Source: Granulimonas faecalis | Lineage (GTDB): Bacteria; Actinomycetota; Coriobacteriia; Coriobacteriales; Atopobiaceae | Assembly (NCBI RefSeq): GCF_022834715.1 | Contig: NZ_BQKC01000001.1 | Location: 1,524,501-1,588,500, forward strand | DNA length: 64,000 nt | Reading direction: 5' to 3' | In this document: in pieces, positions 1 to 64,000 of the stretch | How positions within the stretch are numbered: position 1 is the first letter of the stretch | Layout of the letters: each line of letters begins with the position of its first letter | Notes under the pieces: model-generated | Seen by the model: the letters and a program-made list of their open reading frames with translations, nothing else | Databases searched by the model: none | Told to the model about the DNA's origin: nothing | Program-made: the position numbers and the translations under genes

Positions 1-1075
1 GGTTCTCGGAGAGCTCCAGAAGCCCCTGCTTGAGCTTGGGCGAGCTGTGCTCGGCCACGGCCGTGAGCATGGAGCGCAGGATGCCGCGGTAGTAGGTGGA
101 GAGGTGCCCGGCCATGCCCCAGTCGATGAACACGATCCTCCGGTCGGCCACCATGATGTTGCCGGGGTGCGGGTCGGCGTGGAAGAAGCCGTCGTCGAGC
201 ACCTGCTTGGCGTAGTTCTCCACGAGCTTGGTGCCGATCTCCACGAGGTCGTAGCCCTCGGCCTCGATCTCCTTGGGCTTGGAGATGGTGGGGCCGGCCA
301 CGTAGTCCATCACGAGCACGTGGGCCGTGCACAGGCGCATGTGGGGCGCGGGCGCCGTGACGTATCGGACCGAGGCGTTCTCGGCCCGGAACTCCTGGAG
401 GTTGCGCGCCTCCACGAGGAAGTCGGTCTCCTCGTTGAAGCTGTCCCAGAGCTCACCCACCACGGCCTTGAGATCGAGGAACTGGTCCCCGCCCATGAAG
501 GGCGCCACGTGGCGCACCACGGTGCGCATGATCTCGATGTCCTGGCCCATGACCTCGCGCACCCGGGGGCGCTGGACCTTCACGGCCACGTCCTCGCCAG
601 TGCGAAGCGTGGCGCGGTGCACCTGGGCGATGGAGGCGCTTCCGAGGGGCGTCTCGTCGACGTGGGAGAAGACCTCCCCCACCGGGCGGCCGTACTCGTG
701 CTCAAGCACCTCCACCACCGTCTGGTAGCCCATGGGCTCCACGTCGGTGCGGAGCTTCTCGAGCTCGCGGCAGAAGCTCTCGGGGAGGATCTCGGAGCGC
801 ATGGAGAGGATCTGGCCGGCCTTCACGAAGGTGGGGCCCAGGTCCTCCAGCATGGCCACGAGCTTCTGGGGCGTGAGGCCCCGGAGGATGTCGTAGCGGC
901 GCAGGATGGCGAAGATCTCGCGCAGGCGGCGGTGGCGCGCGCGGGCCGACAGGTCGCCGGTGCCCACCACCCGCTCGCCGAACAGGCCGATGACGACCTC
1001 CTGCGAGCCGGATGCCGAGAGGTCGGCGTCGACCTGCTCGGCATCCAATGAGATCTTCCTCGAGTCCTCCGCCAT
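1..1075 (-). CDS. UbiB/ABC1-family atypical kinase (C-terminus beyond window)
   Basis: Reads leftward from an ATG at 1075 and runs off the window, leaving about 358 codons. Visible in order: the KxGQ-type motif (GPTFVKAGQILS), the alanine-loop region LGSASIAQVH, a kinase lysine in VAVKVQRP, the catalytic-loop equivalent FFHADPHPGN, and the metal-binding FIDWGM. These are the hallmarks of the ABC1/ADCK/UbiB fold. Family members are ATPases/atypical kinases tied to quinone or lipid handling; the substrate here is unknown and an anaerobe may not make ubiquinone. The alanine-rich loop carries Gly-Ser-Ala here. The phasin-like gene ends 6 bp before this start, so the two are very likely co-transcribed. 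The family call is firm; the role is inferred. Confidence 0.9.
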   Translation of the reverse strand, partial: MAEDSRKISLDAEQVDADLSASGSQEVVIGLFGERVVGTGDLSARARHRRLREIFAILRRYDILRGLTPQKLVAMLEDLGPTFVKAGQILSMRSEILPESFCRELEKLRTDVEPMGYQTVVEVLEHEYGRPVGEVFSHVDETPLGSASIAQVHRATLRTGEDVAVKVQRPRVREVMGQDIEIMRTVVRHVAPFMGGDQFLDLKAVVGELWDSFNEETDFLVEARNLQEFRAENASVRYVTAPAPHMRLCTAHVLVMDYVAGPTISKPKEIEAEGYDLVEIGTKLVENYAKQVLDDGFFHADPHPGNIMVADRRIVFIDWGMAGHLSTYYRGILRSMLTAVAEHSSPKLKQGLLELSEN

Positions 1076-1081
1076 GGGTCC

Positions 1082-1483
1082 TTAGTCCTCGTCGACCTCG
1101 ATGGCGTCGGCCTCCACTGCCTCGGCGGCGTCGTCGGCGTCGGCCGCGGCCTCGTCGGAGGCCTCCTGGGCCTTGGCCTCGATGTCGTCGGCCATGGAGC
1201 GCACGTTGGCCACGAACTCGGCGCGCTGCTCGGGCGTCATGTTCTTGAGGTGGGTCTTGATGAGGTTCTCGGTGGTCTCGTTGACCACGCCGGCCGCCTT
1301 CTGGCTGAGCTCCTCGTTCACCACCTTGCCCTGCTGGACGGTGAGCTCGCCCTTCTTGACGAGGTCGTCGACCACCTGGCCGGCCCTCTCGCCGACGATG
1401 GCCGCTGCCCCGACGCCCGCCAGGAACACGTTGTGGGCGATGTCGCCCAGGCCCTCGATGGGGTTCTTCCGATCGTCTGCCAT
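1082..1483 (-). CDS. phasin-like small helical protein beside the UbiB kinase
   Basis: This 133-residue acidic protein starts at the ATG at 1483, preceded by an AAGGAGAGG-type ribosome site. The N-terminal third has a small hydrophobic Ala/Gly/Val stretch (AHNVFLAGVGAAAIVG, residues 16-31). The middle is amphipathic helix (VVNEELSQKAAGVVNE, MTPEQRAEFVANV). The last 40 residues are almost only Ala, Asp and Glu. This layout resembles phasin/polyhydroxyalkanoate-granule-associated proteins, which are often found beside ABC1 kinases. No PHA synthase is visible, so a lipid- or membrane-associated accessory to the kinase is more likely than granule binding. The longer in-frame extension upstream lacks a ribosome site and overlaps the next gene. 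Confidence 0.7.
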   Translation of the reverse strand: MADDRKNPIEGLGDIAHNVFLAGVGAAAIVGERAGQVVDDLVKKGELTVQQGKVVNEELSQKAAGVVNETTENLIKTHLKNMTPEQRAEFVANVRSMADDIEAKAQEASDEAAADADDAAEAVEADAIEVDED

Positions 1484-1514
1484 GGTCCTCTCCTTATGCC
1501 GTCGTGAGACCTGT

Positions 1515-2216
1515 TTAAAGAAGCTTACCCGTCCCCCGCCCGAGCAAAACGTCGGATAGGGCGGCCACAGAGTCGACGACGCACTGCGCGCCGGCCTCCC
1601 AGAGCTCGTCGGCGGTCCCGGCGCCGTAGGCCACGCCCAGGGCAAGGACGCCGTTGGCGCGGGCCCCCTCCATGTCGTTTTTGCGATCGCCCACCATGAC
1701 GGCCTGATCGGGCGCAAGCCCGAGCTCGGCGAGGGCCGCGGCCACAAGCCGGGCCTTGGTCGTGGGCGTGTCGTCGGCCTTTCCCATCACAAGCCCGAAG
1801 CGGTCCAAGTAGCCGTGGGCCTCGGCCCCCGCCGAGGCGAGCGACGTCAGCTTGCAGGTGACCACCGCCGCCGTGCGCCCCTGGGCGCGAAGCGCGTCCA
1901 AAAGCCCCACGATGCCCGGGTAGGGGGCGCAGGCCTCGGGGCCCTGCTCGCGGTAGAGCTCGCGGTAGCGGGCCGTGACCCACGCGGCGTCCTCCTCGGT
2001 GAGGCCGTAGACCTCGGAGAAGGCGCCGGGAAACGCCGGACCGATGATACGGTTGACGTCGCCCACCTCCTCCTCGGTGAGGCCGTAGTCCATGAGGGCG
2101 CGGCGCCCCGTGGCGCGGATGGAGTCGATGGTGTTGGCGAGCGTGCCGTCGAAGTCGAAGAAGACGGCGGGGGCCGCGGAGAAGGCCGAGGGGTCGGCGT
2201 CGGGGGCGAAGGGCAT
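1515..2216 (-). CDS. HAD-superfamily phosphatase, phosphoglycolate-phosphatase-like
   Basis: Predicted 233-residue cytosolic hydrolase. Motif I is FFDFDGTLAN near the N-terminus (nucleophile Asp and acid/base Asp). A helical cap follows, then a motif II Thr (VVTCKLTS), a lysine region (KADDTPTTKARL) and motif III/IV MVGDRKNDMEGA. The order and size match the Gph/PpaX subgroup. The chosen ATG at 2216 is preceded by AAAGGAG at the right distance; a TTG 18 bp upstream contains that ribosome site and is rejected. It is divergent from serC with about 140 bp between. Substrate is not determined by sequence; a phosphoglycolate, pyrophosphate or sugar-phosphate substrate is possible. Confidence 0.88.
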   Translation of the reverse strand: MPFAPDADPSAFSAAPAVFFDFDGTLANTIDSIRATGRRALMDYGLTEEEVGDVNRIIGPAFPGAFSEVYGLTEEDAAWVTARYRELYREQGPEACAPYPGIVGLLDALRAQGRTAAVVTCKLTSLASAGAEAHGYLDRFGLVMGKADDTPTTKARLVAAALAELGLAPDQAVMVGDRKNDMEGARANGVLALGVAYGAGTADELWEAGAQCVVDSVAALSDVLLGRGTGKLL

Positions 2217-2356
2217 GGGCGGGACTCCTTTCAATCTGCACCAAGCATAGCGCAGCGGCCGTTCCCCCTCGTTACCACCCGGTGTCAGGGCCGGCCGCGC
2301 CGCCGGGGCCCGGGCTATGCTCTTAGCGTCTGTCCCGCGACGTTGGGAGATGCCCC

Positions 2357-3454
2357 ATGGTCCGACCGCGCAACTTCTCGGCAGGCCCCGCCCAGATGCC
2401 CGAGGACGTCCTCCTCTCGGCCCAGGCGGAGTTCATGGACTTCGCCGGCACCGGCATGTCCGTGCTCGAGACGAGCCACCGCTCCGCCGCCTACCGGCGC
2501 GTCATCGACGCCGCCGAGGCGTCGCTCCGCGAGGTGATGGGTATCCCCGACTCCTACGGCGTGCTCTTCCTGCAGGGCGGTGCCACGCTCGAGTTCGCGG
2601 GCATCCCCATGAACCTCATGCGCCGCGGCCGCGCCGGACACATCGTGAGCGGCCACTTCGCCAAGGTCGCCGCTGAGGAGGCCGCGAGGTACGGCAGCGC
2701 CGAGATCCTGGCCACGAGCGAGCCCACGGGGTTCGACCGCATCCCGGACCTTCCGGCGCCCGAGGCCTTCGCAGGCATGGACTACGGCTACATCTGCCAG
2801 AACAACACCATCTACGGCACCATGTTCCACGGGCTCCCCGACTGCGGGGGCACGCCGCTCGTGGCGGACGTCTCGTCGTGCTTCCTTTCGTTCCCGCTGG
2901 ACGTGACGGACTACGGCCTGCTCTTCGCCGGCGCCCAGAAGAACGCCGGACCCTCGGGCGTGTGCGTGCTCGTCGTGGACCGCTCCCTCGTGGAAGCGGG
3001 GCCGGCGCTCGGCGTCTGCCCCACCTACCTCGACTACTCCGCGCAGCTGGCCAAGGGCTCCATGCTCAACACCCCCAACACCTTCGGCATCTACCTCTGC
3101 GGCAAGGTGTTCGACTGGGTGCGCGGGACGGGCGGCCTCGAGGCCATGGGCGAGCGCAACGCCGAGAAGGCCGCGCTGCTCTACGGCGCCGTCGACCGCT
3201 CCGACCTCTACCGCGGCTGCGCAGTGCCCTCGTCGCGCTCCGTGGCCAACGTGACCTTCCGCCTCCCCACCCCCGAGCTCGAGCGCGAGTTCGTGGACCG
3301 GGCGGCCGGGCAGGGCCTCGTGGGGCTCGCCGGCCACCGCCTCGTGGGCGGCATCCGTGCCTCCATCTACAACGCCGTGGGCATCGACGCCGTCCGCGAC
3401 CTGGTGGCCTTCATGGAGTCCTTCGAGCTCTCGGTGACCGGGCGATCTTTCTAG
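2357..3454 (+). CDS. serC: phosphoserine aminotransferase
   Basis: 365-residue PLP enzyme converting 3-phosphohydroxypyruvate and glutamate to phosphoserine. It opens with NFSAGPAQMP, the substrate-binding start typical of SerC. The N-terminal core contains FLQGGAT (phosphate/PLP contacts) and the PLP lysine lies in FAGAQKNAGPSG. The C-terminal domain ends normally, so length fits the bacterial family. The ATG at 2357 follows a GGGAGATGCCCC leader. It sits 58 bp before serA on the same strand, so the two first steps of serine biosynthesis are paired. A TATGCT hexamer at 2314-2319 could be its -10 element, with no clear -35. Confidence 0.97.
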   Translation: MVRPRNFSAGPAQMPEDVLLSAQAEFMDFAGTGMSVLETSHRSAAYRRVIDAAEASLREVMGIPDSYGVLFLQGGATLEFAGIPMNLMRRGRAGHIVSGHFAKVAAEEAARYGSAEILATSEPTGFDRIPDLPAPEAFAGMDYGYICQNNTIYGTMFHGLPDCGGTPLVADVSSCFLSFPLDVTDYGLLFAGAQKNAGPSGVCVLVVDRSLVEAGPALGVCPTYLDYSAQLAKGSMLNTPNTFGIYLCGKVFDWVRGTGGLEAMGERNAEKAALLYGAVDRSDLYRGCAVPSSRSVANVTFRLPTPELEREFVDRAAGQGLVGLAGHRLVGGIRASIYNAVGIDAVRDLVAFMESFELSVTGRSF

Positions 3455-3512
3455 CCGGCCGCCCGGGCCGGCGCCCAGCCACCGCACACCGCTCACGAGA
3501 GGACCAGACCCC

Positions 3513-4676
3513 ATGCGCACCATCAAGATCATCGACGACATCGTCAAGGACGGCCTGTCCACCATCGCCGAGGGCTACGAGATCGTGCCCGACGCCGAGG
3601 GCGCCGACGCCATCCTCATGCGCTCCACCGACATCCACGGCATGGAGGTGCCCGACTCCGTCCGCTGCATCGCGCGGGCCGGCGCCGGCGTCAACAACAT
3701 CCCCCACGAGCGCCTGGCCGAGCAGGGCGTCGTGGTCTTCAACACCCCCGGCGCCAACTCCAACGCCGTCAAGGAGCTCGTGGTGGGCCTGCTGCTCATG
3801 GGCTCGCGCGACGTGCTCGGCGGCATGCGCTGGTGCCGCGAGCACGAGGACGACCCGGACGCCTACGCCGAGGCCGAGGCCTCCAAGAAGGCCTTCGTGG
3901 GCCGCGAGGTGGCCGACCGCAGAATCGGCGTCGTGGGCCTCGGCGCCGTGGGCTCCAAGGTGGCCAACGCCTGCGTGGACCTGGGCATGGAGGTGTGCGG
4001 CTACGACCCGTACCTCTCCGTGGACCACGCCTGGCAGCTCTCCCGCGACGTCACGCCTGTGGAGGACCTCGACGAGCTCTGCCGCGGCTGCGACTACCTC
4101 ACGGTACACGTGCCCCGCAAGGAGGACACCGTCGGCATGATCGGCGCCGCGCAGCTCTCCCTGCTCAACCCCGGTGCCGTGGTGCTCAACTACGCCCGGG
4201 AGGACGTGGTCGACGAGGACGCCATGGAGGCCGCCCTGGCGTCGGGCCAGGTGCAGCGCTTCTTCACCGACTTCGCCACGCCCAGGTCGCTCCACATGCC
4301 CCACACCTACGTGACGCCCCACACCGGTGCCGGCACCGTGGAGGCCGAGGCATCCTGCGCCCGCATGGCCGTGGACGAGCTCGTGGACTACCTGGACAAC
4401 GGCAACATCACCAACTCCGTCAACTACCCGACGTGCCACATGGGCGTGTGCCGCGGAGCCAGCCGCGTCGCGTGCCTGCACGCCAACGTGCCCAACATGA
4501 TCGGCCAGATCACCGCCGTGCTGGCGGACGCCAGCGCCAACGTGCAGCGCATGACCAACGAGAACGCCGGCCGCGCCGCCTACACCATGTTTGACACCGA
4601 CGAGCACCTGGAGCCCGCTATCATCGAGCGCCTCTCCTCCATCCCCAACATGTGGCGCGTACGCGTCATCAAATAG
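3513..4676 (+). CDS. serA: D-3-phosphoglycerate dehydrogenase, short form with ACT domain
   Basis: 387 residues. The N-terminal catalytic lid includes RAGAGVNNIP. The Rossmann domain has GVVGLGAVGSKVAN, and the C-terminal region (about residues 310-387, beginning VACLHANVPNMIG) is an ACT domain. It catalyses NAD-dependent oxidation of 3-phosphoglycerate, the committed step of serine synthesis. It lacks the intervening domain of the long actinobacterial type, giving the compact size. The ACT domain suggests feedback binding of serine or another amino acid. The catalytic His lies in VTPHTGAGT rather than the usual TPHxG..T spacing context. It follows serC and its stop lies 6 bp before the DUF1015 start, consistent with one transcript. 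Confidence 0.96.
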   Translation: MRTIKIIDDIVKDGLSTIAEGYEIVPDAEGADAILMRSTDIHGMEVPDSVRCIARAGAGVNNIPHERLAEQGVVVFNTPGANSNAVKELVVGLLLMGSRDVLGGMRWCREHEDDPDAYAEAEASKKAFVGREVADRRIGVVGLGAVGSKVANACVDLGMEVCGYDPYLSVDHAWQLSRDVTPVEDLDELCRGCDYLTVHVPRKEDTVGMIGAAQLSLLNPGAVVLNYAREDVVDEDAMEAALASGQVQRFFTDFATPRSLHMPHTYVTPHTGAGTVEAEASCARMAVDELVDYLDNGNITNSVNYPTCHMGVCRGASRVACLHANVPNMIGQITAVLADASANVQRMTNENAGRAAYTMFDTDEHLEPAIIERLSSIPNMWRVRVIK

Positions 4677-4684
4677 GAGCCCCC

Positions 4685-5962
4685 ATGCACATCCATCCCT
4701 TCGCGGCCCTTAGGCCCGCACCCGAGCTGGCGGCCCGCACCGCCGCCCTGCCCTACGACGTGGTGGACCTCGAGGAGGCCCGGCGCGCCGTGGGGGCCGA
4801 GCCACTCTCGTTCCTCGGCGTCGACGTCCCCGGCCTCTGGGTGGCAGACGGCGGCGACCCCGACGGCGAGGAGGCCTGCGCCCTGGCCGCCCGGCGCTTT
4901 GCCGGCCAGGTGGAGGAGGGCGTGTACCGCCAGGACGGCGAGCCCACGTTTTACGTGTACCGCGAGCAGGACGGCGGCCGCTCCCAGACCGGCCTCGTGG
5001 CCTGCGTGGCCGTGGACGACTTCGTGGCCGGCGCCGTGCGGCGCCACGAGAACACGCGCCGCGAGAAGGAGCTGGGGCGCGTACGCCACATCCGGGCGCT
5101 CTCGGCCCAGACAGGGCCCGTGTTCCTCGCATACCGCGCCGACGCCCAGGGGGCCGGCCGCGTAGCCGCCGCCGTGGAGACGGTGTGCGCGGGCGAGCCG
5201 CTCTACGACTTCACCGACGCACAGGGCGTGCGCAACACCGTGTGGCGCGTGGACGACCGACACCTGCGCGGCGAGCTCGCCGACGCCGCCTCCGAGATCC
5301 CGGGAGCCTACATAGCCGACGGCCACCACCGCGCCGCCTCGGCCGTGCGGGTGGCCATGGAGCGGCGGGAGGGCTCCGGCGCCATGGCCGGCCGCGACGC
5401 CCCTGCCGGCAGCGAGGCGGCCTCCGACACCGTCATGGCCGTGCTGTTCCCGGCGGACGGGCTCGATCTCCTCTCCTACAACCGCGTGGTGGCCGACCGC
5501 GCCGGCCTGGGTGCCGAGGAGCTCGTGGACGCCGTGGGGGCGGCCGGCTTCGAGGTGGCGCCGGTGGATGCCGCCGACGCCGCGCCCACGGAGCCCGGCA
5601 CCTTCGGCATGTGCTGCGGCGGGGCCTGGTACCGGCTGACGCCCTCCCCGGCCCTCGCGGCCGAGACCGCCGCGGCAGACGCCGCAGACGCGCTCGACGT
5701 GGCCGTGCTGCAGGACCGCGTGCTGGGACCGGTGCTCGGCATCGCCGACCCGCGCCAGGACCCGCGCCTGGACTTCGTGGGGGGCAACCGCGGCACCACG
5801 GAGCTCGAGCGCCTGGCCGGCGAGGGGGGTGTGGCCTTCGTCTGCCACCCCACCTCCATGGACGAGCTCATGGCCGTAGCCGACGAGGGCCGCCTCATGC
5901 CGCCCAAGTCCACCTGGTTCGAACCCAAGCTGAGAAGCGGGCTGTTCTTCCACCGGATCTAG
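4685..5962 (+). CDS. DUF1015-family protein linked to serA
   Basis: 425 residues beginning MHIHPFAALRPAPE, with LPYDVVDLEEA, RHENTRREKE and the conserved IADGHHRAASAVR motif at about residue 213. All are signatures of the DUF1015 family. The His-rich IADGHHR motif and the ENT motif suggest a phosphotransfer or nucleotide-binding pocket; members are reported next to serA in many Firmicutes and Actinobacteria. I infer a role in serine or phosphoserine metabolism, possibly a serine-kinase-type activity. The ATG at 4685 is preceded by TAGGAG that overlaps the serA stop codon, so it is translationally linked to serA. Confidence 0.9.
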   Translation: MHIHPFAALRPAPELAARTAALPYDVVDLEEARRAVGAEPLSFLGVDVPGLWVADGGDPDGEEACALAARRFAGQVEEGVYRQDGEPTFYVYREQDGGRSQTGLVACVAVDDFVAGAVRRHENTRREKELGRVRHIRALSAQTGPVFLAYRADAQGAGRVAAAVETVCAGEPLYDFTDAQGVRNTVWRVDDRHLRGELADAASEIPGAYIADGHHRAASAVRVAMERREGSGAMAGRDAPAGSEAASDTVMAVLFPADGLDLLSYNRVVADRAGLGAEELVDAVGAAGFEVAPVDAADAAPTEPGTFGMCCGGAWYRLTPSPALAAETAAADAADALDVAVLQDRVLGPVLGIADPRQDPRLDFVGGNRGTTELERLAGEGGVAFVCHPTSMDELMAVADEGRLMPPKSTWFEPKLRSGLFFHRI

Positions 5963-6045
5963 CCGACCGCGGGGCCGTGCAGCACGGGCGAGGCACGGCC
6001 CCGCTCCGCCCCCACCCACCTGAACACCCTCACCCGAGCACCTCG

Positions 6046-6181
6046 CACCTGAACGCGGTTGAGGACACCCCCGCCTCCACCTGAACGCAGTTGGGGGCGG
6101 AAATCGCCCACCTGAACGCGGTTGAGGGCGGATCGGGGGCCGAACCGGCCTTCGAGATCGCCCCCAACCGCGTTCAGGTGC
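6046..6181. repeat. cluster of four CACCTGAACGCGGTT-type intergenic repeats
   Basis: Three direct copies of a unit reading CACCTGAACGCGGTTGAGG begin at 6046, 6078 and 6109. The second has GCAG for GCGG. An inverted fourth copy occupies 6159-6180, so copies 3 and 4 could fold into a long stem around a 27-bp spacer. A partial copy (CACCTGAACACC) lies at 6017. The same motif recurs at 55869-56003. The cluster lies between convergent genes (DUF1015 on plus and the TatD-like gene on minus), where it may also end transcription. I do not know the family name; a REP-like mobile palindrome is the best guess. Confidence 0.8.
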
Positions 6182-6218
6182 GGAGGAGGGGGCCTCTCGG
6201 CGGCAGCGGCGGCGAGGC

Positions 6219-7046
6219 TCAGCGGGACAGGAGCCCCCGGGAGGCGCGGCGGACGGCGTCGGCGAGGGCCTCCGGCTCCACCCCCTTGAGGGCGGCGACG
6301 GTGGCCAGGGCCCCGTCCAGGGCCGAGAGCCCCGCGCCGGCGTCCCAGGCGGTGCCCGGATGTTCGGGGAGGTCCGTCTCCAGCAGCAGGCGGCCCACCG
6401 GCACCTGGCGGGCGTACTCGCGGCCGCGCCGGGACCGCAGCATGAGCGGGCCCACGGAGAAGAGGCATCCGGCGCCCCGGGCGCGGGCGAGCTCGTCGGA
6501 CGTGCCCGAGAACCAGTGGAACACGCAGGCGCAGTCGGCCAGACGGCCGCTCTCCCCGAGGATGTCGAGCACCTCCCCCGCCGCACCCACGCTGTGGATG
6601 GAGAGGACCGACCCTGGCGCCACGGCATCGCACGCGCGCCGGAAGGCCGCGACCTGGGCGTCGAACGCCTGCCGGTGGGCCCGCCCCCGGTCCAGGCCCA
6701 CCTCGCCGACGAGGCGGCAGCCGCCGGCGAGCTCGCAGAACCGCTCCACGCGCCGCCCGGCGTCGGAGCCCTCCCCCAGACACCACGGGTGCAGCCCGAG
6801 GGCCGGGACCAGCCCGGGGCCGCCGCCCTCCCGCGCGGCCTCGCCGTCCGGCACACGGCCCTCGTCCGCCAGCTCGGCCGCGAGCCCCTCGTAGCCCGCC
6901 GGCTCCACGGTGCACCCCAGCGCCCCGCCGCCGGCGGCGGCGAACGACGCCGAGCAGGCCCGCGGGTCCGAGAACCAGTCGCCGTGCAGGTGCATGTCGA
7001 ACGGCGCCGGGCAGGCGCCCTCCGCGCCGGAGACCACGGCCGTCAC
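6219..7046 (-). CDS. TatD-family metal-dependent hydrolase (YabD/YcfH type)
   Basis: 275 residues. The metal-binding residues of the TatD TIM-barrel are visible in order: DMHLHGD near residue 16, LGLHPWC, GEVGLDR (metal Glu), a His in LSIHSVG, FHWFSG, and the terminal LLLETDLP carrying the catalytic Asp. Family members are DNases/phosphoesterases with 3' to 5' exonuclease activity. The canonical catalytic set looks complete, although spacing is compressed and Ala/Gly-rich. The GTG at 7046 overlaps the tcdA stop (GTGA), which decides the start and implies coupled translation. The gene ends the thrE-like/tcdA/tatD-like chain. Confidence 0.88.
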   Translation of the reverse strand: MTAVVSGAEGACPAPFDMHLHGDWFSDPRACSASFAAAGGGALGCTVEPAGYEGLAAELADEGRVPDGEAAREGGGPGLVPALGLHPWCLGEGSDAGRRVERFCELAGGCRLVGEVGLDRGRAHRQAFDAQVAAFRRACDAVAPGSVLSIHSVGAAGEVLDILGESGRLADCACVFHWFSGTSDELARARGAGCLFSVGPLMLRSRRGREYARQVPVGRLLLETDLPEHPGTAWDAGAGLSALDGALATVAALKGVEPEALADAVRRASRGLLSR

Positions 7047-7789
7047 TCCCCCACGCCGGTGAGGTCGCGGATCACCTTGCCGGCCATGGCCAACCCCATG
7101 GCCGGCGGCATGAACGACGCGGTGCCCAGGTTGGTGCGCTCGGCGCGGCCCGTGCCCGGCTCCATGGCCACCGGCACGGCGTGCTCGTCCGAGAACACCA
7201 CCGTTAGGTCGCGGATGCCGCGCTTGCGGCACTCCTTGCGAACCACGCGGCAGATGGGGTCGTTGACGGTGTCCCAGATGCTCGCGACCCTGATGCGCTC
7301 GGGGTGCACCTTGTTGGCGCCGCCCATGGCGCTCACGAGCGGGATGCCGCGCTCCTGGGCGAGCTCGGCCAGGGTCAGTTTCACGGCGATGGAGTCCACG
7401 GCGTCGCAGAGGTAGTCCACGGGGCCCATCTCGTCCAGGAGGCCCGCCGCCTCGTCGGACAGCACGAACCTCCGGAACGTGTCCACCCGGGCCGCGGGGT
7501 TCACCTGCGCGGCGATGGCCGCCATGACGTCCACCTTGGGCAGGCCCACCGTGTCGAGAAACGCCACGGCCTGCCGGTTGATGTTGGACGGCGCCACGGT
7601 GTCGCCGTCCACGAGGGCCAGGTTGCCCACGGCGCCGCGGGCCAGGGCCTCGGCGCAGGCGGAGCCCACGCCGCCGATGCCCACCACCGCCACGCGGGCG
7701 CCGGCAAGCCGGGCCATGGCGTCGTCGCCGAAGAGCCGGAACAGCCGCTGACGGGGGTCGTCGTCACCCACGGGCCGCGCCGCGGTCAC
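7043..7789 (-). CDS. tcdA: tRNA threonylcarbamoyladenosine dehydratase, ThiF/E1-like
   Basis: 248 residues. An N-terminal nucleotide-binding fold carries GIGGVGSACAEAL, then LVDGDTVAPSNINRQ (ATP-binding Asp and Arg), GLPKVDVM and CDAVDS. This is the E1-like ThiF fold, and length plus the absence of a C-terminal catalytic cysteine domain match TcdA/CsdL. The enzyme adenylates t6A37 of tRNA and cyclises it to ct6A. Start GTG at 7789 overlaps the upstream transporter stop by GTGA. A second overlap links it to the TatD-like gene. MoeB/ThiF for sulfur-carrier activation is the alternative, less likely because no thiS/moaD neighbour is present. Confidence 0.9.
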   Translation of the reverse strand: MTAARPVGDDDPRQRLFRLFGDDAMARLAGARVAVVGIGGVGSACAEALARGAVGNLALVDGDTVAPSNINRQAVAFLDTVGLPKVDVMAAIAAQVNPAARVDTFRRFVLSDEAAGLLDEMGPVDYLCDAVDSIAVKLTLAELAQERGIPLVSAMGGANKVHPERIRVASIWDTVNDPICRVVRKECRKRGIRDLTVVFSDEHAVPVAMEPGTGRAERTNLGTASFMPPAMGLAMAGKVIRDLTGVGE

Positions 7790-9147
7790 GAGACCCTCCT
7801 CCACCGCGGGTCGGTGATAACCCGGGCGGCGATGAGGCCGACGGGCAGGAACACCACGATCATGGCGGCCCTGATGAGCCAGTCGACGGCGTCGGTGGGC
7901 TGGAACGTGCCCATGTAGTAGACGGCCCGGTACATGTAGAGGCCAGGCACCATGATCACGATGGAGGGCACGGTGACGGCGGTGCGCGGGATGGAGGTGC
8001 GCGCCTTGCACGCGGCGGCGAGGAGCCCCGCCACGAAGGCGCCGGCCAGGGCCGCGGCCTCGGGGGGCACGGACCAGAACCCCGTCAGCGACAGGCGCAG
8101 CGTGTTGGCCACGGCGCCGATGGACGCCGCGGTGGCACACATCCGGGGCGTGGAGTTGAACATCACCGAGAAGCCGTAGACGCCCACGAACGAGAAGAGG
8201 GCCCGAAGTGCGGTGAGCGGCACGGGGCCGAGGCCCAAAGGCGCGAAGTCGTCGGGATAGAGCCGCACGCCCGTGGCCACGAGCCAGCCCACGGCGGTGC
8301 CGGTGAGGATGACGGTGAGGGCGTAGGCCAGCCGCTCGATGCCGCTGCGCATCTCGGACTGGAAGAGGTCGAACCCGCTTGTGATGAGGGGAAAACCCGG
8401 GATGACAAAGAGCATGGCGCCGATGTAGCCCGCCTCGTGGCTCATGGCGTCAGGCACCCAGGGCGACATGGCCATGAGGGAGAGGAGGTAGGCCACGCAG
8501 GCCACGGCCACACCGCAAGCCACGGCCACGAACTGGTTGATGCGGCGGCCCGCCACCACGCGGCGGGCGAGCTGCCCGAACCCGGCGCCGAGGGCGGCGC
8601 CGGCCATCTCGACGGGGCCGCCGCCCAGGAGGAAGACGAACGAGCCGCAGGCGAGACCCGAGGCGAGACCGCTCTGCCACGGGCGGTAGCGCTGACCCTT
8701 GGACTCCACGACGTCGAGCAGGTCGTGGAAGGCGCCCACCGAGATCTCTCGGCCCAGAGCCTCGACCTCGTGGAGGTAGTGCTCGAGGAGCATGACCCGC
8801 TCGGTGTTGACGCCGGCCGTGGGGTTGGCCACCACCTCGGTGATGGACCGGGAGCCCTCGATGCAGGTGGCCTCGATGTTGACAAGCGAGATGTCCGCGT
8901 GCACCGTGACGCCGAGGACGTGGGCCACGCGGTTCATGAAGTCGCGGACCCGCCAGGCGGAGTCCCCGGCCGAGAGGGCCAGCTGGCCGGTGCGCATGAT
9001 GACCGAGACCTTGTCGGCGAGCGGGGCGTCCACGGCGGGGCGGCCCGGCTCGCTGAGGGCCTCGTGCCAGGGCACCCGCATGTGGTGCGGGCCCGACACG
9101 TCGAGATAGGTGGAGAGGTTCCGGTTCCCTTGCTCAGGCTCTGGCAC
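7786..9147 (-). CDS. threonine/serine exporter, ThrE family (two-domain)
   Basis: 453-residue membrane protein. Residues about 1-125 are a soluble region containing the DUF1212 features (MRTGQLALSAGDSAWRV, then ADISLVNIEATC). About ten hydrophobic segments follow from residue 130, and the second set (from RALFSFVGVYGF) matches the ThrE_2 half. Family members export threonine and serine. The gene starts with GTG at 9147 behind AGGAAAG. It heads a chain with tcdA and the TatD-like gene, both joined by four-base overlaps. A permeation role in amino-acid homeostasis is inferred; it is the only exporter-type amino-acid carrier in this half of the window. Confidence 0.88.
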   Translation of the reverse strand: MPEPEQGNRNLSTYLDVSGPHHMRVPWHEALSEPGRPAVDAPLADKVSVIMRTGQLALSAGDSAWRVRDFMNRVAHVLGVTVHADISLVNIEATCIEGSRSITEVVANPTAGVNTERVMLLEHYLHEVEALGREISVGAFHDLLDVVESKGQRYRPWQSGLASGLACGSFVFLLGGGPVEMAGAALGAGFGQLARRVVAGRRINQFVAVACGVAVACVAYLLSLMAMSPWVPDAMSHEAGYIGAMLFVIPGFPLITSGFDLFQSEMRSGIERLAYALTVILTGTAVGWLVATGVRLYPDDFAPLGLGPVPLTALRALFSFVGVYGFSVMFNSTPRMCATAASIGAVANTLRLSLTGFWSVPPEAAALAGAFVAGLLAAACKARTSIPRTAVTVPSIVIMVPGLYMYRAVYYMGTFQPTDAVDWLIRAAMIVVFLPVGLIAARVITDPRWRRVS

Positions 9148-9178
9148 GGCGGCTCTTTCCTGACGGCGGCAGACACGA

Positions 9179-9219
9179 AAACCAGCCTAGCACCGGCACC
9201 CGCCGCCGGGTGCCGGTGC
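9179..9219 (-). terminator. intrinsic terminator after the metal ATPase gene
   Basis: On the minus strand a 12-bp perfect stem (arms 9208-9219 and 9190-9201, GCACCGGCACCC type) with a 6-base loop is followed by TAGGCTGGTTTT. It lies between the ATPase stop and the thrE-like start, so it should separate the two transcripts. Confidence 0.75.
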
Positions 9220-9253
9220 CGGCGGAAACGCGCCCGCCTGCCGGACGGGCCCT

Positions 9254-11629
9254 TTAGAAGCGCGTCTCCCAGGGGGTCATGAGGCGCATGCCGTTGAGGA
9301 CGACGATGAGGGCCACGCCCGTGTCGGCGAAGATGGCCGCGCCCATGCCGGCCACGCCGAGCACCGCGAGCACCAGCACCGCGACCTTGACGGCGATGGC
9401 GAAGACGATGTTCTCGCGCACCACCGCCATGCAACGGCGGGACAGGGAGAAGAACGACGGCAGGCGCTCGAGGTCGCCGGAGAGCAGCGCGACGTCGGCC
9501 ACCTCGAGGGCGGTGTCGCTGGCGGCGGCGCCCATGGTGACGCCGAGGTCGGCCGCGGCGAGGGCCGGCGCGTCGTTGATGCCGTCGCCCACCATGGCCA
9601 CCGTCCGGCCCTGGGAGCGGAGCGCCTCCACGCGGGCCACCTTGTCGTCGGGGAGCAGCTCGGCCGCCACCTCCGCGACGCCCACGCGCCCCGCCACCAC
9701 GGCGGCCACCCGGGCGTTGTCGCCCGTGAGCATCACGGTGTCGCGGATGCCCATGGCATGGAGCCGGGAGACGGCCTCGGGGGTGGTGGCGCGCACGGAG
9801 TCGGCCACGGCCACCACGCCGGCGACGCGGCCGTCCACCGCGACCACGAGGGCCGTGGCCCCCGATGCGGCTGCGTCGTCCACGGCCTGCCCGGCATCCC
9901 CGTCGAGCGCCGCCACGGTGCGGGCGAAGGCCGGCTTGCCCACGAGCACGGCAGCGCCGTCCACGGTGCCGGTCATGCCGTTGCCCGCCGTCTCACGGAC
10001 GTCCGCGGCCGCAAGGGCGGGGGCGACGGACCCCTCGGCGGCCATGCGGACGGCGGCGGCCAGGGGGTGGGTGGACTCGCGCTCCAGGGCTGCGGCCAGG
10101 GCAAGCACGCGCTCGCGGGAGAGTCCGCCGAAGGGCGTGACCGAGACCACCTCGGGCGTGCCGGCGGTGAGGGTGCCGGTCTTGTCGAACGCCACGGCGT
10201 CCACCTTGGAGCCGATGTCGAAGTACGCCCCACCCTTCACGAGCACGCCCATGCGGGCCGCACGGGAGATGGCCGAGACGAACGAGACCGGCGTGGAGAT
10301 CACGAGGGCGCAGGGGCAGGCGATGACGAGCAGCGTGAGGGCGCGCCAGACCCAGGCGCCCCAGTCGGGCGCCGCCCCGAGGCCGAGGGCCCCCACGAGG
10401 GTGAGGCAGAGCGGCACGCCGACGCCCACGGCCGCCGCCACGGCCACCACGGCCGGGGTGTAGACGGCGGCGAAGCGGTCGACGAAGGCCTCGTAGGGCG
10501 CCTTCTGCGCCTGGGCCCCCTGCACCATGGAGACGATGCGGGCCAAGGTGCCGCTGTCGGCGCGGCTCGTGACGCGCACGGTGACGGGCGCCACCGTGTT
10601 GAGCGAGCCGCCGTACACCCGGGCTCCCGCCCCCTTGTCCTGGGGCACGGACTCGCCGGTGACGGGCGCCTCGTCGAAGCTGGAGTCGCCGGCCACAAGC
10701 GTGCCGTCGAGGGGCACGCGCTCGCCGGGGAGCACGCGCACCTCCCAGCCCACCTCGACGTCGGCCAGGGGCTCGTCGGCGACGGAGCCGTCGGCACGCA
10801 CCACGTGGGCGGTCTCCGGGGCGAGCTCCATGAGGCCCTCCACCGAGCCGCGGCTGCGGCGCATGGACCAGCCCTCGAGCCACTCGCCCACCTGGTCGAG
10901 GAAGATGACGATGGCGGCGTCGCGGAAGGTGTCCACCTCCAGGTGGCCGCCGAGGGCCTCCACGAGGCCCATGACCAGTGCGCCCACGACGGCGATGGAC
11001 ATGAGCACGTTCATGTCGGCCTTCCGGCGCCCGAGGGACGCGGCGGCGAGCGGGAGGATGAACGCGAGGCCGGCCAGGGCGGCCGCGGCGTAGAGCCAGG
11101 CCGTGGCGAGGCCGCCGGCGGCGGCCTCGGCCACGATGCCGGCGATGATGAGGGCGGCGGAGGTGCCGAGGAGCACGGCGGCGCGGTGCTCGGCGAACCA
11201 GCCGCGACGGGCGTCGAGGCGCTCGAGCTGCTCGTCGGTGAGCTCGAGGTCCTCCCCGCACGAGCGCACGGCGTCCAGGACCGCGCGCTCCACGGCGGCG
11301 GGCTCGGCCCCGGCCGCGGAGACCACCGAGAGGGTGGCCGTCGCATAGGTGAGGCTCGCGTCGGCGACCTCGGGCAGGCCCCTCACGGCCTCCTCGACGG
11401 CACGGGCGCAGTTGGGGCAGTCGAGGTCGGCGACCTTGAACGTGAGGTCCGGGGTGCCGGAGGGCCCATGGGCCGGGGCGGCTTCGCCGTGGTCGTGGCC
11501 GTCGCAGCCGCAGTGCACGCGGCCGTCGTGGCCGTGGCCGTCGTGGCCGTGGGCGTCGCAGCCGCAGTGGCCGTGGGCGTCGCAGCCGCAGTGCCCGTGG
11601 TCGTGGTCGTGGCGATCGTGCCCGCTCAT
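9254..11629 (-). CDS. Zn/Cd/Pb-type P1B ATPase with His/Cys-rich N-terminus
   Basis: 791 residues. Residues 1-55 are a His-, Cys- and Asp-rich leader with near-repeats of HGHCGCDA (residues 12-27) and a further CGCD. A heavy-metal-associated domain follows with DLDCPNC (Cys71, Cys74). The ATPase core shows the transmembrane CPC motif (IACPCALVIS, about residue 438), the phosphorylation site DKTGTLT (about 481), the HP locus STHPLAA, TGDN and GDGINDAPA. CPC plus the SmtB-type regulator favours zinc/cadmium/lead efflux over copper. Its ATG at 11629 overlaps the regulator stop (ATGA), so both are made from one transcript controlled by the operator at 12007-12022. Confidence 0.95.
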   Translation of the reverse strand: MSGHDRHDHDHGHCGCDAHGHCGCDAHGHDGHGHDGRVHCGCDGHDHGEAAPAHGPSGTPDLTFKVADLDCPNCARAVEEAVRGLPEVADASLTYATATLSVVSAAGAEPAAVERAVLDAVRSCGEDLELTDEQLERLDARRGWFAEHRAAVLLGTSAALIIAGIVAEAAAGGLATAWLYAAAALAGLAFILPLAAASLGRRKADMNVLMSIAVVGALVMGLVEALGGHLEVDTFRDAAIVIFLDQVGEWLEGWSMRRSRGSVEGLMELAPETAHVVRADGSVADEPLADVEVGWEVRVLPGERVPLDGTLVAGDSSFDEAPVTGESVPQDKGAGARVYGGSLNTVAPVTVRVTSRADSGTLARIVSMVQGAQAQKAPYEAFVDRFAAVYTPAVVAVAAAVGVGVPLCLTLVGALGLGAAPDWGAWVWRALTLLVIACPCALVISTPVSFVSAISRAARMGVLVKGGAYFDIGSKVDAVAFDKTGTLTAGTPEVVSVTPFGGLSRERVLALAAALERESTHPLAAAVRMAAEGSVAPALAAADVRETAGNGMTGTVDGAAVLVGKPAFARTVAALDGDAGQAVDDAAASGATALVVAVDGRVAGVVAVADSVRATTPEAVSRLHAMGIRDTVMLTGDNARVAAVVAGRVGVAEVAAELLPDDKVARVEALRSQGRTVAMVGDGINDAPALAAADLGVTMGAAASDTALEVADVALLSGDLERLPSFFSLSRRCMAVVRENIVFAIAVKVAVLVLAVLGVAGMGAAIFADTGVALIVVLNGMRLMTPWETRF

Positions 11630-11961
11630 GAGAGCTCCTCCCCCGCGTGCTCGAGGCCCACGCGGATGAGCGTGGCCACGTGGCCGTCGGCCAGCGAGTA
11701 GATCGAGCGCTGCCCCTCGCGGCGCTGGGCCACGAGCCCGCGGTCGCGCAGGAGGCGCAGCTGGTGTGAGATGGCCGATTGCGACACCGGGCAGATCTCC
11801 TGGAGCTCGGAGACCGAGCGCTCGGCCGTCATGAGCGCCCCGAGGATCTGGAAGCGCGTGTAGTCGGACAGGGCGTCGAAGATCTGCGTCGCCCCGTAGA
11901 TGGCGTCCTCGTCGGTGAGGAACGCGTCGGTCCCCTCGGTGGCCGGTCCGTCGATGCCCAT
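11626..11961 (-). CDS. ArsR/SmtB-family metal sensor repressor
   Basis: 111-residue winged-helix protein with recognition helix region SQSAISHQLRLLRDRGLV. The C-terminal helix contains Asp92, His94, His105 and Glu108. That exact spacing (D-x-H-x10-H-x2-E) is the alpha5 zinc site of SmtB/CzrA proteins. The alpha3 Cys pair of CadC/ArsR sensors is absent (one Cys, at 57), so zinc sensing through alpha5 is expected. It is the first gene of the ATPase operon, and the 12-2-12-like operator lies 46 bp upstream. Metal release from DNA would switch on the efflux pump; this is family knowledge applied to a clear residue match. Confidence 0.93.
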   Translation of the reverse strand: MGIDGPATEGTDAFLTDEDAIYGATQIFDALSDYTRFQILGALMTAERSVSELQEICPVSQSAISHQLRLLRDRGLVAQRREGQRSIYSLADGHVATLIRVGLEHAGEELS

Positions 11962-12006
11962 GGGCCCCTCCCTCCGCCGCCGTCAAAGGCGGCCTCTCCG
12001 CAATTC

Positions 12007-12022
12007 ATGAGCACTTGCTCAT
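12007..12022. promoter_or_regulatory. SmtB/ArsR-type operator
   Basis: ATGAGCACTTGCTCAT is a perfect inverted repeat (TGAGCA, 2 bases, TGCTCA) flanked by AATTC and ATGTTCAT. It matches the core of known SmtB/ZiaR/CzrA operators, which are imperfect 12-2-12 palindromes centred on TGAAC/TGAGCA half-sites. Its place 46 bp before the repressor start fits autoregulation of repressor plus ATPase. Confidence 0.82.
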
Positions 12023-12171
12023 ATGTTCATCAGCAGTATACCTCACAGGCTCCCACAGGCAAGCCCGTCCCGCCGGCTCCGTCGGCCGGCGCCCCTGGGT
12101 CGGCGGACGGCCTCGCATATACTGTGGGTGGAACGGCGGGGACACCCGCCGGCACCGGGAGGGAGGGGTCC

Positions 12172-14502
12172 ATGGACCTTCGCCGACGCATCGACTCCAT
12201 GGGCGACGCCGCCCTCGGCTGGGCCGGGGCTGCCCTGCTCGGTTGCGGCGCCATCCTAGCGTCGCTGGAGGACCCCGCCTGGGGCGCCCTCGCGGCGCTG
12301 CTCGGGTGCCTCGGCGGCCTCGCCTGCGGCGTGGGGGCGGGCAGGGCCTTCGCCCGGCGCGCCCTGTCGCCTGCCGGCCCTACCCGCGAGACGCCCCCCG
12401 CCCCCACTGTCCACGCGCCCGTCCCCGCCGCCGAGACGGGCTCCCTCGACATGGACGCCCTCGCCGCGGCCCTCGCCGGGACCCCCGAGCCCGTGGTGGC
12501 TCTCGCCGGGCTCGTCCGCGACGTGCGGCTGCGCCAAGGCTCGGCCGACGGCGTCTTCGGCGGCGGCACGGCCCCCCTCCCCTGCACCCTCGAGCTCTTC
12601 CTCGCGGCCGAGCTCGAGGACGCCGACATCTTCTCGCTGGGCGACGCCCCCGTGCGCGCCCGTGTGGCGCCCCGCACCGGGTGCCTGCGCCTCTCCTTCG
12701 CCGAGCCGCCCACAGACCCCGCCGCCCCGCTCCGCCTGAGACGCGTCGAGACCGCGTTCAACCGGACGCTCTTCTGCGACCGCCGGCTGGGCTGCTCCCC
12801 CGCCGGGGGCACGGACGCCTGCTACCGCTTCAGCGCGTCGGTGGAGGCCTCCGTGGCCGCCCAGGCACCGTGGCGCAGGGACGGCGACGTCACCGGCGCG
12901 TCCGGGGAGTGGGACGTGCGGCGCGCCGTGTCGGAGGGGCTCGAGGAGTTCCAGCTCCCCTACCGGTTGGACGCCCGGTGGCGCGTCAACACCGGGGCCG
13001 GGGTCGTGGGGTTCTCCCTGGCCGCGCAGCCGGCCGACGCCATGGCCCGGCACGTGTGGGTGGAGGGCCTCGGCCGCGTGGTGAAGGCAACCGGCACCAT
13101 GCGGCGCCGCGCGGCCGCCGAGCTCGCGTGCCGGGAGGCGCTGCTCCTCGCGTTCCACGTGTTCGACCGCTGCGACGGCGTGGGGCGCGTGTGGGTCCGC
13201 GTCGACCGTGGCCCCTCCTGCGTGCTCTCCGCCCAGATGACGCGGGCGTCCGTGGCCGACCTCGACCCGACGGCCCTGGGCGACCCCGTGGAGGCCATGC
13301 GGCTCGCCGGCGGCTCCGTCTCCTGGAACGGCGACGGACTCGATCCCGTGGCGCCCGGGTTCTCCCTCGACGACGAGGCGCTCTGCCCCCGTTGGCGCAC
13401 GGAGGAGCCGGAGGGCTCCGACCGGGCGCTCCCCGAGCAGGCCCGGCAGGCGCTCGGGTCCCCCACCCTGGCGGGGCTCTCCCGCGACGCTGCGGCACGG
13501 CGCCGCGCCCTCGCCGAAAGGATCGCGGCGGGGCTGGGCGGGTCATGCGAGAGCAGCGTCTCCTTCCTGATGGGCGCGCTCGACGGCATCGACGACCCGG
13601 AGGTGCGCGAGGCCGTGCGCGGGCTCGTGGACGTGCTGCTCGAGGGGACCGTCGACGGGTGCGACCCCATGGCCCTGGCCGTGGGGGTGACCCGCGTCGA
13701 CGCCGTGCGCGACGCCATGGCCCGGGCTGCGGCCCACATCCACGGCGGCGACGGCGCGGCCGCCCTCTCCGAGGTGCAGGAAGCCCTGGCCCGCACCGAG
13801 GCCTGGGTGCCGGAGGGCGCCCGCTGCTTCTCCAACTACGTGGAGCGGAGCCTCTACAACCGGCTCGAGGGGGCCGACGGCGCCCAGGCGCCCCTCGTGC
13901 CCGCCTCGCGCCTGGCCGCCCACCTGCTGACGTCTTCGCTCCTGGCCGCCACGGGCGACGGCGACGGCGCCACGGCCCACGCCTTCGCCGCCCGTGACCT
14001 CGACCCCTTCGACCCGTCGGCGCACCTCGCCCTCGTGGCCCGCTACGAGGCCCTGGGCGACATCCCCATGGCCATCTCCTCCTGCTGCGACCTCCTCGAG
14101 CGCGCCTACGATCCCACCGGGGCGGCCGTCGCCTACTACCGGCTCGCGTTCCTCTCGTGGCAGGAGGGGGACCTCGAGCTGGCCGACGCCTGTTACCGGC
14201 GCTCCATCGCCCTCAACACGCCCTGCGCCCTCATCGCCTCCCTCGAGCTCTCGGCCCTCGAGGCCCAGGAGGGCGTCGCGCCGGTGCCGGAGGGGGAGCA
14301 GGGGCGCGTGCTCGCGAGCCGCGGCGTCCCGGACGCCCCCACCGAGGCTGTGCGCTCCGCCGTCCGCGAGGCCGCCCGGGCCGCTGTGGAGGCGGGCGTC
14401 TTCCCCGTGGCCCGCGAGCTCGCCACGGCGGCGGCCCTCCTCGACGGCGACGAGGTGCTCCTGGGGCTGCGGGAGTCGCTGGAACAGCCCCACGGCGACT
14501 GA
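12172..14502 (+). CDS. uncharacterised membrane-anchored TPR protein, intact paralogue
   Basis: 776 residues from the ATG at 12172, which follows GGGAGGGAGGGG. Two short hydrophobic segments near the N-terminus (ALGWAGAALLGCGAILAS, residues 14-31, and WGALAALLGCLGGLACGVGAG, about 38-58) suggest a membrane hairpin with the rest cytosolic. The middle has no motif I recognise. The last 200 residues contain helix-turn-helix pairs of the TPR kind (AHAFAARDLDPFDPSAHLALV, and ADACYRRSIALNTPCALIASLE, each quoted only in part here). A downstream gene (14647-16767) is a broken relative. A TATACT hexamer at 12118-12123 may be the -10. Function unknown. Confidence 0.8.
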   Translation: MDLRRRIDSMGDAALGWAGAALLGCGAILASLEDPAWGALAALLGCLGGLACGVGAGRAFARRALSPAGPTRETPPAPTVHAPVPAAETGSLDMDALAAALAGTPEPVVALAGLVRDVRLRQGSADGVFGGGTAPLPCTLELFLAAELEDADIFSLGDAPVRARVAPRTGCLRLSFAEPPTDPAAPLRLRRVETAFNRTLFCDRRLGCSPAGGTDACYRFSASVEASVAAQAPWRRDGDVTGASGEWDVRRAVSEGLEEFQLPYRLDARWRVNTGAGVVGFSLAAQPADAMARHVWVEGLGRVVKATGTMRRRAAAELACREALLLAFHVFDRCDGVGRVWVRVDRGPSCVLSAQMTRASVADLDPTALGDPVEAMRLAGGSVSWNGDGLDPVAPGFSLDDEALCPRWRTEEPEGSDRALPEQARQALGSPTLAGLSRDAAARRRALAERIAAGLGGSCESSVSFLMGALDGIDDPEVREAVRGLVDVLLEGTVDGCDPMALAVGVTRVDAVRDAMARAAAHIHGGDGAAALSEVQEALARTEAWVPEGARCFSNYVERSLYNRLEGADGAQAPLVPASRLAAHLLTSSLLAATGDGDGATAHAFAARDLDPFDPSAHLALVARYEALGDIPMAISSCCDLLERAYDPTGAAVAYYRLAFLSWQEGDLELADACYRRSIALNTPCALIASLELSALEAQEGVAPVPEGEQGRVLASRGVPDAPTEAVRSAVREAARAAVEAGVFPVARELATAAALLDGDEVLLGLRESLEQPHGD

Positions 14503-14507
14503 CCCCC

Positions 14508-14535
14508 GTCCCACCACCCGGACACTTTTGTCCCA
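14508..14535. repeat. 28-bp GTCCCAC/TTTTGTCCCA intergenic repeat, copy 1
   Basis: The unit starts GTCCCACCACC and ends CGGACACTTTTGTCCCA. The same 28 bases occur at 27400 and, with one change, at 48998. It lies just after the stop of the intact TPR gene and before its paralogue. Short repeats ending TTTTGTCCC are common REP-like elements near RAYT transposases in Gram-positive bacteria; that link is inferred. Confidence 0.8.
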
Positions 14536-14646
14536 CCCGGGCGGCAGACGTGGCACACGCAAGGATCCCAATGCTGCACTGTCCCTTAAATACGGGGCAG
14601 AAAAAGAGGGGGACGTACCCTGCGCACGAGAGCGCAGGGAGGATCC

Positions 14647-16767
14647 ATGGCATCACATGAGACGGGCTGGGGCGCGGCCGAGGGGACCATCGACCTCGAC
14701 GGCCTTATGGCCGCACTCGAGAGGGGCCCCTTCCCCGTGGAGCCCCTGAAGTCCGTGCTCGGCGCCCTCCGGATGACGCAGGCCCACCGCACCTCCCCCA
14801 CCCTCCCCGACGCCCTCTCCTCGTTCGTGGCCGAGCAGCTCGACGACGCCGGACTGCTCGACCTCGCCGACGACGCCCCCGCGCGCCTCCGACCCGATGC
14901 CCGGTCGGGCCAGGTGCGTCTGGACATCAAGGGGCCAGCCTCGACGAGGAGGGCGTGCGGGCCCTGCGGCGCGTGGAGTCGGCCCTCAACCGCGCCGTTT
15001 ATGCCAAGCGCTGCCTCGGCCGAAGACCCGAGACCACGGTCTCCGAGCTCTACCTGCTCTCGGACGTCATCGAGCGCTCCGTCACCTGTGAGGCCGCCGG
15101 CATCGACACCGGCGCCGCCGGGTACGGCGACCGCGGCGAGTGGGAGGTGCGCCGGGCCCTGGCCCTTGGCATCCGGTCGCTACGCCTCCCCTACCGTCTC
15201 GAGTGCCGCTTCCGCCTCAACCTCGAGGCCGGCGTGGCGGCCCTCTCCTTCGGCACCGTGGAGCCAGACGTCGTCGCGCCCCGCGAGTGGTGCGGGGACG
15301 GCGGCACCCGCCGCACCACCCGGGCGCGCCGCGAGCTCAGGGCCGCCAGGCTCGCGTGCCGCGAGGCCATGGTGCTCGCCGCCATGGCGCTCTCCACGTC
15401 GCCCCGCCTCCACGAGGCGTGGGTGCAGGCCGCCGACGTCGACGGGCGCCCCCTCGTCTCCTGACGCGCCACCCGCGCCGCCGTGGCAGCCCTCGACCTC
15501 GAGGGCCCCGGCGAGCGCCCCGAGGACGAGCTCGCCGCCCTGGGCGCGTCCGTCGACGCCCACGACGGGCGCCTCCACCCCGTGACGCCGCGTTTCTCCA
15601 TGACCGACCCGCTCCTCTGCCCCCCCGTGGCGGGGCGACGAGCCCGAGGCATCCCGGCACCCCCTGACGCCCGAGGCGGCCCGGGCCCTCGGCGCCTCGG
15701 CCATGGCCGACCTCGCCATCCGCGGGACCGCGCGCCGGGAGGCGGCCGCGGACCGCGCCTGCGCCGCCCTCGACGGAACCTGCTCCCACGCCGTGGCGGC
15801 CGTCCTCGAGGCCACGGCCCACGACGACGACCGGGAGGTCCGCGCCGCGGGTCAGCGCGTCGTGCGCTCCCTCATCGACGGCACCCTGGACGGCGGCGAC
15901 CCCGGGGCCGTGCGCGACGCCCTCCTGACCGACGGCGACCTCGGCCGCGCCGTGGCCGAAGCCCTCTCGCTCCTCGCCTCCCCCGAGGGCGGTGACCCCG
16001 TGCGGGTGGAGCGGTGCGCCCGCAGGCCGGAAGGGCTCCTGGCGGCCGAGGAGGACGCCGAGCCCTACCACGACGACGCCTGCCGCGTGTGGCGCTTCTT
16101 CAACACCTACGCCGAGCGCGGGCTCCACAACCGGCTTTCGGGCCCCGACGGCCGCGAGGTACGCCTCGTCCCGGCGCCCTACTACCACGCCCACGGCACC
16201 CTCTCGAGCCTCTCCATGCGCCTGGGCCGCGCCGACCGCGCCCTCGCGTTCGCCCTGCGCGCCGTGGAGCTCGACCCCATGGACGTCAACGCCCGCCTGA
16301 GGGCGGCCCGGTGCCACGAGCTCCTGGGCGACGCCCCCATGGCCGAGGCCACCGTCAGGGAGCTCCTGTCCCTCGCCCACGACCCCGACTCCATCTGCGC
16401 CGCCTACCTGCGTCTGGGTGGCGCGCTCCGCCAGGAGGGCGAGCTGCGCCTGGCCGACGCCAGCCTGCGCCACGCCCTGGCCGTGGGCGGCGTGTGCGCC
16501 CCGGCGGCCGCCAAGGCCCTTGGCGACCTCCAGGCCCAGGGCGGCTACGAACCGGCCCCCGCCGGCACCGTCGCCGACGAGCTCGAGGGCGCCGGCATCC
16601 CCCTGGCCCCCGTGGCCCGGGTGGGCGAGGTCCTCGTGGACGGCGCGAAGGCGGCCGTGGACGCCGGCATCTTCCCCGTGGCCCGCGACCTCACGACCCT
16701 CGTGGGCATCCTCACCAACGACGAGAGCCTGCTCACCGTGGCCCTCTCCATGGAGGCGGACGCCTGA
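14647..16767 (+). pseudogene. broken paralogue of the TPR protein (two frameshifts and a stop)
   Basis: The ATG at 14647 follows GGGAGGATCC and gives about 95 codons that align with residues after 100 of the intact neighbour (TIDLDGLMAALE...). Three lesions follow: a missing base in the GGGG run at 14931-14934 shifts the frame; a TGA at 15462-15464 sits where the neighbour has an ordinary codon; an extra C in the seven-C run at 15620-15626 shifts back. Repairing the two indels gives one frame of 707 codons ending at 16767. The C-terminal half resembles the neighbour closely (YAERGLHNRL versus YVERSLYNRL; TPR motifs). Homopolymer errors could explain two lesions but not the TGA. Confidence 0.82.
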
Positions 16768-16790
16768 CCCACCGCCGGCGGACAGGGACG

Positions 16791-16828
16791 GAAAAGGGCG
16801 CCCCAGCCGCCGTGGCCAGGGCGCCCTC
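16791..16828 (-). terminator. intrinsic terminator of the M20 peptidase gene
   Basis: Minus-strand GGGCGCCC arms (16820-16827 and 16796-16803) flank a GC-rich loop and are followed by TTTTCC. It lies 36 bp after the peptidase stop. Confidence 0.7.
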
Positions 16829-16863
16829 CCGTTCGCGGAGCGCCGGTGCGTGGGGCCCGACCC

Positions 16864-18270
16864 CTAGAGGTCGAGCTCCATGAGGCGCGCGATGGCGTCG
16901 ATGTAGATGGAGAGCGAGTCGCGCAGGAGCTGCTCGGACACGCCCTCGTTGGGGCCGTGCATGCCGCCCACCCAGTCGGGGTTCACCAGGTCGGTCTCCT
17001 CGGGGCCGAACGACGCGGCATTCTTGAAGTCGCGGGCGTAGGTGCCGCCGCCGATGGTGAATGGCCTCTTGTCCTTGCCGGTGTGGTCGTTGTAGGTCTG
17101 GATGAGGGTCTGGATCTCGGGGCTCGAGGGGTCGACGTAGAACGGCACGAGGGCGAGGTCCACCGTGAGGGTGCAGCCGTGCTCCTCGCCGAGCTTGGAG
17201 AGGACCTCCTCGAGGTGCTCGGCCGTGGTGGACTTGGGGAAGCGGGCGTCGACGGTCTGCCTGAAGCGGCCGTCCTCGACCTCGATGGTGCCGCCGATGC
17301 AGGTGAGGGGATCGAAGATGTCGTCGGTGGCGTCGATGCCCAGGGAGCTGCCGTCGGTGGTGGCGAAGATGAGGCGCTCGAGCTCGAGGAACGGGCGCTC
17401 CTCCTCGGAGTGGAGGCCGTTGTCCCAGAGGTAGTCCACCAGCATGCCGATGGCGTTCACCGTGCCCTCGGGCAGGGAGGCGTGGCCGCCCTTGCCGTGG
17501 GCCGTGAGGCGGGCCAGGCCGTCGCCGGCGTCCTCGATGTCGATGCCCTCGGCCGCGGGCAGGGAGGCAGCGTCGGCGCGCACGGTGACCTCGGCGAGGT
17601 CGGGGATGGCGTTGCCGGCGGTGCCGCCCTTGAAGTCCACGATGGTGCCGCCGGCCACGGGGCCGGAGGTGAAGGTGGCCGAGAAGCCGCCCTTCTCGCC
17701 GCAGCACACGGGGAACTCGGCGTCGGGGGTGAACAGGAACGCCGGCTGCTCGAAGTGCTCGTTGTAGTAGTCCACGTCGCCGAGGCCGGTCTCCTCGTTG
17801 GCGCCGACGATGCAGCGCAGGGTGTAGGGCAGCTCCTGGCCGCGCTCCTTGAAGAAGTGGGCGGCCCAGAGGGTGAGGGCGAGCGGGCCCTTGTCGTCGA
17901 GGGTGCCGCGGCCCATCAGGTAGCCGTCCTTCACCGTGAGGGTGAACGGGTCGGTGTCCCAACCGGTACCCACGGGCACGATGTCCACGTGGGCGATGGT
18001 GGCCACCTGCCTCTCGCTCCTGCCGGGCAGGTCGGCGTAGCCGATGTAGCCCTCCACGTCGTGGGCGTCGAGGCCCAGGCGCTCGGCGATGTTGAGCGCC
18101 GCGTCGAGGCCGGCCTTCGGGCCGGGGCCCCACGGGGCGCCTGGGGCGGCGGCTGAGAGGTCCTCCACCGAGTCGATGGCCACGAGGGTGGCGATGTCCT
18201 CGAGCACCTCGGGCCACACGCGCTCCACGTAGGCGTCGATCTCCTCGCGGGAGACCTTGGGCTCTTCCAT
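16864..18270 (-). CDS. M20-family dipeptidase (PepV/Sapep type)
   Basis: 468 residues. Metal-binding motifs in order: HVDIVPVGTGWDTDPF (His and catalytic Asp, about residue 88), GRGTLDDKGPL (bridging Asp, about 118), GANEETG (general-base Glu, about 153), and late FTIGGGTYAR and GGMHGPNEG (His). The central domain from VDFKGGTAGNAIPD is the lid of PepV-like dinuclear zinc dipeptidases, and length fits. It would cleave dipeptides (for example beta-Ala- or Xaa-His) in the cytosol. The ATG at 18270 follows AAAGGAGGTACGCC. It stands alone, divergent from a HAD gene, and supports peptide use together with PepC at 34-35 kb. Confidence 0.93.
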   Translation of the reverse strand: MEEPKVSREEIDAYVERVWPEVLEDIATLVAIDSVEDLSAAAPGAPWGPGPKAGLDAALNIAERLGLDAHDVEGYIGYADLPGRSERQVATIAHVDIVPVGTGWDTDPFTLTVKDGYLMGRGTLDDKGPLALTLWAAHFFKERGQELPYTLRCIVGANEETGLGDVDYYNEHFEQPAFLFTPDAEFPVCCGEKGGFSATFTSGPVAGGTIVDFKGGTAGNAIPDLAEVTVRADAASLPAAEGIDIEDAGDGLARLTAHGKGGHASLPEGTVNAIGMLVDYLWDNGLHSEEERPFLELERLIFATTDGSSLGIDATDDIFDPLTCIGGTIEVEDGRFRQTVDARFPKSTTAEHLEEVLSKLGEEHGCTLTVDLALVPFYVDPSSPEIQTLIQTYNDHTGKDKRPFTIGGGTYARDFKNAASFGPEETDLVNPDWVGGMHGPNEGVSEQLLRDSLSIYIDAIARLMELDL

Positions 18271-18402
18271 GGCGTACCTCCTTTGCCGGCGCCCTGGGCG
18301 CCGCTTGTCCTGACAGCTTCCTTCACGGCCCATGAAACCACATCCAACCGGCCCGCGCTCGGCTATACTTCCCGCGTCCGCCGACCGACCACAGGAGCGC
18401 CC

Positions 18403-19086
18403 ATGACCCTCACAGGCCCCGCCGACCTCGCCCCGGGGCGCACCCCCTTCACGGCCGCCATCTTCGACTTCGACGGCACGATCGCGGAGTCGTCCCACGT
18501 CTGGCGCCTCGTGGACGAGACGTTCCTCTCGCGCCGGGGCATCGCCTACGAGCCGGGCTTCTCCGCGCAGCTGGCCGCCCGGGGCTTCAGGGAGGGCGCC
18601 CGCTGGGTCATCGGCACCTACGGCCTCCCCGACACCGTGGAGCAGGTCTGCGACGAGTGGAACGACCTCGGCAGCGCCCTCTACCGCGACCGGGTGCGCC
18701 TGAGGCCGGGCGCCGAGGACTACATCCGGGCCCTCCGCGCGGCCGGCGTGGCCTGCGCCCTCGCCACCAACAACGACGCCGCGGTGCTCGACGCCCTGAA
18801 GCCGCGGGTGGACGTCGACTCGCTGTTCGACCTCCGGGTGCACGGCGCCGAGGTGGGGCGCGACAAGCGCTGGCCCGACATCTACGTGGAGACGGCGCGC
18901 CGCATGGGCCGGGAGCCGGGACGAACCGTGGTGTTCGAGGACATCCCCGCGGGGCTCCGCTCCGCCGCCTCGGCCGGGTTCACGGCCGTGGGTGTGCGCT
19001 CCGACGACCCCACCCAGGACCTCGACGCCGTGAGTGCCGAGGCCACCCTCGTCATCGACGGCTGGGAGAGGCTCACGGCCCGGTAG
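18403..19086 (+). CDS. HAD-superfamily hydrolase, beta-phosphoglucomutase-like
   Basis: 227 residues with motif I IFDFDGTIAES, cap region, motif II ALATNNDAAV (Asn in place of the usual Ser/Thr follower), motif III lysine GRDKRWPDIY, and motif IV VFEDIPAGLRSA. The E-D-x-x-x-G pattern in motif IV is the beta-phosphoglucomutase/sugar-phosphatase subgroup, so a sugar-phosphate mutase or phosphatase is likely. The ATG at 18403 follows AGGAGCGCCC. A TATACT element at 18364-18369 is a plausible -10. It is monocistronic, convergent with the glycosyltransferase. Confidence 0.88.
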   Translation: MTLTGPADLAPGRTPFTAAIFDFDGTIAESSHVWRLVDETFLSRRGIAYEPGFSAQLAARGFREGARWVIGTYGLPDTVEQVCDEWNDLGSALYRDRVRLRPGAEDYIRALRAAGVACALATNNDAAVLDALKPRVDVDSLFDLRVHGAEVGRDKRWPDIYVETARRMGREPGRTVVFEDIPAGLRSAASAGFTAVGVRSDDPTQDLDAVSAEATLVIDGWERLTAR

Positions 19087-19146
19087 GCCGGTCTCCGCCG
19101 CCGGCGGTGCCCCGGGGGCTCGGCCGGGTCGAGGGGCGGCCCTCTC

Positions 19147-20304
19147 TCATCGCGCCCCCGCCACGGCAAGGCCGAGGGCCACATCCTCCTCCACGGCACC
19201 CTCGGCGAAGGCCGCGAACCGCTCGCAGCACCGCGAGACGCGCATGGACTCACCCTCGGCGACGTAGCGCGCCGACATCCTGGCACGCTCGTCGGGGTGC
19301 TCGATCCACCAGTCGAGGCGCTCGGCGAGCGCCCGGGGATCCCTGGCCGGGAAGAGGCTCTCGGGGGTGAGGGCGAAGGCCGCGGGCGCGCTCTGGGGCG
19401 CCTCGCCGATGACGGGTACGCAGCCGCAGGCCAAGGCCTCGAGGACCGAGATGGCCTCGATGTCGGCCACGGAGGCGTGCACGTAGAAGGGGCTCGCCTG
19501 CTCCAGCGCTACGAGCCCGGCCGCGTCGTGGAACTCGAACGACGGCGGCACCGGGAGCCGGGATCCCAGCCGCTCGAGGGAGCGCCGGCGGGGGCCGGAG
19601 CCGCAGATGTGGAGCCTGATGCGGTCCCGGTGCCGGCTGAGGCCCACGGCACGCAAGATGGTCTCCTGGTTCTTCTCGGGCGCGAGGCGCCCCACGGTGA
19701 CCACGTGCACCAAGCCGTCGGGGCCGAAGGTGCCCGCCGGGGCCCCGGCGGGCACGAAGGGCGCGGGCACGCCGTTGGAGATCACGGTGGTGCGGGCGCG
19801 GTAGCCGTGGTCGGCGAGGCGGCCCGCGATCATCTCGCTGGGGCAGTGGACGCGGCGCACGCCGTCGTAGAGCCAACGGCGGAACAGCGCGTACACGGCG
19901 CCGCACACCGGGGGCGCCGCGCCGATGCCGGCGTTGTAGGTGACGTTCTCGGGCTGCAGGTGGAAGGCCGCCGATGCGGCCACGCCGTGGGAGCGCGCCC
20001 ACCGGAGGGCCGCCCGCTCCAGGGCGAACGGGAGGAAGAGGTGCACGAGGTCCACGCCCCCGAGGGCGCGGTCGAGCGCGTCCGGGTCCGGCTCGCCGAA
20101 CCGGAAGCCGCAGCGCGTCGACACCGGGGTCACCACGGGGATGCGGCGCTCCGGCAGGGGGAAGGCGTCGTCCCCCTCGGCGCCCACGCCCACGAGGCGG
20201 ACCTCGTGACCCTGAGCCCTGAGAGCGCGGGCGTAGCGCCGGGCGGTGACGAAGGTCCCGTTGGAGTGGACCCCGAGGTCGTCCATGACAAAGGCGATGC
20301 GCAT
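19147..20304 (-). CDS. GT4-family glycosyltransferase, stand-alone
   Basis: 385 residues with a GT-B fold. The N-terminus MRIAFVMDDLGVHSNGTFVTA is the acceptor-side Rossmann start. The donor domain holds TVGRLAPEKNQETI and the conserved E-x7-E pattern IEAISVLEALACGCVPVIG (residues about 305-320). Close to 1,2-diacylglycerol 3-glucosyltransferase and Mgs-type enzymes that glycosylate membrane diacylglycerol, so a glycolipid role is possible, but mannosyl or polysaccharide transfer cannot be excluded. No other glycan gene is nearby, which favours lipid glycosylation. The ATG at 20304 follows GAGAGGAGCCGCGCC. Confidence 0.85.
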   Translation of the reverse strand: MRIAFVMDDLGVHSNGTFVTARRYARALRAQGHEVRLVGVGAEGDDAFPLPERRIPVVTPVSTRCGFRFGEPDPDALDRALGGVDLVHLFLPFALERAALRWARSHGVAASAAFHLQPENVTYNAGIGAAPPVCGAVYALFRRWLYDGVRRVHCPSEMIAGRLADHGYRARTTVISNGVPAPFVPAGAPAGTFGPDGLVHVVTVGRLAPEKNQETILRAVGLSRHRDRIRLHICGSGPRRRSLERLGSRLPVPPSFEFHDAAGLVALEQASPFYVHASVADIEAISVLEALACGCVPVIGEAPQSAPAAFALTPESLFPARDPRALAERLDWWIEHPDERARMSARYVAEGESMRVSRCCERFAAFAEGAVEEDVALGLAVAGAR

Positions 20305-20431
20305 GGCGCGGCTCCTCTCGGTGCGTCGGTCCCGGGGTGGCTCGGCCTTGGGGCGCGTCGGCCCTGGGGTCGTCCCCGCTTTTCTCGGGGACCATGTACC
20401 CGTCCGGACCCTCGGGACCCCGCAGCCCGGA

Positions 20432-20471
20432 AAGAGAACGGGGGCCGCACCCGGTCGGATGCGGCCCCCGT
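20432..20471 (-). terminator. strong intrinsic terminator of the cold-shock gene
   Basis: Minus strand: a perfect 12-bp stem (arms ACGGGGGCCGCA at 20460-20471 and its complement at 20438-20449) with a 10-base loop is followed by TCTCTTTCC. It sits 35 bp after the csp stop. Confidence 0.85.
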
Positions 20472-20506
20472 ACGGCGTGCCTTCAGGAGGCAGGTCAGAC
20501 CCTACG

Positions 20507-20710
20507 CTACGCCTTGCGGACGTTGGAGGCCTGGAGCTTGCCGTTCTGGCCGGTGGTGATGTCGAACTCGACGACCTGGCCCTCATCGAGGGTCTTGAAG
20601 CCGTCCATCTGAATCTCGGAGTAGTGAACGAACAGGTCGTCCCCGTCCTCGCGAGAGATGAAGCCGTAGCCCTTGTCCGGGTTGAACCACTTAACAGTAC
20701 CGTGAGCCAT
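20507..20710 (-). CDS. CspA-family cold-shock / RNA chaperone protein
   Basis: 67 residues. It has the OB-fold signature with RNP1 KGYGFISR and RNP2 DLFVHYSEI, and opens [12 protein letters not shown]. It binds single-stranded RNA/DNA and melts RNA secondary structure. A single small gene between its own terminator and a structured leader (20711-20825), it looks independently regulated and probably highly expressed. The ribosome site is AGAAAGAAAGG, directly beside a leader hairpin. Confidence 0.97.
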
Positions 20711-21025
20711 GACGTGCCTTTCTTTCTGTTGCCCTTGGCTTAGGGCAACCATGGTGCGCGCATGCGCGCTTGAACAAACGCCCCTGGGGTCAGACCCCGC
20801 AAGGGCATGGGTTAGTTTAACCGAAACCCCCGACCGCAGGCCCAAGAACCGGGTCCGGGCTCGGACGTTTTTGCGCGCCGGGGCCCGAGACGCACGGGAC
20901 GGGCCGCTGAACTGGGGATACCGCCCCGGGCAGAAGGCGGGACCGACACCGTGCCCGACCCCGCCTCCGTCACATCTTCACTGAAAAACACCTTGACAAC
21001 CCAACGACAGGCATCGATGGGAAGC
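20711..21025 (-). promoter_or_regulatory. cold-shock gene leader and promoter region
   Basis: No gene is seen in these 315 bases. Reading the minus strand: an 8-bp perfect hairpin (GTTGCCCT and AGGGCAAC, 20728-20749) ends at the ribosome site. A second GC hairpin (GGGGTC/CCCC) lies at about 20781-20797. GGTTAAACTAACC (20810-20822) is a perfect palindrome whose TAAACT is a plausible -10, giving an untranslated leader of roughly 95 bases. Long structured leaders are typical of csp mRNAs, so translational control by temperature is inferred. Confidence 0.5.
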
Positions 21026-22693
21026 CTAGAAGAGACCGGTGATGCGCCCCGTCTCGTCTACGTCGATGGACTCCGCCGCCGGGTGCCGGGGCAGGCCTGG
21101 CATGGTCATGATGGCGCCCGTGAGCACCACCGCGAACCCGGCGCCGGCGTCCACCTTGACCTCGCGGACCGTGATGCGGAACCCCTCGGGGGCGCCCAGC
21201 CTGGCCTGGTCGTCCGTGAAGGAGTACTGCGTCTTGGCGATGCACACCGGCAGGTTCCCGAAGCCGTTGCGCTCGAGCTCGGCGAGCTGCCGGAGGGCCT
21301 GGGGCGTGAAGTCGACGCCGTCGGCGCGGTAGACGCGCCTGGCCACGGCCTCCACGGCACGGCGCACGGGCGTGCCGCTGGGGTAGGCGTAGTCGAAGTC
21401 GTTGGGCTCCCCCACCAAGCGCAGGACCTCGCGGGCGAGCTCGAGGCCGCCCTCGCCGCCCTTGGCCCACACCTCGGAGAGGCGCACGTCCACACCCTCC
21501 TTGCGGCAGGCCTCCTCCACGAGGGCGAGCTCGGCCTCGGTGTCCGTGGGGAACCGGTTGACCGCCACCACGCAGGGCAGCCCGTAGACATCGCGCATGT
21601 TGGAGACGTGGCGCAGGAGGTTGGGCATGCCCTGGGCCAGGGCGCCGAGGTCCTCGGTGGCGAGGTCGGCCTTTGGCTGGCCGCCGTTGTACTTGAGGGC
21701 GCGGACCGTAGCCACCACGACCACCGCGTCGGGGGCGAAGCCGCCCATGCGGCAGGTGATGTCGCAGAACTTCTCGGCGCCGAGGTCCGCGCCGAAGCCC
21801 GCCTCGGTGATGGCGACGTCGCCGTAGTGCATCGCCATGCGCGTGGCCATGACCGAGTTGCAGCCGTGGGCGATGTTGGCGAAGGGGCCGCCGTGCACGA
21901 AGGCCGGGGTGCCCTCGAGGGTCTGCACGAGGTTGGGCATGAGGGCATCCTTGAGCAGGGCGCACATGGCCCCCTGGGCGTGGAGGTCGCCGGCCCGCAC
22001 CGGCTCGCGGTCGAAGGTGTAGCCCACGACGATGCGCGCGAGGCGCTCCTTGAGGTCGGTGATGGAGGAGGACAGGCACAGCACGGCCATGACCTCAGAG
22101 GCCACCGTGATGTCGAAGCCGTCCTGGCGGGGCATGCCGTCGGCCACGCCGCCCAGGCCATCCACGACGTTGCGGAGCTGGCGGTCGTTCATGTCCACGC
22201 AGCGGCGCCAGGTGATGCGACGCGGGTCGATGCCGAGCTCGTTGCCCTGCTTGATGTGGTTGTCGACCATGGCGGCCAGGAGGTTGTTGGCCGCGCCGAT
22301 GGCGTGGAAGTCGCCCGTGAAGTGGAGGTTGATGTCCTCCATGGGCACCACCTGGGCGTAGCCGCCGCCGGCCGCCCCGCCCTTGATGCCGAAGACCGGC
22401 CCCAGGGACGGCTCGCGCAGGGCCACCACGGCGTTGGTCCCGAGGCGCCGCATGGCGTCGGCCAGGCCGATGGTGGTGGTGGTCTTGCCCTCGCCGGCCG
22501 GCGTGGGGTTGATGGCGGTCACGAGGACGAGCTTGGCCCGGTGGCCGCCCCCCTCGCGCAGGACCCCGATATCCACCTTGGCCTTGTCGCGGCCGTAGGG
22601 GACGAGGTCCTCTTCGGGGATCCCGAGCCGTGCGGCAACACCGGCTATGGGTTCGGGGTTGGCCGCCTGGGCGATCTCGATGTCAGAAGGCAT
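21026..22693 (-). CDS. fhs: formate-tetrahydrofolate ligase
   Basis: 555 residues, full family length. The N-terminal ATP/formyl-phosphate loop [17 protein letters not shown] is intact and followed by the folate-site region ([14 protein letters not shown]). It makes 10-formyl-THF from formate and ATP, feeding purine synthesis and Met-tRNA formylation; in anaerobes it can also run in reverse to yield ATP. It is the last gene of the minus-strand run that begins at ruvC, 50 bp after an unknown small gene. No folate riboswitch is visible between them, so it is probably expressed from the ruv transcript or a promoter inside the unknown gene. Confidence 0.97.
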
Positions 22694-22743
22694 GTCTCTC
22701 CCATCTCGTCGTGCGAACGGTGAGCCCCCATGCTCCGTGCGAC

Positions 22744-23163
22744 CTAGCCGATGCCGGCCTCGCTGCGCGCCCGTTGGATGTCGCGGTCGACCTCGACGTA
22801 CTGCTCGGGCACGACGTCGCGGCTCACGCCGAAGGCCAGGGCCACGGCGCGGGCCTGGTCGCGGCGGAGGCGCGCGGTGTCGCGGTCGCCCGAGATGAGC
22901 GAGGCGTCGGCCAGCGCGTTGAGGACGTAGGCCACGAAGTCGCCCACGGCCTCGCCGTTGCCCCCGAGCCGCATCATGGTGACCATGGAGTCAGGTGCGA
23001 GGGAGAGGAACATCGCCGGGTCGAGCTCCATGAGCTCGCCGAGGGCGTCCTCGGTCTCCGACACCCCTTCGGCGGAGCGCAGCACGACGGCGTCGCGCAG
23101 CGTCTCCGACGTGCGCTTGGTGAACGACTCTATGACCTTGGCCAGGTAGTCTCTCTGCAGCAT
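22744..23163 (-). CDS. small helical protein of unknown function between ruvB and fhs
   Basis: 139 residues beginning [17 protein letters not shown], almost entirely predicted helix, with no signal peptide or membrane segment. It holds repeated Ala/Asp/Arg helices ([21 protein letters not shown] in part, then [19 protein letters not shown]). The spacing of helical pairs resembles a TPR-like or DUF6483-type protein, which I suggest tentatively. It starts 28 bp after the ruvB stop and ends 50 bp before fhs, so co-transcription is likely. No catalytic residues stand out. A role in recombination or folate metabolism would be guesswork. Confidence 0.75.
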
Positions 23164-23191
23164 GGTTCTCCTATCCTACACCGGTTCCATT

Positions 23192-24253
23192 TCAGGAAAC
23201 CGGCGGTGCGACCGACAGGTGCTCGAAGGCGGCCAGGGTCGCCTGGCGCCCCTGGGGCGTGCGGACCATGAGCCCCTGCTGGAGCAGGAACGGCTCGTAG
23301 ACCTCCTCGATGGTGGAGGGGTCCTCCCCCACCGCGCTCGCCAGGGTGGACAGCCCCACGGCGCGGCCGCGGAACGTCTCGGCCAGGGCACGCAGGATCT
23401 TGGTGTCCATCCAGTCGAGCCCCAGCTCGTCTATCTCGAAGAACGCCAGGGCCTCGGCGGCCACCTGCCACGTGACCGTGCCCTGGGCGCGCACCTGGGC
23501 GTAGTCGCGCACGCGCTTGAGGAGGCGGTTGGCCAGGCGCGGCGTGCCGCGGCTCCGGCTGGCCACCTCCTGGGCGCCCGGGAGGTCGATGTCCACGCCC
23601 AGGATACCCGCGGATCGCAGCACGATCTGGGTGAGCTCCTCCACCGTGTAGTAGTCGAGCCGGTACGAGATGCCGAAGCGGTCCCGCAGCGGACCCGTGA
23701 GCAGGCCCGTGCGCGTGGTGGCGCCCACGAGCGTGAACGGCGGGATCTCGAACCGCATGGAGCGGGCGCCGGGGCCGTCGCCCATGATGATGTCCAGGAA
23801 GAAGTCCTCCATGGCCGAGTAGAGGATCTCCTCCACGTTGCGGCTGAGGCGGTGGATCTCGTCGATGAAGAGGACGTCGCCCTCGCCGAGGTTGGTGAGG
23901 GTGGCCGAGAGCTCCACGGGGCGCGTGATAGCCGGACCCGACGTGGTGTGCAGCGTGCCGCCCATCTCGTTGGCCACGACGGCCGCCAGCGTGGTCTTGC
24001 CCAGGCCCGGCGGGCCCGAGAAGAGCACGTGGTCCAAAGGCTCGTTGCGCGAGGACGCGGCGTCGATGAGCACCCGGAGGTTCTCCTTCACGCGGCTCTG
24101 GCCGCAGTAGTCCTCAAGCGTCTGGGGCCTGAGGCCGCGCTCGATGTCGAGGTCCTCGACCGCGAGGTCCGCCGACACCGGACGCCGCTGGCCCGTCACG
24201 TGGTTGCCGGCGCCGTCCGCGAAGAGGTCCCTGCCGGCCTCGGCCTCCCACAT
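23192..24253 (-). CDS. ruvB: Holliday junction branch migration ATPase RuvB
   Basis: 353 residues. AAA+ motor with Walker A GPPGLGKTT (about residue 84), Walker B LFIDEIHRL (about 135), sensor/arginine region DRFGISYRLDYY, and a C-terminal winged helix GLDWMDTKILR. RuvB hexamers drive branch migration with RuvA. The ATG at 24253 shares one base with the ruvA stop (TGATG), deciding the start; longer in-frame extensions run into ruvA. An N-terminal extension of about 30 residues precedes the usual start of the ATPase. Confidence 0.97.
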   Translation of the reverse strand: MWEAEAGRDLFADGAGNHVTGQRRPVSADLAVEDLDIERGLRPQTLEDYCGQSRVKENLRVLIDAASSRNEPLDHVLFSGPPGLGKTTLAAVVANEMGGTLHTTSGPAITRPVELSATLTNLGEGDVLFIDEIHRLSRNVEEILYSAMEDFFLDIIMGDGPGARSMRFEIPPFTLVGATTRTGLLTGPLRDRFGISYRLDYYTVEELTQIVLRSAGILGVDIDLPGAQEVASRSRGTPRLANRLLKRVRDYAQVRAQGTVTWQVAAEALAFFEIDELGLDWMDTKILRALAETFRGRAVGLSTLASAVGEDPSTIEEVYEPFLLQQGLMVRTPQGRQATLAAFEHLSVAPPVS

Positions 24254-24888
24254 CACGGGCGGCCCCCGATGCGCTTGAGGGCGTAGCGCACCGCCTGCTC
24301 GACGGTGGCGTCGTCGGGCAGGCCCTCGAAGACGACCTCCGCCTCTTGGGGCGTGAGGCCCATGGCGAGGAGCGCTGCCGTAGCCTCCTCGACCACGGAG
24401 GGGCCGCCCGTGGGCGCCGGACCCGCGCCCACGAGGTCGAGGGGCGCGGCGGCGGAGGCGATGGCCTTGAGCTCGGGGTCCTTGGAGAAGGCCTGGGCGA
24501 GGTCGAGCAAGAGCCGGGGCGCGGACTTCTTGCCCACGCCCGGCACCGCCGTCATACGGCCCACGTCCTGGCACGCCACCACCTCGGCGAGCTGCCGGGG
24601 CGTGAACGACGAGAGGATCTTGAGCGCCAGGGCCGGGCCCACCTTGGGGATCTGCACCAGGCGGTCGAACACGGCCCGCTCCTCGCGGGTGGAGAAGCCG
24701 AACAGCGCCACGGCGTTCTCGCTCACCCTGAGCCGGGTGAGGAGTGTGACGCCCGGCGTGCCCGGGGCCGGGAGGTCGGCCGCCGTGGTGCGGGAGACGC
24801 CGAGCTCGTAGCCCACGCCGCGCACGTCGAGCACGACGGCGCCCGGCTGCGAGGCATCGACGACGGTGCCGGTGAGCTGTGCGATCAA
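24253..24888 (-). CDS. ruvA: Holliday junction DNA-binding protein RuvA
   Basis: 211 residues. Domain I OB-fold begins MIAQLTGTVVDAS. Helix-hairpin-helix motifs are FDRLVQIPKVGPALALKIL and MTAVPGVGKKSAPRLL (quoted in short). A linker rich in Ala/Pro/Gly (about 140-160) precedes a C-terminal RuvB-binding domain (ALLAMGLTPQEAEVVF). RuvA tetramers hold the four-way junction. It lies 10 bp after ruvC and overlaps ruvB by one base, so the three form a classic resolvasome operon. Confidence 0.96.
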   Translation of the reverse strand: MIAQLTGTVVDASQPGAVVLDVRGVGYELGVSRTTAADLPAPGTPGVTLLTRLRVSENAVALFGFSTREERAVFDRLVQIPKVGPALALKILSSFTPRQLAEVVACQDVGRMTAVPGVGKKSAPRLLLDLAQAFSKDPELKAIASAAAPLDLVGAGPAPTGGPSVVEEATAALLAMGLTPQEAEVVFEGLPDDATVEQAVRYALKRIGGRP

Positions 24889-24898
24889 ATGGGGCCTC

Positions 24899-25402
24899 CT
24901 ATCGGGGGACGGCCACGCGGGCCTTGGCGAGCGTGCGCTCCAGGTGGGCGTGGCACACGGCGGCGGCGAGGGCGTCGGCGCAGTGGTCCGGTTTGGGGTC
25001 GTGGTCCAGGGCGAGCACCGTGCGCACCATGTAGGTCACCTGGTGCTTGTCGGCCGCGCCCGTGCCGGCCACGGCCTGCTTGATCTGCATGGGGGTGTAC
25101 TCGCCGATGGCGCAGCCGGCGGTGGCGCAGGCCACGAGGGCGGCCCCTCGGGCATGGGCCGTGGCGATAGCGCTCTTGGTGTTCTGGCCGAAGAAGATCT
25201 GCTCGATGGCGACGTCCGTGGGATGGAACCGCTCTATCACCTGGGCGAGCTCTCTGTGGATGGCGCCAAGGCGCTCGGGCAGCGGGTCGTGGGCCTTGGT
25301 GGCGACGCAGCCGTAGGCGCGGGCGCGGCAGAGGGTGCCGCGGGTCTCCACGACGCCCCAGCCCGTGTGGGCCAGGCCCGGATCTATGCCCAGAATGACC
25401 AC
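24899..25402 (-). CDS. ruvC: Holliday junction resolvase RuvC
   Basis: 167 residues with the RNase-H-like start VILGIDPGLAHTGWG (first catalytic Asp), the catalytic Glu in VAIEQIFFGQN, and the C-terminal acidic pair in HCADALAAAVCH. It cuts four-way junctions symmetrically. It starts with GTG at 25402 behind GGGAGGCGCG. It heads the ruvC-ruvA-ruvB-unknown-fhs run, and a LexA-type box overlaps its start region, so damage induction is expected. Confidence 0.97.
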   Translation of the reverse strand: MVILGIDPGLAHTGWGVVETRGTLCRARAYGCVATKAHDPLPERLGAIHRELAQVIERFHPTDVAIEQIFFGQNTKSAIATAHARGAALVACATAGCAIGEYTPMQIKQAVAGTGAADKHQVTYMVRTVLALDHDPKPDHCADALAAAVCHAHLERTLAKARVAVPR

Positions 25403-25414
25403 CGCGCCTCCCGC

Positions 25415-25426
25415 GAACAGACGTTC
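25415..25426 (-). promoter_or_regulatory. LexA/DinR-type SOS box at ruvC
   Basis: GAACAGACGTTC (plus-strand reading) is the GAAC-N4-GTTC palindrome of Gram-positive and actinobacterial LexA sites. A TACACT hexamer on the minus strand at 25439-25444 is a fitting -10, placing the box at the transcription start, 13 bp upstream of the ruvC GTG. Confidence 0.72.
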
Positions 25427-25465
25427 TACAGAGCCACCAGTGTAGCACGGGGAGCGCGGCGGCGC

Positions 25466-27271
25466 TCAGTTCTTGGAGAAGAGGCCCGATCCCCAGATGT
25501 CGTCGCCGTCGGTGGAGAGGCCCCCGCCGAGGGCGAAGTCGCGCAGGTAGCCGCGGATGTCGGTGGGCATGGCGGCCTCCGCCGGGTCGGGCACCGAGGC
25601 CTCCACACCGGCGATGGCCTGGAACCGCCCGATGAGCTCCGCCACGTCGTCCGTCGGCTCGCCGTCGTCGGAGAAGACGCCGTCGAGCTCCTCGTCGGTG
25701 CGCACGCGGTCGTCCCAGTGGCACGAGAGCGGCATCCGGTGCTCCACGAGGGAGCGGTCCGACAGCACGGGGCCCACGGGGCAGGTACGGCGCCCAAGCT
25801 CCGAGGCGATGACGCGCGAGAGGACGGCGCGGGCCTCGTCGGGGGGCGTCCCCGCGCGCACGAGGTCCGTGAGCGACTCGCCGCGCTCGATGACCCTGAG
25901 CAGCAGGGAGTCTATGTCCGACAGCGAGCGGGCCTTGGAGCGCAGGCGCGGCAGGGCCACGATGCCGACGGGCACCTCGAGGCGCGCCTGAACGGTGCGG
26001 GGCACCACCGGGCTCTTGAGGTTACGGTCGGACACGAGAGCGGTGAGGTCGGTGCGGTAGACGTCCGAGAAGGGCGCGAACAGGGCTCCGTGGTAGTCGT
26101 CGGGGTCCTGACCCAGGGCGAGGGCGGTCTTGTCCACTGAGGTGAGCGGCAGGAGGCGCTCGTCGGGAAAGATGCGCGGGGCGACGGCGCGGGCGAACCG
26201 GCACCAGAGCGACGGCGAGGCGTCGCCGAGGAGCTCCCCCACGGCCGAGAGGGTCTCCGCGGGCACCTCCTCGCAGCCGATGCGCAGGTTGGAGGCCAGC
26301 CGGCGGGCATCGGCCACAGCGTCCCCGCCCATGGCCGGTACGATGAGCCCGTGCACCCGGGTGGGGCCGAGGGCGTCCACGGAGAGCGCAGCGAGGGCGC
26401 AGGAGAGGAGGTCGCCCGTCATGGGCAGCCACACGCCGTCCCACCCCTGCTTGTCCACGAAGTCGCGGAGGGTCACCGTGAGGGCGCTCCAGAGTGAGCG
26501 CATGCGGTGGTACGAGGGCGGCGCCACCGGGTCCTCGAGCGGGCCCTCGGCGAGGGGCTCGACCTCGGTGACGGCAGCGGCCTCCTCGAAGGCGGGCAGC
26601 ACGCAGGCGAGCTCGCCCCACGGCGCGAGGATGAACGAGCCGCCGGCGTAGGCCATCTCGTCCTGGGCGCCCACGGAGTTCACGGCCACGAGCCAGCTGT
26701 TGGCGCGCGTGGCGTCCTGAAGGTAGAAGCCGTCGCCCACCGAGCTGGCCATGGACGTGGCCTCGTCGTCCGTGTTGTAACCCTCGAAGGGCAGGTAGAC
26801 GATGACATCGGCGTTCTCGACCCCCTGGGAGTAGACGTCCAGTCCCGCGAAGTCGAAGGCCACGCCGAAGTCCGTGTCGCCAAGCTGGAACTGCACGGCG
26901 GGCTCCTCCACGGGCATGGAGCCGCGGGCGTTGACGTTGGCCAGGTAGGAGGCCATGCGCAGGGGCACGATGCGACCCTCGTGGATGTAGGCGACCTCGG
27001 GCACCGGGGCGCCGGCGAACTCGAAGACGAAGGGCACGAGCGACGGCACGGAGCAGCCGTCGGCGAGGCTGTCGAGGGCCGCGGCGACGTCCGCCTGGAA
27101 GCCCTCGGCGTTGAGCAGGGTCTGGGGGTCGTAACCGGTGAGCACGCAGGCCGGGTACACGGCGAGGTCGGCCCCCTGGCGCACGAAGGCGCGGTCGTGG
27201 GCGAGAATCCTCTCGACCGTGTCCTCGAAGGCGCCCATGGTCGCGTTCATCTGGGCAATGGCAATCTTCAT
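25466..27271 (-). CDS. NAD-synthetase (NadE) homologue lacking both active sites
   Basis: 601 residues that follow the two-domain plan of glutamine-dependent NAD synthetase: nitrilase-like amidase (1-270) then a PP-loop synthetase (about 300-500). Catalytic positions are lost. The amidase Glu is Ala41 (YPACVLTGY where YPE/FPE is normal); the Lys motif RKxxLPNY is replaced by LRMASYLAN; the Cys in ICED is replaced by FGVAFDF. In the second domain the ATP loop SGGIDSA reads TGDLLSC, and the NKSE motif reads VDKT. Flanking residues (VDALGPTRVHG, ADARRLASNL) still align well. It is therefore a pseudoenzyme, perhaps regulatory. The ATG at 27271 is preceded by GGGAGGCTTTCC. It is monocistronic. Confidence 0.82.
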   Translation of the reverse strand: MKIAIAQMNATMGAFEDTVERILAHDRAFVRQGADLAVYPACVLTGYDPQTLLNAEGFQADVAAALDSLADGCSVPSLVPFVFEFAGAPVPEVAYIHEGRIVPLRMASYLANVNARGSMPVEEPAVQFQLGDTDFGVAFDFAGLDVYSQGVENADVIVYLPFEGYNTDDEATSMASSVGDGFYLQDATRANSWLVAVNSVGAQDEMAYAGGSFILAPWGELACVLPAFEEAAAVTEVEPLAEGPLEDPVAPPSYHRMRSLWSALTVTLRDFVDKQGWDGVWLPMTGDLLSCALAALSVDALGPTRVHGLIVPAMGGDAVADARRLASNLRIGCEEVPAETLSAVGELLGDASPSLWCRFARAVAPRIFPDERLLPLTSVDKTALALGQDPDDYHGALFAPFSDVYRTDLTALVSDRNLKSPVVPRTVQARLEVPVGIVALPRLRSKARSLSDIDSLLLRVIERGESLTDLVRAGTPPDEARAVLSRVIASELGRRTCPVGPVLSDRSLVEHRMPLSCHWDDRVRTDEELDGVFSDDGEPTDDVAELIGRFQAIAGVEASVPDPAEAAMPTDIRGYLRDFALGGGLSTDGDDIWGSGLFSKN

Positions 27272-27399
27272 GGAAAGCCTCCCTCTCCCTTGGCCCCAAG
27301 CATACCCCACGGGCACAAACCGCGTGATAGCGCCCAATGGAATTGAGGAGGTCCCGCCATACATAGACGTATCCACCGCTGCGGGCAGCACCCGCCACT

Positions 27400-27449
27400 G
27401 TCCCACCACCCGGACACTTTTGTCCCAATGGTCGGACACTTCTGTCCCA
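27400..27449. repeat. GTCCCAC/TTTTGTCCCA repeat, copy 2 with a partial second unit
   Basis: The 28 bases at 27400-27427 are identical to 14508-14535. A half copy (TCGGACACTTCTGTCCCA) follows directly and ends at 27449, as in the third locus at 48998, where the second half copy also follows. Confidence 0.8.
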
Positions 27450-27492
27450 CCTCGCCGGCGGTGCGGGGCCGCCCCGGTCCGAGGCCGCGGCG

Positions 27493-27550
27493 GCGTGCGG
27501 CGGGGCCGCCCTGTAGGGGTTGCGTGCGGCGGGGACGCCCTGTAGGGGCG
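27493..27550. repeat. 29-bp tandem pair with CCCTGTAGGG palindrome
   Basis: Units 27493-27521 and 27522-27550 each read GCGTGCGGCGGGG then CGCCCTGTAGGGG, differing at about three positions. CCCTGTAGGG is a near-palindrome. Similar CCCTACAGGG-bearing repeats are common in gut Firmicutes intergenic DNA; that comparison is from memory, not a search. Confidence 0.6.
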
Positions 27551-27801
27551 CCCTGCAACGGGGCGGCGGGTCGCGCACCGGGGCGCCTTTGCGTGCCGTA
27601 ACCCGCCCTCCAAGGCCCCTTTGCGGCAGAGAGGCGCCGGAGGGCGCACGGCAACGCGGGCCCGCGCCAGAGGGGCGTTGCGGGGCGGCCCTGCACGGCA
27701 CCGCCGCGACCGCCCCCGACGGGCAGGGTGCCGTTGCGGAGACGCCCCGCCTCGGGTCACGGTCGCCGCCGCGACCAAACATCACAATCGCAATAGGATA
27801 A

Positions 27802-28029
27802 GTGACAGATGGGCCAGGCACCTCTGTCACGTGACAGATGGGCCAGGCACCTCTGTCACGCGCCTCTGTCACGCGCCTCTGCCACGCGGCCCCGGAGACA
27901 ACCCCGCCGCAGGCCACGACCCCGTCACAGGCCCCCGTCAGGCAGGGAGGCCCCGGCGACGCACTCGCCGGGGCCTCCCATCACAATCGCAATAGAGGAA
28001 GTGACAGATGGGCCAGGCACCTCTGTCAC
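27802..28029. repeat. three 29-bp GTGACAGATGGGCC hairpin repeats
   Basis: Units 27802-27830, 27831-27859 and 28001-28029 are identical. They run from GTGACAGATGGGCC to AGGCACCTCTGTCAC, whose ends GTGACAGA/TCTGTCAC pair. Units 1 and 3 are each preceded by the same leader ATCACAATCGCAATAG (27781-27796; 27980-27995), so a larger unit was copied. Degenerate CGCCTCTGTCAC pieces follow unit 2. The related CATCTGTCACTT occurs at 49088. Confidence 0.8.
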
Positions 28030-28056
28030 GTCATGCGCTCCGGAAAGGGGCGCGGC

Positions 28057-28440
28057 CTAGAACTCCCGCTTCCACAGGCCGTGGAGGTTGCAGTACTCGT
28101 AGGCGGTGCCGTGCTCGATGCCCTTGCCGTTGAAGGTGAGCTCGGGGGCCTCGCCGGGCTTGAGGTACTTGATCATGACGTTGCCCTCGGGATCCACGAC
28201 GGCGGCCCACTGGATGTAGTGGGCGTCGAGCATGGGGTGGTCGGCGGAGCCGATGTGCACCACGATGTCGTCGCCGTCGCGGGTGACGACGGGGACGTGC
28301 TTCTCGGTGGCGGCGTCGGTGGAGTCGGCGACGAGGAGCTCCATGGGCTCCCCGCAGCACACCGGCGTCACGCCGCCGTCCTGCACGGTGTAGAAGATGT
28401 TGCCGCAGTGGTTGCAGCGCCAGAACTTGATGTCTGCCAT
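28057..28440 (-). CDS. desulfoferrodoxin (2Fe superoxide reductase)
   Basis: 127 residues, normal for the family. Center I (desulforedoxin-like) has Cys9, Cys12, Cys28 and Cys29. Center II, the reactive iron, has His48, His68, His74, Cys117 and His120, with the EKH motif carrying the lysine (Lys47) used in catalysis. All ligands are present. It reduces superoxide to peroxide without making oxygen, which suits an anaerobe. It is monocistronic with about 140 bp to the next gene upstream. The ATG at 28440 follows GAAAGGACCCAACC. Confidence 0.96.
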   Translation of the reverse strand: MADIKFWRCNHCGNIFYTVQDGGVTPVCCGEPMELLVADSTDAATEKHVPVVTRDGDDIVVHIGSADHPMLDAHYIQWAAVVDPEGNVMIKYLKPGEAPELTFNGKGIEHGTAYEYCNLHGLWKREF

Positions 28441-28582
28441 GGTTGGGTCCTTTCGTCTGTCGGGAGCCGGTCCGGCCCCCACGATCCTTGACTGTCTACC
28501 ACCGGGCGCACCGCCCATGCGCCGCGCGGGAACGCCCAGAAGAAATCCAAACCCTCCCCCGGCGAACCGGGCGGCGCCGGCG

Positions 28583-30034
28583 TCACGGGACGATGAGCAC
28601 GACGCCCGCCACGGCAGCCGCGAGCACGCAGAGCGCGAGCACCTGCTCGCCGCGCGGCAGCCGCTCGCCCCGGCGCGCCCAGAGATACACCGGGAGCCCC
28701 GCCGCATAGAGGATACAGGCCACGGCAAGGAGCTGCACACCGGCCTCTAGCACGAGGTATGCGGAGAAAAGCGATCCGAGGGCGCCCGTGACGAGTCCCG
28801 AGCGGCGCCCGGTGACGCCTCCCCAGGGGCCCCGGAGCGCCAGCTTGAGGAGGAACAGGCAGCACACGAGGTAACAGGGCATGGCCATGACTGCCGTGAT
28901 GTTGACCATGGCCGACCACGCGGCCCCCGAGAGGAAGTGGGCGGCCACGAGCATGCACTGGATCAGGACGCAGGTCACAAAGAGCGAGAAGGTGGGGGCG
29001 CCGAACCGGTTCTCCCGTGCGAAGGCGGCGGGGAACACGTGGTCGCGGGCGGCGAACAGCGGCATCTGCCCGAGCATCACAGTCCACACGAGCCACGCCG
29101 AGAGGAGCGACACCACGACGCCCGCCTTCACCACGGCGGAGGCCCACCCCATCCCGAGGGCGTCGAGGATGGAGGCCATGGAGGGGCTCGCGGCGGCGGC
29201 GACCTGGTCCTGCGTGAGGCAGCCGAAGGGCAGGAGCGACACAAGCACGTAGAGCACGAGCACCACGACGTAGCCGGCCACCGTGGCCGCGGAGACGGCC
29301 TTGGCGCTCTTGGCCTCCCCCGACACGACGACCGCGCCCTCGACGCCGATGAAGAGGAACAGCGTCACCGTCATGGTGTCGCCGACCTGGCCTAAGAAGG
29401 CCGCTGGCTCCAGGCCCGCGAGGCCGGCCGAACCGGCCAGGTGCTCCCCCACGAAGGCGAGGGAGAACCGCGACGCCAACAGGCAGGCGAACAGCACGAT
29501 GGGCACCACCTTGCAGACGGTGCCCACGACGTTGATGGCGGCCGAGCTCTCGGCGCCGCGACGCGCGAGGAGGAACATCGCCCACGTGACGCACGAGGAG
29601 AGGGCCACGGACGCCCAGTTGCTGCCGTCGCCGAACACGCCCAGGAAGACGGCGTCGAGGGTGGCCGGCAGCAGCACGCCGTAGGCCACCATGGCGAAGA
29701 TATTGCAGACCCAGTAGCCGTAGGCCACGAGGTAGCCCGCCAGCGGGCCGAAGCCCCGCTCGGCGTAGGTGTAGATGCCGTTCTTGAGCTCGGGCTGCTG
29801 GAGCGACAGCACGCGGAACGTGTTGACGACGAAGACCATTCCCACGCCGGTGACGACCCAGGCGAGGGCGACGGCGGCAGGGCCGGAGGTCTCGGCCACG
29901 GACTTGGGGAGGTTGTAGACCCCTCCCCCGAGCATGGCCGAGACCACCAGGCACACCAAGCCGAAGAAGCCTATGCGGCGGGTGGGCGTGCCGCCCGCCG
30001 GAGCCGCGCCTGCGGCAGCGCCTCTCCCACCCAC
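28583..30034 (-). CDS. APC-superfamily basic amino acid/polyamine antiporter (ArcD/AdiC-like)
   Basis: 483 residues with about 12 membrane segments. It opens GFFGLVCLVVSAMLGGGVYNLP, matching the GSGIF/GGGIY helix-1 motif of APA antiporters. NGIYTYAERGFG and GVEGAVVVSGEAKS follow. It is closely related in length and motif order to the gene at 37005-38456. Likely exchanges an amino acid for its product (for example arginine/ornithine), but the substrate is inferred. It starts with GTG at 30034, 3 bp after the stop of the upstream permease, so it is translationally linked and shares that operon. Confidence 0.88.
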   Translation of the reverse strand: MGGRGAAAGAAPAGGTPTRRIGFFGLVCLVVSAMLGGGVYNLPKSVAETSGPAAVALAWVVTGVGMVFVVNTFRVLSLQQPELKNGIYTYAERGFGPLAGYLVAYGYWVCNIFAMVAYGVLLPATLDAVFLGVFGDGSNWASVALSSCVTWAMFLLARRGAESSAAINVVGTVCKVVPIVLFACLLASRFSLAFVGEHLAGSAGLAGLEPAAFLGQVGDTMTVTLFLFIGVEGAVVVSGEAKSAKAVSAATVAGYVVVLVLYVLVSLLPFGCLTQDQVAAAASPSMASILDALGMGWASAVVKAGVVVSLLSAWLVWTVMLGQMPLFAARDHVFPAAFARENRFGAPTFSLFVTCVLIQCMLVAAHFLSGAAWSAMVNITAVMAMPCYLVCCLFLLKLALRGPWGGVTGRRSGLVTGALGSLFSAYLVLEAGVQLLAVACILYAAGLPVYLWARRGERLPRGEQVLALCVLAAAVAGVVLIVP

Positions 30035-30037
30035 GGA

Positions 30038-31486
30038 TCAGCCGAAGTCGATCTCGTGCTTGAACACACGAGTCTGGACCAGGTAGTAGATGACGCCGAG
30101 GAGCACCCAGCCCCAACCCATGAAGAGAATCTGGGGGTCGATGGAGAACAGGATGGCACCGGTGACCAAGGCGCCGAGGACAGGCAGCACGGCGGACCGC
30201 AAGAAGGGCAGCTTGACCTTCTTGCGGCCGAGGGCGTACCAGATGACGCAGATGTTGAGCAGGCAATAGGTGGACAGGGCGCCGAAGTTGCTGAGCTTGG
30301 CCACCTGGGTCATGCCGAGCGGGATGAGGAACAGCAGCATGACAAGGGACAGGGCGCACACGAAGAGCGTGGCCACCTGGGGCACGCCGGTCTTCTTGTC
30401 CATGATGCCGAGTTCCTTGGGCAGGGCGCCCGAGCGGCTCATGACGTACAGCACGCGCGAGATGGAGGTGGTGGCGGTGAGGCCGGTGAAGGCGCCGAGG
30501 GCGATGGCGTTGGCGACGGCGCAGACCACGCCGAACCAGGGGCCGCCAACGGTACCCGCGAGCAGGTAGAAGCCGGTGTCGGCGTGGCCGGCCATGATGG
30601 AGCCGGTGGGGTCGACGCAGGTGGCCACGTAGCACATGCCCACGAACATGCAGGCGAGGATGACCACGATGACGAGCATGGACTTGGCCGGCCCCTTCTT
30701 GGGGTCCTTGGCCTCCTCGGTGAGGGTCGCCACGCAGCCGAAGCCCACGAACGACATGGCGCCGAGGGAGACGGAGCCCATGAGGCTCTTGGGCTCGATC
30801 TTGGACGGGTCGACGAACGCCGTGAGGGTGAAGCCGCTCGTGGAGGGGTGCCCGAGGATGTAGGCGACGCCGAAGACGATGAACATGGCGAAGACCACGA
30901 TCTCGCAGACCAGGGCGACCTTCTCGACCTTGATGGCGTTGCCGAGGCTTCGGATGGACAGGCACGTAACGAACGTGAGGAAGATGAGGCACCAGGCCCA
31001 CACCGGCACCTGGGGGAGGTACTGGTTCAGCGCCTGGCCGGCCTGGATGAACATGAGGTCGGGCGTGATGAGGTACTGCAGGAGCATGAGCCAGCCCGCG
31101 ACGAAGCCCACGGCGGGCGAGATGGTCTGGCTGGCATAGGTGTAGATGGAGCCCGACGACGGGAACAGCGGGATCATCACGCCGAAGGAGAAGACCGTGA
31201 AGAGCATGCCCACGGCGCCGATGAGGTAGGACAGGGCGGGCATGCCGTTGGAAGTCTGGAAGATGGAGGCGTAGAGGGCGAAGGGCGCGATGGGCACCAT
31301 CATGATCATGCCGTAGGACACCATGTCCTTGATGCCCAGCTTCTTGGGCGCCGGTATCTTCTTCTCCGGCGTCACAGGGGCCATGCCGCCCTGGGTCTCG
31401 GGGTCGTAGTGGTACCTGAGACCACGCTCGCCCGGGACCGCGACGGTCGTGGCGGACGCTCTCTCCTCCTGGGTGCTCTGGGCCAT
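30038..31486 (-). CDS. APC-superfamily amino acid permease
   Basis: 482 residues, about 12 membrane segments after a 50-residue cytosolic N-terminus (TPEKKIPAPKKLGIKD). Motifs: PLFPSSGSIYTYASQ and GFGCVATLTEEAKDPKKG, where the E-E-x-x-x-P pattern is standard for amino-acid permeases. Resembles the AAT/ACT-like permeases of Actinobacteria and Firmicutes. Substrate unknown. It precedes the ArcD-like gene by 3 bp and follows the GadC-like gene (31582-33855) across a terminator, so part of its expression may be read-through. Confidence 0.86.
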   Translation of the reverse strand: MAQSTQEERASATTVAVPGERGLRYHYDPETQGGMAPVTPEKKIPAPKKLGIKDMVSYGMIMMVPIAPFALYASIFQTSNGMPALSYLIGAVGMLFTVFSFGVMIPLFPSSGSIYTYASQTISPAVGFVAGWLMLLQYLITPDLMFIQAGQALNQYLPQVPVWAWCLIFLTFVTCLSIRSLGNAIKVEKVALVCEIVVFAMFIVFGVAYILGHPSTSGFTLTAFVDPSKIEPKSLMGSVSLGAMSFVGFGCVATLTEEAKDPKKGPAKSMLVIVVILACMFVGMCYVATCVDPTGSIMAGHADTGFYLLAGTVGGPWFGVVCAVANAIALGAFTGLTATTSISRVLYVMSRSGALPKELGIMDKKTGVPQVATLFVCALSLVMLLFLIPLGMTQVAKLSNFGALSTYCLLNICVIWYALGRKKVKLPFLRSAVLPVLGALVTGAILFSIDPQILFMGWGWVLLGVIYYLVQTRVFKHEIDFG

Positions 31487-31512
31487 TTCAGCCTGCTTTC
31501 TTGTCTGGTCCG

Positions 31513-31547
31513 GAAAGGCGCCGGCCGGGACTGGTCCGACCGGCGCC
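31513..31547 (-). terminator. terminator after the GadC-like gene
   Basis: Minus strand GGCGCCGG arms (31540-31547 and 31517-31524) around a 15-base loop are followed by TTTCC. It separates the GadC-like gene from the two downstream permeases. Confidence 0.6.
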
Positions 31548-31581
31548 GAGGTGTTTCCTATCTACCCACGGGGGCGTTGGG

Positions 31582-33855
31582 CTACGCCTTGGGGGCGTCG
31601 CCCTCGTCTGCCGCGACGGCGTGCTTGGCCGCGGGAGCGTCGTGGGCAGGTGCGTCGCCCCCGCCTGCAGCGGCGGCGTGTTTGGGCACGGGCTTGGCGG
31701 CACCGGCGTCCCCGACAGCGGCGTCCTTGGCGGCCTCCTGCTCCGCGGCCAAGGCCTCCCGGGCGGCGCGCTGGGCGCCGGCGAGGGCGGAGTCGGCCGC
31801 GATGCGGTTCTCCTCGGCCTGGATGCGCACCTGCTCGCGGGCCACGGCGGCCTCCGCGTCGGCGAGGGCCCGCTCGTCGGCCTGCTCCGCAGCGGTGGCG
31901 GCCCGGGCGTCGGCAGCGGGGTCGGCCGGGACCTTCTCGGCGGCCACCATCGCCGCGGGCGCGGCGGGGACGTCGGGGGCCTGCCTCACTGCCACGTCGG
32001 CCGAGGGGGTCGAGGGGTGCTTGAGGCCCGCATCGGCAGACGTGCCGATCTTGGCCGCGCGGGAGATCTGGGGCGGCTGGCTCAAGGGGATGGCGGGGCT
32101 CACGCCGCCGGCCGCGTCGATGGCGGGCTTCACGGGGTGGTTGATGGCGGCGGGGTCGTCGGCCGGAAGCGTGCCGGTGGCCTCGGCCTGCTTGATGGCG
32201 TCCTCAGGCAGCTTCTCGTTGGGGTCCCACAGGCGCTTGATAGGCAGGCCCATGGGGTTCTGGCCTTCGGAGAGCAGCGAGGTGGGGACGTTGGAGGCAA
32301 CCGGGGCCGGTTTCTTCAGGCCCTCGACCTGCCAGGTGAACGGGGCGAACTGGTTGGCGGGGTCGGCCCAGTCGTGCTTGCGGGAGACCTGGTAGAGCAG
32401 GAAGGAGATGCCGAGGACCACGGCGATGATCACGGCGATCACCACCACATAGGTGACGGGGCTGCCCACCTCCTGGGCCACCTGGGCGGGAGGGATGATG
32501 GCGAGCACGATGCCGAAGAGGCAGGAGGCCAGGCCGAGGCAAGCCACCACCCAGGCGCCCACCTTGCCGCCGGGCACCTTGAAGCTGCGGGGACGGTTGG
32601 GCTGGTCGTGGCGGAGCTTGAGGAACGACACGAACATGAGCACGTAGTAGAGCATGTAGAGGATGGTGATGGCCTGGGTGATCAAGATCACGAAGCCCTC
32701 GATGTTGGGGATGAGGAAGCACAGGAAGGCCACGACGGTCATGAAGGCCATCTGCAGGTACATGAGGCGGCTCGGCATGCCGTGCTTGTTGTTGCTCTGG
32801 AGCTGGCGGGGCAAAAAGCCGGAGCGGCCGGCCTGGCCGAGCATGTAGGAGGGGCCGGCCATGTTGGTGACGAGCGACGCCATGCCGGCGCCGAGGCCCG
32901 CCCACACGAACACCACGTAGATCCACGGGGCGCCGAAGCACTCTCCTAAGATCTTATAGGTCTGATTGAGGCCGTAGACGAGGTTCATCTGGCTCTCAGG
33001 CGTCACGATGGCGATGACCAACGTGCCGGCGATGAAGATGACGAGCGTCAAGATCATGCAGATGAAGATCGAGGCGGGGAACTCCTTCTGGGGGCTCTTG
33101 AGCTGCTTGATGTGGGCGGCGTTCATGTCGATGCCCGCAAAGGAGAAGAACACGCCGGCGGCCAGGGAGAGCGTGGCCAGCTTGAAGCCTCCGGAGAACG
33201 GGTTGAACGCCTCGGGGGTCACGGTCACATTGGGCTTGTTGCCCTGGGCAAGCCAGACCACGCACATGACGATCATGAAGGCCAGCGGGATGAACGTGCC
33301 GATGAGGACGCCGTACTTGGTGATGCGCGCAAAGGCCTTGACGCCCTTGGTGGAGACCCACGTAAGAATCCAGTAGTAGGCAAGCCAGGCCACCATGATG
33401 AGGAGCTGGTTCTGGGGGTGGTTCATGAAGTCGACGGCCCAGTCCCAGTCGGGCGTGAAGAAGCCGATTGTGGTGGAGGCGGTGGCGACACCGGAACCGA
33501 AGTTGATGGAGGTCTGGAACCAGAGGACCAAAAGGCACGTGAAGGCCAGGCCGGGGCCCATGGCCTCGCCGACCCACCGGAAGATGCCGCCGCGCTGGGA
33601 CCAGCCGCTGGCAAGCTCGGCCGCCACGAGGCCGGTGGGCAGGAAGAAGACGATGGCGCCGATGACGAAGAGCGTGATGGAGGAGAGGCCGTAGTAGGCC
33701 TGCTGCACGTCGTTGGCCACGGAGCCGATGATGGTCACATTCATCATGACCAGGGCCATGAGCGAGATGTACTGGCCCGACTTGTCGGGCCTGGGGGCCG
33801 CGGTCACCGCGTCGGCATGCCCCTTCACCTTGTCAAGGTGGTGATGTCCAAACAT
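31582..33855 (-). CDS. GadC-like glutamate/GABA-type antiporter with long Ala-rich tail
   Basis: 757 residues. The transporter core (about 25-490) has the family start MALVMMNVTIIGSV, SQRGGIFRWVGEAMG (the G-G-I-F-x-W motif of GadC) and some 12 membrane segments. Unusually, about 265 further residues form a cytosolic tail. It begins SRKHDWADPANQFAPFTW (residue about 489) and becomes Ala/Pro/Glu rich, with repeated ADA/AEEN helices that look like a coiled coil (AEAAVAREQVRIQAEENR). GadC itself has a short C-plug that closes the pore at neutral pH; this tail may be a much enlarged regulatory plug. The ATG at 33855 follows GAAAGGTCC. Confidence 0.86.
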   Translation of the reverse strand: MFGHHHLDKVKGHADAVTAAPRPDKSGQYISLMALVMMNVTIIGSVANDVQQAYYGLSSITLFVIGAIVFFLPTGLVAAELASGWSQRGGIFRWVGEAMGPGLAFTCLLVLWFQTSINFGSGVATASTTIGFFTPDWDWAVDFMNHPQNQLLIMVAWLAYYWILTWVSTKGVKAFARITKYGVLIGTFIPLAFMIVMCVVWLAQGNKPNVTVTPEAFNPFSGGFKLATLSLAAGVFFSFAGIDMNAAHIKQLKSPQKEFPASIFICMILTLVIFIAGTLVIAIVTPESQMNLVYGLNQTYKILGECFGAPWIYVVFVWAGLGAGMASLVTNMAGPSYMLGQAGRSGFLPRQLQSNNKHGMPSRLMYLQMAFMTVVAFLCFLIPNIEGFVILITQAITILYMLYYVLMFVSFLKLRHDQPNRPRSFKVPGGKVGAWVVACLGLASCLFGIVLAIIPPAQVAQEVGSPVTYVVVIAVIIAVVLGISFLLYQVSRKHDWADPANQFAPFTWQVEGLKKPAPVASNVPTSLLSEGQNPMGLPIKRLWDPNEKLPEDAIKQAEATGTLPADDPAAINHPVKPAIDAAGGVSPAIPLSQPPQISRAAKIGTSADAGLKHPSTPSADVAVRQAPDVPAAPAAMVAAEKVPADPAADARAATAAEQADERALADAEAAVAREQVRIQAEENRIAADSALAGAQRAAREALAAEQEAAKDAAVGDAGAAKPVPKHAAAAGGGDAPAHDAPAAKHAVAADEGDAPKA

Positions 33856-33869
33856 GGGAGGACCTTTCA

Positions 33870-33904
33870 AAAATCGAAAGGGGGAGGGGCCCGGCCCCTC
33901 CCCT
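33870..33904 (-). terminator. terminator or attenuator after pepC
   Basis: Minus strand: GGGGAGGGGCC and GGCCCCTCCCC arms (33893-33903; 33881-33891) form a strong stem, then CTTTCGATTTTTG. It sits between the pepC stop and the GadC-like start, 12 bp after the stop. Confidence 0.65.
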
Positions 33905-33915
33905 AAGGACAAAAA

Positions 33916-35274
33916 CTAGAGGCTGGTGACCGGGTTGAAGGTGTTCCAGAAGGGCCACACGACCGGCTCGCCCTCGAGGGCCTTCTGCAGCTCGGGCGAG
34001 AGGAACGACCTCCTCACGGCCACCTCGTAGACGAACTCGTCGAACCACTCGTCGCTGCAGACGTAGTAGCCGTTGTGGCCCACCTTCTTGCCGTGGGCCT
34101 CGGTGCCCCAGGAGTTCTCGATCTTCCATTTGTCGGGCTTGCCGTCCACGATGTTCACGCCGGCAATCATCATGGCGTGGGTGGGCAGGCTCTGGTGCAT
34201 GGCGAAGCGCTCGGCCTTGTCCATGGAGAACTCGACGCCGAAGAGGTCGTCGAAGTCGTAGAGGTCGGGGCTCATGACGCCGAGCTGCTCGTCGCAGTGC
34301 TGAAGCACGTCGCAACCGAACCACACGGGCTCGCCGGCCTTGAGCTGGTCGATGACCGCGGCCTTGAGGGTGGGCATGTCGACGTTGAGGTAGAGGTTCT
34401 CGCGCTCGGGGACCTGGTCGGAGTCCTCGATGGCGTAGGTGCGGCCGTAGGGGTTGCCCTCGCCGGGGACGTTGATGACGCCCACGTAGTCGTCGAGGTC
34501 GATGCCCACGTAGCGCCTGTAGAACTCGAGGGGCGTGAGGCCGTAGACACCGTGGAACTCCTTCTTGGAGTCGGTGTACTCGAAGTCCACCTTCTGGGGC
34601 GGCTCTCCGAAGGCCACGCACAGCACGCGGTAGACCTCGGTGAGCATGGCCTCCTCGGCGGCCTCGACGTCGGCGTCTGCAGCGCCCTCCCTCACCATGG
34701 AGCGGAGCTTGAGGGCGTCCTGGCGCAAAAGGTGCGAGAGGACCGTGTTGATCTGGGCGGTGTCGTTGGTGCAGGCCGTCTCGACCATGGCGGCATGGGG
34801 CACGACGCCGTACTTCTCGATGAGGCCGCAGACCATGTCCCAGTCGCCGCCGTCCTGCATGGGGGCGTTGACGAGCCACGTGACCTCGCGGTCGTCGAGA
34901 CCCTTGTCGGCCGTGGCCACGATGTGGTCGAGGAACCAGTTGGAGCGCTCGAGCTTGTTGTAGAAGGCGAGGTAGGCCTGGGAGAGCTCGAAGGTGCCGC
35001 GGGGCAGGTCAAGCTCCTTCTCCACGTGGAAGCGGCAGAAGTTGAGGCACGCGAACATCCAGCAGCGGCCGGACTGTTTCTGGTTGGCCACAGCCTCGTC
35101 GTCCACATCGATGGAGAACGCGAAGGCCGGGTTGGAGAGCCCCTTGGCCACCTGGATGTCCTCGGACGCGGCGAGGATGCCGTTCTTGGTCACCGCGCGC
35201 TCGGCGACGTGCTGGGTCGTGGCGCCCTTGTAGGCCTCGGCCATCCTCGCGATGGATTCCTTGCTCAGTTTCAT
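33916..35274 (-). CDS. pepC: aminopeptidase C (bleomycin-hydrolase family, C1B)
   Basis: 452 residues, typical of PepC. The papain-fold Cys is Cys71 in QKQSGRCWMF; the catalytic His lies in PTHAMMIAG (about 367) and the Asn in IENSWG (about 388). The enzyme is a cytosolic hexameric aminopeptidase for peptides of broad sequence. A signal peptide is absent, as expected. It lies in the peptide/amino-acid cluster with the C45-type hydrolase upstream (82 bp gap) and four antiporters, so peptides are hydrolysed and products exchanged. The ATG at 35274 follows GGAGACGAGGTAGACACC. Confidence 0.96.
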   Translation of the reverse strand: MKLSKESIARMAEAYKGATTQHVAERAVTKNGILAASEDIQVAKGLSNPAFAFSIDVDDEAVANQKQSGRCWMFACLNFCRFHVEKELDLPRGTFELSQAYLAFYNKLERSNWFLDHIVATADKGLDDREVTWLVNAPMQDGGDWDMVCGLIEKYGVVPHAAMVETACTNDTAQINTVLSHLLRQDALKLRSMVREGAADADVEAAEEAMLTEVYRVLCVAFGEPPQKVDFEYTDSKKEFHGVYGLTPLEFYRRYVGIDLDDYVGVINVPGEGNPYGRTYAIEDSDQVPERENLYLNVDMPTLKAAVIDQLKAGEPVWFGCDVLQHCDEQLGVMSPDLYDFDDLFGVEFSMDKAERFAMHQSLPTHAMMIAGVNIVDGKPDKWKIENSWGTEAHGKKVGHNGYYVCSDEWFDEFVYEVAVRRSFLSPELQKALEGEPVVWPFWNTFNPVTSL

Positions 35275-35355
35275 GGTGTCTACCTCGTCTCCTGTCGTGG
35301 CCGCCCCGGCGGCCGCTGTCTTCCTTACGTCTCTATGGGCACCGCCGTGCCGGCC

Positions 35356-36723
35356 CTACTCGAAGAGGGTCCAGGGCTGGGAGGGGCGGCTCTTGGTGTA
35401 GCCCTCCTGCCAGCGCCAGAGCGGGTGATGCTCGAAGAACTCGTCGGCGTCGAACTCCACGCCGTCGGCGCGGCCGTAGCGGCCCCAGAAGCGCATGGCC
35501 TCGATGTCGTCGGCGCCCGCCGCCTTGCCGTCGCACGATCCCGCCGGGTAGAAAGGCACGTTCCACACGGCCGCCGGGTCATCGGCCCAGTACTGCGGGT
35601 CGACGTCGTAGTGGCTGCAGATGGTGCGGCTCGACGGGTTGTCGTAGCCGGTGTAGACGTCGTAGGTGTCGGCGAGCATCCTCTTGGCGAGCTCGACGTC
35701 GATGGAGCCGGAGTGGCGCTCGATGAGCTCCATCCAGCGTTGGCGCCGGGCGCCAGTCTGCTGGCGCGGGTCGTTGAAGCCGTTGTCCTTGCACTCGAGG
35801 TTGCGGATGCGCGGGTCGAACACCGCGTTGCAGCCGAAGAAGCAGCCGTCGTGGGTGCGGTCGAGGGACTGGAACTTGAGGCCCTGCTCGTAGCGGGCCA
35901 CCTCGCCGGTCTTGGTGTCGGCGACAAGCCACGCGTTGGCGTAGCCGCCGTTGTTGCCCTCGTCGATCAGGCGCACGAAGTCGTCGATGGAGTCGGCGAA
36001 CTGCACGGCGTTGCGGGCGCGCACGTACTCGGGCATGCCGCCCTCGTCGTAGCCGGAGAAGCCGGCCAGGGTGGTCTCGGTGACGGCCAGGCCGGCATCG
36101 TTGACGTAGTAGTCGGTCATGGAGTCCACATAGCACGGCACGGTCTGCATGACGAAGCGGCGCCCCTCGTCGGGCGTGACGTCGAGGCAGACGTTGAAGT
36201 ACTGGCCCGCCCAGAACTCGTCGAACGACTCGTGGGCGATGACGGGGCGACCGTCGGCGGTGGCGCCGCCCGTGGCCACGATGGCCGAGCAGTGAGAGGC
36301 TTTGTGGGTCATGATGTTCTCGGGCATGGCCCCCACCACCTTGGCGGCGTTGAGGGGCCACCAGTACCCGGTGACCTCGTAGTAGGCGTTCCAACCAATG
36401 AGGTCGTCCACCGTGGAGGGGACGCCGGCCGCCGTGAGGCCGTCGGCCATGCCGCGGAGCTCGTCCATGAGGCGCTCGGGGATCTTATCCTTGTGCAGGC
36501 GCACGGCCTGCTCGCAGAACCACTGGTAGCTCATGCCGTAGGTCTGCAGCGTCATGTAGTCGTACACACGGAGGGCGTCGGCGTACTCGTCGGCCAGGAG
36601 GTAGCCCTCCTGGAACCCGCACTCGTAGGGCGTACCCGCCACCTTCACGTGGTGCCATCCCGCCACGTCGACCCTCGACGCCCCGTCGATCATGGCCTGC
36701 TGCCTGTCCGTGAGACCGCCCAT
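35356..36723 (-). CDS. C45-type Ntn hydrolase / acyltransferase (phospholipase-B-like)
   Basis: 455 residues. Conserved Ntn elements: Cys145 in KASHCSAIVATGGATADG, the probable autocatalytic nucleophile, then GRPVIAHESFDEF and EGNNGGYANAWLV. An N-terminal peptide of about 144 residues precedes the Cys, so self-cleavage would give two chains, as in isopenicillin-N acyltransferase and carcinine hydrolases. No signal peptide. Its substrate in the peptide-uptake setting could be an N-acyl amino acid or dipeptide. First gene after the AT-rich leader, so it probably carries the cluster promoter. Confidence 0.85.
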   Translation of the reverse strand: MGGLTDRQQAMIDGASRVDVAGWHHVKVAGTPYECGFQEGYLLADEYADALRVYDYMTLQTYGMSYQWFCEQAVRLHKDKIPERLMDELRGMADGLTAAGVPSTVDDLIGWNAYYEVTGYWWPLNAAKVVGAMPENIMTHKASHCSAIVATGGATADGRPVIAHESFDEFWAGQYFNVCLDVTPDEGRRFVMQTVPCYVDSMTDYYVNDAGLAVTETTLAGFSGYDEGGMPEYVRARNAVQFADSIDDFVRLIDEGNNGGYANAWLVADTKTGEVARYEQGLKFQSLDRTHDGCFFGCNAVFDPRIRNLECKDNGFNDPRQQTGARRQRWMELIERHSGSIDVELAKRMLADTYDVYTGYDNPSSRTICSHYDVDPQYWADDPAAVWNVPFYPAGSCDGKAAGADDIEAMRFWGRYGRADGVEFDADEFFEHHPLWRWQEGYTKSRPSQPWTLFE

Positions 36724-36756
36724 GGGACCCCCTTGGTTGCCGGAACCTTTTCAGAG

Positions 36757-36882
36757 GGGGGTAGTACCCCTTTTTGTTTTCAAAAACCACGGGTATGCCC
36801 TCGTAACATCGATATATGCATACCTTATATTTAATATATTTTAGATACTTATTTTTAATCGAACCCCTCGGCCCGGTATGCC
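36757..36882. promoter_or_regulatory. AT-rich leader with GGTATGCC motifs before the peptide cluster
   Basis: The stretch 36724-37004 holds no gene. Within it, GGTATGCC occurs at 36792-36799 and 36875-36882, with inverted GCATACC at 36818-36824. GGGGTAGTACCCC (36757-36769) is a perfect hairpin followed by T5 on the plus strand. Between the motifs lies a very AT-rich 50-base island (36813-36860), unusual here. I read this as a regulatory region for the leftward cluster; the sigma-factor elements are not certain. Confidence 0.5.
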
Positions 36883-37004
36883 ACGGGCCTGAAAGTTGCG
36901 GACGGTCAAATTAAATACATTGTAGGGACAGCGGTTGTGGAGAAAGCGTGCCCGTAGCTAAAAAATGAGGTAGGCCCTTCTTTTCTGTCCGTGCCCCCAA
37001 AGAC

Positions 37005-38456
37005 TCAAGCAAGGACCTGCAACGCGAAACCCAGAACCGACGCCGCGGCCACGGCCACGATGGCCACCATGGCCGCCCGTTCCCACGCCTTGAGCGGGAC
37101 GCCCCGCCCCGACTGGCGCAGCCCCACGAGGAAGAGCGGGAGGCCCAGGGCGAAGACGATGCTTGCGAGCATGAGGTTCTCCACCCCCGCGGCGACGAGC
37201 AGCACCACGCCGAACAGGCAGCCGGCGGCGCCGACGAGGAAGGCCCGGGGCCTCGGCACCCCCGGGGCCTGCCAGTCGCTCCCCACCACGGCCTCCTTGA
37301 CCAGGAACAGGCAGCAGCAGAAGTAGGCCGGCACCGTCATCACCGAGGTGATGGAGACCATGGTGTCCCACGCCTCAGAGCCCAGCAGGCAGGCGAGGAC
37401 CAGGAAGAGCTGGGTGAGGGCGGCGCAGGCCAGAAGGGAGCGCCCCGGGGCGCCGAAGCGGTTGCGGGAGGTGAAGCGGGCCGGAAAGATGCCGTCGGCC
37501 GCCGCCGACGTGGGCATCTGGCCCTGCATGCACATCCACACGAGCCACGACGACAGGATCGACACCACGATGCCCACCGAGACGAGGACCCTCCCCCAGT
37601 CGCCCGCCAACGCCAGGAGAATCTGGGCCGTGGAGGGCGAGGCCATGGCGGCGATGTCGTCCTGGGAGAAGACGCCGAAGGGCACCGTGGACACGAGGAC
37701 GTAGAAGACCAGGGCCACGGCCAGGGCTAGGGTGACCGCCCTGCCCACCGCCTTCTGGCTCGTGGCGTCGCCGGAGACCACCACGGCCCCCTCGATGCCG
37801 ATGAACACCCACAGGGTAACCATCATCACGTCGGCCACCTGGCCCGCGAGGCCGTCGGCCGTGCCACCGGGGGCGGCCGGGGCCGAGCCGAAGAAGCCTC
37901 CGGAGAAGACAGCGGGGTCGAAATGGGCGGCGCACACCGCCACGAAGACCGCCACGGGCACGAACTTGGCCACGGTGCCCACGATGTTGAGCACCGACGC
38001 CTGCTCCACGCCGCGCCGTGCGAGGGCGAAGACCGACCACACCACCACTGAGGCGCCCAGGAGGGCGGGCACGGTGTTGCCGGCCCCGAAGGCGGGCACC
38101 AACGGCGAGAGGGTTGCCATGAGCAGCACCCCGTAGGTGGCCATGGCGCAGCAGGACGTGCACCAGTAGCCCAGCATCACCAAAAAGCCGACAAGCCTGC
38201 CGAAACCCCGTTCTGCGTAGGCGTACACGCCGTTGGTGAGCTCGGGACGCACCTGGGCGAGGATGCGGAAGGTCCCCACCACGAACCACATGCCCAGACC
38301 GGTGAGCAGCCACGCCACGAGGGTGGCCCCGGCCGAGGCATGGGCGGCCACGGCGCCGGGCAGGGAGTAGATCCCGCCCCCCACCATGGCCGAGACCGAG
38401 ATCCCCACGAGCCCCACGATCCCCACGCGCTCCGGAACGATCCCGCCCTTGGCCAT
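37005..38456 (-). CDS. APC-superfamily antiporter, paralogue of the gene at 28583
   Basis: 483 residues, about 12 membrane segments. It has the same landmarks as the 28583-30034 gene: GLVGISVSAMVGGGIYSLPG, NGVYAYAERGFG, GIEGAVVVSGDATSQ, and FRILAQVRPEL against FRVLSLQQPEL. The two are thus diverged duplicates. It lies outside the leftward peptide operon, with its own start after a GGGGGACAGCGAC ribosome site and dnaE's terminator downstream of dnaE, upstream of it. Substrate unknown; a basic amino acid or polyamine antiporter is expected. An upstream in-frame ATG exists at 38504, but the ATG at 38456 has the better ribosome site. Confidence 0.87.
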   Translation of the reverse strand: MAKGGIVPERVGIVGLVGISVSAMVGGGIYSLPGAVAAHASAGATLVAWLLTGLGMWFVVGTFRILAQVRPELTNGVYAYAERGFGRLVGFLVMLGYWCTSCCAMATYGVLLMATLSPLVPAFGAGNTVPALLGASVVVWSVFALARRGVEQASVLNIVGTVAKFVPVAVFVAVCAAHFDPAVFSGGFFGSAPAAPGGTADGLAGQVADVMMVTLWVFIGIEGAVVVSGDATSQKAVGRAVTLALAVALVFYVLVSTVPFGVFSQDDIAAMASPSTAQILLALAGDWGRVLVSVGIVVSILSSWLVWMCMQGQMPTSAAADGIFPARFTSRNRFGAPGRSLLACAALTQLFLVLACLLGSEAWDTMVSITSVMTVPAYFCCCLFLVKEAVVGSDWQAPGVPRPRAFLVGAAGCLFGVVLLVAAGVENLMLASIVFALGLPLFLVGLRQSGRGVPLKAWERAAMVAIVAVAAASVLGFALQVLA

Positions 38457-38487
38457 GTCGCTGTCCCCCGCTCCCGTCGCAGCAGTG

Positions 38488-38518
38488 AAAAAAGACGGCC
38501 CCACTCAGCGCGGGGCCG
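38488..38518 (-). terminator. intrinsic terminator of dnaE
   Basis: Minus strand: CGGCCCC and GGGGCCG arms (38511-38518, 38496-38502) with an 8-base loop are followed by TCTTTTTTC. It lies 70 bp after the dnaE stop. Confidence 0.85.
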
Positions 38519-38587
38519 CCGGCACTCCTTCTTGTGGGTTCCCCATATGGGGGTCCCTGATTCAGCCGCGGCGCGGCGGGCCGGCGC

Positions 38588-41500
38588 CTAGGCCACCTGC
38601 ACCTTGCCCTGGGCGTCCACGAGGGCCGCCACCTCGGCGTAGAGCACCACGGACTGGGCGTCCACGGTCACGGGCATGGAGAGGCGCATGAGCCCCGCGC
38701 CACCGTCCACGTAGAGCTCCAGGGAGTCGAGGCCGCCGTGGCGTGACGCCGAGCGGGAGAGCGCCGAGAGGAACTCCTTGGTGACCCCTTCCGCGGGCAT
38801 GAGCACCTCGAGGGTCTTGGGGCGGTTGGCCTCGTCGTCGAGCAGCAGCGGCTCCACCGACTGGGCCATGAACTGGTCGCCGCGGTCGGAGCGGTCCACG
38901 CGGCCCTCGATGCGCAGGAAGATGTCGCCGTCCTCGTCGGGGAACAGGAGCGACGCGCACTTGGAGTAGGTCTTGGGAAAGACCACGACGTCGATCTTGT
39001 TCTCCATGTCCTCCAGGGTGACGATGGCCATGGGGTCGCCCTTCTTGGTGGTGCGCTTCTGCACCGTCGAGGCCATGCCGGCGAGCCAGATGGTGCGCTC
39101 GTCGTCAACGGCGCGCATCTCGGTGACGCCGTCGTCGGCCGTGTGCTCGTAGCCGTTGAGCACCTCGCCGATGGAGTAGCTCCGGGCCTTGGTGAGGGCG
39201 TACTCATAGGGACGCAGGGGGTGGTCGGACACGTAGATGCCCAGCACCTCCTTCTCCTGGGAGAGCTTGAGCGTGCGGTCCCACTCCTCACCGTCGGGTT
39301 CGGGGACGTCGGAGGCGAAGCCGGAGTCGGCGACGTCGGCGAACATGTCGAAGAACGAGACCTGACCGGCGGCGCGGTCCTTCTGGCGCTTCACGGCGGC
39401 GTCGAGGATGTTCTCGGGGTTGGCCTTGTCGACGAAGTGGGCCAGCTGCTTGCGGGTGTAGCCCGTGGAGTCGAAGGCCCCGGCCTTGATGAGGGCCTCG
39501 ATGACGCGGCGGTTCACCTGCGTGGTGTCCACGCGATCGCAGAACTCGTGGATGGTGGCGAAGGGGCCGCCCGCGGCGCGCTCCTTGAGGATGAGCTCGG
39601 CCGCCCCCTCGCCCACGCCGCGGATGCCGGCGAGGCCGATGCGGATGCCCTCGGGCACGGCGGTGAACTCGATGCCGCTCTCGTTGACATCGGGGGGCAG
39701 CACGTCGATGCCCTCCTGGCGGCAGGCGCCGATGTAGTGCACGATCTTCTCGGTCTTGCCGGTGTAGCTGGTGAGCACGGCCGCCATATACTCGCGGGGG
39801 TAGTAGGCCTTGAGCCAGGCGGTCTGCATGACGAGGATGGCGTAGCCGGCCGAGTGGCTCTTGTTGAAGGCGTAGGAGGCGAACTCGAGGACGTCGTCCC
39901 AGATCTTCTGGGCCACCTCGCGCTTGTAGCCGTTCTTGACCGCGCCGTTGACCCAGTGGTCGTAGGTGGTCTCATCGGCGCCGTCGTCCCAGTGGAAGAC
40001 GGTGCTCGTAAGCAGCTTGATCTTCTTCTTGGCCACGGGCTTGCGGATGCGGCTGTCGGACTCGCCGGCCGAGAAGCCGCTCATCTTGACCGAGATCTTC
40101 ATGACCTGCTCCTGGTAGACCATGGTGCCGTAGGTCTCGTCCAGGATGTCGGACAGGCGCTCGTCGTAGAAGGCCACGGGCTCGCGGCCGTTCATGCGGT
40201 TGATGTAGGAGTCCACCATGCCGGCGCCCAGGGGGCCCGGGCGGTAGAGGGCGATGAGGGCCACCACCTGGCGGTACTCCTTGGGCTGCATGGACTTGAT
40301 GGTGGCGGTCATGCCGCCGGACTCCACCTGGAAGACGCCCGCGGTGTGGCCGCGGCCCATGAGGTCGAAGATGGCCGGGTCGTCGAAGGGAATCTTGTCG
40401 ACGTCGATGTCCACGCCGGTGGACCCCTCCTTGAGGGTGGCGCGCACGGCCTCGGGGGCGGCCTCGGCGTCGGCGGCGGTACCGTGGTTGGCGCGGATGT
40501 TGGCGAGGGCCTTGGAGATGACCGTGAGGGTGCGCAGGCCCAGGAAGTCCATCTTGAGCAGGCCCATGTCGGCCACGTCGTGGCCCTCGTACTGGGTGAT
40601 CTCGAACCCGCCCTTGGTGTCGAGCTTGGTGGGCACGTGGTCGTTCACCGGCGTGGGGGCGATGAGCACGGCGCAGGCGTGGACGCCCTCGCCTCGGGTG
40701 AGGCCCTCGATGGAGAGGGCCGTGTCGATGATGTCCTTGGACTCCGGGTCGTGGCCGTAGGCGTCGGCGAAGTCCGGGCTGTAGAGGTCCTCCTTGCCCG
40801 GGGTCTTGTCGAGCACCATCTTGAGCTTGGCCTTGGGGTCGCCCGACACCATCTTGGAGAGCTTCTGCCCCATGTAGACGGGCTTGCCCAGCACGCGGTT
40901 GGCGTCGTTGATGGCCTGCTTGGCCTTGATGGTGGAGAAGGTGATGACGTGGCACACGCGCTCGGGGCCGTAGAGCTCGCGCACGTGCTGCACGACCTCC
41001 AGACGCCGCTCGTCGTCGAAGTCCATGTCGATATCGGGCATCTCGGAGCGCTCCGGCGAGAGGAAGCGCTCGAACATGAGGCCGTTCTCCAGGGGGTCGA
41101 ACGTGGTGATGTTCATGGCGTAGGCCACGATGGCGCCGGCGGCGCTGCCGCGGCCCGGCCCCACGCCGATGCCGTGGTCCTTGGCCCACTGCACGTACTC
41201 CTGCACGATGAGGAAGTAGTCGGCGAAGCCCTTCTCGCAGATGACCTTGTACTCGTACTCGAAGCGCTCGAGGATGGACTCGCCGCCGATCTCGCGCTCG
41301 CGCCAGTCGTCGCCGTAGCGCTTGGCAAGGCCCTCCTCGCACTCCTTGCGGAACCGCTCCTCGGAGGTCTCCCCCTCGGCGAGGCCGGGGAACTTGGGCA
41401 GGTACATGTGGGTCCAGTCGAGCTCGAAGTCGCACTTGTCGGCGATCTCGAGGGTGTTGTCGCAGACCTCGGGGCACCAGTCGAAGAGCGCGCGCATCTC

Positions 41501-42454
41501 CTCCTCGCTCTTCATGTAAAACTCGCCCTGACCCGACCCCGGCGGGTTCTGCGTCATCTGCATGCGGTTGGTGTCGTCGAGGGTCTTGCCCATGCCGATG
41601 CAGCTCACCACGTCCTGCATGGCGGCGTCGGTACGGGTGAGGTAGTGGAAGTCGTTGGTGGCCACCACCTTGACGCCGATGGCCGCGGCCATCTCCAGGA
41701 GCGTCTCGGTGAGGCGGCGGTCGGTCCAGCCGGGGAAGCGGTCCTCGAAGTCGAGCCCGTGCTCCTGGACCTCGAGGTAGAAGTCGCCGGGGGCGAAGGT
41801 CTCCTTGAAGGTCTTGGCCCAGCGCAGGGCCTCGCCGGGGTTGCCGGTCATGATGTTGCGCGGGATGATGCCGGCCACGCAGGCGGAGGTGCAGATGACG
41901 CCCTCGGAGTGCTCCTGGAGCATCTCGAGCGTGACGCGGGGCTTGTAGTAGAAGCCCCGGGTGGCGGCGTCCGACACGATCTTCATGAGGTTGACGTAGC
42001 CGGTCTCGTTCTTGGCCAGGAGGATCATGTGGTAGTACTCGGGCTTGCGGTCGCGCCGGAGCTCGGAGTCCGGCGTGAAGTAGACCTCGCAGCCGAAGAT
42101 GGGCTTCACGCGGGGCTTGGGCTTGACCTCGTCCAGGGGGCGACCGGCCTCGTGGCAGGCCATGTCGGCCTCCCACTGGGCGTGGCGGCGCTCGTCGGAC
42201 GCGTCGGGCTCCTCCACGGGGCGGCCCTTCTCGAGGTTGTCCTTGTCGTGGAACCACTGGTCGTAGTCGGGCTCCGCGTGGTTGACGGCGTCGGTGGCCC
42301 GGGCGAGGGCCGGGACGCCGCACATGTTGCCGTGGTCGGTGATGGCCACGGCGGGCATGCCGAGCTCGACGGCCCGGGCGACCATGTCCTCGACGCGCGT
42401 GGCGCCGTCGAGCATGGAGAAGTCGGTGTGGTTGTGCAGGTGCACGAATGCCAT
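38588..42454 (-). CDS. dnaE: DNA polymerase III alpha subunit
   Basis: 1288 residues. N-terminal PHP domain begins MAFVHLHNHTDFSMLDG with intact metal His residues. The polymerase acidic pair lies in PDIDMDFDDERR (about residue 475). A helix-hairpin-helix region (GIRGVGEGAAELIL) and an OB-fold (TIWLAGMASTVQKR, then GDPMAIVTLEDMENKID in part) follow. An insert of about 57 residues splits the PHP domain (residues about 57-116, rich in Glu/Asp/Arg), making the protein longer than the usual 1150-1200. It is the replicative polymerase. It is divergent from the membrane gene at 42624; the ATG at 42454 was chosen because longer extensions have no PHP homology. Confidence 0.96.
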   Translation of the reverse strand: MAFVHLHNHTDFSMLDGATRVEDMVARAVELGMPAVAITDHGNMCGVPALARATDAVNHAEPDYDQWFHDKDNLEKGRPVEEPDASDERRHAQWEADMACHEAGRPLDEVKPKPRVKPIFGCEVYFTPDSELRRDRKPEYYHMILLAKNETGYVNLMKIVSDAATRGFYYKPRVTLEMLQEHSEGVICTSACVAGIIPRNIMTGNPGEALRWAKTFKETFAPGDFYLEVQEHGLDFEDRFPGWTDRRLTETLLEMAAAIGVKVVATNDFHYLTRTDAAMQDVVSCIGMGKTLDDTNRMQMTQNPPGSGQGEFYMKSEEEMRALFDWCPEVCDNTLEIADKCDFELDWTHMYLPKFPGLAEGETSEERFRKECEEGLAKRYGDDWREREIGGESILERFEYEYKVICEKGFADYFLIVQEYVQWAKDHGIGVGPGRGSAAGAIVAYAMNITTFDPLENGLMFERFLSPERSEMPDIDMDFDDERRLEVVQHVRELYGPERVCHVITFSTIKAKQAINDANRVLGKPVYMGQKLSKMVSGDPKAKLKMVLDKTPGKEDLYSPDFADAYGHDPESKDIIDTALSIEGLTRGEGVHACAVLIAPTPVNDHVPTKLDTKGGFEITQYEGHDVADMGLLKMDFLGLRTLTVISKALANIRANHGTAADAEAAPEAVRATLKEGSTGVDIDVDKIPFDDPAIFDLMGRGHTAGVFQVESGGMTATIKSMQPKEYRQVVALIALYRPGPLGAGMVDSYINRMNGREPVAFYDERLSDILDETYGTMVYQEQVMKISVKMSGFSAGESDSRIRKPVAKKKIKLLTSTVFHWDDGADETTYDHWVNGAVKNGYKREVAQKIWDDVLEFASYAFNKSHSAGYAILVMQTAWLKAYYPREYMAAVLTSYTGKTEKIVHYIGACRQEGIDVLPPDVNESGIEFTAVPEGIRIGLAGIRGVGEGAAELILKERAAGGPFATIHEFCDRVDTTQVNRRVIEALIKAGAFDSTGYTRKQLAHFVDKANPENILDAAVKRQKDRAAGQVSFFDMFADVADSGFASDVPEPDGEEWDRTLKLSQEKEVLGIYVSDHPLRPYEYALTKARSYSIGEVLNGYEHTADDGVTEMRAVDDERTIWLAGMASTVQKRTTKKGDPMAIVTLEDMENKIDVVVFPKTYSKCASLLFPDEDGDIFLRIEGRVDRSDRGDQFMAQSVEPLLLDDEANRPKTLEVLMPAEGVTKEFLSALSRSASRHGGLDSLELYVDGGAGLMRLSMPVTVDAQSVVLYAEVAALVDAQGKVQVA

Positions 42455-42623
42455 GGCATGACTCCGTAGGGTCGTAGGGACGGTCGTGCCGCGTTGGCGG
42501 GTCCTTGATACTACCCGACACGGGGGCTGGCGGAGAAGGTTCTGGAAACGCCCCACGCCAAGAAAACGGGGACCGACTCGGGGCATATTCCCCTTCCTGG
42601 CAGGAGACGAGGAGGAAACCGCC

Positions 42624-45443
42624 ATGGACACGACCCATCTCATCGACAAGACCGGGGCGGGGTCGGTCATCCACTCGTCCACCGTGGCCGAGGAGCGCTT
42701 CGTCAACCTCTCCCACACCGACCCCCTGGCCGCCTTCTGCTTCGCCGTGGGCGTGCTCTCCATCGTCCTCATCGCCGCATCCATCGGCTCCGCCAGGCTC
42801 AAGAGCCGCTTCAAGTGGCTGGGGACCATGGGCGGCAAGTTCGCCCTCATCCTCGTGGGGGCGTTCTTCCTCCTGCTGCCCATCGCCATCCACCTGCCCG
42901 GGTCCCACGGCGACCTCTGGCCCGGGCTCGCCCAGGCGGTGCCGGCCACGTTCTACTTCACCGTCAACATCACCGGCGTGGCGGGCGAGCTGGAGGAGTG
43001 GACGCCGGTCATCCACCAGGTGATGGGCGACGGGTTGCTCTCCCTGCTCTACTACCAGGTGCTCTGCTTCTACACCGTGGCGGCGCCGGTCATGCTGGCC
43101 CTCACGGCCGTGGACTTCTTCGCCAACGGCTTCACGGGCCTGCTCCTCTATGTGGAGAGCGCCAAGAAGTCGGTCCTGGGGCGCGACATCTACGTGTTCT
43201 ACGACCTCAACGACAACACCGTCACCCTGGCCAAGGACCTGCTCGACCACGTGCAGAAGGGCGGCAGGCGAAGCCGCTCCATGCCGCTCCTGGTGTTCTG
43301 CGACCTGTCGAGCGCCGCCGTCGCCGACGGCAACGGCATGGCCCAACAGGTGCGTGAGGAGGCCTACGGCTGCGCCACGGTGGTGTTCACGCCCCTGGGG
43401 CTCGAGAGCGTGCCCGGCCACCTGGCGCGCTGGACCCAGACCCGCTGCAACGTCTACTACCTCGTGGTATCCGACGACACCGACGACAACGTGCGCGCCA
43501 CCATCGCCCTGTGCGACACCCTCACGAGCCAGATGGTCTCGTGGGAGATGGGCGCGCGGGCCTGGGACGTCGACCGCGTGGGCGCGCGGCCCTCCCTCAC
43601 CGACCGCACGCGCCGCTACGCCGGCAACATCCACGTGTGGTGCGTCCACGGCAACCCCGACGACGACCTCATCTTCGACTCCCTCCCCCACCGCCGCCCC
43701 GACGAGGAGGTCCTGGCGCGCCTCTTCAGGCGCAACCGCGGCCACGGCTCCAAGGAGGAGCGGCGCCGTCGCATCGTGGAGGGCCTCTCCCCGCTCATGG
43801 TGCGGGTGCGCGACCTCGTGGAGGTGCGCCTGCTCTCCGAGGAGCGCCAGGTGGTGTGGGACTCCCTCGTGAGCCACCCGCTCACGGAGGTCCTCGACCC
43901 CGTGGACGTCTCGGCGGGGCTCGTGCCCCGGCAGCGCCTCGTCGTACTGGTGCTCGGCGTGGGGTCGTTCGGCGCCGAGGCGGTGCGCGCCGCCTTCTGG
44001 TTCGGCCGCCTGCCCGGAGTGGAGCTCCGCATCGTGGGCGTGGACCTGGAGGCGGGGAAGCGCCTGGGCGAGCTCGCCGCCATGTGGCCCGGCCTCATGG
44101 CCGAACGCGTGCCCGAGGGCGAGCCGTCGTGCCTGGCCGACCTCGCCGAGCCGCTGGCCGAGGACGGGGCGGAGGGGAAGGCGCTGCCCACCGTGTGCCT
44201 CGTGCAGGCGGACGCCCGCACCGAGGACCTCTCTCCGCTGCTCGCCGGCAAGGAGGTGGAGGCTCTCTGCTGGGGGCCCGACGGGGCCGGCACCTGCACC
44301 GTCTCCATCGGCAGGGAGAGCCGCGTCTACACCGTGACGTGCCTCGGAGACGACGAGGTCGACCTCGACGTGTCCCTGAGGCTGCACCGCACCCTCTCCG
44401 AGCGCGTGCTCGCCGGCACGCTCGACGAGGCTACGCCACCCCAGTGCAACCCTCTGGTCTCAGTGCTCGTGCGCAGCGAGGAGGTCCTGGAGTCCGTGCG
44501 CAACATCTCCGGCGGCGAGGAGCGGTTCGGCCTGGTGCCGTTCGGCTCCACCGAGGACGTCTTCTCCTACGACTCCATCCTGGCCGCCCCCTGGGAGGAC
44601 GCCTCGGTCAACCTGCAGGCCGCCTACGACGGCGCCCAGGCGGCCGCGGCGGGGAGGCCCACCGAGGTGGGCCGCGGCCGGGCCATGGAGGACTACAACG
44701 CCTACGAGGTGAGGAAGCTCTCCAACCGCGCGGCCACGCGGTTCACGTTCTACCGCCTGTGGTGCCTGGGACTGGGCGACGGGGCGCAGCGCGACGTGTC
44801 GGGCGAGCTCCAGGGCCGCTGGCTCGCCAAGCTGGGTGTGGCCCCTGTGCTGGAGCGCCTGGCCGCCGGCGACGCCTGCGCCGTGGCCGCGCTGGCCGGC
44901 GTGCGCCCGGGGCCCGCCGGCACCGGTGCCGAGGAACGGGCGGCCCGCCGCAGGGCCCTGGCCGCCGGCGACGCGCGCCTGCGCTCCGAGCACCCGCTCC
45001 TCTGCGCCATGGGCGACCTGGAGCACGCGCGGTGGTGCGCCTTCCTCAGGGCCAACGGCTGGCGCGCCCTGGAGGGCGGGTTCGACGGTCTGGAGCGCAC
45101 CATGGCGTTCGTGGGCCGCTCACCCCGACCCGGCAAGCCCCACCCCCACGAGTCCATGCGCCTCATGCGCCACTACTACCTCGTGGACGACCCCGCCACC
45201 TACCGTGACCACGGTGCCGACTGCGCAGACGACCCGGCTGCCTGCGACCGCATGGTGGTGGCCGAGTGCCTGCGGATCCTCAGCCACGGCTACGTGGCCC
45301 CCAAGGTGGGGCTCCCCAGGGGCGGCGCCCCGGCCGACGGTGGGGCGGAACGGGAAAGGCCCGCCGCCCCCGGGGGAAGGGAGGACGGCGGGCCCGGGAA
45401 GGCCGGTTCCGGCGGTGGGAACGCGACGGGCGCTCAGTCGTAG
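42624..45443 (+). CDS. membrane protein with two nucleotide-binding-like domains and RyR-like C-terminus
   Basis: 939 residues from an ATG preceded by GAGGAGGAAACC. Membrane segments lie at about 34-54, 70-91 and 138-178, with a hydrophobic, pore-like loop (VPATFYFTVNITG) between the last two. A first alpha/beta domain starts DIYVFYDLNDNTVTLAKDLL, TrkA-N-like but with NDN where a Gly-rich loop is expected. A second Rossmann-like fold carries LVLGVGSFGAEAVRAAFWFG (about 440-460). Near residue 795 MGDLEHARWCAFLRANGW matches the E-H-x-R-W ... G-W core of prokaryotic RyR domains, followed by GKPHPHE. This suggests a ligand-gated ion channel. Poorly described family. Its end overlaps the MarR gene by 10 bp. 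Confidence 0.7.
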   Translation: MDTTHLIDKTGAGSVIHSSTVAEERFVNLSHTDPLAAFCFAVGVLSIVLIAASIGSARLKSRFKWLGTMGGKFALILVGAFFLLLPIAIHLPGSHGDLWPGLAQAVPATFYFTVNITGVAGELEEWTPVIHQVMGDGLLSLLYYQVLCFYTVAAPVMLALTAVDFFANGFTGLLLYVESAKKSVLGRDIYVFYDLNDNTVTLAKDLLDHVQKGGRRSRSMPLLVFCDLSSAAVADGNGMAQQVREEAYGCATVVFTPLGLESVPGHLARWTQTRCNVYYLVVSDDTDDNVRATIALCDTLTSQMVSWEMGARAWDVDRVGARPSLTDRTRRYAGNIHVWCVHGNPDDDLIFDSLPHRRPDEEVLARLFRRNRGHGSKEERRRRIVEGLSPLMVRVRDLVEVRLLSEERQVVWDSLVSHPLTEVLDPVDVSAGLVPRQRLVVLVLGVGSFGAEAVRAAFWFGRLPGVELRIVGVDLEAGKRLGELAAMWPGLMAERVPEGEPSCLADLAEPLAEDGAEGKALPTVCLVQADARTEDLSPLLAGKEVEALCWGPDGAGTCTVSIGRESRVYTVTCLGDDEVDLDVSLRLHRTLSERVLAGTLDEATPPQCNPLVSVLVRSEEVLESVRNISGGEERFGLVPFGSTEDVFSYDSILAAPWEDASVNLQAAYDGAQAAAAGRPTEVGRGRAMEDYNAYEVRKLSNRAATRFTFYRLWCLGLGDGAQRDVSGELQGRWLAKLGVAPVLERLAAGDACAVAALAGVRPGPAGTGAEERAARRRALAAGDARLRSEHPLLCAMGDLEHARWCAFLRANGWRALEGGFDGLERTMAFVGRSPRPGKPHPHESMRLMRHYYLVDDPATYRDHGADCADDPAACDRMVVAECLRILSHGYVAPKVGLPRGGAPADGGAERERPAAPGGREDGGPGKAGSGGGNATGAQS

Positions 45444-45895
45444 GCCACGTTGCGGATCATCGCGGCCATGGTGCGGGCGCTCACCGAGAGGTCGCTCTCC
45501 TGCACGCCGTCGAGCAGCGAGCAGATCATGCGGCTCTCGGCCTCGGCGTAGCGGGGCGCCTCGCAACGGGCCTTGCGGGTGGCCTCCACGCGGAGGGCCC
45601 GGTTGTCGATGTGGGACGGCTGGAGGGTCACGTAGCCCGCACGCTCGAGGCCCGACACGAGCTTCTTCACGTTCTGGCGCGAGTACCCCATGTACGAGGT
45701 GATGTCCGAGAGCGATATCTCGGGCGACCGCGCGGCGAGGACGACCTTGAGGGCCTCCCACTGACGGAACGTGATGTCGGAGGCCTCCGTCTCGAAAAGG
45801 GCGGGTATTCTCGTGGTGAGAAGCCGTGTGCCCTCGATGATCAGGCGGGCGGCATGCTCCTGCTCCTCCTGCAGCTCGACGCTCTCCCTCTCCAT
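45434..45895 (-). CDS. MarR-family transcriptional regulator
   Basis: 153 residues with a winged helix: helix-turn-helix SLSDITSYMGYSRQNVKKLV and wing YVTLQPSHIDNRALRVEAT. Dimerisation helices flank it. Its final 10 bp overlap, tail to tail, the end of the RyR-like membrane gene, so the two are convergent. Its own promoter likely lies in 45896-46092, where TATAAG at 45961-45966 on the minus strand is a possible -10. Ligand and targets unknown. The MYSRQNVKKLV helix resembles MarR members that control neighbouring transporters or stress genes. Confidence 0.88.
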   Translation of the reverse strand: MERESVELQEEQEHAARLIIEGTRLLTTRIPALFETEASDITFRQWEALKVVLAARSPEISLSDITSYMGYSRQNVKKLVSGLERAGYVTLQPSHIDNRALRVEATRKARCEAPRYAEAESRMICSLLDGVQESDLSVSARTMAAMIRNVAYD

Positions 45896-46092
45896 GGGTA
45901 CCCCCTGTCCTCCCCGACCGACACGTCCTGCCCCGCAGCCACGGCGGGCATTTCACACCGGCTTATACAACGTGCTTAGTCGATATGTTAGCGGGTGGGA
46001 CCTTCCCGCTGCAAGTCATTTCTGAATGCAATCCAAAATATGGGTGAATATAGGTGAACGGCAACTTGTCGGCGCCCACCGGCCGAAAGACC

Positions 46093-48237
46093 TCAGAGGG
46101 CCCGCCGGGCGCGCACCTCGGAGCACGAGAGGCGGGAGAGCGCGGCCGTCAGGCGGGCGAGGGTGGCAGCGTCCCCAGGGGCGTGAGACGCGGCCAGGCG
46201 CCCCGGCCATCCGCTCCCCTCGACGAGGGTACGGACCGCCGCATCGAGGGGCATCGTCGCCGCAGCCGAGACGGCGCCCCCCAGCACGGCGAGGGCGTGG
46301 GCGAGCCGGGACGACGGGGGCGCCGCGAGACCGGCCTCGCCAGCCAGCACGCCGCGGTCGAGGCGCCGGTGCGAGAGGCGCCCGGTCTGCGGGTCGCAGC
46401 CCGTGGCCAAGAGCAGGAGATCGCCGGCGGAGAGGGAGAAGAGGGGGCCCACGAGGAGCGGGGCGAGCCCCCGGGCCGTGTCGCCGGGCTGCGAGAGGAA
46501 CGTTGCGGCTGCAGAGACCTGAAACTCCGGGGAGAGGGCAGCGTCGTCCACGGGCGCGCCCTCCGGGGAGCGGCGCCTGGGACAGCCCGGCGCGGGACAG
46601 AAGGCGCAGGCGCGGGCGTCCACGGGGGCGGGGGCGAGCCGACCGGCGAGGATGGACCCCACGGACGCGGCCACGTCGTCGGCCACGGTGTGAAGCACGG
46701 CTGAAAATGCATCCGGTTGCATATCGTTCACAAAAGGTAGCATGACCGTGGATCCGAGGCCCTCGGCCGTCCCCGCACCGGCCGGCTCCCACGGCGCCAC
46801 GGTCCCCTCGTAGAGGGCCGATCCGGGGCGCAGCCGGGGGTCCACGCCGTCGACCATGAGGGCGTAGAGGTAGGCCTGGGCGTGACGGGGGGCCGGGGCG
46901 GCGACGGGGCCGGACGCGGTGCAGTACTCCTCGGCCGCGGAGCGGTGCTTGTAGTCCACGATGCGGGCCAGGCCGTCCGGGGCGACGTCGATGCGGTCCA
47001 CCGTGCCCACGAACGACGCGCCACCCAGGACCTGCGGGCACTCCCGCCCGAAGGCGGCCTCGAACCACCGGGGCTGCAGCCCGTCGCCGTGGGCGGCCTC
47101 CCACGAGAGGAACCCGGCGAGCTCGTCGGCCACGGCGGAGAGGCGCGCCAGCTCCTCGGCCGAGTGAGGCACCACGGACTGCTGCGCCGCCCGACGGTAG
47201 GTGCGCACTTGGTCGCCCAGGTCCCCCGCGAGCTCCTCGTCGAGGAGCTCGAGCGCACGGCCCAGGGTGTCGGGCGCGACGGCGCTGCCCCGGACGGGGG
47301 TCAGGGGCCTCTCGTCCGGGTCGACGCCGGCCGCCGCGCAGGCCTCCTCGTAGAGGCGGCGGTGCACCCGCTCGAGGACGCGGTGGACGAGACTGCCCAC
47401 CGCCGCGCCGTCGAACGTCGCGTCCACCCGACCCAGGGACAGGCGCCTGAGGGCCAGCCACTTGCCGGGGCACTCCCCATAGGACTCCAGCTGGGACGCT
47501 GAGAGGCGCGGCAGGCCGCCGACACGCTCGTCGGTGCGGCAGACGACGAGGGGCCGCGCCGCCTCGTCCACGGGCCCGGGGGCGTAAGCGGGCGGCACGG
47601 GGACGGCGGCGTCGGGGGCCGGCCCCGCCGCGGGACGGCCGGCAGGGACAGGTGGCGCAGGCGGGACGAGGGGCGGGAGCAGCACGGCGAGGGCGCGGCG
47701 GAGCTCCCCGGTGGCCGGCAGGGAGCGGGTGCCCCTCTCGGCGGCGACATCGAGCAGGGCGTCCCGCACGCGACGGAGCGCCTGGGCGCAGGCGGGGTCG
47801 TCGGCAGCGGGCCCCTCCCCCATCATGCGGACCGCACGGGCGGGGCGCCCCTGCTCGAGGGCCGCGAGGGCGCGGCAGAGGTCGGGGCGCCGGGAGGAGC
47901 GGGCGGAGGACGCGAGCGACCGGAGGACGTCGCCGGGGCCGAGGGTGCGGTCGCCCCTCCAGGAGCGGTCGAGGCGCCAGGCCTCCGCGGGGCCGGGGCC
48001 GAGGGGCTCCCTCATCCAGAACGAGGTCACGGCGCCGAGGCGCGTCCAGGACCGGTCCGCCGCGGCCGAGAGGCGCAGGGCCTCGTCGACGGGCATCCCG
48101 GCGAGGGACTCGCGGTGCAGGGGCCACTCGCGGGCGCGGCGGGAGAGGTCGAGGGCCGTGACGACGAAGCCGGCGACGAGCCACACGAGCTCGGCGGCCC
48201 GAGGCGTCACGGCACCGTCGTGCGGGGCCGTGCTCAA
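46093..48237 (-). CDS. AddB-type PD-(D/E)XK nuclease without helicase domains
   Basis: 714 residues. The C-terminal part is the AddB/Cas4-like nuclease: RLSASQLESYGECPGKW (first Cys, about 260), GSLVHRVLE, the metal-binding VGTVDRIDV and the D-Y-K triad in IVDYKHR (about 415-430), then CAFCPAPGC (Cys541, 544, 549). These four Cys would bind an Fe-S cluster. The N-terminal 240 residues show no Walker or UvrD motifs and are mostly Ala/Arg/Pro, so the usual helicase part of AddB is missing. Starts with TTG at 48237, overlapping the YerC-like stop (TTGA). Role may be a repair or restriction-type nuclease; AddA is not nearby. Confidence 0.78.
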   Translation of the reverse strand: MSTAPHDGAVTPRAAELVWLVAGFVVTALDLSRRAREWPLHRESLAGMPVDEALRLSAAADRSWTRLGAVTSFWMREPLGPGPAEAWRLDRSWRGDRTLGPGDVLRSLASSARSSRRPDLCRALAALEQGRPARAVRMMGEGPAADDPACAQALRRVRDALLDVAAERGTRSLPATGELRRALAVLLPPLVPPAPPVPAGRPAAGPAPDAAVPVPPAYAPGPVDEAARPLVVCRTDERVGGLPRLSASQLESYGECPGKWLALRRLSLGRVDATFDGAAVGSLVHRVLERVHRRLYEEACAAAGVDPDERPLTPVRGSAVAPDTLGRALELLDEELAGDLGDQVRTYRRAAQQSVVPHSAEELARLSAVADELAGFLSWEAAHGDGLQPRWFEAAFGRECPQVLGGASFVGTVDRIDVAPDGLARIVDYKHRSAAEEYCTASGPVAAPAPRHAQAYLYALMVDGVDPRLRPGSALYEGTVAPWEPAGAGTAEGLGSTVMLPFVNDMQPDAFSAVLHTVADDVAASVGSILAGRLAPAPVDARACAFCPAPGCPRRRSPEGAPVDDAALSPEFQVSAAATFLSQPGDTARGLAPLLVGPLFSLSAGDLLLLATGCDPQTGRLSHRRLDRGVLAGEAGLAAPPSSRLAHALAVLGGAVSAAATMPLDAAVRTLVEGSGWPGRLAASHAPGDAATLARLTAALSRLSCSEVRARRAL

Positions 48238-48539
48238 CGGGCGCCGTCCATGCGGTCGAGCACGAGGCGGTAGCCGCCGAAGCCGCCGTTGAGGAACTTG
48301 GAGACCCGGCTCACGGTGGTCGAGGAGGCGCCGGTGGCCTTCTGCACGCTGGCGTAGGGGTCTCCCGCGTCGAGCATGCGCGCCACCTCGAGGCGCTGGG
48401 CGAGGTCGTCGATCTCGCGGACGGTGCAGAGGTCCACCATGAGGGCCTTGGCCTCATCAACGGTAGAAACGGACACGAGGGCGGCCGCCAGGGCGTCCAC
48501 ATCGGGTCTGCTCATCTGCTCCTCGCGCCGTCGGTCCAT
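48234..48539 (-). CDS. YerC/YecD-family TrpR-like DNA-binding protein
   Basis: 101 residues. Helices MVDLCTVREIDDLAQRLEVARML and SVQKATGASSTTVSRVSKFLNGG (quoted in short) match the TrpR-superfamily fold of YerC. The HTH is the GASSTTVSRV stretch. The ATG at 48539 follows AGGAGACCCC with good spacing; an internal ATG at 48515 has AGGAG too close. The gene overlaps the nuclease start by TTGA and so is co-translated with it. In other genomes YerC lies beside pcrA/ligA; here it is paired with the AddB-like nuclease instead. Confidence 0.9.
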   Translation of the reverse strand: MDRRREEQMSRPDVDALAAALVSVSTVDEAKALMVDLCTVREIDDLAQRLEVARMLDAGDPYASVQKATGASSTTVSRVSKFLNGGFGGYRLVLDRMDGAR

Positions 48540-48625
48540 GGGGTCTCCTGGGAACATACCTTCATATCTGACACGTCACCCTCCCATGGTACGGTACGCC
48601 GGGGAGCGCAGGACAGGAGCAACTC

Positions 48626-48988
48626 ATGGGTTTTATCGGCCGTTGGCTCGTCACCTTCATCGCCACCATCGTCACCGTGAACATCGTCCCAGGCATCTTC
48701 GCCGTAGGCGGCCAGTGGGTGGGCCCGCTCGCCTGCGCCCTGGTGCTGTCGCTGGTGAACGTCTCCATCAAACCGGTGCTGCAGGTCATCGGGTTGCCCA
48801 TCACCGTGCTCACGCTGGGCATCTTCTACATCGTGATCAACGCGGTGCTGCTCGAGTTCTCCAGCTGGCTCGCCCGCGCGGTGCTCGGGGTGGGCATCTA
48901 CATCGACAGCTTCGGCTCGGCCCTGATCGGCGCCATCGTGATCTCGCTCGTCTCGATGATCCTGTCGTCGGTGATAGGAACCGACTAG
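48626..48988 (+). CDS. phage-holin-family (PF04020-type) small membrane protein
   Basis: 120 residues with four hydrophobic segments (WLVTFIATIVTVNIVPGIF, then LACALVLSLVNVSIKPVL, LPITVLTLGIFYIVINAVLL, and SALIGAIVISLVSMILSSVIG, each quoted in part). The VNxxIKPVL motif in the second and third segments is the hallmark of the four-TMS holin-like family found in most Actinobacteria and Firmicutes. Function unknown outside phages; no phage genes are nearby, so it is a chromosomal membrane protein. ATG at 48626 follows AGGAGCAACTC. Confidence 0.9.
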   Translation: MGFIGRWLVTFIATIVTVNIVPGIFAVGGQWVGPLACALVLSLVNVSIKPVLQVIGLPITVLTLGIFYIVINAVLLEFSSWLARAVLGVGIYIDSFGSALIGAIVISLVSMILSSVIGTD

Positions 48989-48997
48989 CCGGCCCCC

Positions 48998-49085
48998 GTC
49001 CCATCACCCGGACACTTTTGTCCCATCAGTCGGGCACTTTTGTCCCAACGGCCGGGCACCGCTATCACTTGACAGCGGTGCCCGG
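48998..49085. repeat. GTCCCA repeat copy 3 plus a perfect 12-bp hairpin
   Basis: The first 28 bases (48998-49025) match 14508 and 27400 except one C-to-T change. A half copy follows to 49047, then a perfect 12-bp inverted repeat (49052-49063 and 49074-49085, CCGGGCACCGCT arms, 10-base loop). CCCATCTGTCACTT beyond it belongs to the GTGACAGATGGG family. It lies between the holin-like gene and the gatB terminator. Confidence 0.8.
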
Positions 49086-49220
49086 CCCATCTGTCACTTA
49101 TGATATTTCTCAATTTATATATTCCGGGCATGCCGGAGCGGGCTTTGGCATGGGTCTTGACGCACATCGAGCCGAGAGACCCATGCCACAGGGGCCTTCG
49201 GCATGGCCGGTCCCGATGTG

Positions 49221-49264
49221 AGAAAGAGAAGGCGCCCCGACCCTCCCGAGGGGTCGGGGCGCCC
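49221..49264 (-). terminator. intrinsic terminator of the gatCAB operon
   Basis: Minus strand: GGGCGCCCCGACCCC arm (49250-49264) and a matching arm at 49229-49243 around a 6-base loop, followed by TTCTCTTTCT. It is 24 bp after the gatB stop. Confidence 0.85.
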
Positions 49265-49287
49265 GACGGCCCGATTGTCCTGCGCCG

Positions 49288-51435
49288 TTACTTGCGGCGC
49301 TTTCGGGCCGACGGCTTGGCCGCGGACCTGCGGCCGGCCGGGGACTTCGCGGGCTTGGCCTCGGGATCGGCGGGCTTGGCCTCCGCCGTGGCCGCAGGGG
49401 CCTTGTCGGCGGCGGGCGCCGGGGCCTTGGCGGCCTTAGGCGCGACCGCCTTCTTGGCCGGAGCCGTCGCGGCCTTGGTCTTGGGGGCCGCCGGGGCCTT
49501 GGCGGCGGCCTTCGGCTTGGAGGCGGCCGCGACCTTCTCGACCTTGGCCGCGGCAGGCTTGGTCTTGGACGGGGCGGCCTCGGCGGACGAGGACGGCTCA
49601 GGCGCCGCGGCCGCCTTGGTCGCAGCCGTCGTCTTCTTGGCGGCGGTCTTCTTAGCCCCGGTCGTCTTGGCAGTCGGCTTGGCTGCAGCCCCGGTCGTCT
49701 TGACCCTGGCGGCTGCCTTGGCGGGAGACGCCTTCTCAGTAGCCGGCTCGGCCTTCTTGGCCGCGGTCTTCTTGGACGCCGCCTTTGCCGCCTTCCTCGC
49801 CGCAGGCTCGGCCTGCTTCGCCGCGGGCTTGGCCGGCTTCGTAGCAGCCTTCTCCGCCGCCCCCTTATCCGCAGCGGCCGGCTCGGCCTCCGCCGCGGGT
49901 ACTTTGGACATGGCCTCCACCAGCAGCTCGTTGAAGCGCTTGGGGTTGCCGGAGCCCTTGGCGCGCTTCATGCACTGGCCCACGAGAAAGCCCACCACGC
50001 GCTGGTTGCCGTCCCTGAACTGCGCCACCTGGTCGGGGCAGTCGGCTACCACGGCCTCCACGACAGGCAGCAGCGCACCGTCGTCGGTGACCTGGCGCAT
50101 GCCCTTGGCGTCCACGACGGCGTCGGGCGTCCGGTCGGTGCCGGCCATGAGCTCCACGACCTCGCGGCCCTGCCTGGCGGTGATGGCGTCCTCGGCGAGC
50201 AGCGCGGCGAGGCCGGCCACCTGGGCCGGAGAGACGTCGGATGCCGAGAAGCCCAGACCGGCGGCGTTGAGGTGGCCGGCAACGTCGTTCACCAACAGGT
50301 TCGCGATGCCCTGGGCCAGCTTGGGCGCGCCCTCCACGGCGGCGTCGAAGAACGCGGCGGCATCGGGGTCGGCCGCCAGCTGGGCGGCGTCGGCGCGCTT
50401 CAGGCCGAGGTCGGCCACATAGCGGTCGCGGCGGGCGTCGGGCAGCTCGGGGAGCTCGCGGCGGCACCCCTCGACGAACTCGTCGGACAGGTCGAAAGGC
50501 GCGAGGTCGGGGTCAGGGAACAGCCGGTAGTCGTCGGCCGTCTCCTTCACGCGCATGACCACGGTGCGCTTCTTGGAGGGCTCCCAGTGGCGGGTCTCCT
50601 GGAAGACCTCTCCGCCGCCCTCGAGCACCTCGGCCTGGCGCCGGATCTCGTACTCGAGCCCGTCGTGCAGACTCTTGAAGGAGTTGATGTTCTTGAGCTC
50701 GGTCTTGGTGCCCAGCCCCTTGGAGCCGCGGCGCCGGAGGCTCACGTTGCCGTCGCAGCGCATGGAGCCGCTCTCCATGGAGCAGTCGGAGATGCCCAGC
50801 GCGAGGAACGTGCGGCGGAGCTTCTCCATGAAGAGGCGGGCCTCCTCGGGGGTGCGGAGGTCGGGCTCGGTCACGAGCTCGATGAGCGGGGTGCCGCAGC
50901 GGTTGTAGTCGACGAGCGACTCCGTGGCGCTGGCGATGCGGCCCTCCTCGCCGCCCACGTGCACCATCTTGGCCGCGTCCTCCTCCATGTGGATGCGCAG
51001 GATACGCACCGGCGCGACGTAGCCGTCGTCCAGCGCCTCCAGGCCGGCGCGGTCCTCGCGCTCCTTGGCGCCGGGGCCCTGTACCTCGAGGTCGAGGTGG
51101 CCGTGCATGCAGAACGCCACGGGCCCCTGGGTGGTCTGGAAGTTCTTGGCCATGTCGGGATAGAAGTAGTGCTTGCGGTAGAACATCGAGTGCTTCTCGA
51201 TGGTGCAGTTGGTGGCGAGGCCCGCCTTGACGATGGAGCGGATGGCCTCCTCGTTGGGCACCGGCAGCGCGCCGGGCATGCCCAGGCACACCGGGCACAC
51301 GTTGGTGTTGGGCTCGTCGTCATGGCTGAGCCTGCAGCCGCAGAACATCTTGGTCTCGAGGGTGGTGAGCTCGGTATGGACCTCGAGGCCGATGACGGCC
51401 TCCCAGTCCTTGAGCACCTCGTTCAGCGTCTTCAT
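49288..51435 (-). CDS. gatB: Asp/Glu-tRNA amidotransferase subunit B with histone-like tail
   Basis: 715 residues. The first 508 are a normal GatB: WEAVIGLEVHTEL start, CGC...CPVCLGMPG zinc region (four Cys), LVDYNRCGTPLIELVTEP, ESGSMRCDGNVSLRRRG, and a YqeY-like tail domain to FNELLVEAMSK. From about 511 to 715 the protein is a Lys/Ala/Pro-rich tail with AAKK and PAKKA patterns and ending RRSAAKPSARKRRK, like histone H1 or mycobacterial HupB tails. GatCAB amidates mischarged Glu-tRNAGln/Asp-tRNAAsn. The tail would be disordered and very basic, perhaps for tRNA, rRNA or DNA binding. ATG at 51435 overlaps gatA by ATGA. Confidence 0.95.
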   Translation of the reverse strand: MKTLNEVLKDWEAVIGLEVHTELTTLETKMFCGCRLSHDDEPNTNVCPVCLGMPGALPVPNEEAIRSIVKAGLATNCTIEKHSMFYRKHYFYPDMAKNFQTTQGPVAFCMHGHLDLEVQGPGAKEREDRAGLEALDDGYVAPVRILRIHMEEDAAKMVHVGGEEGRIASATESLVDYNRCGTPLIELVTEPDLRTPEEARLFMEKLRRTFLALGISDCSMESGSMRCDGNVSLRRRGSKGLGTKTELKNINSFKSLHDGLEYEIRRQAEVLEGGGEVFQETRHWEPSKKRTVVMRVKETADDYRLFPDPDLAPFDLSDEFVEGCRRELPELPDARRDRYVADLGLKRADAAQLAADPDAAAFFDAAVEGAPKLAQGIANLLVNDVAGHLNAAGLGFSASDVSPAQVAGLAALLAEDAITARQGREVVELMAGTDRTPDAVVDAKGMRQVTDDGALLPVVEAVVADCPDQVAQFRDGNQRVVGFLVGQCMKRAKGSGNPKRFNELLVEAMSKVPAAEAEPAAADKGAAEKAATKPAKPAAKQAEPAARKAAKAASKKTAAKKAEPATEKASPAKAAARVKTTGAAAKPTAKTTGAKKTAAKKTTAATKAAAAPEPSSSAEAAPSKTKPAAAKVEKVAAASKPKAAAKAPAAPKTKAATAPAKKAVAPKAAKAPAPAADKAPAATAEAKPADPEAKPAKSPAGRRSAAKPSARKRRK

Positions 51436-52925
51436 GCCAGGGAGCCTCCCCTTCCAGCGAAGCCGGGTGCCACGGCGCCGGCACCCACGGCCCTCTCGAG
51501 GGCACGGGCGAACGTGAGCAGCGTGCGGTCGCGGAACGCCGGGGTCTGCAGCTGCACCGACACGGGCATCCCCGAGTCGTGGCCGAGGCCCATGGGCACC
51601 GAGACCGAGCCGTTGCCGGCGATGTTGCTCGAGATGGTGAACGTGTCGGACAGGTACATCTGCGTGGCGTCGCCCATCTCGCCGGAGAACCACGCCGTGC
51701 GCGGGGCCACCGGCATGAGCAGGCAGTCAACCCTGGAGAAGGCGTCGGCGTAGTCGCGGCCGATGAGGGTGCGCGCCGAGAGGGCGCCCATGTAGTAGCG
51801 GTCGTACACGCCCGAGGAGAGCAGGTAGGCGCCCAGGAGCTGGCGGCGCTTGGCCTCGGTGCCGAACCCGTGGGCGCGCGACAGCGACGTCTGGCGGGCC
51901 AGCGTGCCGCAGCCCTGCTCCATGTAGCCGTAGCGCACGCCGTCGAAGCGGGCCAGGTTGGAGAAGGCCTCGCAGGGGCCGATGACGTAGTAGGCGTTGA
52001 TGGCGGCGTCGATGTGGGGCAGCTCGACGTCCACGATGGTGGCGCCGGCGTCCTCGAGGGCGCGGCAGGCGGCCCCGCAGGCCTCCTTGACCTCGTGCGA
52101 GAGGCCCTCGGCCTCGAGGAGCGAGCCCACGACGCCCACCGTGCGGCCCTCGACGGGGTCGTCGAGGTGTTCCAGGAAGTCCACGGGAACGTCCTGGCTC
52201 GTGGAGTCGAGCGGGTCCCTGCCGGGGCCCACGAGCGCGTTCATGGCGCGGGCGACGTCCTCGACGCAGCGGCCGAACGGGCCCACCTGGTCGAGGGACG
52301 AGCCGAACGCCACGACGCCGTAGCGGCTGACCGCCCCGTAGGTGGGCTTCATTCCCACGACGCCGCAGAACGACGCCGGCTGGCGGATGGATCCGCCCGT
52401 GTCGGAGCCCAGGGCCAGCGTGACCTCGCCGGCGGCCACCGCGGCGGCCGAGCCGCCCGAGGAGCCGCCGGGCACGCGGCGGGTGTCCCAGGGGTTGCGG
52501 GTCTTCTGGAAGTGGCTCGTCTCGGTGGAGGAGCCGAAGGCGAACTCGTCCATGTTGGTCTTGCCGATGGGCAGAGCGCCGGCGTCGACCATGCGGCGCA
52601 CGCAGGTGGCGGTGTAGGGCGAGTCGAACCCCTCGAGCATGCGGCTCGCGCACGTGGTGTGGGAGCCCTCGAGGTTCATGTTGTCCTTGAAGGCCACGGG
52701 CACGCCGGCCAGGGGGCCGAGCACCTCGCCGGCCGCGCGGGCGCGGTCGAGGTCGTGGGCGCGGTCGAGAGCCATGTCGTAGGTGATCTCGAGGAACGCG
52801 TCCACGTCGCGGTCGCGCTGGGTCACGGCGTCGAGGGCCGCGTGGCAGACCTCGGTGGCAGAGAAGTCGCCCGCCGCCACGCCGGCGGCGATCTGGGAGC
52901 TTGTGAGCTGGTCGATGTTGGCCAT
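51432..52925 (-). CDS. gatA: Asp/Glu-tRNA amidotransferase subunit A (amidase)
   Basis: 497 residues with the amidase-signature triad: Lys80 in VAFKDNMN, the cis-Ser in GGSSGGSAAAVAAG (about 155) and the nucleophile Ser in SDTGGSIRQPA (about 179). It releases ammonia from glutamine and feeds it to GatB. The ATG at 52925 shares a base with the gatC stop (TGATG); a GTG one codon upstream also overlaps. The order gatC-gatA-gatB matches the usual operon and shows that GlnRS and/or AsnRS may be absent in this organism. Confidence 0.97.
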   Translation of the reverse strand: MANIDQLTSSQIAAGVAAGDFSATEVCHAALDAVTQRDRDVDAFLEITYDMALDRAHDLDRARAAGEVLGPLAGVPVAFKDNMNLEGSHTTCASRMLEGFDSPYTATCVRRMVDAGALPIGKTNMDEFAFGSSTETSHFQKTRNPWDTRRVPGGSSGGSAAAVAAGEVTLALGSDTGGSIRQPASFCGVVGMKPTYGAVSRYGVVAFGSSLDQVGPFGRCVEDVARAMNALVGPGRDPLDSTSQDVPVDFLEHLDDPVEGRTVGVVGSLLEAEGLSHEVKEACGAACRALEDAGATIVDVELPHIDAAINAYYVIGPCEAFSNLARFDGVRYGYMEQGCGTLARQTSLSRAHGFGTEAKRRQLLGAYLLSSGVYDRYYMGALSARTLIGRDYADAFSRVDCLLMPVAPRTAWFSGEMGDATQMYLSDTFTISSNIAGNGSVSVPMGLGHDSGMPVSVQLQTPAFRDRTLLTFARALERAVGAGAVAPGFAGRGGSLA

Positions 52926-53236
52926 CACTGGTCGCCCCCCTCCGCCTCGCCGGGCATGATCGAGGGCACGCGGAAGCAGCGGCCCTTGACGGCGACGGCG
53001 TTGTAGAGCGCGTCCTCCAGCTCCAGGCCGGCCTTGACCTCGTCGGGGCGCATGACGTTGGCCAGGTCGCCGATGGGGTGGTAGGTGGGGTCCGCCTCCT
53101 GGGCGAACCCGACGACCGGCGCGAGCATTGCCACCGCGTCGTTCATGTAGGCGGTCATGGCCTCAAGCTCGTCGCCCTCCAAGGCGATGCGGGCATAGTC
53201 GGCGATGCCGCGGACGTCCTCTTGGCTCAATGCCAT
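52925..53236 (-). CDS. gatC: Asp/Glu-tRNA amidotransferase subunit C
   Basis: 103 residues. Starts MALSQEDVRGIADYARIAL, matches the GatC belt that wraps GatA and GatB, with MRPDEVKAGL (the D-x-V motif) near residue 66. First gene of the operon; promoter within 53237-53585. Two in-frame ATGs further upstream are unlikely since the family starts here. Confidence 0.94.
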   Translation of the reverse strand: MALSQEDVRGIADYARIALEGDELEAMTAYMNDAVAMLAPVVGFAQEADPTYHPIGDLANVMRPDEVKAGLELEDALYNAVAVKGRCFRVPSIMPGEAEGGDQ

Positions 53237-54875
<1,639 letters not shown>

Positions 54876-54913
54876 CCCGCTCCGGGGCCGCATGGCCGAC
54901 CCCATGGACGCGA

Positions 54914-54946
54914 AGGGCCCCGCATCTCCGGATGTGGGGCCCTTTT
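54914..54946 (+). terminator. intrinsic terminator of eno
   Basis: AGGGCCCCGCATC, loop TCCG, GATGTGGGGCCCT then TTTT, a perfect 13-bp stem apart from one wobble. It lies 38 bp after the eno stop codon. Confidence 0.95.
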
Positions 54947-55027
54947 TCCTAGGGCGGTTGGGGGCCGGGGCGGGGGGGCGGGGGCCGGCCACCGGTCGTT
55001 TGGTGGTTTTCCCTCGTCCGAAGACCG

Positions 55028-55062
55028 AAAAACCACCAAACGGCGACCCGTTTGGTGGTTTT
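55028..55062 (-). terminator. bidirectional hairpin terminator between eno and the MarR-like gene
   Basis: AAACCACCAAACGG (55030-55043) and CCGTTTGGTGGTTT (55048-55061) form a perfect 14-bp stem with loop CGAC, and T runs flank both sides. It can end the leftward MarR-like transcript. A further inverted copy CGTTTGGTGGTTTT lies at 54997-55010, and CCAAACGG again at 55087-55094. Confidence 0.75.
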
Positions 55063-55106
55063 CATCATGTTTGGCACCAAAAAGTACCAAACGGCTTTAT
55101 GGGGGC

Positions 55107-55661
55107 TTACGCGGTCCCTCGCTCGGGGTCGGTGCGCGCCTCCTTGACCGAGGCGATCACCTTGTCGAGAAGGGCGCCCAGCTGCTCGCGCTCCTCATCG
55201 GTGAGGCAGTCGAACATGGAGGAGGGGTCGCGCTCGGCCATGGCCTGGGCGAGCTCGCGGCCGGCGTCGGTGATGCGCACCTCCACCTGGCGGCCGTCGG
55301 CCTGCGACTGGCTGCGCCCCACGAGCCCGCGGGCCTCGAGGCGCCCGAGGGACTCGTTGAGCGAGGAGGGTCGGACGTCGAGCAGCTCGACGAGGTCGCG
55401 GGTGGTGAGACCGTCCCGGTCGGCCAGGGCGGCGAGGATGCGGCCCTGACCCCGCATGGGGCTCATGGGGCCGGACGGCCCACGGCCGTGGCAGCGGCCA
55501 TGGGGGCCGTGATGGCCGCCCTCGGGAGCGGGACCCTCCGGCCCCCTGTGGCAGCAGTGGCGGGGACCCTCGGGACCGTGGTGGCCGTGGCGGCCGCGGC
55601 CACCCATGGCCATGCGGCCCACCTTGGCAAAGCGGTGCATGAGCTCTTTGTTGTCGTACAT
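55107..55661 (-). CDS. MarR-type regulator with His/Gly-rich N-terminal region
   Basis: 184 residues. Residues about 22-65 are almost only Gly, His, Pro, Arg and Cys (for example GRHGHHGPEGPRHCCHRG and GGHHGPHGRCHGRG), a likely metal-binding segment. From about 70 follows a MarR winged helix: GQGRILAALADRDGL, HTH DLVELLDVRPSSLNESLGRLEARGLV (quoted in short), wing GRQVEVRITDAGRELA. The ATG at 55661 follows AACCAGGAGGTTCC. The His-rich segment before a MarR fold is unusual and suggests metal control, or binding to metal-loaded partners. Candidate operators lie upstream (55699-55780). Next gene is an MFS exporter. Confidence 0.87.
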   Translation of the reverse strand: MYDNKELMHRFAKVGRMAMGGRGRHGHHGPEGPRHCCHRGPEGPAPEGGHHGPHGRCHGRGPSGPMSPMRGQGRILAALADRDGLTTRDLVELLDVRPSSLNESLGRLEARGLVGRSQSQADGRQVEVRITDAGRELAQAMAERDPSSMFDCLTDEEREQLGALLDKVIASVKEARTDPERGTA

Positions 55662-55698
55662 GGAACCTCCTGGTTGCGGTGGGGGTGCCCGCATTTAC

Positions 55699-55780
55699 AA
55701 CAGGCACCTGTTATTCATGGCGACAAATCTAACAGGTACCGGTCAAACCCGTCGAGAGGATTCAAACGGTACCTGTCATT
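55699..55780. promoter_or_regulatory. candidate operators of the His-rich MarR-type gene
   Basis: AACAGGCACCTGTT (55699-55712) is a perfect 14-bp palindrome. AACAGGTACC (55731-55740) and GGTACCTGTC (55769-55778) are the same half-site spread as an inverted pair. All are 38-120 bp upstream of the gene start, fitting MarR-type palindromes and autoregulation. Confidence 0.6.
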
Positions 55781-55868
55781 CTTCACGGTCCCACCACATG
55801 GGGCGTGCGGCCCGCACATGGGACGTGGGGCCGCGGCACGGGCGCGGGCACGGCGGGACCGCTCCCGG

Positions 55869-56003
55869 CACCTGAACGCGGTTAGGGGCGACCCCCGTGG
55901 CGAAATATCCGGCGAACCCGCCCTCAACCGCGTTCAGGGAGGGACAATCCGCCCTCAACTGCGTTCAGGTGCCGCGGGAGCCGCCCTCGGACGCGTTCAG
56001 GTG
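55869..56003. repeat. second cluster of CACCTGAACGCGGTT-type repeats
   Basis: One direct copy (55869-55890) and three inverted copies (55919-55939, 55950-55971, 55982-56003, reading CCCTCAACCGCGTTCAGG). The core CTGAACGCGGTT is the same as in 6046-6181, 50 kb away. The cluster lies between the MarR-like gene's upstream region and the MFS gene stop. Confidence 0.82.
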
Positions 56004-56046
56004 GTGAGGGAGGGGTCGGCTCCCGCTTTCGGGCTCGATCGCGGCA

Positions 56047-57291
56047 TCACCGGCCCGGCGCCACGCGCCTCGCCACCGCCACGAAGGCCAGGCCCGCCAC
56101 CAGCGCCACGACCCCGGCTGTCACGAGCACCGGCTGCACGCCGAAGGCCTGGGCCAGAAACGGCGCCGCGAGCAGGGGCAGCACGCCGGAGCTGCGCTGG
56201 CCCATCTGGAGCACCCCCATGACGCGGCCCACGGCGCCTTCGGGGGCGTCGCGCTGCACCACGAGGTTGAGCAGGGGCTCGAAAAGCCCCCAGCCGAAAC
56301 CCAGGACCGCCATGCCGCAGGCGGCCACCAGGGGGCTCGTCGTGGCCACGTAGAGCACTGTGCCCGCACCTACCACGGCGACCAGCCCCGCAGCGAGGCC
56401 CACGGTCTGGCGCTGCTCGGGCACCCGCAGCAGTGCCAGGGAGCCGGCCGTGGCACCCAATCCCATGACGGCGTTGAGCCAGCCGGTCCACTCGACGCCC
56501 ACCTGGAGGACGTCCCGGTAGTAGACGGTCTCCAAGGAGTCGAAGGCCCCGAAGGCAAAGAAGGCCAGGAACGCCATGGGCACGAGGCACGCCAGGGCCG
56601 GAGTGGAGAAGGCCAGACGGAAGCCCTGGAAGACGTAGGAGACACCGCGGTCGCGGGAGGCCTCGTCGGACGCGCCGTCGCACACGCCGTGGCGCCCTGC
56701 GCCGTCGGCCCCCGCCGGCAGGGCAAGGGCGAAGGGCACACCCAAAAGGCCGCCGATGCCGAGCACGGCAAAGCAGCCGGGCGCCGACCACGCCAGGGCC
56801 ACCATGCCCCCGAGCGCGGGGCCCACTATGTAAGCGGCGTTCTCGGCCGTGGCCATGAGGGAGTTGGCCCGGGCCAGGGAGGCGTCGGACACCACGAAGG
56901 GAGGCAGCGACGTGAACACCGTGACGATGGCGCCGAAGACCGCGGAGTAAAGGCCGCAGACGGCGGTGAGGGCCGTCAGGGAGAGCGGCACGACAAAGAA
57001 CACGACGGCGGTGAGCGTGTAGCCGACGAGCCCCGCCACCAGCACCCGTCGCGGGCCCAGGGCATCCACCGCCAGGCCACCCACGGCGTTGCCCGCCACG
57101 ATAGCGAGGTTCACCACAAGCATGAGGAGGGAGACCTCGAACACCGTGGCGCCGAGGTCGTAGACGGCCGTGCCGAGCACACCCACGGTGAAGCAGCTGG
57201 TATTGGCGAGCGTGGCCACAAGCCGGCAGGCGACGAGCAGGGAGATGGCGCGATCGTCGGCGCGCCTGGGCGAGGTTGTGTCACGACCCAT
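56047..57291 (-). CDS. MFS transporter (drug/efflux type), first of a pair
   Basis: 414 residues, about 12 membrane segments. It has motif A-like GGLAVDALGPRRVLV after the second segment and FGAFDSLETVYYRDVLQVGVEW in the middle loop, shared with the gene at 58663. It resembles MFS exporters of the EntS/macrolide group. The ATG at 57291 follows GGAGGCCCC. Substrate unknown; the neighbouring MarR-type gene may regulate it. Residues FLAFFAFGAFDSLETV are nearly the same in both MFS proteins, showing a duplication. Confidence 0.87.
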   Translation of the reverse strand: MGRDTTSPRRADDRAISLLVACRLVATLANTSCFTVGVLGTAVYDLGATVFEVSLLMLVVNLAIVAGNAVGGLAVDALGPRRVLVAGLVGYTLTAVVFFVVPLSLTALTAVCGLYSAVFGAIVTVFTSLPPFVVSDASLARANSLMATAENAAYIVGPALGGMVALAWSAPGCFAVLGIGGLLGVPFALALPAGADGAGRHGVCDGASDEASRDRGVSYVFQGFRLAFSTPALACLVPMAFLAFFAFGAFDSLETVYYRDVLQVGVEWTGWLNAVMGLGATAGSLALLRVPEQRQTVGLAAGLVAVVGAGTVLYVATTSPLVAACGMAVLGFGWGLFEPLLNLVVQRDAPEGAVGRVMGVLQMGQRSSGVLPLLAAPFLAQAFGVQPVLVTAGVVALVAGLAFVAVARRVAPGR

Positions 57292-57460
57292 GGGGCCTCC
57301 GCTCTGCCCCCCCGGGGGGGGACTGCTGCAAGAGTCCCCATGATAGCCAGCCGCAGCACGGGCGCAACCGGTCTCCCGGTGCGCGGCCGCAGGACCAGGC
57401 GGCCCTCGGTGAGTGCCGCTGTACCTCTCAGTGAGCGGATAGGGCGCGCACGAAGGCTCC

Positions 57461-57527
57461 GTGAGCGGGTTTTCGCTCACTCAAGGGCCTGCCCGCACCC
57501 ACCGAAGGAGGTCACTCACTCAAGGGC
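57461..57527. repeat. GTGAGCG hairpin with TCACTCAAGGGC direct repeats
   Basis: GTGAGCG/CGCTCAC (57461-57480) forms a 7-bp hairpin. TCACTCAAGGGC occurs at 57477-57488 and again at 57516-57527. Partial GTGAGCGG occurs at 57431. It lies in the 249-bp gap between the MFS gene and the BASS pseudogene and may be a terminator or REP-like remnant. Confidence 0.5.
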
Positions 57528-57540
57528 ACCCTGGCACCGC

Positions 57541-58525
57541 TCACCCCTCGGACGCGTCCACCAGCCTCCCCAGCGCCTTGCCCATGAGGCCGGCCAGCAC
57601 CTGCTGGAACAGCGTGCCCATCATGACGGCGAAGACCGCCGGGCCCGGGAAGAACTGCGCGGCGATCACGGCGCCGGCGCTGATGTTTCTGATGCCGCAG
57701 CAGAAGCAGGCCGTGACGGTGTCGGCGGCGTCACGGCCCAGGGCCCGGGCCAGAAGGCAGCCCAGGGCAAAGCCGCCGGTGGCAAAGGCCAGGACGAACC
57801 CGGCCACGCAGAACGTCTCGACGGTGACCGTGGCGAGGTACGGCGCCATGCCGGTGCTGTTAGCGGTGATGATGACCACGAGGAGCGCCCGCGCGGCAGG
57901 TCCCAGCGCCGGCGAGAGCACCCGCTCGCCCCAGCCGCGGGTGGCGTCGTTCACCACCATACCCAGCACGGCAGGGACGGCGATCATCGTGAGCATGCGG
58001 CCCATCATGGCCGCCACGTCCAGCTCCACCGTGGCGCCGAGCAGGGCCTCGAGGGAGAGCGGGATGGTGAAGGGCGCCGCCACGGTGGTGAGCAGGATGA
58101 GCGCGAGGGCCAGGCTGCGGTTGCCGCCGTACATGCCCACCCACATGTAGCTCACCACACATGTAGCTCACCACGCCCACGGGCACGCAGTACTCCAGCA
58201 CGATGCCGCAGACCACCTGAGGGTCGTCGGCAAAGAGCAGCCGGGCAAGCAGGCAGGCCACCGAGGGCATGAGCACGAGGGAGACCGCCGGCACCAGCAG
58301 GAGCAGCAGCGGGCGCCTGAATACTTCGGCCACCTCGCGAAACCGGTTGTTGAGGGCGCCTTGGAACGTCATGACGGCAAAAAGCGCTGGCACCACCGCC
58401 TCGACGGGAGAGACCCAGCGCGCAAAGGTCACGCCCACAACCACGCAGATAGGGGCAATAAGGGCCATATGGCCGCCGATGAACCTACCCGTTGCCGCGT
58501 ACCAGCCTGCGCGCGCCTGCCCCAC
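57541..58525 (-). pseudogene. BASS-family (bile acid:sodium symporter type) transporter, frameshifted
   Basis: Starts GTG at 58525 behind AGGGGAGTCCG and runs as a 10-segment BASS/SBF transporter: MTFQGALNNRF early, CVPVGVVSYM at about codon 120. There a 16-bp tandem duplication (58142-58174) shifts the frame. The remaining SBF residues, including GIRNISAGAVIAAQFFPGP, continue in the next frame to the stop at 57541. Deleting one 16-bp copy restores 323 codons exactly, so the gene was intact recently or can be switched. Family members carry organic anions, pyruvate or pantothenate-like compounds with sodium; substrate here unknown. Confidence 0.88.
58142..58174. repeat. 16-bp tandem duplication inside the BASS gene
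   Basis: ACATGTAGCTCACCAC occurs at 58143-58158 and directly again at 58159-58174, with one further matching base before the first copy. Sixteen is not a multiple of three, so the second copy breaks the reading frame. Confidence 0.95.
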
Positions 58526-58662
58526 CGGACTCCCCTGTCGCCGACGTCCCTTTTGTCACCGGCCCTTATACCTCTTTAGGGGAGCCGGCAACAACCGGGA
58601 TTATCGGCCACTGAGGAAACACCGGCATCGCCCCAAAGAGACGGCATCCGTTTTTTATTGTT

Positions 58663-59898
58663 TTATTTCCCCGGCCGGGCGCCGCGGCCCAGCACGCGAG
58701 GAACCGCCAGGTAGAAACCGGCGCCCACGGACCCGGCCACGACGGCGGCGCAGACGAGCACCGGCTGCACGCCGAAGGCCTCGGCCAGAAAAGGTGCGAA
58801 GAAGAGCGGCACCACGCCGGCCAGCTGCAGGCCCAGCTGCATGACCGAGACCACGCGGCCGCACACGTCGAGCGGGCTCATCTCCTGCACAAGCATGTCG
58901 CGCGTGGGGCCGAGCATGCCGAAGCCCAGGCCGCACAGGAACTGACCCACGGCCGCCACCTGCCAGAGCCCGGTGCCCACGTAGACCACGCTGCCCACAC
59001 CCACGAGGCAGAGCATGAGGGCGCACGCGCGCACGGTGAGCCGCTCGCGGGACAGCCGCATCATGGCCACCGAGCCGCACACGCAGCCCAACCCCACAGC
59101 AGCCGTGAGCCAGCCCAGGAACTCCACCGGGACCGCCAGGACGTCGCGGTAGAAGATGGACTCCAGCGAGTCGAACGCGCCAAACGAGAAGTAGCCGAAG
59201 AACCCCAGCAGGAACAGCAGCGCCAGGGTGCGGCTCGTGAACGTGGCGCGGAACCCCTCCAGCAGATAGCGCCCGCGGCCGCCCTCGGCGGGCCCCTCCC
59301 CGGCAGGGGCGGCGTCCGGCCGACGGCGCTCAGGGTTGGCCCCCGTGACCGCCACGGCGGCAGCGAAGAAGAGCGCGGCCAGCGGGAAGACCGCCTTGAC
59401 GGACCACACCGAGCACACGGCGGCGCCCAGCACGGGACCCGCCACGATGGCGCCGTAGGTGGCCACGGACATCAGGCCGTTGCAGCGCTTGAGGCCCTCC
59501 TCCCCCACCAGGTACGGCGGGTAGGTGGCGAACCCCGTATTGGTGAAGCCGATGAACAGCGACCAGCACGCGAGGAACGCCACGAGCAGGCCCATGGAGT
59601 CGTCAACGAGCGCGTAGGCCGCGAAGATGCAGGCCGTGAGCCCGAGGGATCCCATGAGGCAGCGGCGCGGTCCCACGCGGTCCACCACGGGGCCGGCCAA
59701 GGCGGTGCCCACGACGATGAAGAGGTTGCCCACGAGCATCATGCCCGAGATGGCGAAGGCGTCGGCCCCCATGGCGTAGGTGGCGGTGCCGAAGACACCG
59801 ATGAAGTAGCTGACCTCCACCCCCATGCGGGCAAGGAGGCGGGAGACGAAGAGCCTCGCCTCGGCGGACGGGGCGGCAGGGAACGGGCTGTAGGCCAT
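58663..59898 (-). CDS. MFS transporter, second of a pair
   Basis: 411 residues, about 12 membrane segments, with GPVVDRVGPRRCLMG (motif A-like) and FGYFSFGAFDSLESIFYRDVLAVPVEF in the middle. The same SFGAFDSLE...YRDVL...VE pattern is in the gene at 56047. It lies on the same strand, 137 bp before the BASS gene start. Probably an efflux transporter of the EntS type; substrate unknown. The ATG at 59898 follows AAGGAGTCCCC... with GGAG close by. Confidence 0.87.
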   Translation of the reverse strand: MAYSPFPAAPSAEARLFVSRLLARMGVEVSYFIGVFGTATYAMGADAFAISGMMLVGNLFIVVGTALAGPVVDRVGPRRCLMGSLGLTACIFAAYALVDDSMGLLVAFLACWSLFIGFTNTGFATYPPYLVGEEGLKRCNGLMSVATYGAIVAGPVLGAAVCSVWSVKAVFPLAALFFAAAVAVTGANPERRRPDAAPAGEGPAEGGRGRYLLEGFRATFTSRTLALLFLLGFFGYFSFGAFDSLESIFYRDVLAVPVEFLGWLTAAVGLGCVCGSVAMMRLSRERLTVRACALMLCLVGVGSVVYVGTGLWQVAAVGQFLCGLGFGMLGPTRDMLVQEMSPLDVCGRVVSVMQLGLQLAGVVPLFFAPFLAEAFGVQPVLVCAAVVAGSVGAGFYLAVPRVLGRGARPGK

Positions 59899-60155
59899 GG
59901 GGACTCCAAGGAGGAAGGGGGCTGCAGGGCCGGGAGCGCATCAGGCACCGCGGACGGGTCCGGGTCACCTAATGCTCGATAAGCCTCCTGGCAGCCACTT
60001 CGCCTCAACTCCTCGGAAAACAAGGGATACGGTCCCGCCATCCTACCATGGGTGAGCGGATGTGTGGGGCACGCGTACGGAAGACGGGGCTTATATTCCC
60101 ACTCTCAAAGGGGTATTTTGTTCGGGTACCGCACACCCCGAGGCAAGGACCAAGC

Positions 60156-60917
60156 ATGCCTACCCCCCTTCTGAGCGTCAGGGACCTCTCGGCCTCCGCC
60201 GACGACAAGCCCATCCTCCACGGCGTTGACCTCGACGTGGACCCCGGCACGTGCCACGTGCTCATGGGCCCCAACGGCGCCGGAAAGTCCACCCTCGGCC
60301 ACGTGATCATGGGCGACCCCGCCTACACCGTGACCGGCGGCTCCATCGGCTTCGACGGCGAGGATGTCACCGGCCTCCCGGTGGACAAGCGCTCCCTCGC
60401 CGGCATCTTCCTCTCGTTCCAGGCGCCCGTGGAGATCCCCGGCGTGCCGCTGTACAGCTTCCTGCGCACCATCTGCCAGAAGCGCCCCGAGCTCAAGATG
60501 ACCGCCCGCCAGTTCCGCCGCCGCGTCACCGAGCTCGCCGAGCAGCTCGACATGGACACCGCCTACCTCACCCGCGAGCTGGGCGTGGGCTTCTCCGGCG
60601 GCGAGAAGAAGAAGGTCGAGATGCTCCAGCTCCTGCTGCTGCAGCCCAGGCTGGCCATCCTCGACGAGACCGACTCCGGCCTCGACGTCGACGCCCTCGG
60701 CGTGGTCTCCCGCGGCATCCAGGCCTACCGCGAGCAGTGCGGCGGCTCTCTCATCGTCATCACCCACAACACCCGCATCCTCGAGCGCCTCGACGTCGAC
60801 GAGACCCACGTCATGGTGGACGGCTCCATCGTCGCCACCGGCGACGCCGCCCTCATCGCGCATATCGACGCCAACGGCTTCGAGGAGTACGAGGTCGCCG
60901 CGGCAAAGGAGGCCTAG
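60156..60917 (+). CDS. sufC: Fe-S cluster assembly ATPase SufC
   Basis: 253 residues with ABC ATPase motifs: Walker A GPNGAGKST (about residue 36), Q-loop LSFQAPVEIPG (the SufC-specific stretch), signature GFSGGEKKKVEML, and Walker B LAILDETDSGLD. It forms SufBC2D, the scaffold for Fe-S cluster assembly. It starts the suf operon, 3 bp before sufB. TATATT at 60092-60097 is a possible -10; no Fe-S regulator gene is adjacent. Confidence 0.97.
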   Translation: MPTPLLSVRDLSASADDKPILHGVDLDVDPGTCHVLMGPNGAGKSTLGHVIMGDPAYTVTGGSIGFDGEDVTGLPVDKRSLAGIFLSFQAPVEIPGVPLYSFLRTICQKRPELKMTARQFRRRVTELAEQLDMDTAYLTRELGVGFSGGEKKKVEMLQLLLLQPRLAILDETDSGLDVDALGVVSRGIQAYREQCGGSLIVITHNTRILERLDVDETHVMVDGSIVATGDAALIAHIDANGFEEYEVAAAKEA

Positions 60918-60920
60918 CCC

Positions 60921-62345
60921 ATGGCCGAGACCCAAGAGCGCGCCCGCACCGAGGTGGCCGACGTCGACCGCAGCCTCTACGACTTCGTGAAGAGCGAGGA
61001 GGGCTACGAGCGCTTCGCCGACGGCCTGTCGCCCGAGATCGTGGAGGACATCAGCCGCCGCAAGGACGAGCCCCGGTGGATGCTCGACCTGCGCCTGCGC
61101 TCCCTCCAGATCTACGAGCGCACCCCCATGCCCGCCAACTGGGGCCCCTCCATCGAGGGCCTCGACATGGCCAACATCTCCACCTACGTCACCGCCGGCT
61201 CCAAGCAGGCCGACTCCTGGGACGAGGTCCCCGAGGACATCAAAGACACCTTCGAGCGCCTGGGCATCCCGGAGGCGGAGCGCACGAGCCTGGCCGGCGT
61301 GGGCGCCCAGTACGACTCCGAGCTCGTCTACCACAACATGCGCGAGGAGGTCGCCGAGCAGGGCGTGGTCTACTCCGGCATCGAGGAGGCGCTCCACGGC
61401 CCCTACGAGGAGATGATCCGCGAGCACTTCATGAGGCTCGTCCCGCCGACGGACCACAAGTTCGCCGCGCTCCACGGCGCCGTCTGGAGCGGCGGATCGT
61501 TCGTCTACGTGCCCGCAGGCGTGTCGCTGGACTTCCCGCTCCAGAGCTACTTCCGCCTCAACGCCGCAGGGGCCGGGCAGTTCGAGCACACGCTCATCAT
61601 CGTGGAGCCCGGCGCCGACCTGCACTTCATCGAGGGCTGCTCGGCCCCCAAGTACAACGTGGCCAACCTCCACGCCGGCTGCGTGGAGCTCTTCGTGGGC
61701 AAGGACGCGCACCTGCGCTACTCCACGATCGAGAACTGGTCCAAGAACATGTACAACCTCAACACCAAGCGCTGCCGCGTGGAGGAGGGCGGGTCCATCG
61801 AGTGGGTCTCCGGCTCCTTCGGCAGCCACGTGAGCTACCTCTACCCGTCGAGCCTCCTCATGGGCAAGGGCGCCACCTGCGACTTCACCGGCATCACCTT
61901 CGCCGGCGCCGGCCAGGACCTCGACACAGGCTGCAAGGTGCACATGGCCGCGCCCGACTGCCGCGCCACGGTGTCCACCAAGTCCATCTCCAAGGGCGGC
62001 GGCGTCTCCACGTTCCGCAGCTCCGTGGTGGTCACCCCCAAGGCCGAGAACGCCCGCTGCACGGTGTCGTGCCAGTCGCTCATGCTCGACGACCGGTCGG
62101 TCTCCGACACCGTCCCGGCCATGGACGTGCGCTGCGCCACGGCCCAGGTGGGCCACGAGGCCACCATCGGCCGCATCTCCGACGACACGGTGCTCTACCT
62201 CATGAGCCGCGGCATCGGCGAGGAGGAGGCGCGCGGCATGGTGGTCAACGGCTTTGCCGAGCCCGTCTCGAAGGAGCTCCCGCTGGAGTACGCCGTCGAG
62301 ATGAACAACCTCATCAAACTCGAGATGGAAGGGGCGATCGGCTGA
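60921..62345 (+). CDS. sufB: Fe-S cluster assembly scaffold SufB
   Basis: 474 residues, family-sized. The right-handed beta-helix core includes AVWSGGSFVYVPAGVSLDFPLQ, GCSAPKYNVANLHAGCVELF and TVSCQSLMLDDRSVSDT (each quoted in short), with the conserved Cys/His/Glu positions of SufB and the terminal DTVLYLMSRGIGEEEA. It shares one base with the sufD start (TGATG). With SufC and SufD it assembles the nascent [4Fe-4S] cluster. Confidence 0.97.
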   Translation: MAETQERARTEVADVDRSLYDFVKSEEGYERFADGLSPEIVEDISRRKDEPRWMLDLRLRSLQIYERTPMPANWGPSIEGLDMANISTYVTAGSKQADSWDEVPEDIKDTFERLGIPEAERTSLAGVGAQYDSELVYHNMREEVAEQGVVYSGIEEALHGPYEEMIREHFMRLVPPTDHKFAALHGAVWSGGSFVYVPAGVSLDFPLQSYFRLNAAGAGQFEHTLIIVEPGADLHFIEGCSAPKYNVANLHAGCVELFVGKDAHLRYSTIENWSKNMYNLNTKRCRVEEGGSIEWVSGSFGSHVSYLYPSSLLMGKGATCDFTGITFAGAGQDLDTGCKVHMAAPDCRATVSTKSISKGGGVSTFRSSVVVTPKAENARCTVSCQSLMLDDRSVSDTVPAMDVRCATAQVGHEATIGRISDDTVLYLMSRGIGEEEARGMVVNGFAEPVSKELPLEYAVEMNNLIKLEMEGAIG

Positions 62346-63481
62346 TGGCGGACGAGAAGACCGTGCAGGGCACCGTCACCCTGTCCCACGTGGACCCCGC
62401 ACCGGCCCAGACCTGGAACTGGCTCGCCGTCAACGAGACCTCCCTCGAGGTGCCCGTGGCAGACGCCGTGGCCGCCCGCCTCGCCGACGGGACGGCCCTG
62501 GGGGACCTCATGGACACCGAGGTGCCCGACGACGCCCGCGGCATCGTCATGGGCGCCGGCACCCAGGCCACCGCGTGGGTGGACGCCGGCGCCACCGGGC
62601 GCACCGTCGTGCGTGTGCCGGACGGCACCGACGGCGGCACCGTGACCGTGCCGTGCCTCTCCCCCGACGGCACCCTGGCCCAGACCACGGTGGTCGTGGG
62701 GGCCGACGCCTCCGCCGAGGTGCGCGTGCTCGCCCTGGGCGACGAGACCGGCGCCGCCACCACCGGCAGCGCCCTGCGCCTCGTGCTCGAGCCGGGCGCC
62801 CGCTGCTCCGTGGCCCTGCTCGTGGCCCAGGGGGCCGGCCAGCGCCACATCGACAGCCTGGGCGCCGTCCTCGGCGACGGCGCCGGGCTCGCGATCGACC
62901 AGTACGTCCTGGGCAGCGAGAGCTCGGCCACCGGCGTGGCCGTGGACCTCGCGGGCGACGGTGCCTCCGTGGAGGCGGCGCTCCACTACATCGGCCGCGC
63001 CGGCCAGGTGGTGGACGCCTCCTACGAGGTGAGCTGCCGCGGCCGCAGGACCCGCGCCGACATCGCCTGCACCGGCGTGCTCACGGGCGACGCCCGGAAG
63101 GCACTCCGGGCCACCATCGACCTCGTGCGCGGCTGCAAGGGCGCCGAGGGCTCCGAGAGCGAGACCGTCGTGCTCGCCGGCGACTCCGTGGTCAACAAGA
63201 CCCTGCCGGTGATCCTGTGCTCCGAGGACGACGTGGTGGGAAACCACGGCGCCACCATCGGCTCGCTCTCCCCCGAGCAGCTCTTCTACCTGGGATGCCG
63301 CGGCATCACCGAGACCGACGCCGCCGACCTCATGGTCTCGGCCCTCGTGGACGACGCCGCCGCCACCCTCGGCGGGGAGGCTGCCGAGGCCGTGTGCGCC
63401 TGGGCGTCGTGGAACCTGGGGCCCGAGGCGGCCGAGAACGCGCGTACGGCGGCCGACCTCGCCGCCGGTGAGGAGGAGTGA
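62345..63481 (+). CDS. sufD: Fe-S cluster assembly protein SufD
   Basis: 378 residues, related to SufB in its second half: SYEVSCRGRRTRADIACTG, GNHGATIGSLSPEQLFYLGCRGI (each quoted in short). The N-terminal half is shorter and Ala/Asp-rich. It lacks some SufB Cys, as expected for SufD. ATG at 62345 overlaps sufB by one base, and the stop is directly before sufS (ATG at 63484). Confidence 0.93.
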   Translation: MADEKTVQGTVTLSHVDPAPAQTWNWLAVNETSLEVPVADAVAARLADGTALGDLMDTEVPDDARGIVMGAGTQATAWVDAGATGRTVVRVPDGTDGGTVTVPCLSPDGTLAQTTVVVGADASAEVRVLALGDETGAATTGSALRLVLEPGARCSVALLVAQGAGQRHIDSLGAVLGDGAGLAIDQYVLGSESSATGVAVDLAGDGASVEAALHYIGRAGQVVDASYEVSCRGRRTRADIACTGVLTGDARKALRATIDLVRGCKGAEGSESETVVLAGDSVVNKTLPVILCSEDDVVGNHGATIGSLSPEQLFYLGCRGITETDAADLMVSALVDDAAATLGGEAAEAVCAWASWNLGPEAAENARTAADLAAGEEE

Positions 63482-63483
63482 CC

Positions 63484-64000
63484 ATGGCCAAGCAAGACAC
63501 CGCGACCACCGTCGTCGCCGGCACCCCTGCGACCGCCGGGGAGGCCTTCCCCTCGGCCTGCGACGCCGCCGGCGCCCCCGCGGCCGACATCGAGGCCGGC
63601 GCGCCCCTCACCGGGGCCCCCTCCCTCGACCCCGCCGTGGCCGCCGACATCTCCAAGAACCCCTACAAGGCGGACTTCCCGCTGTTCTCCTGCCACCCCG
63701 GCCTGTACTTCCTCGACTCCGCGGCCACGGCCCAGCGCCCCGCCGCCGTCATCGACGCCCAGGCGGACTTCTACCGGCAGATGAACGCCAGCCCGCTCCG
63801 CGGCCTCTACGAGCTCTCGGTGCAGGCCACCCAGCTCATCGACGAGGCCCGCGTCAAGGTGGCCCGGCTCATCGGGGCCCCCGACCCCCGCGAGGTGGTG
63901 TTCACCCGCAACGCGAGCGAGTCGCTCAACATCGCGGCCAGCTGCCTGGGCAGGCTGCTGCTCCGCCCCGGCGACCAGGTGGTCATCTCCGTCATGGAGC
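63484..64000 (+). CDS. sufS: cysteine desulfurase SufS (C-terminus beyond window)
   Basis: The first 172 codons only. A 55-residue Ala/Thr/Pro-rich extension precedes the usual NifS/SufS start (KADFPLFSCHPGLYFLDSAATAQRP). Then FTRNASESLNIAA and PGDQVVISVME, typical of SufS. The PLP lysine and active-site Cys lie beyond the window. ATG at 63484 follows GAGGAGTGACC overlapping the sufD stop. Completes sufC-sufB-sufD-sufS, the usual gene order in Coriobacteria-like genomes. Confidence 0.93.
   Translation, partial: MAKQDTATTVVAGTPATAGEAFPSACDAAGAPAADIEAGAPLTGAPSLDPAVAADISKNPYKADFPLFSCHPGLYFLDSAATAQRPAAVIDAQADFYRQMNASPLRGLYELSVQATQLIDEARVKVARLIGAPDPREVVFTRNASESLNIAASCLGRLLLRPGDQVVISVME

Follow-up and report, generated by a model that had tools for sequence, protein, structure and literature searches.

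The question raised by this locus is what kind of membrane protein is encoded by a long open reading frame which an earlier, sequence-only reading had described as carrying a pore-like segment, two nucleotide-binding folds and a RyR-like domain, perhaps acting in stress or defence. The window, that is the whole stretch of 64,000 nucleotides of Granulimonas faecalis DNA that was analysed, contains this ORF at 42624-45443 (+). It runs from an ATG at 42624 through a stop ending at 45443 and encodes 939 amino acids; from the ORF itself, its orthologs and an AlphaFold model these are divided into a membrane (TM) module, an RCK1-like domain, an RCK2 domain and a RyR-like domain. A Shine-Dalgarno-like purine-rich run, AGGAGACGAGGAGG, lies immediately 5' of the ATG. 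Use of an alternative in-frame start, GTG at 42486, would add 46 amino acids; homology begins only past 42624. Matches were found in 18 of 101 genomes of the same family, and since the full-length orthologs (46-55% identity) span several genera, the ORF is a real gene. The close relatives named in a scan of the genome collection are Kribbibacterium absianum, Olsenella sp. KGMB02461 and Atopobiaceae MAGs; the far relatives, with 20-29% identity over the best segment, come from rumen and gut bacteria, mostly Clostridia. The columns P419, L420, G445, W459, G461, D577 and G641 are invariant in an alignment of 23 rows (A3), and an EHxRWxAFxxxxG block is invariant or almost so across all rows reaching that region.

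Scans of the 939-residue protein against Pfam, NCBIfam and PADLOC gave no match even at E <= 10, a PDB sequence search gave no credible match, and a search of viral contigs gave none. Scattered Pfam and NCBIfam matches, each in a single member among the 23 relatives, were read as chance. AlphaFold was run on alignment A3 and gave a model with a pLDDT of 82.9 and a pTM of 0.79, in which the long TM2 helix leads into two successive alpha/beta domains (187-345 and 437-660), after which helices extend to residue 886. The Gly/Ala/Glu-rich tail beyond it (residues 895-939; 45306..45440, +) is predicted to be disordered, with pLDDT < 50, and is missing from most orthologs.

The middle of the protein is, as modelled, a tandem RCK unit, since its best structural matches are the gating rings of DMI1/CASTOR, TrkA and GsuK. 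In VIA-align comparisons the gating ring of MtDMI1 was matched with Z 13.9 over 332 residues at 4.1 A, TrkA with Z 13.6, CASTOR with Z 13.0 and Slo1 with about Z 10; GsuK gave Z 13.4 over residues 61-655, TM helices included, but with a high rmsd of 9.7. Foldseek matches at E < 0.001 were to CASTOR and Slo1 only. The first domain (RCK1-like, residues ~187-345; 43182..43658, +), placed by AlphaFold and by VIA-align to TrkA, DMI1, CASTOR and GsuK, lacks GxGxxG and has IYVFYDLNDNT instead; F192 is kept in 22 of 23 rows and F225 in 21 of 23. The second (RCK2, residues 437-660; 43932..44603, +), placed by alignment, AlphaFold and VIA-align, carries GVGSFG at residues 445-450, the GxGxxG of a Rossmann-like fold that had been noticed in the sequence. 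D474 closes its strand 2 and is D in 9 of 10 Atopobiaceae rows and mostly S among Clostridia; structures of single KTN/RCK domains with NAD(H) match RCK2 with Z 9.8-10.9. Thus two Rossmann folds are indeed found by structure matching, but the glycine motif of a nucleotide-binding fold is kept only in the second. The window protein gives no match to PF02254 (TrkA_N) at its curated cut-off, and its short paralogs give sub-threshold matches.

The membrane module (residues 34-185; 42723..43178, +) was delimited from hydropathy, from the secondary structure of the AlphaFold model and from the alignment to GsuK, which starts at residue ~60. The windowed hydropathy maxima at residues 31-60, 65-94 and 141-167 bear out the three hydrophobic regions first read from the sequence. 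The modelled helices are TM0 (34-55), TM1 (69-90), a pore-helix-like helix (102-117), a short helix (123-134) and a long TM2 (138-185). Apart from its one extra helix the module is laid out like a pore module, and the modelled arrangement of TM, TM, re-entrant-type helix and long TM would suit a 2TM-P pore. The proposed pore-like segment is to this extent supported by the model. K+ channels carry the filter sequence TVGYG. A selectivity filter of this type is absent between the pore helix and TM2, where the segment reads FYFTVNITGVAGELEEW; a simple K+ channel was set aside on the strength of this filter sequence. The putative filter segment also differs between lineages, with ITGVAGE and VLQVSLD in Atopobiaceae as against LQTFSMDEDY in Clostridia.

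It is possible that the TM segment serves only as an anchor and that the protein does not conduct, being instead a redox or nucleotide sensor whose RCK and RyR-like domains regulate a partner. A filter region that is poorly conserved and unrecognisable speaks for such a protein, as does the low conservation of the TM segment relative to most other parts of the family; related Rossmann/RyR-like cassettes, moreover, carry other modules in place of the TM part, a Card1-like nuclease in L093, L160 and L162 and also a kinase in L093. However, the order TM-TM-helix-TM and the direct continuation of TM2 into RCK1 match those of RCK channels, and we regard a sensor of this sort as unlikely. The reading that we somewhat favour is a membrane channel built on tandem RCK domains and gated by a ligand, putatively a nucleotide.

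Beyond RCK2 lies a helical domain (residues ~684-886; 44673..45281, +) which is assigned as RyR-like from hhalign, from stepping-stone paralogs and from the mapping of RyDEP residues, and which is interrupted by a long insert at ~718-790. The E-H-x-R-W/G-W core said to lie near residue 795 is present slightly downstream, as EHARW at 800-804 and GW at 812-813, and E800, H801, R803, W804 and G812 are invariant in 22 of the 22 rows reaching that region. One objection is that the domain is an unrelated helical bundle in which the EHxRW...GW motif has arisen by chance. Consistent with this, PF02026 (RyR) was silent at its curated cut-off for the window protein (E <= 10), for the 23 relatives and across the window genome (G000), and Foldseek with the model of residues 640-893 (pLDDT 81.9) returned no RyR structure, VIA-align having been given Foldseek candidates only. 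Profile comparison, however, tells strongly against a chance motif. In hhalign the family matched ten canonical bacterial RyR domains at 95.7% with a score of 61.7, whereas 60 controls (59 column-shuffled and one reversed) scored 19.4 or less. The alignment is co-linear across both halves of the domain: taken by themselves, Atopobiaceae rows matched through the first half (94.6%) and Clostridia rows through the second (87.1%). Shorter Clostridia paralogs provide a stepping stone, the family matching the paralogs at 97.9% and the paralogs matching RyR at 97.1%, and all four of the short paralogs examined have a sub-threshold PF02026 match at the corresponding place.

The residues of the presumptive pocket are also conserved. 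In RyDEP, a phage RyR protein for which binding and cleavage of 2'/3'cADPR were reported in 2026, the ADP-ribose ligand is held by H75, W78, H100 and D117 (PMC13232231). The first three of these map to H801 (22 of 22 rows), W804 (22/22) and H850 (21/22) of the window protein, and the two share a RyR-family relationship at the profile level. Several canonical bacterial RyR domains keep the +3, +25, +42 pocket spacing of RyDEP; in the window protein H801 and W804 are exactly spaced and H850 comes after an insert. The counterpart of D117 is plausibly D875, at +25 rather than +17 from H850; it is invariant within Atopobiaceae, and the alignment there is uncertain for the Clostridia rows. Taking the profile matches and the pocket residues together, the C-terminus is best described as a diverged, insert-containing RyR-like domain that is not a member of PF02026, and a chance motif on an unrelated bundle is very improbable. 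The RyR-like domain of the sequence-only reading is in this form retained. That reading had named the lack of a structural match to RyR as a refuting sign, and the outcome is ambiguous: Foldseek with the isolated domain gave no RyR structure, whereas sequence profiles did give a match. The fold search is read as silent on this domain rather than as evidence against it.

If the window protein is a ligand-gated channel, its parts suggest how it might work. The strongly predicted chain runs from the TM module, with its pore-helix-like helix, through two RCK/TrkA-N domains to the RyR-like domain; it carries the dinucleotide-binding glycine motif in RCK2 and, in the RyR-like part, the pocket residues that hold ADP-ribose-type nucleotides in the phage protein. 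Four subunits may assemble a gating ring; an adenine nucleotide, which could be NAD(H), ADP, ADP-ribose or cyclic ADP-ribose, would bind at RCK2, at the RyR-like pocket or at both, and its binding would shift the ring such that a non-classical pore is opened or closed.

Gene neighbourhoods were compared for the Clostridia relatives and for Atopobiaceae. A 93-residue stand-alone RyR gene adjoins the family gene in 4 of 13 Clostridia genomes (G249, G252, G254, G258), and a CARF-PD-(D/E)XK nuclease gene lies beside it or in one row with it in 4 of 13 (G249, G250, G252, G259), the nuclease being identified by PADLOC CARF_PDDEXK (E 5e-31) and by Pfam Card1_endonuc (E 6e-4, under its curated cut-off). 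An AAA/M41 protein is encoded between nuclease and channel gene in G250 and G252. In locus L163 the family channel gene, a stand-alone RyR gene and a TIR gene are closely consecutive in one row and overlap; in L072 the order is CARF nuclease, channel, TIR. Ten further loci were taken as a separate, class-wide sample of stand-alone RyR genes. In seven of these ten genomes (G565, G572, G640, G646, G688, G726, G776) the stand-alone RyR has a TIR gene no more than about 1.5 kb away, and in five of the ten the RyR-adjacent TIR gene is the only TIR found genome-wide. The ten genomes hold 19 TIR_2 matches in total in roughly 23 Mb, and the probability of such closeness by chance is estimated at well under 1% per locus. 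The pairs of TIR and stand-alone 93-residue RyR (L160-L169, L125, L127) are a strong candidate for a TIR-RyR system in its own right, and TIR/RyR signalling is probably what some of the Clostridia relatives are connected to.

These neighbours raise the alternative of an immune effector channel: a TIR triggered by phage would make cyclic ADP-ribose, which would act on the RyR-like domain to open the pore, so that the infected cell is depolarised and killed, much as in a Thoeris-like system. The adjacency of Clostridia relatives to stand-alone RyR and TIR genes, the frequency of TIR beside stand-alone RyR and the activity of the phage RyR protein on 2'/3'cADPR all point in this direction, but the association is in every case one of gene neighbourhood. 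Furthermore, the expected partners were not found in the window lineage. A TIR_2 search that was positive in 4 control genomes found none in G000 nor in eight other dnaE-linked ortholog genomes, and G000 gave no match to the stand-alone RyR or CARF-nuclease profiles. An immune effector is an attractive idea for Clostridia but a weak one where the window lineage is concerned, and for the protein described here it is improbable. The suggested role in stress or defence finds some encouragement in the Clostridia neighbourhoods and is not supported for the window lineage.

In Atopobiaceae the gene instead has a fixed position. Its divergent neighbour (38591..42463, -) we take, from its sequence, to be dnaE, encoding DNA polymerase III alpha. 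When the dnaE of the window was compared by tblastn with the ortholog loci, it was found to adjoin the channel-like gene not only in the window but also in nine relatives, divergently in all except G002, where the two are in tandem. On the other side a convergent gene for a MarR-family regulator (45434..45895, -; Pfam MarR_2 E 9e-9) overlaps the end of the channel-like gene by ~10 bp; a MarR gene also adjoins the orthologs in G022 and G046. Because the dnaE locus is fixed and the TIR_2, stand-alone RyR and CARF-nuclease searches gave no match, the Atopobiaceae gene fits a vertically inherited chromosomal gene. A defence island at the window locus was considered and rejected, given the dnaE synteny in ten genomes and searches that found no partner genes. 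For the favoured reading, a nucleotide-gated tandem-RCK channel, a metabolic nucleotide would be the expected ligand in Atopobiaceae, where no signal-making partner was found, and the role would be one in housekeeping or stress.

The family can be compared with several known proteins. GsuK of Geobacter sulfurreducens is a dual-RCK, multi-ligand K+ channel activated by ADP and NAD+, and its GxGxxG...D/E motif resides in RCK2 (PMC3510474). In the window protein, too, a pore-type TM module precedes two RCK domains within a single chain, and the second RCK carries the glycine motif; unlike GsuK, a K+ channel without RyR, it has an extra first TM and a RyR-like C-terminus and lacks the K+ filter. 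Residues 187-~730 find their best Z values and Foldseek matches in the gating rings of plant DMI1/CASTOR and in Slo1/Slo2, but these have no RyR domain, other pores and ligands, and only about 10% identity. Bacterial TM-TrkA_N-RyR proteins recognised by Pfam (such as L096 in G114 and L101 in G356) have the same order of TM, Rossmann, Rossmann and RyR; they exceed the cut-offs of both PF02254 and PF02026, whereas the window family exceeds neither and is longer, with a large insert in its RyR-like part. RyDEP is a small, soluble, dimeric glycosidase that cleaves cADPR, while the RyR-like domain here forms part of a membrane protein with RCK domains. Thoeris consists of a TIR that makes a signal and an effector gated by a nucleotide. 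In their gene neighbourhoods the Clostridia relatives recall it, lying near TIR and RyR genes; the effector architecture differs and the window genome has no TIR match.

The kind of protein, an RCK-gated membrane protein or a RyR fused to TrkA_N, is thus already known to Pfam, and the window family is a diverged variant that every library searched has missed. Since no searched family model recognises the window protein, genome annotation and defence surveys that rely on these models would miss the family. A limited literature search found no description of RyR-RCK channels with TIR partners. We suggest tentatively, and with some doubt, that the family could be nucleotide-gated RCK channels of a new class, whose RyR-like domain senses signals of the ADP-ribose type; in Clostridia they would serve as effectors or co-sensors of a so far undescribed immunity of TIR and stand-alone RyR (with CARF nuclease or AAA protease in some cases), and in Atopobiaceae they would respond to an endogenous nucleotide. 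Whether cyclic ADP-ribose acts directly on the RyR domains of ion channels is a long-debated question in animal calcium signalling. A RyR-like pocket and an RCK gating ring in one bacterial protein would offer a small, testable model for a nucleotide-sensing RyR that gates a pore, and, given its gut-bacterial relatives beside TIR immune-signalling genes, gating by a signal makes a good candidate mechanism for the putative channel in the window.

Several further observations were made at these loci. The large fusion genes (L093:5166-9671, L160:3883-7995, L162:3409-7944) encode Rossmann and RyR-like parts in the middle and a Card1-like nuclease at the end, and a stand-alone RyR gene lies directly 3' of each; the L093 fusion has a Pfam kinase match, and a phosphatase-like gene, recognised by eye, lies 5' of those in L160 and L162. 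A TIR gene is near a stand-alone RyR (within about 1.5 kb) also in G015 and probably in G259. The shorter paralogs (about 600-650 residues), with cleaner RyR ends, occur in the same Clostridia genomes (L088, L089, L090, L091, L092). Directly 5' of a family member, L071:202-2226 encodes a TM and RCK-like protein with weak similarity to CASTOR (E 0.0065). A C-terminal RyR domain is also found on a kinase-like protein (L042:1-1719; kinase by eye, Pfam being silent) and on a ~570-residue protein (L043/L044). Lastly, elsewhere in the window, a GatB-like ORF (by eye; 49288-51693, -) has a ~190-residue Lys/Ala/Pro-rich C-terminal tail resembling histone H1.
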